Origin: a virus
DNA: 21,165 nucleotides
IMG/VR virus record: IMGVR_UViG_3300028590_000095
Span: 1 to 21,165 of that record
Strand: one strand, 5' to 3'
The position numbers and the translations under genes are program-made. Below are positions 1 to 21,165 of the stretch, piece by piece. Position 1 is the first letter of the stretch. Each line of letters opens with the position of its first letter. The notes beneath the pieces were generated by a model that worked only from the letters and a program-made list of their open reading frames with translations, was not told the DNA's origin and ran no database searches.

Positions 1-18
1 AGTGCCCACTAACGTTCC

Positions 19-155
19 ATGACACGATGACATGACTGACGTGTCATTTCTAGGAAGCTCTACCAACTACGAAACACTACCTAAATCCTTATTAATATAT
101 ATTCTCTATTTCTAGATATAAGTTCAAAAGTAGTGTCATAGTGTCATTCTGTCAT
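19..155. other. Candidate replication origin / master regulatory region (AT-rich core between TGTCAT clusters)
   Basis: The only large non-coding stretch in the window is 1-290. Bases 61-130 hold 18 G/C of 70, and 81-120 only 7 of 40, against roughly 70% in the neighbouring genes. On the left are ATGACA at 19 and 27 and TGTCAT at 42. ATGACACG at 19-26 and CGTGTCAT at 40-47 form a perfect 8-bp inverted repeat. On the right are three TGTCAT copies at 134, 142 and 150, exactly 8 bp apart. ATTTCTAG occurs twice (46-53 and 108-115). Short iterated sites beside an easily melted AT-rich block, directly upstream of a primase-helicase gene, are the classic layout of an iteron-type origin. A multi-site operator controlling the replication arm is the main alternative. 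Bases 156-290 hold no gene I can support. Weak TATAAT-like strings lie in the AT-rich block (for example 117-122), without a good -35. Confidence 0.5.
132..155. repeat. Three tandem 8-bp repeats containing TGTCAT
   Basis: Read as 8-bp units, the sequence is TAGTGTCA, TAGTGTCA, TTCTGTCA, followed by T. The first two units are identical and the third differs at two positions. The 8-bp period is shared with the inverted-orientation pair ATGACA at 19 and 27. Such phasing suits cooperative protein binding. No protein is identified, although the adjacent primase-helicase is the natural candidate. Confidence 0.6.
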
Positions 156-290
156 GTAGCAAGAAGCGTGCCAGAGCAATGCGGGCCAACTGGAACGGCT
201 ATCGGAGCTGCGCGGCGATAGCGGATTTCAATGTGCAACGGTGCGAAACTGGTAGGAGAATACTCACACATCTAAAGAAAGCCGCGAACC

Positions 291-2768
291 TTGACCGACA
301 TTCGATTTACCCAAATCACGTCGCACTCGTGCGACCTCACGAAACGCTTCGCCCTCGACGAACATGGAAGGGTTACCAGCAGCGCCATTGCGCACATGAC
401 CGAAGGCGAGGCGCGCGTGCTGCACATCGAGGACGTGTCGCACATCGACTCGGCGCTGCGCAACCTCACGCCCAATCAGGCCATCACCTGCGGCCTGCCG
501 CGCGCCGGCGATTCGACCCTGACGACCCGAGCGCGGGCCGACTTCAATCCGCGCGCCGTAGCGCGCACGAACGCGACGTTCGACTGGTCCCCCGGTGCGA
601 CGCTGTGCCCGATCGACGTGGACGTCGACACCGGCGGCTTCACGTCGCTGGACGCCGCGCTCGATGCGCTCGAGGCCTGCCATCCTTGGCTCGCGCACGT
701 CACGCGCATCGCGCGCCCCTCGTCGTCCTCCTATGTCGGCGACCGCGGGCTGCGCGGCGTGCACGTCTACTTTGCCGTCACGCGCGGCACGGACATTCCC
801 GCGCTGGCCGTGCGCATGCAGGCCGAGGAATGGCTGGCCGGGCGCGGCTTCGTGAAAATCTCGAAGTCCGGCGCGCTGCTGGTGCGCCAGCTCTCGGACT
901 CGCTGGTCTATCAGCCCTCGCGCCTGATGTTCGAGGCCGAGCCTGTGTGCAGTGAGGACGTACCGCGCAACATCCCGGACGGCGGGCGCGTGCTGGTGCG
1001 CGCCGAGCGCCCCAAGGGCGCGCCGCTGCGCGCACGCTCCCCCGAGGGGCTGCTCGACGTGGGCCTGCTCACGCCGCTGCGCGAGATCGACATGCGCCGC
1101 TTCGAGACGATGAAGCGCCAAGCCCGGGACGGCCGCCGGCGCGAGGCGAAGAAGATAGCGATCAACTATCAGCGCGAAAACGCCATAGCGAACGGACTGG
1201 AGCTCGCAGACGGCGAGCGCCTGGGCCTGATCGCGACGCGCGCACTGGGCGACAAGAAGCTGCCGGCCACCTGGGAGCTCGCCATCAAGGACATCGGCCG
1301 GCAGACGGTGCAGCAGATCGTTGACGCGCTGCCGCACTCGCTCGGGCACAACTGCGCGGACCCGTTCGACACGTGGAATCCGAACCTCGAGCCCAAACAT
1401 TTCGACAAGGCCGAGATCGTCATGATGGGCGACCGGCCCGGCGTCTGGTCGCACAAACTGCAGGAATTCTTCGAGTTCACCGACGACCGCGCGGCCGACC
1501 TCGACTCGCCGCTGTCCCTAGCTGCCGAGAAGCTGTGCGGCCTGGTCGAATACCCCGAGCCCGCCGGCAAGAAGGCCGCGCCGCTCGTGAACATCACGCA
1601 CGGCCTGTCCGTGCTGCTCACCGAGCTGGACGCACTGCCCACGTACAACGCCAGCACGATGACGATGGACCGTGCCGACGTGCCCGACCCGGGCGACCTG
1701 CTCGACGCCCTGTCGCGCATCGGCTGCCACAACGTCACGAAGAAGCCCATCGAGGACGCCATCGAGACGCTCGCGCACCGCCGCACGACCGACCCGTGGC
1801 GCGACGCTGTGCTCGCGCTGCCCAAGTGGGATGACGTGCCGCGGTTGGACAACTTTTTTCCCGAGCTGTGCGGCGCGCTGCCCTCCGAGGCGCTCATGCT
1901 CTCGACGCAGCTGTTCTTCGCGGGCGTGCTGATGCGCCAGATCCGCCCCGGGGCGCCGTGCCCCGTGGTGCCGGTGCTGATCGGTCAGGGCGGCCTGGGC
2001 AAGGGCGTCTTCGTGGCTGACCTCGCGAAGGCCCTGGGCGTGCCGCCGCCGGCGTCGCTGAAGTTCGCGGACGAAATTCGCATGACCATGGCCGCCAGCG
2101 TGAGCGCCATCGCCGAGCTGGGCGAGATGTCGGGCATGGCCAAACGCGACGTCGAGGACATCAAGCAATGGACGACCGAGTGCCAGGACGTGTACCGCGC
2201 GCCCTATGAGCGCCGCGCATCCGAGCACCCGCGCCGCTTCGCGCTCATCGGCACGGCCAACAAGCACGAGATGAACCGCGACGAGACCGGGAACCGCCGG
2301 TTGATGCCCGTGGATGTACTGCGCCCGATCGAGCAGGCCTGGGCCGGCGAGGCGCGCCAAATCTTCGCAGAGGCCAAGGCGCGCTTCGTGGACGACGAGG
2401 CAGCCTATCTGCGCCTCGTGCGCGCCGCGGCCGACGCCGTGTTTGCGTTCAACCAGGCGCAGATGCGTGACGGCATCGGCGTGCCGGTGTCGGATGTCGA
2501 TGACGTGCTGCCCGACCTGCTGCGCAAACTGCTGCGCCAACACTCGCAGCTCGGGTTCGTGCCCAGCTCGGCCGTGCGCCTCGCGCTCGATGCGAGCCCC
2601 AGCGGCAAGACCATTCGCACCCGTGAGTACACCCGCTGGCTCACGACCCGGGGCTGGCAACCCGCTCGCACGATGGACGCCCGAGGCTGGAAGCCACCAG
2701 AGGGCTACGAGGTGCCGGGCGAGTCGAACGTCATTCCGCTAAGTCCCTTTGCCAAGGTCGGGAATTGA
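291..2768 (+). CDS. VapE-type primase-helicase (replication initiator-like), 825 aa
   Basis: Likely primes and unwinds DNA at the phage origin. The C-terminal half is a VapE/VirE-family P-loop ATPase. It has Walker A GQGGLGKG (565-572), a Walker B-like IAELGEM (607-613), and the family signature GTANKHEMNRDETGNRR (654-670), which resembles the sensor/arginine region of SF3-like helicases. The N-terminal part (about 100-220) has an acidic DVDVD (109-113), GVHVYF (156-161) and KISKSGALLVRQ (189-200), as in archaeo-eukaryotic primase (AEP)-type domains fused to VapE; this domain is inferred. The start is a TTG at 291, with purine-rich AAAGAAAG about 10 bases upstream. An in-frame ATG at 396 is the alternative, but it would lose coding-like N-terminal residues. 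The gene lies just right of the origin-like region and is the first of the rightward replication arm. P4 alpha protein is a known example of primase and helicase in one initiator. Confidence 0.85.
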   Translation: MTDIRFTQITSHSCDLTKRFALDEHGRVTSSAIAHMTEGEARVLHIEDVSHIDSALRNLTPNQAITCGLPRAGDSTLTTRARADFNPRAVARTNATFDWSPGATLCPIDVDVDTGGFTSLDAALDALEACHPWLAHVTRIARPSSSSYVGDRGLRGVHVYFAVTRGTDIPALAVRMQAEEWLAGRGFVKISKSGALLVRQLSDSLVYQPSRLMFEAEPVCSEDVPRNIPDGGRVLVRAERPKGAPLRARSPEGLLDVGLLTPLREIDMRRFETMKRQARDGRRREAKKIAINYQRENAIANGLELADGERLGLIATRALGDKKLPATWELAIKDIGRQTVQQIVDALPHSLGHNCADPFDTWNPNLEPKHFDKAEIVMMGDRPGVWSHKLQEFFEFTDDRAADLDSPLSLAAEKLCGLVEYPEPAGKKAAPLVNITHGLSVLLTELDALPTYNASTMTMDRADVPDPGDLLDALSRIGCHNVTKKPIEDAIETLAHRRTTDPWRDAVLALPKWDDVPRLDNFFPELCGALPSEALMLSTQLFFAGVLMRQIRPGAPCPVVPVLIGQGGLGKGVFVADLAKALGVPPPASLKFADEIRMTMAASVSAIAELGEMSGMAKRDVEDIKQWTTECQDVYRAPYERRASEHPRRFALIGTANKHEMNRDETGNRRLMPVDVLRPIEQAWAGEARQIFAEAKARFVDDEAAYLRLVRAAADAVFAFNQAQMRDGIGVPVSDVDDVLPDLLRKLLRQHSQLGFVPSSAVRLALDASPSGKTIRTREYTRWLTTRGWQPARTMDARGWKPPEGYEVPGESNVIPLSPFAKVGN

Positions 2769-2794
2769 CATTTCCGAAAGGTTGCGTTTAGAAT
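2765..2794 (+). promoter_or_regulatory. Sigma70-like promoter for the small zinc-protein operon
   Basis: TTGACA at 2765-2770 (perfect -35), an 18-bp spacer, and TAGAAT at 2789-2794 (5 of 6 for -10). It begins at the stop codon of the primase-helicase gene and points at the gene starting at 2829. Confidence 0.75.
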
Positions 2795-2816
2795 TGAGCC
2801 ATCGACAACGCAACCT
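2779..2816. promoter_or_regulatory. Perfect 10-bp inverted repeat, likely operator
   Basis: AGGTTGCGTT at 2779-2788 and its exact reverse complement AACGCAACCT at 2807-2816 are separated by 18 bp. The left arm lies in the promoter spacer and abuts the -10. The right arm lies just past the expected transcription start. The left arm would not be transcribed, so a dimeric DNA-binding protein fits better than an RNA hairpin. The centre-to-centre distance of the arms is 28 bp. Confidence 0.5.
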
Positions 2817-2828
2817 GAAGGAACTGAA

Positions 2829-3158
2829 ATGGGCTGGAGCATTGGCTACGACGCAAACTGGCAGCGCGACATCGGCTATGGCGTACCCGCGCGCTGCGAT
2901 TACCCCGGCTGCGCTGCGGAGATCGATCGCGGACTGAGCTATGTGTGCGGCGGCGAGCCTTACGGCGGCGATGACGGCTGCGGCCTTTACTTCTGCACCG
3001 CGCACGGCGGTGGTTCGCTATGCATTCGTTGTGAAGCTGGTGCACTGCCCTTTGAAAAGACCCTCGACACACCCGAGTGGATCAACTGGAAGTTGACCGA
3101 CGAAAGCTGGACCGACTGGCGGAAAGAGAACCCGGAATGGGTCGCGCAACATACCTGA
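2829..3158 (+). CDS. Conserved phage protein with cysteine-rich, probably zinc-binding core
   Basis: 109 residues of unknown function. Cysteines and a histidine sit at C23, C28, C40, C51, C56, H59, C65 and C68, including CIRC (65-68) and CTAH (56-59). This is enough for one or two structural zinc sites, as in a treble-clef or RING-like fold. The C-terminal third is rich in Trp and acidic residues (WINWKLTDESWTDWRKE). The opening MGWSIGYD and the DIGYGVPA segment resemble small proteins I associate with tailed phages of Proteobacteria, but no function is known to me. AAGGAA about 7 bases upstream supports the ATG. It is the first gene after a strong promoter and is followed 7 bp later by the next gene. 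Confidence 0.8.
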   Translation: MGWSIGYDANWQRDIGYGVPARCDYPGCAAEIDRGLSYVCGGEPYGGDDGCGLYFCTAHGGGSLCIRCEAGALPFEKTLDTPEWINWKLTDESWTDWRKENPEWVAQHT

Positions 3159-3165
3159 AACCACC

Positions 3166-3672
3166 ATGACCACCATAACCACCGAAACCCCGTACTTCAC
3201 GGTCGAGCAGGCCAGCCGCTGGCTCACCTGCGCGCAACCGATCCCTCTACCGCTGCTGCAGCGCCTGGGCAAGGACTGCTCTATGGTCTGCCGCATCCGC
3301 GGGGCCACGTTCGTCGACGTGCCCGTGCAAGGCAAGTCCTGGCCCACCGAGCGCGGCTACCCGGCCGCGATCATTCAGGAGGTGTTTCTGGCCAACCCGG
3401 ACACGCGGCCGTTCCTCCCTGGCGCCGCGCCCGCGCCGGCACCTGCACCCACTCTGACGAAACCGACGACCACAGTCTGGGTGCTTACGCGCGAGATCAA
3501 CGCCTACGAACAGGAAGGGGCGTATTTTGTCGCGGTATGGGCGACGAAACCCACGCTGGATGACCTGCAGCAGGTTGGCGTACCGGTCATCAAGGCACCG
3601 GCCGTACTCGGTGGCGGTGGTCGAGCAGGCGAGGAATCCGAGTGGTTCAATCTGACGGAGCTGGCGGCGTGA
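3166..3672 (+). CDS. Hypothetical phage protein, two segments joined by a Pro-Ala linker
   Basis: 168 residues, not assigned to a named family. An N-terminal segment (about 8-80) contains TPYFTVEQASRWL and ends near YPAAIIQEVF. A low-complexity linker, APAPAPAP, lies at about 88-95. A C-terminal segment (102-168) contains VWVLTREINAYEQEGAYFVAVW and ends SEWFNLTELAA. That segment looks like a small compact domain found alone in other phages (inference). No clear Shine-Dalgarno sequence precedes the ATG, and coupling to the gene 7 bp upstream is likely. Its stop overlaps the GTG of the next gene. Confidence 0.7.
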   Translation: MTTITTETPYFTVEQASRWLTCAQPIPLPLLQRLGKDCSMVCRIRGATFVDVPVQGKSWPTERGYPAAIIQEVFLANPDTRPFLPGAAPAPAPAPTLTKPTTTVWVLTREINAYEQEGAYFVAVWATKPTLDDLQQVGVPVIKAPAVLGGGGRAGEESEWFNLTELAA

Positions 3673-3824
3673 GCGCGCCTCAACCCAAACCCTGCACCAA
3701 GTGCCGCCGCGGGTATGGCTCGCTGTCCGATGGTTTGTGCTCGGCTTGCCGCGGTTGCACGGCGTGGGAGGCCCAGCAGCGTGCAAAGGCACGCTTCGCG
3801 CAGGCTGTAGGGTCGCGGAAATGA
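3669..3824 (+). CDS. Small zinc-ribbon-like protein, 51 aa
   Basis: The GTG at 3669 overlaps the upstream stop (GTGA), so translation is probably coupled. An ATG at 3642 in the same frame is less likely because it would overlap the upstream gene by 31 bases. The product has C9-x2-C12 and C24-x2-C27 plus C30, a zinc-ribbon-like arrangement, then a basic helical tail (AQQRAKARFAQAVGSRK). Binding to nucleic acid or a partner protein is possible, but nothing specific is shown. It ends in an ATGA overlap with the next gene. Confidence 0.6.
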   Translation: MSAPQPKPCTKCRRGYGSLSDGLCSACRGCTAWEAQQRAKARFAQAVGSRK

Positions 3825-4015
3825 TCGCCGCGCAACAGGGTCACCGTTACCTCTGGTGCGGCGTGGACGAGGTGCTGGCGCTCGAGTCGGGCCAGCGCGT
3901 GCGCGTCGCGGTGCTCGAGCGCGACCAGCCCTGGCTCGGCGCACGGTACGTGCTCGATGCGGCCGACCTGACGCCGCTGCCGATGGCGTATTTCCATGGC
4001 GAGGTACCGCGATGA
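3821..4015 (+). CDS. Small hypothetical protein, 64 aa
   Basis: The ATG at 3821 sits in an ATGA overlap with the preceding gene. A longer reading from 3701 is possible but would cover the upstream gene. The sequence looks like a small beta-rich fold (RYLWCGVDEVLALESGQRVR, then VAVLERD and ARYVLDAADLTPLPM). It is unrecognised. The gene stop overlaps the next ATG, so it sits inside a chain of three coupled junctions. Confidence 0.6.
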   Translation: MIAAQQGHRYLWCGVDEVLALESGQRVRVAVLERDQPWLGARYVLDAADLTPLPMAYFHGEVPR

Positions 4016-4593
4016 CACATGAGACCAAGGCGTCGCTGTTGGCTCGCGGCGCAGCGCTGATGGCGCGCTTCTGCGCAGCGAACGCACTGGAGGTGCCACA
4101 GCTCACGATCGTGAAGCGTGAGGGCTGGTCGTTCGACGCGTGCGCTTACTATCGCCCGGTCGAGGTCACGATATGCGTTGAGAAGTGCGCAGCGATCGGT
4201 GTGGCGGGCATGGCCTGGTCATTTCCTGGGCACTCGACGGACCGCACGCCCTACGGCGTGATTGCACACGAGCTCGGCCACCACGCGGACTGGTCGCGCA
4301 GCGAGCGCAAAGGCCGCTACTTCGGCGACTTCAGCATCGCAATGCGGGCCAGGTGCGCCGAGGCGCCGCTGACGTCCTATTGCCCGAACGACGCCGAGTG
4401 GTTCGCCGAGATGTTCCGGCTGTTCGTGACCAACCCGGACCTGCTGCACCAGCTGCGCCCCCGCACTTTCCGCGACCTGCTTGGCACGGGCTTCGTGCCG
4501 GTGTTTGACGACCCGTGGTATGCCCGGCTCGCCGATGCACCCGAGCGCACGGTGCAGGCGATCATCAACAAGCTGGCGCCGAAGCGGCGCTAA
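4012..4593 (+). CDS. Phage zinc metallopeptidase-like protein (HExxH)
   Basis: 193 residues. HELGH at 86-90 is the zinc-binding HExxH helix. A downstream acidic helix, AEWFAEMFRLF (128-138), offers E129 or E133 as third ligand, as in gluzincin-type peptidases. The first 70 residues hold a helical start and a beta-rich part (YYRPVEVTICVEK) that would form the cleft edge. No signal peptide is visible, so it should act in the cytoplasm. Substrate is unknown; host-protein cleavage or virion or regulatory protein processing are all possible. The ATG at 4012 overlaps the previous stop (ATGA), while an upstream extension to 3856 is in an overlapping frame and unlikely. It is the last gene of the operon that begins at 2829. 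Confidence 0.7.
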   Translation: MTHETKASLLARGAALMARFCAANALEVPQLTIVKREGWSFDACAYYRPVEVTICVEKCAAIGVAGMAWSFPGHSTDRTPYGVIAHELGHHADWSRSERKGRYFGDFSIAMRARCAEAPLTSYCPNDAEWFAEMFRLFVTNPDLLHQLRPRTFRDLLGTGFVPVFDDPWYARLADAPERTVQAIINKLAPKRR

Positions 4594-4600
4594 CGCGCGC

Positions 4601-4629
4601 TTGCAGCGCCACACAGGTGCGCTTATAAT
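4601..4629 (+). promoter_or_regulatory. Promoter of the SF2 helicase gene with perfect -10
   Basis: TATAAT at 4624-4629 is a perfect -10. A weak TTGCAG at 4601-4606 lies 17 bp upstream. The expected start is near 4636, giving a leader of about 25 nt. The preceding gene ends at 4593. Confidence 0.65.
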
Positions 4630-4635
4630 AAGCGC
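4619..4635. promoter_or_regulatory. 17-bp palindrome covering the helicase -10, probable operator
   Basis: GCGCTTA (4619-4625), TAA, TAAGCGC (4629-4635): a perfect 7-bp inverted repeat with a 3-bp centre lying squarely on the -10 hexamer. A dimeric regulator bound here would block RNA polymerase. It could also be chance symmetry of an AT-rich -10 in a GC-rich genome, but seven perfect pairs make that less likely. Confidence 0.5.
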
Positions 4636-4660
4636 TCCATTCTCTTAAGTTCACACTAAC

Positions 4661-6508
4661 ATGCCCAAACTCGTACCGCGCTGGTACCAGGCCGAGGCGC
4701 GCGACGCCGTGCTGTCCGCGCTGATGGCCGCGCAGAACACGAACCCGCTGGCCGCGATCGTCACGGGCGGCGGCAAAGCGCTGCTGGCCGCGATGCTGAT
4801 GGAGTCGCTGTGCCAGCTCCAGCCGGGCGCGCGCGTCATGTGCCTGGCCCCGTCGATGGAGCTGGTGAAGCAGAACGTCGAGGAGGCCATCGGCTACCTG
4901 CCGGCCGCGCTGGCTGCGCGCGCGGGCGTCTACTGCGCCGGCCTGGGCATGAAGGAGCGCCTGTCGCAGATCACCATCGGCACGCCGCAGTCGGTGGCCC
5001 GGCAAGTGAAGCGCTTCGGCCGTCAGGACTACGTGATCATCGACGAGGCGCATACCGCAAACATCGACCTGAAGACCTGGAAGTCGATCGTCAACGGCCT
5101 GCGCGAGAACAACCCGAAGGTACGCTTCATCGGCATGACCGCGACGCCCTTCCTGATGAAGGGCCTGAAGGTCGTGCCGCTGACCGAGTGCGGCCTGTTC
5201 GACACGAAGGTCTACGACCTGACCGCGGGGCGCAACTTCAACCGGCTGATCCGCGAGGGCTTCATCTCGCCCGTGGTGGCGCCGGCCATCCGCTTCCCGC
5301 AGATCGACACCGACAACGTGAAGACGAAGGGCGGCGATTTCGACGAGGCCGCGCTGGCGCAGGAGGCGATGAAGGTCACGCGCGAGTGCGTGCGCGTCGC
5401 GCTGGAGAACGCCACGACGCGCAAACACTTCATGTGGTTCGCCGTGAACATCGAGCACGCGCACATGATCGAGAACGCGCTGCGCGAGGCCGGCGAGTCG
5501 GTCGTGACGATCCACGGCGAGCTCGAGAAGTCCGAGCGCGTGCAGGGCGTGGACGAGTACCTGAAGAAGCTGCACCGGCACGTCGTTTCGGTGGCCATGC
5601 TGACCACGGGCTTCAATGCGAAGTTCGTCGACTGCATCGTGTGCCTGCGCCCGACGCGCTCCCTCGTGCTATGGAAGCAGATCGTCGGGCGCGGCCTGCG
5701 TCCCTACCCGGGCAAGGACAACATCCTGGCCCTGGACGCTGGCGGCAACTTCGCGCGCCACGGCGCCATCAATTCCGAGGCCGGTTCGGGCGACTCGCGC
5801 GCGGGTCTGTGGGCGTGCACGGACGAGACGATCAAGACGCCCTTCCGCAAGGGCGCCGCGCGCGACGATGGCACGCCGGCGCCCGAGCGCGAGCGCAGCG
5901 CCATCCGCTTCCCGATCCACAGCCCCGCGCAACCTGAGTACGACCTGCGCCTGGTGCTGGGCCTCATGGAGGCCGACGCACCCCCCTGCGGCTTCCTGAA
6001 CGACGCGGAGCACCTGACGTGCCGCCAGTGCGGCCGGCCGCGCCAGGGCTTTCTCACGACACGCACAAAGCGGGAGACGGCCGAGCGCGGCATGGGCGAC
6101 GATGACTCCTACGAGATCCACGACGAGGCCAATGTCGTGTTGGCCGATGAGGTGTGCCGCGAGGTGCGCACGCTGACCGTGCACGATATGCAGATCGATC
6201 CCGAAGGCAACGGCGTGCTGAACTTCAAGTTCATCACCGACTTCGGCGCGCACCCACTGCGCCTGGACTTCGACCGCGCGAGCGCCGACACGCGCTTCTA
6301 CGCCATGGCGCGGAAATTTTTTGAACGCGCCACGGGCCGCAAGGCGCCGGGTGAAGGTTATCGGGTGTTGTTGTCGCGTGAGCTGATCCCTCCACCAGTG
6401 GACATCACGCTGACGAAGTGGGATGACGGGCAGATATTCCTTACGGAAATCCGATGGGTTCGAGAAGGCAAGATGGAAGCGTTTCGCTACGATCCGGACT
6501 ACGCATGA
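4661..6508 (+). CDS. SF2 DEAD/DEAH-type DNA helicase with zinc motif and C-terminal extension
   Basis: 615 residues. The motifs are in order: a Q-like PRWYQAEA (6-13), Walker A TGGGKA (35-40), GTPQSV (107-112), Walker B DEAH (128-131), motif III TAT (160-162), and motif VI QIVGRGLRP (340-348). It therefore belongs to the phage and bacterial UvsW/RecG-like group of SF2 DNA translocases in the broad sense. After the helicase core a four-cysteine-type site (C443, C454, C457) and about 150 residues of unassigned sequence follow. The usual Ser/Thr after the Walker A lysine is Ala here. Its place between the primase-helicase and the polymerase implies a role in replication or recombination. The start is ATG 4661, with no good Shine-Dalgarno but a CTCTTAAG leader motif shared with the polymerase gene. 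It ends in an ATGA overlap with the next gene. Confidence 0.88.
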   Translation: MPKLVPRWYQAEARDAVLSALMAAQNTNPLAAIVTGGGKALLAAMLMESLCQLQPGARVMCLAPSMELVKQNVEEAIGYLPAALAARAGVYCAGLGMKERLSQITIGTPQSVARQVKRFGRQDYVIIDEAHTANIDLKTWKSIVNGLRENNPKVRFIGMTATPFLMKGLKVVPLTECGLFDTKVYDLTAGRNFNRLIREGFISPVVAPAIRFPQIDTDNVKTKGGDFDEAALAQEAMKVTRECVRVALENATTRKHFMWFAVNIEHAHMIENALREAGESVVTIHGELEKSERVQGVDEYLKKLHRHVVSVAMLTTGFNAKFVDCIVCLRPTRSLVLWKQIVGRGLRPYPGKDNILALDAGGNFARHGAINSEAGSGDSRAGLWACTDETIKTPFRKGAARDDGTPAPERERSAIRFPIHSPAQPEYDLRLVLGLMEADAPPCGFLNDAEHLTCRQCGRPRQGFLTTRTKRETAERGMGDDDSYEIHDEANVVLADEVCREVRTLTVHDMQIDPEGNGVLNFKFITDFGAHPLRLDFDRASADTRFYAMARKFFERATGRKAPGEGYRVLLSRELIPPPVDITLTKWDDGQIFLTEIRWVREGKMEAFRYDPDYA

Positions 6509-6843
6509 CCACCGAGGCCAGCTATCAGTGCATTTCCTGCGGGGTGCACTTCCCGCTGATGTTGGACTACTACAGGCATCGACGCACGAGTGGTTGCCTG
6601 ACCGCTCCGCAAATGTTTGCGGAAGGTATCCGTACTTGTGCACCTCGCGGCGCGCTAGATGCGAACCGCCTGCTGTCCGCACCCCGCGTGCGCCAGCGCG
6701 CGACACTGCCGGCGCCGAGAGCCGACCACGAACGACTCGCGGAGTGGCTCCTCGAGCACGGCGTGAGCCCTGCTCGCGCGGTGCGCGCGGGCGTACGGGA
6801 GGGCGCGGTGCTCAAGGCAATTAAGTCGCGCGCCTCCGACTAA
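6505..6843 (+). CDS. Small zinc-finger-like protein, 112 aa
   Basis: The ATG at 6505 overlaps the helicase stop (ATGA), so it is probably translated by coupling; a GTG/ATG extension to 6454 would overlap the helicase. The N-terminus has C9-x2-C12, then H25 and C31, a possible zinc finger with LMLDYYRHRR between. The C-terminal part (75-110) is predicted to be helical (HERLAEWLLEHGVSPARAVRAGVREGAVLKAI), resembling a helix-turn-helix-like or phage Cro-sized module. A partner of the helicase or a DNA-binding regulator are both plausible; neither is shown. Confidence 0.6.
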   Translation: MTTEASYQCISCGVHFPLMLDYYRHRRTSGCLTAPQMFAEGIRTCAPRGALDANRLLSAPRVRQRATLPAPRADHERLAEWLLEHGVSPARAVRAGVREGAVLKAIKSRASD

Positions 6844-6845
6844 TC

Positions 6846-6854
6846 TGCTACAAT
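6846..6854 (+). promoter_or_regulatory. Extended -10 promoter of the DNA polymerase gene
   Basis: TGC followed by TACAAT (6849-6854) matches the extended -10 form TGn-TATAAT with one mismatch. The region 17 bp upstream (TCGCGC at 6826) is not a -35, which an extended -10 can tolerate. The expected start is near 6861, about 21 nt before the ATG at 6882. Confidence 0.55.
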
Positions 6855-6881
6855 CGCGCGATAAACTCCTAAGATTCCGCA

Positions 6882-8849
6882 ATGACTGAAAACCTCTTGT
6901 TCCTGGACTTCGAGACAACTTCGAAGACCGACCTGCCCGCCGAGGGTCTCGGCAGGTACCTCGTCGATCCGACGACGCGCGCCTACTGCTTCACCTACCG
7001 CCTGCCGGGCATGGCCGCGACCGACATCTGGGTCAAAGGCGAGCGCATACCGGAGGCGGTCGTGCGACATGTCGCAGCGGGCGGTCTGTTCGTTGCGCAC
7101 AATGCCCCGTTCGACTTTCACATCTGGAACCAAGTTCTGCGCCGCCAGACCTACCAGCAGTTGCCCGAGCTTACCCCGCAGCAGGTGCGCTGCAGCGCAG
7201 CGCGCGCCCGCTACAACGGCCTGCCGGGCTCGCTGGCCGGCGCGTGCGCCGCGATGGGCCTGCCGGTGCAGAAGGACACGGCCGGCGGCGACGTGATGAA
7301 GCAGATCGCGGCACACCCCGAGTGGACCATCGACGATCACCCCGAGGAGTTCGCGCGCGTCTTCAAGTACGCGATCATCGACACCGACGCGATGATCGGC
7401 CTGTGGCACGCGACGGTGCCGCTGCCAGCGCGTGAGCAGCGCTTCTTCGAGCTGGACATGGAGATCAACGACCGCGGCTTCGGCGTGGACGTCGAGGGCG
7501 CAGCGGCCATGGAGGAGCTCAAGCAGCTGGCCGAGGCCCAGATCGACTACCAGGTCGCGGCGCTCACCGGCGGCGGCGTGCTGGCCGCTACCGAGATCGC
7601 GAAGATCAAGGAGTTCGCGCGCGACTTCGGCACCGAGGTGGACGACGCGAGCAAGGAGTCGCTGAAGAAACTGGTCGCGCGCGAGGACCTGCCGGCCGAC
7701 CTGCGCGAGCTGCTGGCCCTGCGCCTGGACGCCTCGCGAGCCCCAAAGAAGTCCGCGGCCATCCTGCGCGCGCACGTGAACCGGCGCCTGCAGCACTCGA
7801 CGGTCTGGCACGGCGCGCTGTCGGGCCGCTCCACGGCGCACGGCGCCGGCGGCGCGCAGACGCTCAACGTCGCGCGGCCGCGCCCGGGCAAGTCGGCCGA
7901 GCTGTGCGAGGCGTTCCTGGACGCCGCGAAGCGCCGCGGCGTGGCCTTCCTGACACAGCCCGGCCACGGGCCCATTCTGGCCGCTCTGGCCGACGCGCAG
8001 CGCCCGCTGTTCTGCGCGACCGCGCCCGGGCACACGCTGGTCGGCGCCGACCTCACGGGCATCGAGACGCGCATGGTGCCGTGGCTGGCGAACGACGAGC
8101 CCATGCTGGCCGAGATCGAGTCGGGCGTGGACGGCTACAAGGTCGAGGCGGCGAACATCTTCGGCGTGCCCTACGAAGCGGTCGACAAGGACCAGCGCCA
8201 GGTTGGCAAGGTCGTGCGCCTGTCGCTGGGCTTCGGGGGCGGCGTGGGCGCCTTCACCTCGATGGCGGCGAACTATGGCGTCTACGTCGAGCCCGACGAG
8301 GCTGAGCGCATCGTGTGGAAATTCCGCGAGGCGCACCCCGCCTTCGAGCGCTGGTGGGCCATGCTGGAGTACGCGGCGCTCATCGCGCTGGACACCCCTG
8401 GCCGCCCCGTTGACGTGCCCATCGGCCGTGGCGAGTGCACGAAGGTGACGTTCATCCGCGATGATCGCGCACTGCGCATGGAGCTGCCCTCGGGGCGCGC
8501 CATCAGCTACCACAACGCGCGCTTGTCGCTGGAGCCCGGCGCCAGCGTGCCCACGGCGGTCTACGACAAGCCCGAGGGCTACGTCGAGACGCTGGACCGC
8601 AAGATCCTGTCCAACAACCAGACGCAGGGCCTCGCGCGCGATCTGTTCTGGGAGGCGATGGTAGACGTGGGGCGCGTGGAGCCGATCGTACACCACGTCT
8701 ACGATGAGCTGCTCATCGAGGTGCCCGTCGAGCGCGCCGAGCTGCGCCTGGAGCAGCTGCTAGGCCGCTTGCGCATGAACCCCGCCTGGTGCCCGGGCCT
8801 GCCGCTGGACGCCGCCGGCTACGTCAACAACCGATGGAGGAAAGATTGA
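6882..8849 (+). CDS. Family A DNA polymerase with 3'-5' exonuclease domain
   Basis: 655 residues; replicates phage DNA. The N-terminal DEDD exonuclease has Exo I DFETTS (D9, E11), Exo II AHNAPFDFHIW (72-82, D78) and Exo III YAIID (163-167). The polymerase palm has motif A GADLTGIETRMVPWLAND (388-405, D390), motif B RQVGKVVRLSLGFGGG (439-454, with R439 and K443), and motif C VYDELLIEV (606-614, D608 and E609). Motif C reads YDE where E. coli Pol I has HDE. There is no 5'-nuclease domain, as in T7-type and many other phage enzymes. It has its own promoter and a short leader lacking a clear Shine-Dalgarno. Its last codons overlap the TTG start of the next small gene. Confidence 0.92.
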   Translation: MTENLLFLDFETTSKTDLPAEGLGRYLVDPTTRAYCFTYRLPGMAATDIWVKGERIPEAVVRHVAAGGLFVAHNAPFDFHIWNQVLRRQTYQQLPELTPQQVRCSAARARYNGLPGSLAGACAAMGLPVQKDTAGGDVMKQIAAHPEWTIDDHPEEFARVFKYAIIDTDAMIGLWHATVPLPAREQRFFELDMEINDRGFGVDVEGAAAMEELKQLAEAQIDYQVAALTGGGVLAATEIAKIKEFARDFGTEVDDASKESLKKLVAREDLPADLRELLALRLDASRAPKKSAAILRAHVNRRLQHSTVWHGALSGRSTAHGAGGAQTLNVARPRPGKSAELCEAFLDAAKRRGVAFLTQPGHGPILAALADAQRPLFCATAPGHTLVGADLTGIETRMVPWLANDEPMLAEIESGVDGYKVEAANIFGVPYEAVDKDQRQVGKVVRLSLGFGGGVGAFTSMAANYGVYVEPDEAERIVWKFREAHPAFERWWAMLEYAALIALDTPGRPVDVPIGRGECTKVTFIRDDRALRMELPSGRAISYHNARLSLEPGASVPTAVYDKPEGYVETLDRKILSNNQTQGLARDLFWEAMVDVGRVEPIVHHVYDELLIEVPVERAELRLEQLLGRLRMNPAWCPGLPLDAAGYVNNRWRKD

Positions 8850-9037
8850 TTACGACCATTGATGATGCAATTCGCCGCGAAGCCAAAGCTGCCGCGGCCG
8901 CCGGCAAGAGTTTGGAAGAATCCTGCCGCTGGACCTGGAGCAGCCCCCAAGGGCGCTTGTTTACGTCGGAGTTCATCATGCACAAGGCCGCGCTGGCGGC
9001 GTTGGGCATGAGCGACAAAACATTGACACCCGATTGA
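8846..9037 (+). CDS. Small hypothetical protein, 63 aa
   Basis: The TTG at 8846 forms a TTGA overlap with the polymerase stop and has GGAGG 5-6 bases upstream, which decides the start. An in-frame ATG at 8834 would place that GGAGG inside the gene. The product is helical and Ala-rich at the N-terminus (IDDAIRREAKAAAAAGKSLEE), with a Trp-containing middle (CRWTWSSPQGRLFTSEFI) and a short helix. Its function is unknown. Coupling to the polymerase suggests a replication accessory, but that is only inference. Confidence 0.55.
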   Translation: MITTIDDAIRREAKAAAAAGKSLEESCRWTWSSPQGRLFTSEFIMHKAALAALGMSDKTLTPD

Positions 9038-9051
9038 CAAACAGGCATACT
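9023..9051 (+). promoter_or_regulatory. Sigma70-like promoter for the 9083-10406 gene set
   Basis: TTGACA at 9023-9028 (perfect), a 17-bp spacer, and CATACT at 9046-9051 (4 of 6). A second TTGACA at 9034-9039 lies 11 bp further on, giving a direct repeat, but it has no good -10 at the correct distance. The promoter overlaps the end of the 63-residue gene. Confidence 0.65.
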
Positions 9052-9082
9052 GGCCGCACGTTAACGCTGACACGGAACAACC

Positions 9083-9352
9083 ATGACCGAAACCCTCGAT
9101 TTCACCTCCTGCCCGCTGGAGCAGCTGAGCGTGAAAGACCTCACGGACGCGCTCGGCATCGCCGAGTCGGCCGCGCTGCTGAACACCAGCGCCCGGGCTA
9201 TCTACACGGTGCGCAACACCAGCGCGCTGTCGGCCGACCGCATGCTGCAGCTCATCGCCGCGGTGCGCGCCGACGAAGTGAACTGCCGCCGCCGACTCGT
9301 CGTGACGCGCCGCCTGCAGGCCGAGCGCGAGCGCCGGGCCACGCCCGCCTGA
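9083..9352 (+). CDS. Small protein with helix-turn-helix-like segment, 89 aa
   Basis: Residues 16-60 (SVKDLTDALGIAESAALLNT followed by SARAIYTVRNTSALSADRML) resemble a small DNA-binding helix-turn-helix of the Cro/XRE kind: a helix with LGIAES, then a turn and NTSARAIYTVRN as possible recognition helix. The C-terminal tail is strongly basic (CRRRLVVTRRLQAERERR). GGAA precedes the ATG by about 5 bases. It is the first gene after a promoter, a common position for a regulator. Family membership was not confirmed, so the regulator call is tentative. Confidence 0.6.
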   Translation: MTETLDFTSCPLEQLSVKDLTDALGIAESAALLNTSARAIYTVRNTSALSADRMLQLIAAVRADEVNCRRRLVVTRRLQAERERRATPA

Positions 9353-9377
9353 TTTCCACCACCTGAAGACCTCAACC

Positions 9378-10052
9378 ATGAATCTCTCATTCGACTCGAT
9401 CGACGACCTCAACCACTTCCTGCACTGGGCCGACAAGTACCGCGCGGTCGACCTGACTGCGAACCGCACGCGCGATCTGATCGGACCCGCAGTCGACGAC
9501 GGACCCCTCCCGACCATCGACGCATCGGCAGGCATGCCGCCGCCCGTGCCGGGCGATCCGAGCGGTGCCGCGCTGCAACCCGCCGCCGATACCGCTACGC
9601 CCGGCGATGTGGCGCCTGTTCCGCGCAGGCGTCGCACCAAGGCAGAGATCGAGGCCGACAAAGCCGCAGTAGCTGCTGCCGGTGCTGCGGTGACCCACGT
9701 GGATGTTGCTCGCGTCGTGCACGCAGATGGCTCCGTCACGACCACCAGCGTCGGCCTGCCGCCTGATGTGAACCCGAGCGACGTCACAGGTGTTCCCACC
9801 GGTGCCAACCCCTTCGAACAGGCCGCGACGGCACCCGCCGGCGAGCCGGCTGCGGGTGCAGTGGGCGGCGAGTCCGACGTCGTGACGCCGTTCCAGCACA
9901 TCACCCGCGCAAAAGCATTCATCGCCAAGCACGGCACGCTGAAATACGGCGAGTCGTTCGCGAAGGCGGGGCTCGACGCGAACGTGATGGGCTACACGGC
10001 CTACCAGCGCGGCGTGCACATGGCTACGCTGGACGAGCTCGAAAAGGCATAA
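9378..10052 (+). CDS. Hypothetical phage protein with basic linker and conserved-looking C-terminal domain
   Basis: 224 residues of unknown function. A short N-terminal region (1-35) is followed by a Pro/Ala-rich stretch (43-80) and a basic RRRRTKAEIEA (83-93), of the type often seen in phage nucleic-acid-associated proteins. A low-complexity Ala/Val/Thr middle follows (95-165). A compact C-terminal segment (about 170-224) contains FQHITRAKAFIAKHGTLKYG and ends TAYQRGVHMATLDELEKA; it looks like a conserved helical module. The domain order suggests a DNA- or protein-binding scaffold rather than an enzyme. The gene is 25 bp after the previous one and 9 bp before the next. Confidence 0.65.
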   Translation: MNLSFDSIDDLNHFLHWADKYRAVDLTANRTRDLIGPAVDDGPLPTIDASAGMPPPVPGDPSGAALQPAADTATPGDVAPVPRRRRTKAEIEADKAAVAAAGAAVTHVDVARVVHADGSVTTTSVGLPPDVNPSDVTGVPTGANPFEQAATAPAGEPAAGAVGGESDVVTPFQHITRAKAFIAKHGTLKYGESFAKAGLDANVMGYTAYQRGVHMATLDELEKA

Positions 10053-10061
10053 GGTCGCGCC

Positions 10062-10406
10062 ATGTGGCTCATCGCACTCATGCTCCTGCTGATGGTGCCC
10101 ATGGCGTTCGCGGCGCTCGTCTACCTGCTCGTGGCCCTGTGGCGCGCCCTCGACGCGCTGCTGCAGGGCGCGGTCGGCGCGGTGCGCTTCATGTGGCGCG
10201 CGGCAGTGTGGCTCATGCGTGCGAGCCTGTGCGCGGCCCAACTGAGCCGCCGCGGCGCCATGTGGCTGCGGGAGTGGCACTACCTCGGCTCGACCTGGGC
10301 CGGACAGTACCTGGAGAGCTCGTGGCGCGCGTGGGCCAACATGCTGCGCCGGCGGTACGTCGCGGGGCAGCTGCGGCGATTGCGCCGAGAGCGCGTGCAC
10401 AAATGA
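10062..10406 (+). CDS. Small membrane protein, last gene of the rightward arm
   Basis: 114 residues. Residues 1-27 (MWLIALMLLLMVPMAFAALV and on) form one strong hydrophobic membrane helix. The rest is a Trp- and Arg-rich amphipathic part with a very basic end (RRRYVAGQLRRLRRERVHK). An AAGG lies 7 bases upstream of the ATG. A holin-like, superinfection or other envelope-directed role would fit such a protein, but there is no lysis gene nearby to support it. The stop at 10406 runs directly into the terminator hairpin. Confidence 0.6.
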   Translation: MWLIALMLLLMVPMAFAALVYLLVALWRALDALLQGAVGAVRFMWRAAVWLMRASLCAAQLSRRGAMWLREWHYLGSTWAGQYLESSWRAWANMLRRRYVAGQLRRLRRERVHK

Positions 10407-10435
10407 AAAAAGGCCCGCTTCTGCGGGCCTTTCTG
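10406..10435. terminator. Bidirectional intrinsic terminator between convergent arms
   Basis: AAAGGCCCGC (10409-10418), loop TTCT, GCGGGCCTTT (10423-10432): a perfect 10-bp stem. Read leftward, the stem is followed by a run of six T; read rightward, by TTTCTGCTTTC. It therefore ends transcripts from both arms and works best for the leftward virion arm. Confidence 0.88.
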
Positions 10436-10451
10436 CTTTCAGGCTACCTGC

Positions 10452-11276
10452 CTATCCCGACAGGCCGAAACGGCCCAGGAAGGGCACGCCCGTGCGCACG
10501 ATGCCGGCATACGCACCCGTCACGTTCGTGCTGTTCTGGCTGACCGCCTCGCAGCGCCACCAGACGTCCGACGTCGCGGGCACGATCACGCTCGGCACGT
10601 TGAGGTTTTCCTGCCGGTACGGCACCATGGTGCTCGCTGGCAGCTCGATGCCCTTGATTAGGTTGCCCGCTGCGTTCTGGATGCACAGGGCGAACGACGC
10701 CCAGCGGTCCTGCGTGTCCGCGCGGTTGATGGCTAGAACCATGCTGTAGATGTCGAGCGTCTGACCGGCGGGCACGGTGTAGAGCGACGAGCGTGCGAGG
10801 CCGTTGCCCACGCGCAGGTACGCGAAGGTCGCACCCAGGCCGCCAGCCAGGCGCACGGACAGGTTGCCTGCGTTGTTGCCGCCGAACGTGCCCGAGCTCG
10901 ACACGCGCAGGCCGTTCACGCGCCGCACCGGCACCGGCAGCGCCACGGGCGTCACGCCGTTCAGCGTCAGCACGACCGACTGGGCGGCATAGGCCGCGTC
11001 CAGGTAGTCGATGGTGACGGTGCGCGCGCCAGTGCCTGCCGCGGTGTCCAGCGCGCTGGAGCTGACCACTTCCATCGAGACGGCCGCGCCTTGCGGCCGC
11101 GGGATGAACTTGTGGTCGATGCCGTTGAGCGTGCCGAGCTCGGCACCCGACCAGACGTCCTCGGGCTGCGTCGCGGTGTCGATAGACGGGTTGTTGCCCA
11201 GCATCGCAACGCGCGACGCGCCAGGCACTGCGCCGATCGTGGCGGCGTAACCGTAGGGGATGCTCACGCCGCTCAT
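10452..11276 (-). CDS. Virion surface-type structural protein (beta-rich)
   Basis: 274 residues. The segment VVSSSALDTAAGTGARTVTI, followed by LDAAY and later SVVLTLNG and RVNGLRV, is a pattern shared by many phage virion proteins annotated only as structural or fibre-related. The rest is beta-rich (GLGATFAYLRVGNG, YTVPAGQTLDIYSMVLAIN). It is likely a decoration or tail-fibre-associated protein. The ATG at 11276 overlaps the previous stop (ATGA); the longer reading to 11408 would cover the upstream gene. It is the last gene of the virion arm before the terminator. Confidence 0.65.
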   Translation of the reverse strand: MSGVSIPYGYAATIGAVPGASRVAMLGNNPSIDTATQPEDVWSGAELGTLNGIDHKFIPRPQGAAVSMEVVSSSALDTAAGTGARTVTIDYLDAAYAAQSVVLTLNGVTPVALPVPVRRVNGLRVSSSGTFGGNNAGNLSVRLAGGLGATFAYLRVGNGLARSSLYTVPAGQTLDIYSMVLAINRADTQDRWASFALCIQNAAGNLIKGIELPASTMVPYRQENLNVPSVIVPATSDVWWRCEAVSQNSTNVTGAYAGIVRTGVPFLGRFGLSG

Positions 11277-11458
11277 TGCTTTACCCATCCTGTCTCGCTG
11301 GTCAGCAGGTTGCCGGTGTAGGTGTACGTCTTGCGCCACGTGCCGCCGTTGTAGGTCAGCGTGGCCGTGTCCACGGCACCGCCCGGGCCGTTGTAGGTGT
11401 AGACGCACGCGGCGTCATTGGGCTGGAAGTAAGTCCCGCTGCGGGGATCGTAGATCAT
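11273..11458 (-). CDS. Small YTYxG-repeat protein, 61 aa
   Basis: The ATG at 11458 has GGGAG about 9 bases upstream. Short repeats VYTYNG, LTYNG and TYTYTG give an all-beta, YD-repeat-like look. Small proteins of this type accompany fibre or virion surface genes in some phages (inference). It is coupled by ATGA to the structural gene that follows. The longer open frame upstream lies across the Nudix gene and is not real. Confidence 0.6.
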   Translation of the reverse strand: MIYDPRSGTYFQPNDAACVYTYNGPGGAVDTATLTYNGGTWRKTYTYTGNLLTSETGWVKQ

Positions 11459-11499
11459 CTGCTGCTCCCTGTTTCGCCGGTTCTGCGACCGGCGGCGCC

Positions 11500-11907
11500 T
11501 CACGTCAAGGCCGCGATGATACGCCAGAGCGCGTCGAGATGCAGCCGCGCAGCGGCGAGAGGTAGTTCGGCCATTCCGGGGTGCAGCGGCTGCGGCAGCT
11601 TGTCGAAGGATGCCCACTGCGCAGCGGTGTGCTCGTCGTTGAGCTGTGGCGTGAAACCTGCTGTGGCGCCGAAGCACGCGAAGCCGTCCAGCGAGGTGTA
11701 GAGCAGTTCGAGCGGCCCGTCGTAGGTGTAGCCGCATTCCTCCTGCAGCTCGCGCCTGGCCGCAGCCTCGGGCGTTTCGCCCGCCTCGATGCCACCACCA
11801 GGAAAGCTCCACGTGCCGGGCGCGTCCTGCGCGCTGTCCGCGCGCTTGAGCAGCAGGACACGGCCATCCTGAACGAACAGGATGCCGGCGGCGCGCGGCG
11901 CAGCCAT
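11500..11907 (-). CDS. Nudix hydrolase
   Basis: 135 residues, the size of a minimal Nudix domain. The Nudix box runs from G38 to about G59: GIEAGE, then TPEAAARRELQEECG, matching G-x5-E-x7-R-E-U-x-E-E-x-G with E53, E56 and E57 as metal ligands. Family members hydrolyse nucleoside diphosphates linked to another group (NTPs, ADP-ribose, NAD, capped RNA). The substrate here cannot be read. Its ATG overlaps the upstream tube gene's stop (TGATG). The location inside the tail operon is odd, since phage Nudix genes more often sit with nucleotide metabolism. Confidence 0.88.
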   Translation of the reverse strand: MAAPRAAGILFVQDGRVLLLKRADSAQDAPGTWSFPGGGIEAGETPEAAARRELQEECGYTYDGPLELLYTSLDGFACFGATAGFTPQLNDEHTAAQWASFDKLPQPLHPGMAELPLAAARLHLDALWRIIAALT

Positions 11908-12338
11908 CAGAGGTTGGACATTTCCTGGCGCGCGAACACGAAGGCCACGACACCAGGCTGTAGGATCTTCTGGCCGGCCGGTGCCTTGTAGCTGCGCATG
12001 AAGCCGTTTTTCAGGTCGTAGCGCCGGCGCAGCGCGGGCAGCGTGATCGTCAGGTTGTTGATCAGCTTGGTGCGGTTCGAGACCTCGTAGCCGTAGATTT
12101 GTTCGAACAGCTTGAGTGCGTCGCTGTCGGCCTGCAGCGTGAGCGTGAACGGGATCTCGTTGAACACGAAACCGGCCGACAGGCGGCCGTCGATGCCCAT
12201 CGAGTATTCGCCGTTCTCGACGGCGTCGGTCTCGAAGATGTTGTCGGCCGCGTAGCCGGTCAGGATCTGCGCGGCAGGAAACAGCGCCTCGGTCGTGAGC
12301 GCGAGGACCGAGTTTGCCGTCGTGAGGGTTGCGGGCAT
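11907..12338 (-). CDS. Probable tail tube protein
   Basis: 143 residues. It contains MGIDGRLSAGFVFNE, then FTLTLQADSDA, a pattern I associate with small tube-type proteins that follow the sheath gene in contractile phages. AAGGAG, overlapping the sheath stop, precedes the ATG by about 9 bases. Tube subunits polymerise into the inner conduit of the contractile tail. The assignment rests on position directly after the sheath, length and the motif pattern; a non-tube virion protein cannot be excluded. Confidence 0.6.
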   Translation of the reverse strand: MPATLTTANSVLALTTEALFPAAQILTGYAADNIFETDAVENGEYSMGIDGRLSAGFVFNEIPFTLTLQADSDALKLFEQIYGYEVSNRTKLINNLTITLPALRRRYDLKNGFMRSYKAPAGQKILQPGVVAFVFARQEMSNL

Positions 12339-12350
12339 GGTGCGGGCTCC

Positions 12351-13841
12351 TTAGATGACGGCGATCGAACGCACGGTGAGTTTCTGGATGCTGCCGCCAT
12401 CGGTGTACCAGAGGTACGCCAGGGGCGAGTCGCGGTTCTGGCGCACCTGCGCGAAGTTCGCAGCGTCGTCGATGAGCAGATACCATCCACGGGTCTGCAC
12501 GACGTCGGAGACGACCCGGCCGGCCTGCGTGTCGACCTGCAGTTGCTGCGATTTGGACAGCGGCACGGCCGCGCGGATGATGCCCGAGATGAGCGCCGCG
12601 TCGATCACGTCCACGCCGGCCCGGTACAGCATCGTGTAGCCGTCCTGGTTGTACGGGATCGAGTTGTAGGCCATCAGCGCCTCGAAGAAGGCACGCTGCA
12701 GCTCGCGGTTGAGGTAAATCTGATCGAGGTACGTGTCGACCCACAGGAAGGCCCCCGACAGCGCGCCGTTGTAGGCCACCGTGTAGGTGTTCGCGGCGTT
12801 CGCGTAGGCGCCCAGGTACGTGTAGTGGTTCGACAGCAGCGCGTTGGCCGTGGCCAGGTCGGAGACCGTCGCCGAGGGTGCGCCGTTGAACTGGCGGAAA
12901 GCCAGGTTGGTGCGACCGTTCGGAATCTGGAAGTTGATGCAGGCCGCGTAGCCCATGAAGGCACCGACGAGCTCGTAGGTGCCATACACCGGGACCGTAC
13001 CCTGGTAGGGCTGTGCGAACACCTGCGCGCCGAAGGACGACGGGTTGTTCGGCACGATGCTGGCCGCTTCGGTGTCCCAGGCCCAGTACAGGAACTGGTA
13101 GCCCTGACCGCTGTTCCAGGCCGAGTAGGCCGTGCGCTCGTCGATGTCGGCGGCGTAGACCGTGGAGAACGTGCCCCAGTCCATGTCCTTCTCGATCACG
13201 CGATTCATCGCCGTCGCGGGGGTGTCGGCGTCGACGCCCTGCGCGGTCGTTGCGCCCGCGGCGGCCGACAGGCCGACACCAGTGGCCAGCGTGCCCGTCA
13301 CGGCCGAGATGGTAGTGCCGGCGCCCGTGGCCGTCGTCTCGATAAGGAAGCGGTGACGCGCAGCGTCATAGCTGATGGTGAAATCGGGCGACGTGAAGCC
13401 GGCGGTCATCAGCGAGGCCGCATTGGCGAAGCTCGTCGCGGTGGCCAGGTTGATCGACGCGGAGGTGTGCAGCGCGGCGGTCGTGACGATGAGCGTGCCG
13501 GCGGGCAGCGCCTGCAGCTGCGCAAGGGTCATGCCGCCCAGCTGCGCGCCGTAGACAGCGGCGGGTGTGTCGGCGTCCGCGATGCGCGCGAACTTGAGCA
13601 CGAAGGGCAGCTGCCCGGCATTCACGATGCCCGGGAAATACTGGTTCGCCATCGTGGTCTCGGGGGCGCTCGGGCCGAACCAGTCGGAGACGTCCTCCTT
13701 TGCGAAGAAGGACTTCGGCGGGCCAGGAGGGATCGAGTCGTCTTTGGTGACGACCATGCCGGACAGCTTGGAGGCCTGCCCGCCACCGGCGATGACGCCG
13801 GGCAAAATTTGCACGACCTGTGAAATGGGAATGGTGCTCAT
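12351..13841 (-). CDS. Tail sheath protein (DUF3383-like)
   Basis: 496 residues. The opening MSTIPISQVVQILPGV, then SFFAKEDVSDWFGPSAPE, is typical of DUF3383-type phage sheath proteins. The C-terminal third carries VDVIDAALISGIIRAAVPL and SKSQQLQVDTQAGR, as in the conserved sheath assembly domain. It would form the contractile outer sheath of the tail, which marks this as a myovirus-like phage. GGAG lies about 9 bases before the ATG. It has its own promoter upstream (13903-13930), so sheath and tube may be made at a different level from the head genes. Confidence 0.85.
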   Translation of the reverse strand: MSTIPISQVVQILPGVIAGGGQASKLSGMVVTKDDSIPPGPPKSFFAKEDVSDWFGPSAPETTMANQYFPGIVNAGQLPFVLKFARIADADTPAAVYGAQLGGMTLAQLQALPAGTLIVTTAALHTSASINLATATSFANAASLMTAGFTSPDFTISYDAARHRFLIETTATGAGTTISAVTGTLATGVGLSAAAGATTAQGVDADTPATAMNRVIEKDMDWGTFSTVYAADIDERTAYSAWNSGQGYQFLYWAWDTEAASIVPNNPSSFGAQVFAQPYQGTVPVYGTYELVGAFMGYAACINFQIPNGRTNLAFRQFNGAPSATVSDLATANALLSNHYTYLGAYANAANTYTVAYNGALSGAFLWVDTYLDQIYLNRELQRAFFEALMAYNSIPYNQDGYTMLYRAGVDVIDAALISGIIRAAVPLSKSQQLQVDTQAGRVVSDVVQTRGWYLLIDDAANFAQVRQNRDSPLAYLWYTDGGSIQKLTVRSIAVI

Positions 13842-13902
13842 GCTCGAGGCTCCAAGGTGTGCGCGGGCGCGCCGCGATTGACTGCCACTATCGGCTCACG
13901 GG

Positions 13903-13930
13903 ATTCTATCAGCGCAGCGGCGCGCGGCAA
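13903..13930 (-). promoter_or_regulatory. Promoter upstream of the sheath gene
   Basis: On the minus strand TTGCCG (13930-13925; 4 of 6) is followed by a 16-bp spacer and TAGAAT (13908-13903; 5 of 6). The start would fall near 13896, about 55 nt before the sheath ATG. A perfect 8-bp inverted repeat (13916-13923 and 13938-13945) overlaps the -35 and could be an operator or the end of the tailspike transcript; it has no T-run. Confidence 0.5.
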
Positions 13931-13944
13931 GCATGCTGCGCCGC

Positions 13945-16098
13945 TCACTTCCAGCGCCCGATCATCAGGAGCCGTACGGCGTAGGTTTGTGCGACAGACG
14001 CGTTAATCCGAACGTCAACGCCAGTAGCATTACCGGTGGTCAGGGTAGTGACAGCGCTCAATCGATCCACGGTGTAGGTGTTCGTACCGGGGAGACTCAC
14101 GCTGCCAATCGAAGCGGCCACGCTCATGTCACCCACCCACAGCACGTTTGAAGAAAATGCCAACTGAAACAACTGTTCTGTGCCTGGCGTCGTGTGCGCG
14201 CAAGGGAACGAATATGCCGCGATTGCGGTGCCATCGTCGAATTTTGTCTGCCCCACAGTGCCTGGGTAATACCGTGAAGTGTCAACAAAGCGCCCCCCGC
14301 TCGACTCGTTGCGCTGGACCGGTGTGTAAACATCGGTAATGGTCGCTGTCGCCCCGCTGGTGCCGCCAGTGACAGTCTGCGCAGCGGTAAACGTGCCCAC
14401 GATAGTGGTCGGAAACATCAGCGCCGTACCTGAAAGTCCGGTGACGCGTCGGGTTAGCGTCGCGCTGCCTGTGCCCGTCGATATCGCCTCGCCTTCAACG
14501 AATGTGCCCACGACCGTGCTAACTTTCAGCGCCTTGGCGCCGAATTCGCTACTCTTCACATTGGCGCAATAGACCTGCGTGACCGATGCATTGAGATTGT
14601 ATTGTGCGGAAAGTTTAAATACGCTATTGGAAACGCGGACGTCTACAGACCCGTCAGAGAAACTGCCGCCAGCAATACCCGCGTAAGACACGTTTGCGTT
14701 ATTGATCGCAACGTCCTTCGAGCTTGCAGCTACGCTAATACCCATCCCGAGACAACCGTCAACAACGAGGTTGTTGACCACAGATCCGCTTGCGGGGTAT
14801 CCCGGATGACCCATGTTCAAACCGTGATTGGCTCGGGTATTGGTGGCAACGATGTTCGAGGCCACGCCGTTTATCATGTCGAAGCCCACCGCAGACGCAC
14901 CAGCATAATCCACGACGGCCCACAGGAGCTCGCCGTACATCCCGCTCATTTGGATGCCGGAATATTCGGTGGCGTAAAGGCCCTGTGCCCCTGCGGCGCC
15001 GCGAGCGTAGTCGCAGAGGCGCAATTGGACGCCTTCACGACCCCAACCCCGCAAGCGGCTCACTTGCACATCAGCGCGCAAGCATTGATATGCGAAGACC
15101 GCGCCCGTGGACGTATCTCGAATTCCATCTGGCGAAGGCATCAGCGCACCGGAAGCAATGTAATGATCGTGCGCATAGGCGACACGAACAAAAGCGTCCG
15201 GGCAGTTGGTCAAATAATTCAGGTGGGTGCCGATGTTTCCCGACTGGCCCGCATAATTGCCGTCGAAATTCTGCACGATGATCCGCACACGAGATTTGCC
15301 AGCAGCGTAAATGCAGCGGTCGAAATCTGAACATCCGTCAGGGAGTTTCAAACCTCCATAAACCGTAACTTCCGTGTCGTTTTGGGCTTCGACGTTCTTC
15401 ATCACCAAGACAAAACCTTGCGGCACGGTGAATCGGTTGTGCGCAGCGATTGCAGCAATTGCAGCAGAGCTATTGTCCGCAAAGAGACTGCCCGTGATGA
15501 ACCATAGGATATTTACATCGCCGACAAATACCCGCGTCCACGCGCCAATCCCGGACACGTGTGCGAATTGCGTCCCGCCGTTGGTGGTATTTGGCAGGGT
15601 GGCGTCGTAGCGAAACGGTCCAGCGATGCCTGGTGCCGTAATCTGCAAATCGAGAAACCCGGTGTAGGCCAGCAGCGCGGTGTAGTTTTGGAGCGTCTTG
15701 ACTCGACTGTCTAGCGCGACCTGTACGGTACCCTCGGCACCCGCACCAACCTTGGTGGCGCCATCGGGGGCTGCGAGTACCGCTGCCCAGGCGACGCCAT
15801 CAAACGCCACTACCGTCTGCGTGTCGCGCACGTAGGCAGTCCAGCCCCCCTGCGGCGGCATGTAGACCCACGCCCCGTTGTCGCGCGCTGCAATCTGGTT
15901 CGCGTTCGCGTCGCCCACGGGCACGATGTAGATCACGCCATTGAGCGGCGAGGCGGGCAGCGATGTGGTGGCCGACTCGACGGCCAGCTGTGTGAGCACT
16001 GACGACTTGAGCCAGTTCTGGTCGCCGCCGACCTTCCAGGGAGCGCCCTGATCCCAGTAGCCCGTGAGCCCGATACCGGGAAGAATGCGTTCGGTCAT
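13945..16098 (-). CDS. Tailspike / receptor-binding protein with DUF2793-like anchor
   Basis: 717 residues. Residues 1-108 look like a DUF2793 anchor (WDQGAPWKVGGDQNWLK, PLNGVIYIVP, GGWTAYV, VVAFDGVAWAAV). A long Asn/Gly/Val-rich part (about 190-520) with short beta repeats follows, suggesting a right-handed parallel beta-helix as in spikes that bind or cut surface polysaccharide. Two VGTF repeats lie at about 525-590 (VVGTFVEGEAISTGTGSATL; IVGTFTAAQTVTGGTSGATA). The C-terminal end is a beta knob. GAAGGA is about 5 bases upstream of the ATG. Base composition falls sharply inside the gene: a 60-base row is 70% G+C in the anchor but 43% in the helix-coding part. No catalytic residues could be assigned, so enzymatic activity is only possible. 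Confidence 0.78.
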   Translation of the reverse strand: MTERILPGIGLTGYWDQGAPWKVGGDQNWLKSSVLTQLAVESATTSLPASPLNGVIYIVPVGDANANQIAARDNGAWVYMPPQGGWTAYVRDTQTVVAFDGVAWAAVLAAPDGATKVGAGAEGTVQVALDSRVKTLQNYTALLAYTGFLDLQITAPGIAGPFRYDATLPNTTNGGTQFAHVSGIGAWTRVFVGDVNILWFITGSLFADNSSAAIAAIAAHNRFTVPQGFVLVMKNVEAQNDTEVTVYGGLKLPDGCSDFDRCIYAAGKSRVRIIVQNFDGNYAGQSGNIGTHLNYLTNCPDAFVRVAYAHDHYIASGALMPSPDGIRDTSTGAVFAYQCLRADVQVSRLRGWGREGVQLRLCDYARGAAGAQGLYATEYSGIQMSGMYGELLWAVVDYAGASAVGFDMINGVASNIVATNTRANHGLNMGHPGYPASGSVVNNLVVDGCLGMGISVAASSKDVAINNANVSYAGIAGGSFSDGSVDVRVSNSVFKLSAQYNLNASVTQVYCANVKSSEFGAKALKVSTVVGTFVEGEAISTGTGSATLTRRVTGLSGTALMFPTTIVGTFTAAQTVTGGTSGATATITDVYTPVQRNESSGGRFVDTSRYYPGTVGQTKFDDGTAIAAYSFPCAHTTPGTEQLFQLAFSSNVLWVGDMSVAASIGSVSLPGTNTYTVDRLSAVTTLTTGNATGVDVRINASVAQTYAVRLLMIGRWK

Positions 16099-16150
16099 TG
16101 TTGTCCTTCATCGCTCGCGCGCACGCGCGGCCGGCGCCATTTTGCCACGC

Positions 16151-16699
16151 CTAGGGCGTGTCGGGCCACATGTCCACAGGCGGTTCGACGTGCACTTCGA
16201 CGGCGCTGAAGAAGTCTTGCGGCAGCGTGACAACTTGGTTCACCTGGGCGAACAGACGCAGCATGAAGCGCTGCTCGTACAGGTTCTCGCTGTTTGCGAT
16301 GTTGAGCTGTGCAGGCTCATCGGCGTAGAGTGGCGTGATGGCCGCGCCTTCGAGCTGATCGCAACCCCACAGGGAGCGCCAGGCGATGGCGATGATGTCG
16401 GCCACGTCCGCCCCGAGCTGGCCGTAGCAGTCCACCTGGTAGCTGTAGGTCGTGTGCCGCGCGACGTTCACGACGCCCACGAGGGGGTCCTGGGTGTCGC
16501 GCGTGTAGGTGCGTCGCCCCTGGTCCTGGCGCTGCTTGACGCCGGGCGACAGCACGACGTAGTTGCCCGTCGCGGTTGCTGTCGTGTTCTGGAAGCCCTT
16601 GAACACCTGGCCCGCCGGTAGCTGATCCGTAACAAGCGCGACAATCCACGCCCATAGGGCGTCGAATACGACGTCTTCGCTGTGCAGGAGAGTGGCCAT
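16151..16699 (-). CDS. Neck terminator-like protein (gp12-like)
   Basis: 182 residues. It has the look of a tail-terminator or neck protein: a helical start (ALWAWIVALVTDQLPAG), then NYVVLSPGVKQRQDQGRR, YSYQVDCYGQLGADVADIIA and EQRFMLRLFAQVN. The last of these is usual in LIC_12616/gp12-type neck proteins. It would cap the tail tube where it meets the head. The ATG at 16699 overlaps the previous stop (TGATG); longer reading to 16834 is out of frame with real upstream coding. It is followed by a 52-bp gap and then the tailspike. Confidence 0.65.
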   Translation of the reverse strand: MATLLHSEDVVFDALWAWIVALVTDQLPAGQVFKGFQNTTATATGNYVVLSPGVKQRQDQGRRTYTRDTQDPLVGVVNVARHTTYSYQVDCYGQLGADVADIIAIAWRSLWGCDQLEGAAITPLYADEPAQLNIANSENLYEQRFMLRLFAQVNQVVTLPQDFFSAVEVHVEPPVDMWPDTP

Positions 16700-17139
16700 C
16701 AGGGTGCGGGTGGCGGTGCGCCGTTTGCGGTCTTGGCGATGTAGTCCTGGATCGTAGCGTAGTTGAGCTGCACGGTCACCTCGAAGCAGCACCAGCCCGG
16801 CCACCACTCCTTGACCATCGTGATCATGTACCAACCAGCGCGCGGGCCGGTGGGGATGTTCACGATGTCGCCGCCCTTGTTGTCACGGCGCTCGATGTCC
16901 GAGAAGTTGCCGTAGGCGTACATCGTCAACAGGCCGTTGTTGTACTGCAGGCTGCGCTCGTGCGTGATGTCGGTGTGCTTCTGCGCCTGCACCTGCAGGC
17001 GGGCCGCCACGGGCGTGAACGTGGGCGTCAGGATGCCGCGCACGTTGGCATGGCCCGTGCTCACGTAGACGGTGCCGTCGACGTCCTCGTTGACCATCTG
17101 AATGGATCCGCGGGTCAGGGCGTGCAGGTTCATGCCCAT
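16699..17139 (-). CDS. Hypothetical head-tail adaptor-like protein, 146 aa
   Basis: Position between a gp10-like protein and a neck terminator-like protein implies a role at the head-tail junction. The sequence is beta-rich with no recognised domain: SIQMVNEDVDGTVYVSTGHA, then GPRAGWYMITMVKEWWPGWC, and a Pro-rich end. AAGGGG lies 7 bases before the ATG at 17139. A GTG at 17142 immediately upstream is an alternative start that would give the GTGA overlap seen elsewhere here. Confidence 0.6.
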   Translation of the reverse strand: MGMNLHALTRGSIQMVNEDVDGTVYVSTGHANVRGILTPTFTPVAARLQVQAQKHTDITHERSLQYNNGLLTMYAYGNFSDIERRDNKGGDIVNIPTGPRAGWYMITMVKEWWPGWCCFEVTVQLNYATIQDYIAKTANGAPPPAP

Positions 17140-17618
17140 CACGCAGCCCCTTCGTCCCGCACCACCTCAGAATCGATCGACTTGAGCAGGTGCGAGGTCT
17201 GGATGAGGCCGTGATTGAAGCCCTTCACGCCGGCCCATTCCTTCGAGTTGTCGGCGGGCCAGTCCGTGATCGTCTTCATGATGTCTTCCTTCATGACCTG
17301 GCCCAGAATGCCCGCGATCTGCTCGGGCGAGTGGCCGGCCTGGAAGAGCTTCACCGCACCCTCGGTCCACTCCTTGCGGCGCTCGGCGACGGTCTTCTGC
17401 ATGAACGGCCGTGGGTGATTCTGACCCACCCCGTACTCGAGCACGGCAGCGATGGACGCTACCGGCATGCCGGCACGCGGGTCCGGGTACTCGCGGCCCG
17501 TGCGCGCGTCGCGGATCGTGTCGGCAGGGTAGGTCGCGCCGGCCAACACACCCGCCTTGACCGTCGCGGACGACATGTCTCGGTCGGGCATCTGCAGGCC
17601 GCGTCGCGTGACGGTCAT
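17139..17618 (-). CDS. HK97 gp10-like neck / tail-completion protein
   Basis: 159 residues. LEYGVGQNHPRPFMQKTVAE, followed by RRKEW, is the typical signature of gp10-like or tail-completion proteins: a Gly-containing loop, an HPRPFM, and a helix. Such proteins bridge connector and tail. The ATG at 17618 overlaps the connector stop (ATGA), and the gene's own stop overlaps the next start. It is a compact chain of coupled neck genes. Confidence 0.75.
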   Translation of the reverse strand: MTVTRRGLQMPDRDMSSATVKAGVLAGATYPADTIRDARTGREYPDPRAGMPVASIAAVLEYGVGQNHPRPFMQKTVAERRKEWTEGAVKLFQAGHSPEQIAGILGQVMKEDIMKTITDWPADNSKEWAGVKGFNHGLIQTSHLLKSIDSEVVRDEGAA

Positions 17619-18085
17619 GGCGTGATGACGCCGGCGGGCACGTTGAACGGTGCTGCGCGGAAGTTGCGCGCGTCGCCCAGGCCGCTGTCACCGGCCACGA
17701 AGTATTTCATGCTGCGGAACTGCGCGGTCATCATCCAGTACAGCGCGCCGTACTTGGTCTGGTTAAACCATGCAGCCATCGCAGAGCCCGCAGGGAGCTC
17801 GTAGGCGAAGCCCACCGACACCGACCCCTCGGTGGCCGTGTCGACGCGCCCCACAGGCCGTTCCGAGCCATCTGCGGCCACTGCGAACAGCGTGAGCAGG
17901 TGCGCGACGAGCAGGTAGAACAGCTGCGTGCGATAGTCCAGGGCCATCACTGGCGAGTTGTCGGTGTTGTCCAGGATCGCCTGCGCGGCCATGGTGAACA
18001 TGACTGTGCAGCGCGCGTCGCTGATCGCCGCGAACTCGGGATAGGCGGCCTTGAAGTCCGCCGGGACGAAGACGACGATGGCCAT
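17615..18085 (-). CDS. DUF4054-like head-tail connector protein
   Basis: 156 residues. FVPADFKAAYPEFAAISDAR at the N-terminus, a helical middle (QLFYLLVAHLLTLFAVAADG), and TATEGSVSVGFAYELPAG are typical of DUF4054 head-tail connector/adaptor proteins, which sit on the portal ring. Only a weak Shine-Dalgarno precedes the ATG. The gene starts 12 bp after the previous stop, and its stop overlaps the gp10-like gene. Confidence 0.78.
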   Translation of the reverse strand: MAIVVFVPADFKAAYPEFAAISDARCTVMFTMAAQAILDNTDNSPVMALDYRTQLFYLLVAHLLTLFAVAADGSERPVGRVDTATEGSVSVGFAYELPAGSAMAAWFNQTKYGALYWMMTAQFRSMKYFVAGDSGLGDARNFRAAPFNVPAGVITP

Positions 18086-18097
18086 GGTGGCTCGTGC

Positions 18098-18415
18098 TTA
18101 GTCGGCAGCGGCCTTCGGGTCGACGGGCTCGAAACCGGCCTTCACGGCCTGGCGGTCCTCGGCCTTGTCGACGGCGCTTTCCTTGTCACCCATTGCGAAG
18201 ACCACCTCGTTTTTGAGCCACGCCGCGTCGGCGTACTTGTCCTCGACGAGGGCCCAGGCCGCGGCCTTCACGTCGGTCATGCCGTGACCCATGAGCGCGA
18301 AGGGCGACAGGGCGCCGTTCAGCACGAGGGGCGGGCCTTCGGGCACCGGGATCGACAGACCTTGCGGCAGCTTGCAGGCGATGGTAAGCATGTCGGCGGA
18401 ACGTTTGCGGGCCAT
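18098..18415 (-). CDS. Small conserved phage protein in the head-neck region, 105 aa
   Basis: Opens MARKRSADMLTIACKLPQGL and ends RQAVKAGFEPVDPKAAAD. The CKLPxGL start and GFEPxDP end form a pattern I associate with a small phage protein found near connector genes; its function is not known to me. A clear GGAG lies about 7 bases before the ATG. A weak extended -10 (TGC GATACA, minus strand, about 18466-18458) lies upstream of it. The 65-bp gap before it shares a leader with the small gene at 19114 (see findings). Confidence 0.65.
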   Translation of the reverse strand: MARKRSADMLTIACKLPQGLSIPVPEGPPLVLNGALSPFALMGHGMTDVKAAAWALVEDKYADAAWLKNEVVFAMGDKESAVDKAEDRQAVKAGFEPVDPKAAAD

Positions 18416-18480
18416 GGAATTCTCCGGTTGTTGGTGGGTGAAGGCGTAGCGGCCTAGTGTATCGCAGAGTTAAGCGGGCG

Positions 18481-18681
18481 TCACCAACCTCGCGGCAGGC
18501 CGTGCCGCTGGATGTATTCGAGCCATCCGCGCTCAACGGCCTGCGCGAGCCGGCCGCGGCCCGCGACGTCGTTTCGCAGCGGCCACCGACGCGCCGCGCG
18601 CATTAGCTGGCGATGGATGATGCGCTGCAGCTCGGCCAGTGCAGGTACAGGCTTGCGTTTGCGGAGTTGGCGGACTTTCAC
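18481..18681 (-). CDS. Small basic hypothetical protein, 66 aa
   Basis: Starts at a GTG (18681) in a GTGA overlap with the preceding gene. The product is very basic (KVRQLRKRKPVPALAELQRI, then RQLMRAARRWPLRNDV), with pI expected well above neutral, so nucleic acid contact is possible. It is the third gene of a three-gene coupled set just below the capsid terminator. Not recognised. Confidence 0.5.
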   Translation of the reverse strand: MKVRQLRKRKPVPALAELQRIIHRQLMRAARRWPLRNDVAGRGRLAQAVERGWLEYIQRHGLPRGW

Positions 18682-18905
18682 GACCGCAACCCTGCGAGCA
18701 CCAGGTCGCCGAAGTCATCCACCACGGCCGGGCCGCCCGGCTCGGCGCCGATGAAGATGACGTGCCACGTCGCACCAGGTTCCGCGTAATTCAGGCGCCA
18801 CCACATGGCGAGGTCGTTGTGTGCACTACCGTCCGGCTCGTGCCGCGTCCGTGTCGCAAAGTGCGCACGCAGGAAGTCGTCGGTGTCGATGGTGACGGGA
18901 TTCAT
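18678..18905 (-). CDS. Small acidic hypothetical protein, 75 aa
   Basis: The ATG at 18905 is in an ATGA overlap with the preceding gene. The sequence is acidic and aromatic (MNPVTIDTDDFLRAHFATRT; AMWWRLNYAEPGATWHVIFI), compatible with a small alpha/beta fold. Not recognised. It is flanked by a basic neighbour of similar size; a small two-part pair cannot be excluded but has no direct support. Confidence 0.55.
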   Translation of the reverse strand: MNPVTIDTDDFLRAHFATRTRHEPDGSAHNDLAMWWRLNYAEPGATWHVIFIGAEPGGPAVVDDFGDLVLAGLRS

Positions 18906-19114
18906 CGCGCAACCCTCCCTGCGACGCGCTGTTGGTTCAGCCAGAAATCGCGCTCGCCGCGCAGCATCTGGCCGACAGGCGTCGACGCCGCGAAGCCCTT
19001 GATCGTGCTGTTCAGGTTGCGCAGTTCGTCAGCCGCCCACTCGATCCCGTGGCGCTCGAATGCTGCGCGCCCTTCCTTGATTCCATCGATGTAGTGAGGT
19101 GAAACTTCGATCAT
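18902..19114 (-). CDS. Small phage protein, 70 aa
   Basis: The ATG at 19114, with GGAG 7 bases upstream, is preferred over the longer reading to 19171, which would run through the promoter. The C-terminal part, IKGFAASTPVGQMLRGERDF, followed by WLNQQR, resembles small proteins common in tailed phages, function unknown. The leading part is helical (DGIKEGRAAFERHGIEWAAD). It is the first gene after the near-consensus promoter at 19140-19167 and is coupled by ATGA to the next gene. Confidence 0.65.
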   Translation of the reverse strand: MIEVSPHYIDGIKEGRAAFERHGIEWAADELRNLNSTIKGFAASTPVGQMLRGERDFWLNQQRVAGRVAR

Positions 19115-19139
19115 GCTGCGCTCCGGTTGGTGTGCGTGA

Positions 19140-19167
19140 AGTATAGCGAACCTTTCAGTAATGTCAA
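19140..19167 (-). promoter_or_regulatory. Near-consensus sigma70 promoter for the genes from 19114 leftward
   Basis: On the minus strand TTGACA (19167-19162; perfect), a 16-bp spacer and TATACT (19145-19140; 5 of 6). It lies just past the terminator of the capsid gene, so transcription of the small genes and neck genes is restarted rather than carried through. Confidence 0.8.
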
Positions 19168-19180
19168 ACAACGGGCAAAG

Positions 19181-19207
19181 AAAAGCCCCGCACAGTGGCG
19201 GGGCTTT
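19181..19207 (-). terminator. Intrinsic terminator after the major capsid gene
   Basis: AAAGCCCCGC (19182-19191), 6-nt loop, GCGGGGCTTT (19198-19207): a perfect 10-bp stem. Leftward it is followed by TTTTCTTTG, as expected for the minus-strand transcript. It begins 27 bases after the capsid stop. Confidence 0.85.
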
Positions 19208-19233
19208 CCTGTTTCACGTGGAACGCTTTCGCG

Positions 19234-20241
19234 TCACACGCCGAGCTGCTGCGTGCAGCAAACGGGTCGCCACACGATTGCGCCCCAAGTTCCGGCCGAC
19301 TTCTTCTGGCGGAAGTAGCTCGAGTAGCGCTCGATGGCGTGTGCGCGCATCTTCTCGGTGAAGCCGCAGGTGGCCGAGTCCTGACCCTCCAGGCGCGGCA
19401 CCCACAGCTGCACGAGGCGCCCGCCGGCGGTGTCGTACTCGGGCACGGTCACGATGCGCATCTTGGGGAAGGCATCGAGCAGCAGCTTCGCGGCCGACAG
19501 ACCATAGCTGTTCACCGTGTTCAGGTCGCCCGAGGCGGTCGGGGGCATCGACAGGACCATCTCCATGTCCTGCTCGACCAGGCCCTGCGTCTGCGTCTGC
19601 AGCGCCTTGAACATGTCCTTCACGGAGTTGAAGATGGCTTCCGGCGTGCCCGAGGCCCAGTTCGTGCCGGCGGCGACCGGCGCCGGCAGGCGCGGGTCGT
19701 TCGTGAGGCCGTAGTTCTGCAGGCCCGCCACACCGAACAGGTACGACGAGTTCAGGAACTTCGACAGGCCCAGGGCCGATGCGTAGTTCAGCTGTGCGGC
19801 CAGATCGACGCGGCCGGCGCCGGCCATTTCCAGCTCGCGCTCGCCCCAACGGGTCCACGTCTGGAAGTGGTAGCTCTGGCGCTGCGGGTAGTTCACGTTC
19901 GAACCGCTGGAGCCGTCCGCCGAGTAGTCGCCGTAGGTGGCGACTTCGGTGGTCGGTTCAGCCTGGATGAACGCAGCCGTCAGCGTGGTCCAGTCGCCCT
20001 TCTTCGACTCGCCGACGATCTCGGCGGCCTTCATCGGGGCGACGAGCACCTCGATGACCTTCGGGTCGACGTAGGTCGTCAGGTACGCCGGGATGCCGGC
20101 ATTGGGCGTGCCGACCAGCGTGGGCGTGAGGTCCGCCGCGTCCATGGCGAACTGGGCCAGGGGCGTCGTGACATTCTTCACGCCGGGCGCCAGGATCACA
20201 CCCTTGGCAGCCAGCTGTGCGATGACTTGGGAATCGCGCAT
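19234..20241 (-). CDS. Major capsid protein (DUF2184-like)
   Basis: 335 residues. Forms the icosahedral head shell. Features typical of the DUF2184 capsid family are present: an early PKVIEVLVAPMKAAEIVGES (spike/E-loop region), the central QTWTRWGERELEMAGAGRVD, and a C-terminal core ending MRAHAIERYSSYFRQKKSAG, then TWGAIVWRP. AAGGAG lies about 9 bases before the ATG. It sits after the cement and DUF2213-like genes, in the order known for this kind of head module. No scaffold or cleavage site is evident within the protein. Confidence 0.85.
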   Translation of the reverse strand: MRDSQVIAQLAAKGVILAPGVKNVTTPLAQFAMDAADLTPTLVGTPNAGIPAYLTTYVDPKVIEVLVAPMKAAEIVGESKKGDWTTLTAAFIQAEPTTEVATYGDYSADGSSGSNVNYPQRQSYHFQTWTRWGERELEMAGAGRVDLAAQLNYASALGLSKFLNSSYLFGVAGLQNYGLTNDPRLPAPVAAGTNWASGTPEAIFNSVKDMFKALQTQTQGLVEQDMEMVLSMPPTASGDLNTVNSYGLSAAKLLLDAFPKMRIVTVPEYDTAGGRLVQLWVPRLEGQDSATCGFTEKMRAHAIERYSSYFRQKKSAGTWGAIVWRPVCCTQQLGV

Positions 20242-20268
20242 GTTCGTTTCTCCTTCGTTCCGCGCGAT

Positions 20269-20772
20269 TTAGGCGCCGGTGTTGCTGATGATGACGATGG
20301 CGCCGACCGTGGCCGCCTCGGACACGAGCTTGTAGCCGGTGTCGATGGTGGTAGCAGGCGGCGAGCCCGGTGCACCGATGATGGTGTTGCCGGTCAACAC
20401 GTCCCAGTACACCGCCGCGTCACGCGTCGGGGTGCCGGTGATCGCGTCGGCGCGCACCCAGAAGTCGCCCTTGCCGAACAGCGAGACCGGCTGGCCGCCC
20501 TGGATGGTCATACCCGACTCGGCCAGGTAGGTCGTGATCTGGGCGTTGTTCTCGCGATGCACGAAGCCGATGCGGCCGGCGAGCGGTGCCGCGGCGAGGA
20601 TCGAGTCGACGGTGCCGTCCGCGAGCAGCGCTGCGAAGTGGCCGACCGTGACGCCCTCGGCAACGGCAACCATCTTGCCGTTGCCCGAGAGCTTGTAGAT
20701 CATCGGGTTGGACGACGCGAAGTCGCCAGCGACCGCCTGGGCGGGGTTGATGTAGACCTGATTCTGGAACAT
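20269..20772 (-). CDS. Structural cement (decoration) protein, gp24-like
   Basis: 167 residues. MFQNQVYINPAQAVAGDFAS and the beta-rich DFWVRADAITGTPTRDAAVY are typical of gp24-like cement proteins, which trimerise on the shell and stabilise it. AAGGAG about 7 bases upstream gives a strong ribosome site, fitting a highly expressed virion protein. It precedes the major capsid gene by 27 bp and follows the DUF2213-like gene by 42 bp. Confidence 0.78.
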   Translation of the reverse strand: MFQNQVYINPAQAVAGDFASSNPMIYKLSGNGKMVAVAEGVTVGHFAALLADGTVDSILAAAPLAGRIGFVHRENNAQITTYLAESGMTIQGGQPVSLFGKGDFWVRADAITGTPTRDAAVYWDVLTGNTIIGAPGSPPATTIDTGYKLVSEAATVGAIVIISNTGA

Positions 20773-20814
20773 GGGAGACTCCTTTTCCGTTCCGGGGTGA
20801 AACCGCTTGAGGCC

Positions 20815-21165
20815 TTAGCCCCGCACGGAAATTTTGTCGACGTGCTTCATGTAGTCGGGCGCGGTGCTGGCACCGTCGCCCTTGCCGTCCGAAGCGTGCG
20901 TAGCGGCCAGGGCCGGGCGGCGCACGCCGGCGGCAGCACCCGCAGCGACCTTGTAGGCGTCCCACGCGACGCGCTCGGCGCCCTTGCCGATCTGCGACAC
21001 GTCCACGCCCACCTGCGAGAGGGCCTCGCGGTAGATCGCGCCGGCGTCGTCCATTGCGACATCGCCGAGCACGCCCTGCACCGAGCGGCGGGCTTCCTGC
21101 ACGCTGGCCGCACGCGAACGCTCGGCCTTGACAGCGGCGGCCACGACGGCCTGCACGCCCTTGGC
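20815..21165 (-). CDS. DUF2213-like head protein, C-terminal part (runs off the window)
   Basis: The frame stays open to the right edge, so the N-terminal part is missing; a GTG at 21156 is only an internal codon. The visible 116 residues include a helical, Ala-rich region (VVAAAVKAERSRAASVQEAR) and VLGDVAMDDAGAIYREALSQ, followed by VGVDVSQIGKGAERVAWDAY. The pattern matches the C-terminus of DUF2213 phage proteins, which are usually found upstream of DUF2184 capsid genes and are thought to act in head assembly as scaffold/protease-like factors. Family-level function is not firmly known to me. Confidence 0.72.
   Translation of the reverse strand, partial: AKGVQAVVAAAVKAERSRAASVQEARRSVQGVLGDVAMDDAGAIYREALSQVGVDVSQIGKGAERVAWDAYKVAAGAAAGVRRPALAATHASDGKGDGASTAPDYMKHVDKISVRG

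Follow-up and report, generated by a model that had tools for sequence, protein, structure and literature searches.

The DNA considered here, hereafter the window, is the whole 21,165-base stretch of a virus record, which is a fragment and not a whole genome. It is a 21-kb piece of a Naesvirus-like (Bcep781-related) phage, with a gene content (helicase, PolA, sheath, capsid) agreeing with that of Bcep781, and since it carries its own capsid, tail, portal and polymerase genes, it does not belong to a satellite genome of the P4 type. At its left end two arms of short repeats (iterons) flank an AT-rich core and are followed by the gene of a VapE-type primase-helicase (Table 1). This conserved module extends to about position 174, and on the left the contig end truncates the module or lies close to its edge. 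The copy beside the primase gene is designated M1, and a second copy found elsewhere in related genomes is designated M2. In the IMG/VR contigs L010 and L011, the left-arm position retains ATGACAnnATGACTGACA, and the right arm is kept in these two contigs and in the M2 copies of contigs L092, L106 and L113.

The dyad between the module and the primase gene is also present in Bcep1, L003 (about 2880–2910) and L004 and takes the compensating form CTATCA..TGATAG in Bcep781; it is possibly an operator for some regulator. A further GATAG box lies close to the leftward gene. The conserved block next to the primase gene is probably its leader or promoter, and a scan of positions 1–700 of the window found no consensus sigma-70 promoter.

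Table 1. Elements of the module and the adjoining primase-helicase gene in the window.
Feature	Positions	Strand	Remarks
Left iteron arm	19–47	–	ATGACA (TGTCAT on the minus strand) at 19–24 and 27–32; TGTCAT on the plus strand at 42–47
AT-rich core, candidate unwinding element	60–131		15% G+C over the best 40 bases; 22% over 72–131
Right iteron arm	134–155	+	TGTCAT at 134, 142 and 150, spaced by 8 bp; opposite in orientation to the copies at 19 and 27
Conserved right edge of the module	156–174	+	AGCAAGnnnCGTGCCA; common to the M1 and M2 copies of the clade
Dyad	199–221		CTATCG-N11-CGATAG
Conserved block upstream of the primase gene	226–269	+	TTTCAATGTGCAACGGTGCG..GGTAGGA.AATRCTCACAC
VapE-type primase-helicase	291–2768	+	825 aa; TTG start, conserved in L010 and L011; assigned to phrog_16593 'DNA primase'
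Part coding for the C-terminal winged helix	2496–2693	+	aa 736–801, predicted; proposed iteron-reading domain

Six of the seven TGTCAT copies (either strand) in the window fall within 19–155, the remaining one being at 4012. The total is at the level expected by chance (7 vs 6.6), and therefore the clustering, and not the number, is the signal. Among 500 dinucleotide shuffles of positions 1–300, the maximum for a hexamer was 4 copies against the observed 6 (p ≤ 0.002), in agreement with the original prediction of a TGTCAT cluster here. The AT-rich block proved to be somewhat stronger than had been claimed (18% G+C over 40 bases and 26% over 70): the core has 15% over 40 bases, 24% over 70 and 29%, the window minimum, over 100, whereas the lowest values elsewhere in the window are 33%, 43% and 45–46%, respectively, and the whole window has 66%. 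The 8-bp period, said to be shared by the two groups of repeats, holds within each of them (19/27 and 134/142/150), but the groups are out of phase, with 107 bases between 27 and 134; in close relatives, the spacing is 8 and then 7. Several features of an iteron origin are present at this site, namely tandem short repeats far above chance, an adjoining AT-rich region and a neighbouring conserved gene of a candidate initiator.

The assignment of this gene to the VapE type stood up to closer analysis. A VapE-like ATPase domain was recognised (PF05272, E 2e-39), the VapE/SF3 helicase occupying aa 512–710, and the residues D109, D111, H158 and D203 of the N-terminal motifs are invariant; the N-terminus is called AEP-like on the basis of these motifs and of marginal fold matches. 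The closest homologues are those of L010 and L011 (88–90% identity), followed by the primases of Bcep781, Bcep1, Bcep43 and BcepNY3 (59%) and of Xanthomonas phages (about 50%). The best solved relative is PriRep1 with dsDNA (7PDS; E 2.5e-35 by profile and 1e-11 by fold). A winged helix is predicted at the C-terminus (mean pLDDT of the model 77, about 73–84 in this region), and judging by the motifs, the VapE domain and this prediction, the protein is a fused primase-helicase with a C-terminal winged helix, as in the P4 type. The Walker A motif is GQGGLGKG (aa 565–572) with an invariant Lys571. The residue after this lysine is Gly instead of the usual Ser/Thr in the window, L010, L011 and some Xanthomonas phages, and in KPhi1 the motif is degenerate.

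Comparison of the initiator candidates gave some indications of how the word might be read. Arginines R778 (in the predicted recognition helix) and R793 (in the wing) are invariant in proteins of the TGTCA type and missing from three close relatives with other words, and their possible link to the iteron word is a lead rather than proof. In an exploratory Mantel test with iteron words assigned by eye, partial p was 0.02 for the helicase domain, 0.006 for aa 701–745 and 0.165 for the winged helix, i.e., iteron similarity in this test tracks the helicase domain and aa 701–745 rather than clearly the winged helix, whose correlation did not survive correction. The winged helix of L033 resembles the type found in the window. 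The VapE tails of L033 and L032 (about 18 residues, ENRPLLSVVSPFTTERTA) are near-identical in spite of 59% overall identity of the proteins, which suggests recombination within the 3' end of the gene.

Throughout the family, the homologous gene is preceded by the same arrangement of repeats, AT core and inverted repeats, and the word itself varies with the lineage. Thus, the expected conservation of TGTCAT upstream of VapE genes was borne out for the layout, but not for the word: the conserved feature is the arrangement. Repeats around an AT core were found upstream of VapE in L010, L011, L019, L033, Bcep1, Bcep781 and BcepNY3, and in most relatives with other words; the AT core was found in all relatives examined. 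In L010 and L011, the AT core is preserved between a single ATGACA (left) and three TGTCAT copies (right), and Bcep1 and Bcep781 carry seven TCTGTCA in each module. Other words are GGTGGGAT (L017), TACGGA (L021), GTACTGAC (L022), ACTGAC (L023), GTACAGAC (L025), TTAACAAC (L026), ACAGAGGC (L029), CCTTACTG (L031) and ACAGACGA (L032). For most relatives, none of 500 shuffles attained the observed k-mer counts, with weaker results for L031 and L023; because the shuffled regions of relatives were picked by eye, whole-genome counts are the fairer check. By these counts, 14 of the 15 copies of TCTGTCA in Bcep781, all 12 of GGTGGGA in G001 and 8 of the 13 of CAGACGA in G009 lie inside the modules. Even in Shewanella phage SFCi1, whose homologue is 26% identical, nine of the 16 copies of GGTGCAC in the entire genome were located in the 270 bases upstream.

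Three Xanthomonas lineages showed no significant short direct repeats, and the AT core with partly inverted arms is present in them. PhiXhv-28 is an exception with a local duplication in the module; its M1 contains a perfect 127-bp tandem duplication of a module part (L038 29305–29558). The statistic of inverted-arm coverage gave 421 inverted vs 169 direct matches overall, with many single loci lacking significance, and Bcep1 performed worse in it because of the extra repeats in its core.

The original prediction of one compact origin had to be abandoned, since the genomes of relatives carry a pair of near-identical modules. When complete genomes were analysed by sliding windows and compared with themselves, a second module emerged in 12 of the 13 near-complete relatives, at a distance of 16–21 kb from the first on genomes of 45–49 kb; in the most divergent relative, G008, only a single module was found. 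The two copies are usually 94–99.5% identical: 98% over 265 bp in Bcep781, 99.5% over 197 bp in KPhi1 and over 195 bp in PhiXhv-28, 97% over 431 bp in G003, 98% over 170 bp in G009, 94% in G005, 97% in G006, G007 and G011, and 98% in G016. The presence of two modules was checked in Bcep781, Bcep1 and BcepNY3. The second copy of XapPhi5, at the record ends, was considered as a possible assembly overlap, and this was settled by XapPhi4, which has two copies of 273 bp with 99.3% identity. In G001, what the modules have in common is limited to the iterons, the layout of the core and about 50 bp (ATCCCACCATCCCACC - AT - GGTGGGATAGGTGGGAT); their divergence in other respects suggests that selection acts on the word.

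The window is a fragment, and for its clade the presence of two sites of the same organisation, as in SPP1, is seen through complementary contigs. Scanning of viral contigs for a triple-TGTCAT pattern gave 54 matches, of which 5 were Naesvirus-like, and all 5 coincided with M1 or M2. Longer tandem arrays of TGTCAT octamers occur in the unrelated viral contigs L139 (3734–3827) and L125 (13314–13359). The M2 copies of the clade lie on L092, L106 and L113, between the baseplate gene and terS. L106 shares its sample with L011, and L113 with L010; from the shared sample and the gene complement we infer that L010 with L113, and L011 with L106, are halves of one genome each. M1 of L010 is 94% identical to M2 of L113, and M1 of L011 is 97% identical to M2 of L106, whereas copies at the same place are 71% (M1 of L010 and L011) and 76% (M2 of L113 and L106) identical. 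Copies within a sample are thus closer to each other than same-place copies of sister genomes, which indicates concerted evolution. The left end of the window at M1 is what would be expected if the assembly broke at the repeat, and the same is true for several relatives. The ends of contigs, and even of records labelled 'complete', fall at the module or within it (window position 1, L034 position 1, the end of L087, both ends of L039), which a duplicated, assembly-breaking sequence would be expected to cause.

Two gene orders were found around the modules. Arrangement A (baseplate/M1/primase and terS/M2/exonuclease) is characteristic of Bcep781, Xanthomonas phages, G005–G008, G011 and G016, and arrangement B (exonuclease/M1/primase and baseplate/M2/terS) of G001, G003 and G009; the clade of the window has the order of B. 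Arrangement B is A with the inter-module segment inverted, which had been foreseen from the inverted copies of KPhi1 before the gene maps were computed. The primase tree implies two or more switches of the arrangement, on branches with good support. Cultured Ralstonia phage PQ43W also reads as arrangement B in its published gene table, where the exonuclease lies on the minus strand at 15,458–16,654 and the primase on the plus strand at 17,393–19,876 (PMC11324598). All four transcription arms diverge from the two modules, which also delimit the recurrent genome inversion. In A and B, nearly all genes are directed outward from the modules, M1 is next to the primase gene in every case, and M2 adjoins the terminase gene. 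A common GCGYTACACT box precedes leftward genes in L113 (about 3270–3570), L106 and L092, and 36 identical bases accompany it at gp19 and gp51 of Bcep781 (L037 16068–16106 and 36450–36488); this box lies outside the iteron module and may be a late promoter.

In our opinion, the modules are probably paired iteron origins of the SPP1 oriL/oriR type, used with a fused primase-helicase similar to those of P4 and SaPI, and this is the best reading of the data. Inverted iterons around an AT core beside a self-loading primase-helicase have the appearance of an origin read by its initiator. Since the word turns over in both modules together, a shared trans-acting binder is the best explanation, and VapE is the natural candidate.

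The modules might instead control transcription, the repeats serving as operators or activator sites and the core as an UP element or curved promoter DNA. We consider this unlikely, and it stays alive because the modules occupy divergent intergenic regions; in every genome both lie between divergent arms, where such control would be expected. The duplication would be explained by the four arms diverging from two points and needing the same early/late control. However, the arms served vary (early/early, late/late or early/late) with the module unchanged, and the repeats face each other across a melting-type core of 70–120 bp, unlike an operator beside one promoter. Promoter-like boxes do occur near the module, e.g., TTGACA-17-TACAGT beside both copies of PhiXhv-28, and the annotators of phiXaf18 placed promoters on either side, but these boxes are at or outside the shared module edge, and the same layout accompanies primase genes down to 26% identity. 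The binder could be a conserved small HTH-like protein (phrog_17223) instead of VapE. The phrog_17223 protein (89 aa, window 9083–9352) is present in nearly all relatives and is possibly a regulator; no Pfam domain matched it, so that 'HTH-like' is a by-eye reading of its sequence.

Less probable still, and in our estimation improbable, is that one module is the active origin and the other an accessory site required in cis: a counterpart of P4 crr, for example, or a barrier to forks that switches replication to concatemers (as in the model for SPP1 oriR), or a packaging-linked site. The constant neighbours of M1 (primase) and M2 (terS/terminase) in both arrangements would suit such a division, as would the DUF2800 nuclease, gp2.5-like annealing protein and RusA encoded by these phages and the proposal that gp38 bound to oriR triggers the replication switch in SPP1 (PMC3485210). 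Against this, the copies are near identical, and no specialisation is seen in their sequences, the exception being G001, whose M1 is richer in iterons than its M2. That the repeats arose by chance in an AT-rich spacer, or that they reflect faulty assembly, can practically be dismissed: short words are weak evidence by themselves and contigs often end at modules, but the recurrence is statistically supported in many independent lineages, the duplicates occur in the finished records of the cultured phages Bcep781, Bcep1 and BcepNY3, and the copies in G001 have a diverged core.

Returning to the paired origins, we infer binding, melting, initiation and the use of two sites as follows. Positions 19–174 of the window would be one copy (M1) of a replication-origin module, in which short inverted iterons flank an AT-rich unwinding element. 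VapE primase-helicase would bind the iterons via its C-terminal winged helix, form an SF3-type hexamer on each side, melt the AT core and prime DNA synthesis there. The sequence-matched M2, at the distant terminase end of the genome, would depend on the same protein. M1 and M2 would be kept alike by gene conversion or recombination, and the initiator and the word would change together over time. Forks from M1 and M2 would run in the direction of all four transcription arms. The GC-skew check proposed in the original prediction lent no support to the origin position: no turn at the modules was detected, the mean outward skew being –0.011 with 11 of the 40 arms positive, in a weak test, since gene direction interferes with it and lytic phages often give no signal. 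No experiments on binding or initiation in the Naesvirus-like family were found in the literature searched.

A more far-reaching version, which we put forward tentatively and with more doubt than belief, is that two near-identical origins co-evolve with one primase-helicase, are homogenised by recombination and act as paired inversion endpoints, giving interchangeable genome isomers. If forks and transcription both leave the two sites, inversion keeps every gene co-directional. The family would offer an explanation for the two genome arrangements among Naesvirus relatives and a natural series on the change of an initiator word, with about a dozen words, every one paired with its own protein and occurring at two sites per genome. 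Small fragments of about 160–270 bp are directly testable as phage origins.

Among known systems, Bcep781, Bcep1, Bcep43 and BcepNY3 have the same gene set, the same module architecture and the related word TCTGTCA, but they belong to arrangement A, unlike the clade of the window. In P4, ori and crr are formed by short iterons near an AT-rich core and a second cis region with the same words. P4 is similar to the phages considered here in the fused primase-helicase, the iterons by an AT core and the second site with the same words; the differences are that here we deal with a full lytic phage and not a satellite, another word, a VapE/AEP-type protein and near-identical modules. The fusion of helicase and primase is documented for the P4 alpha protein (PMC7145576). 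SaPI Rep and SCCmec Cch2 read iterons by their C-terminal domain (PMC7581432), and SaPI Rep/Pri, PriRep1 (PDB 7PDS) and Cch2 are self-loading helicases of the same fold family; however, the SaPI and Cch2 origins are single and located downstream of the gene, and their iterons do not form a duplicated inverted pair.

The P4-like layout initially suggested is only a part of the picture, and the closest match in layout is SPP1 oriL/oriR rather than P4 alone (PMC6316719). In SPP1, two origins, each with direct repeats and an AT-rich DUE, are bound by one initiator, gp38 (PMC6316719). The likeness extends to two separate sites with repeats and AT-rich DNA per lytic phage genome of about 45 kb (PMC6316719, PMC3485210) and to the availability of a nuclease, an annealing protein and a Holliday resolvase for recombination-dependent replication. 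At the same time, SPP1 employs gp38, the loader gp39, the DnaB-type gp40 and host DnaG, whereas the initiator candidate here is a single primase-helicase of the VapE/SF3 type and not of the gp38/gp39/gp40 type. Finally, oriL is situated inside gene 38, and the SPP1 origins are about 13 kb apart, while the modules described here are intergenic, near-identical and separated by 16–21 kb.
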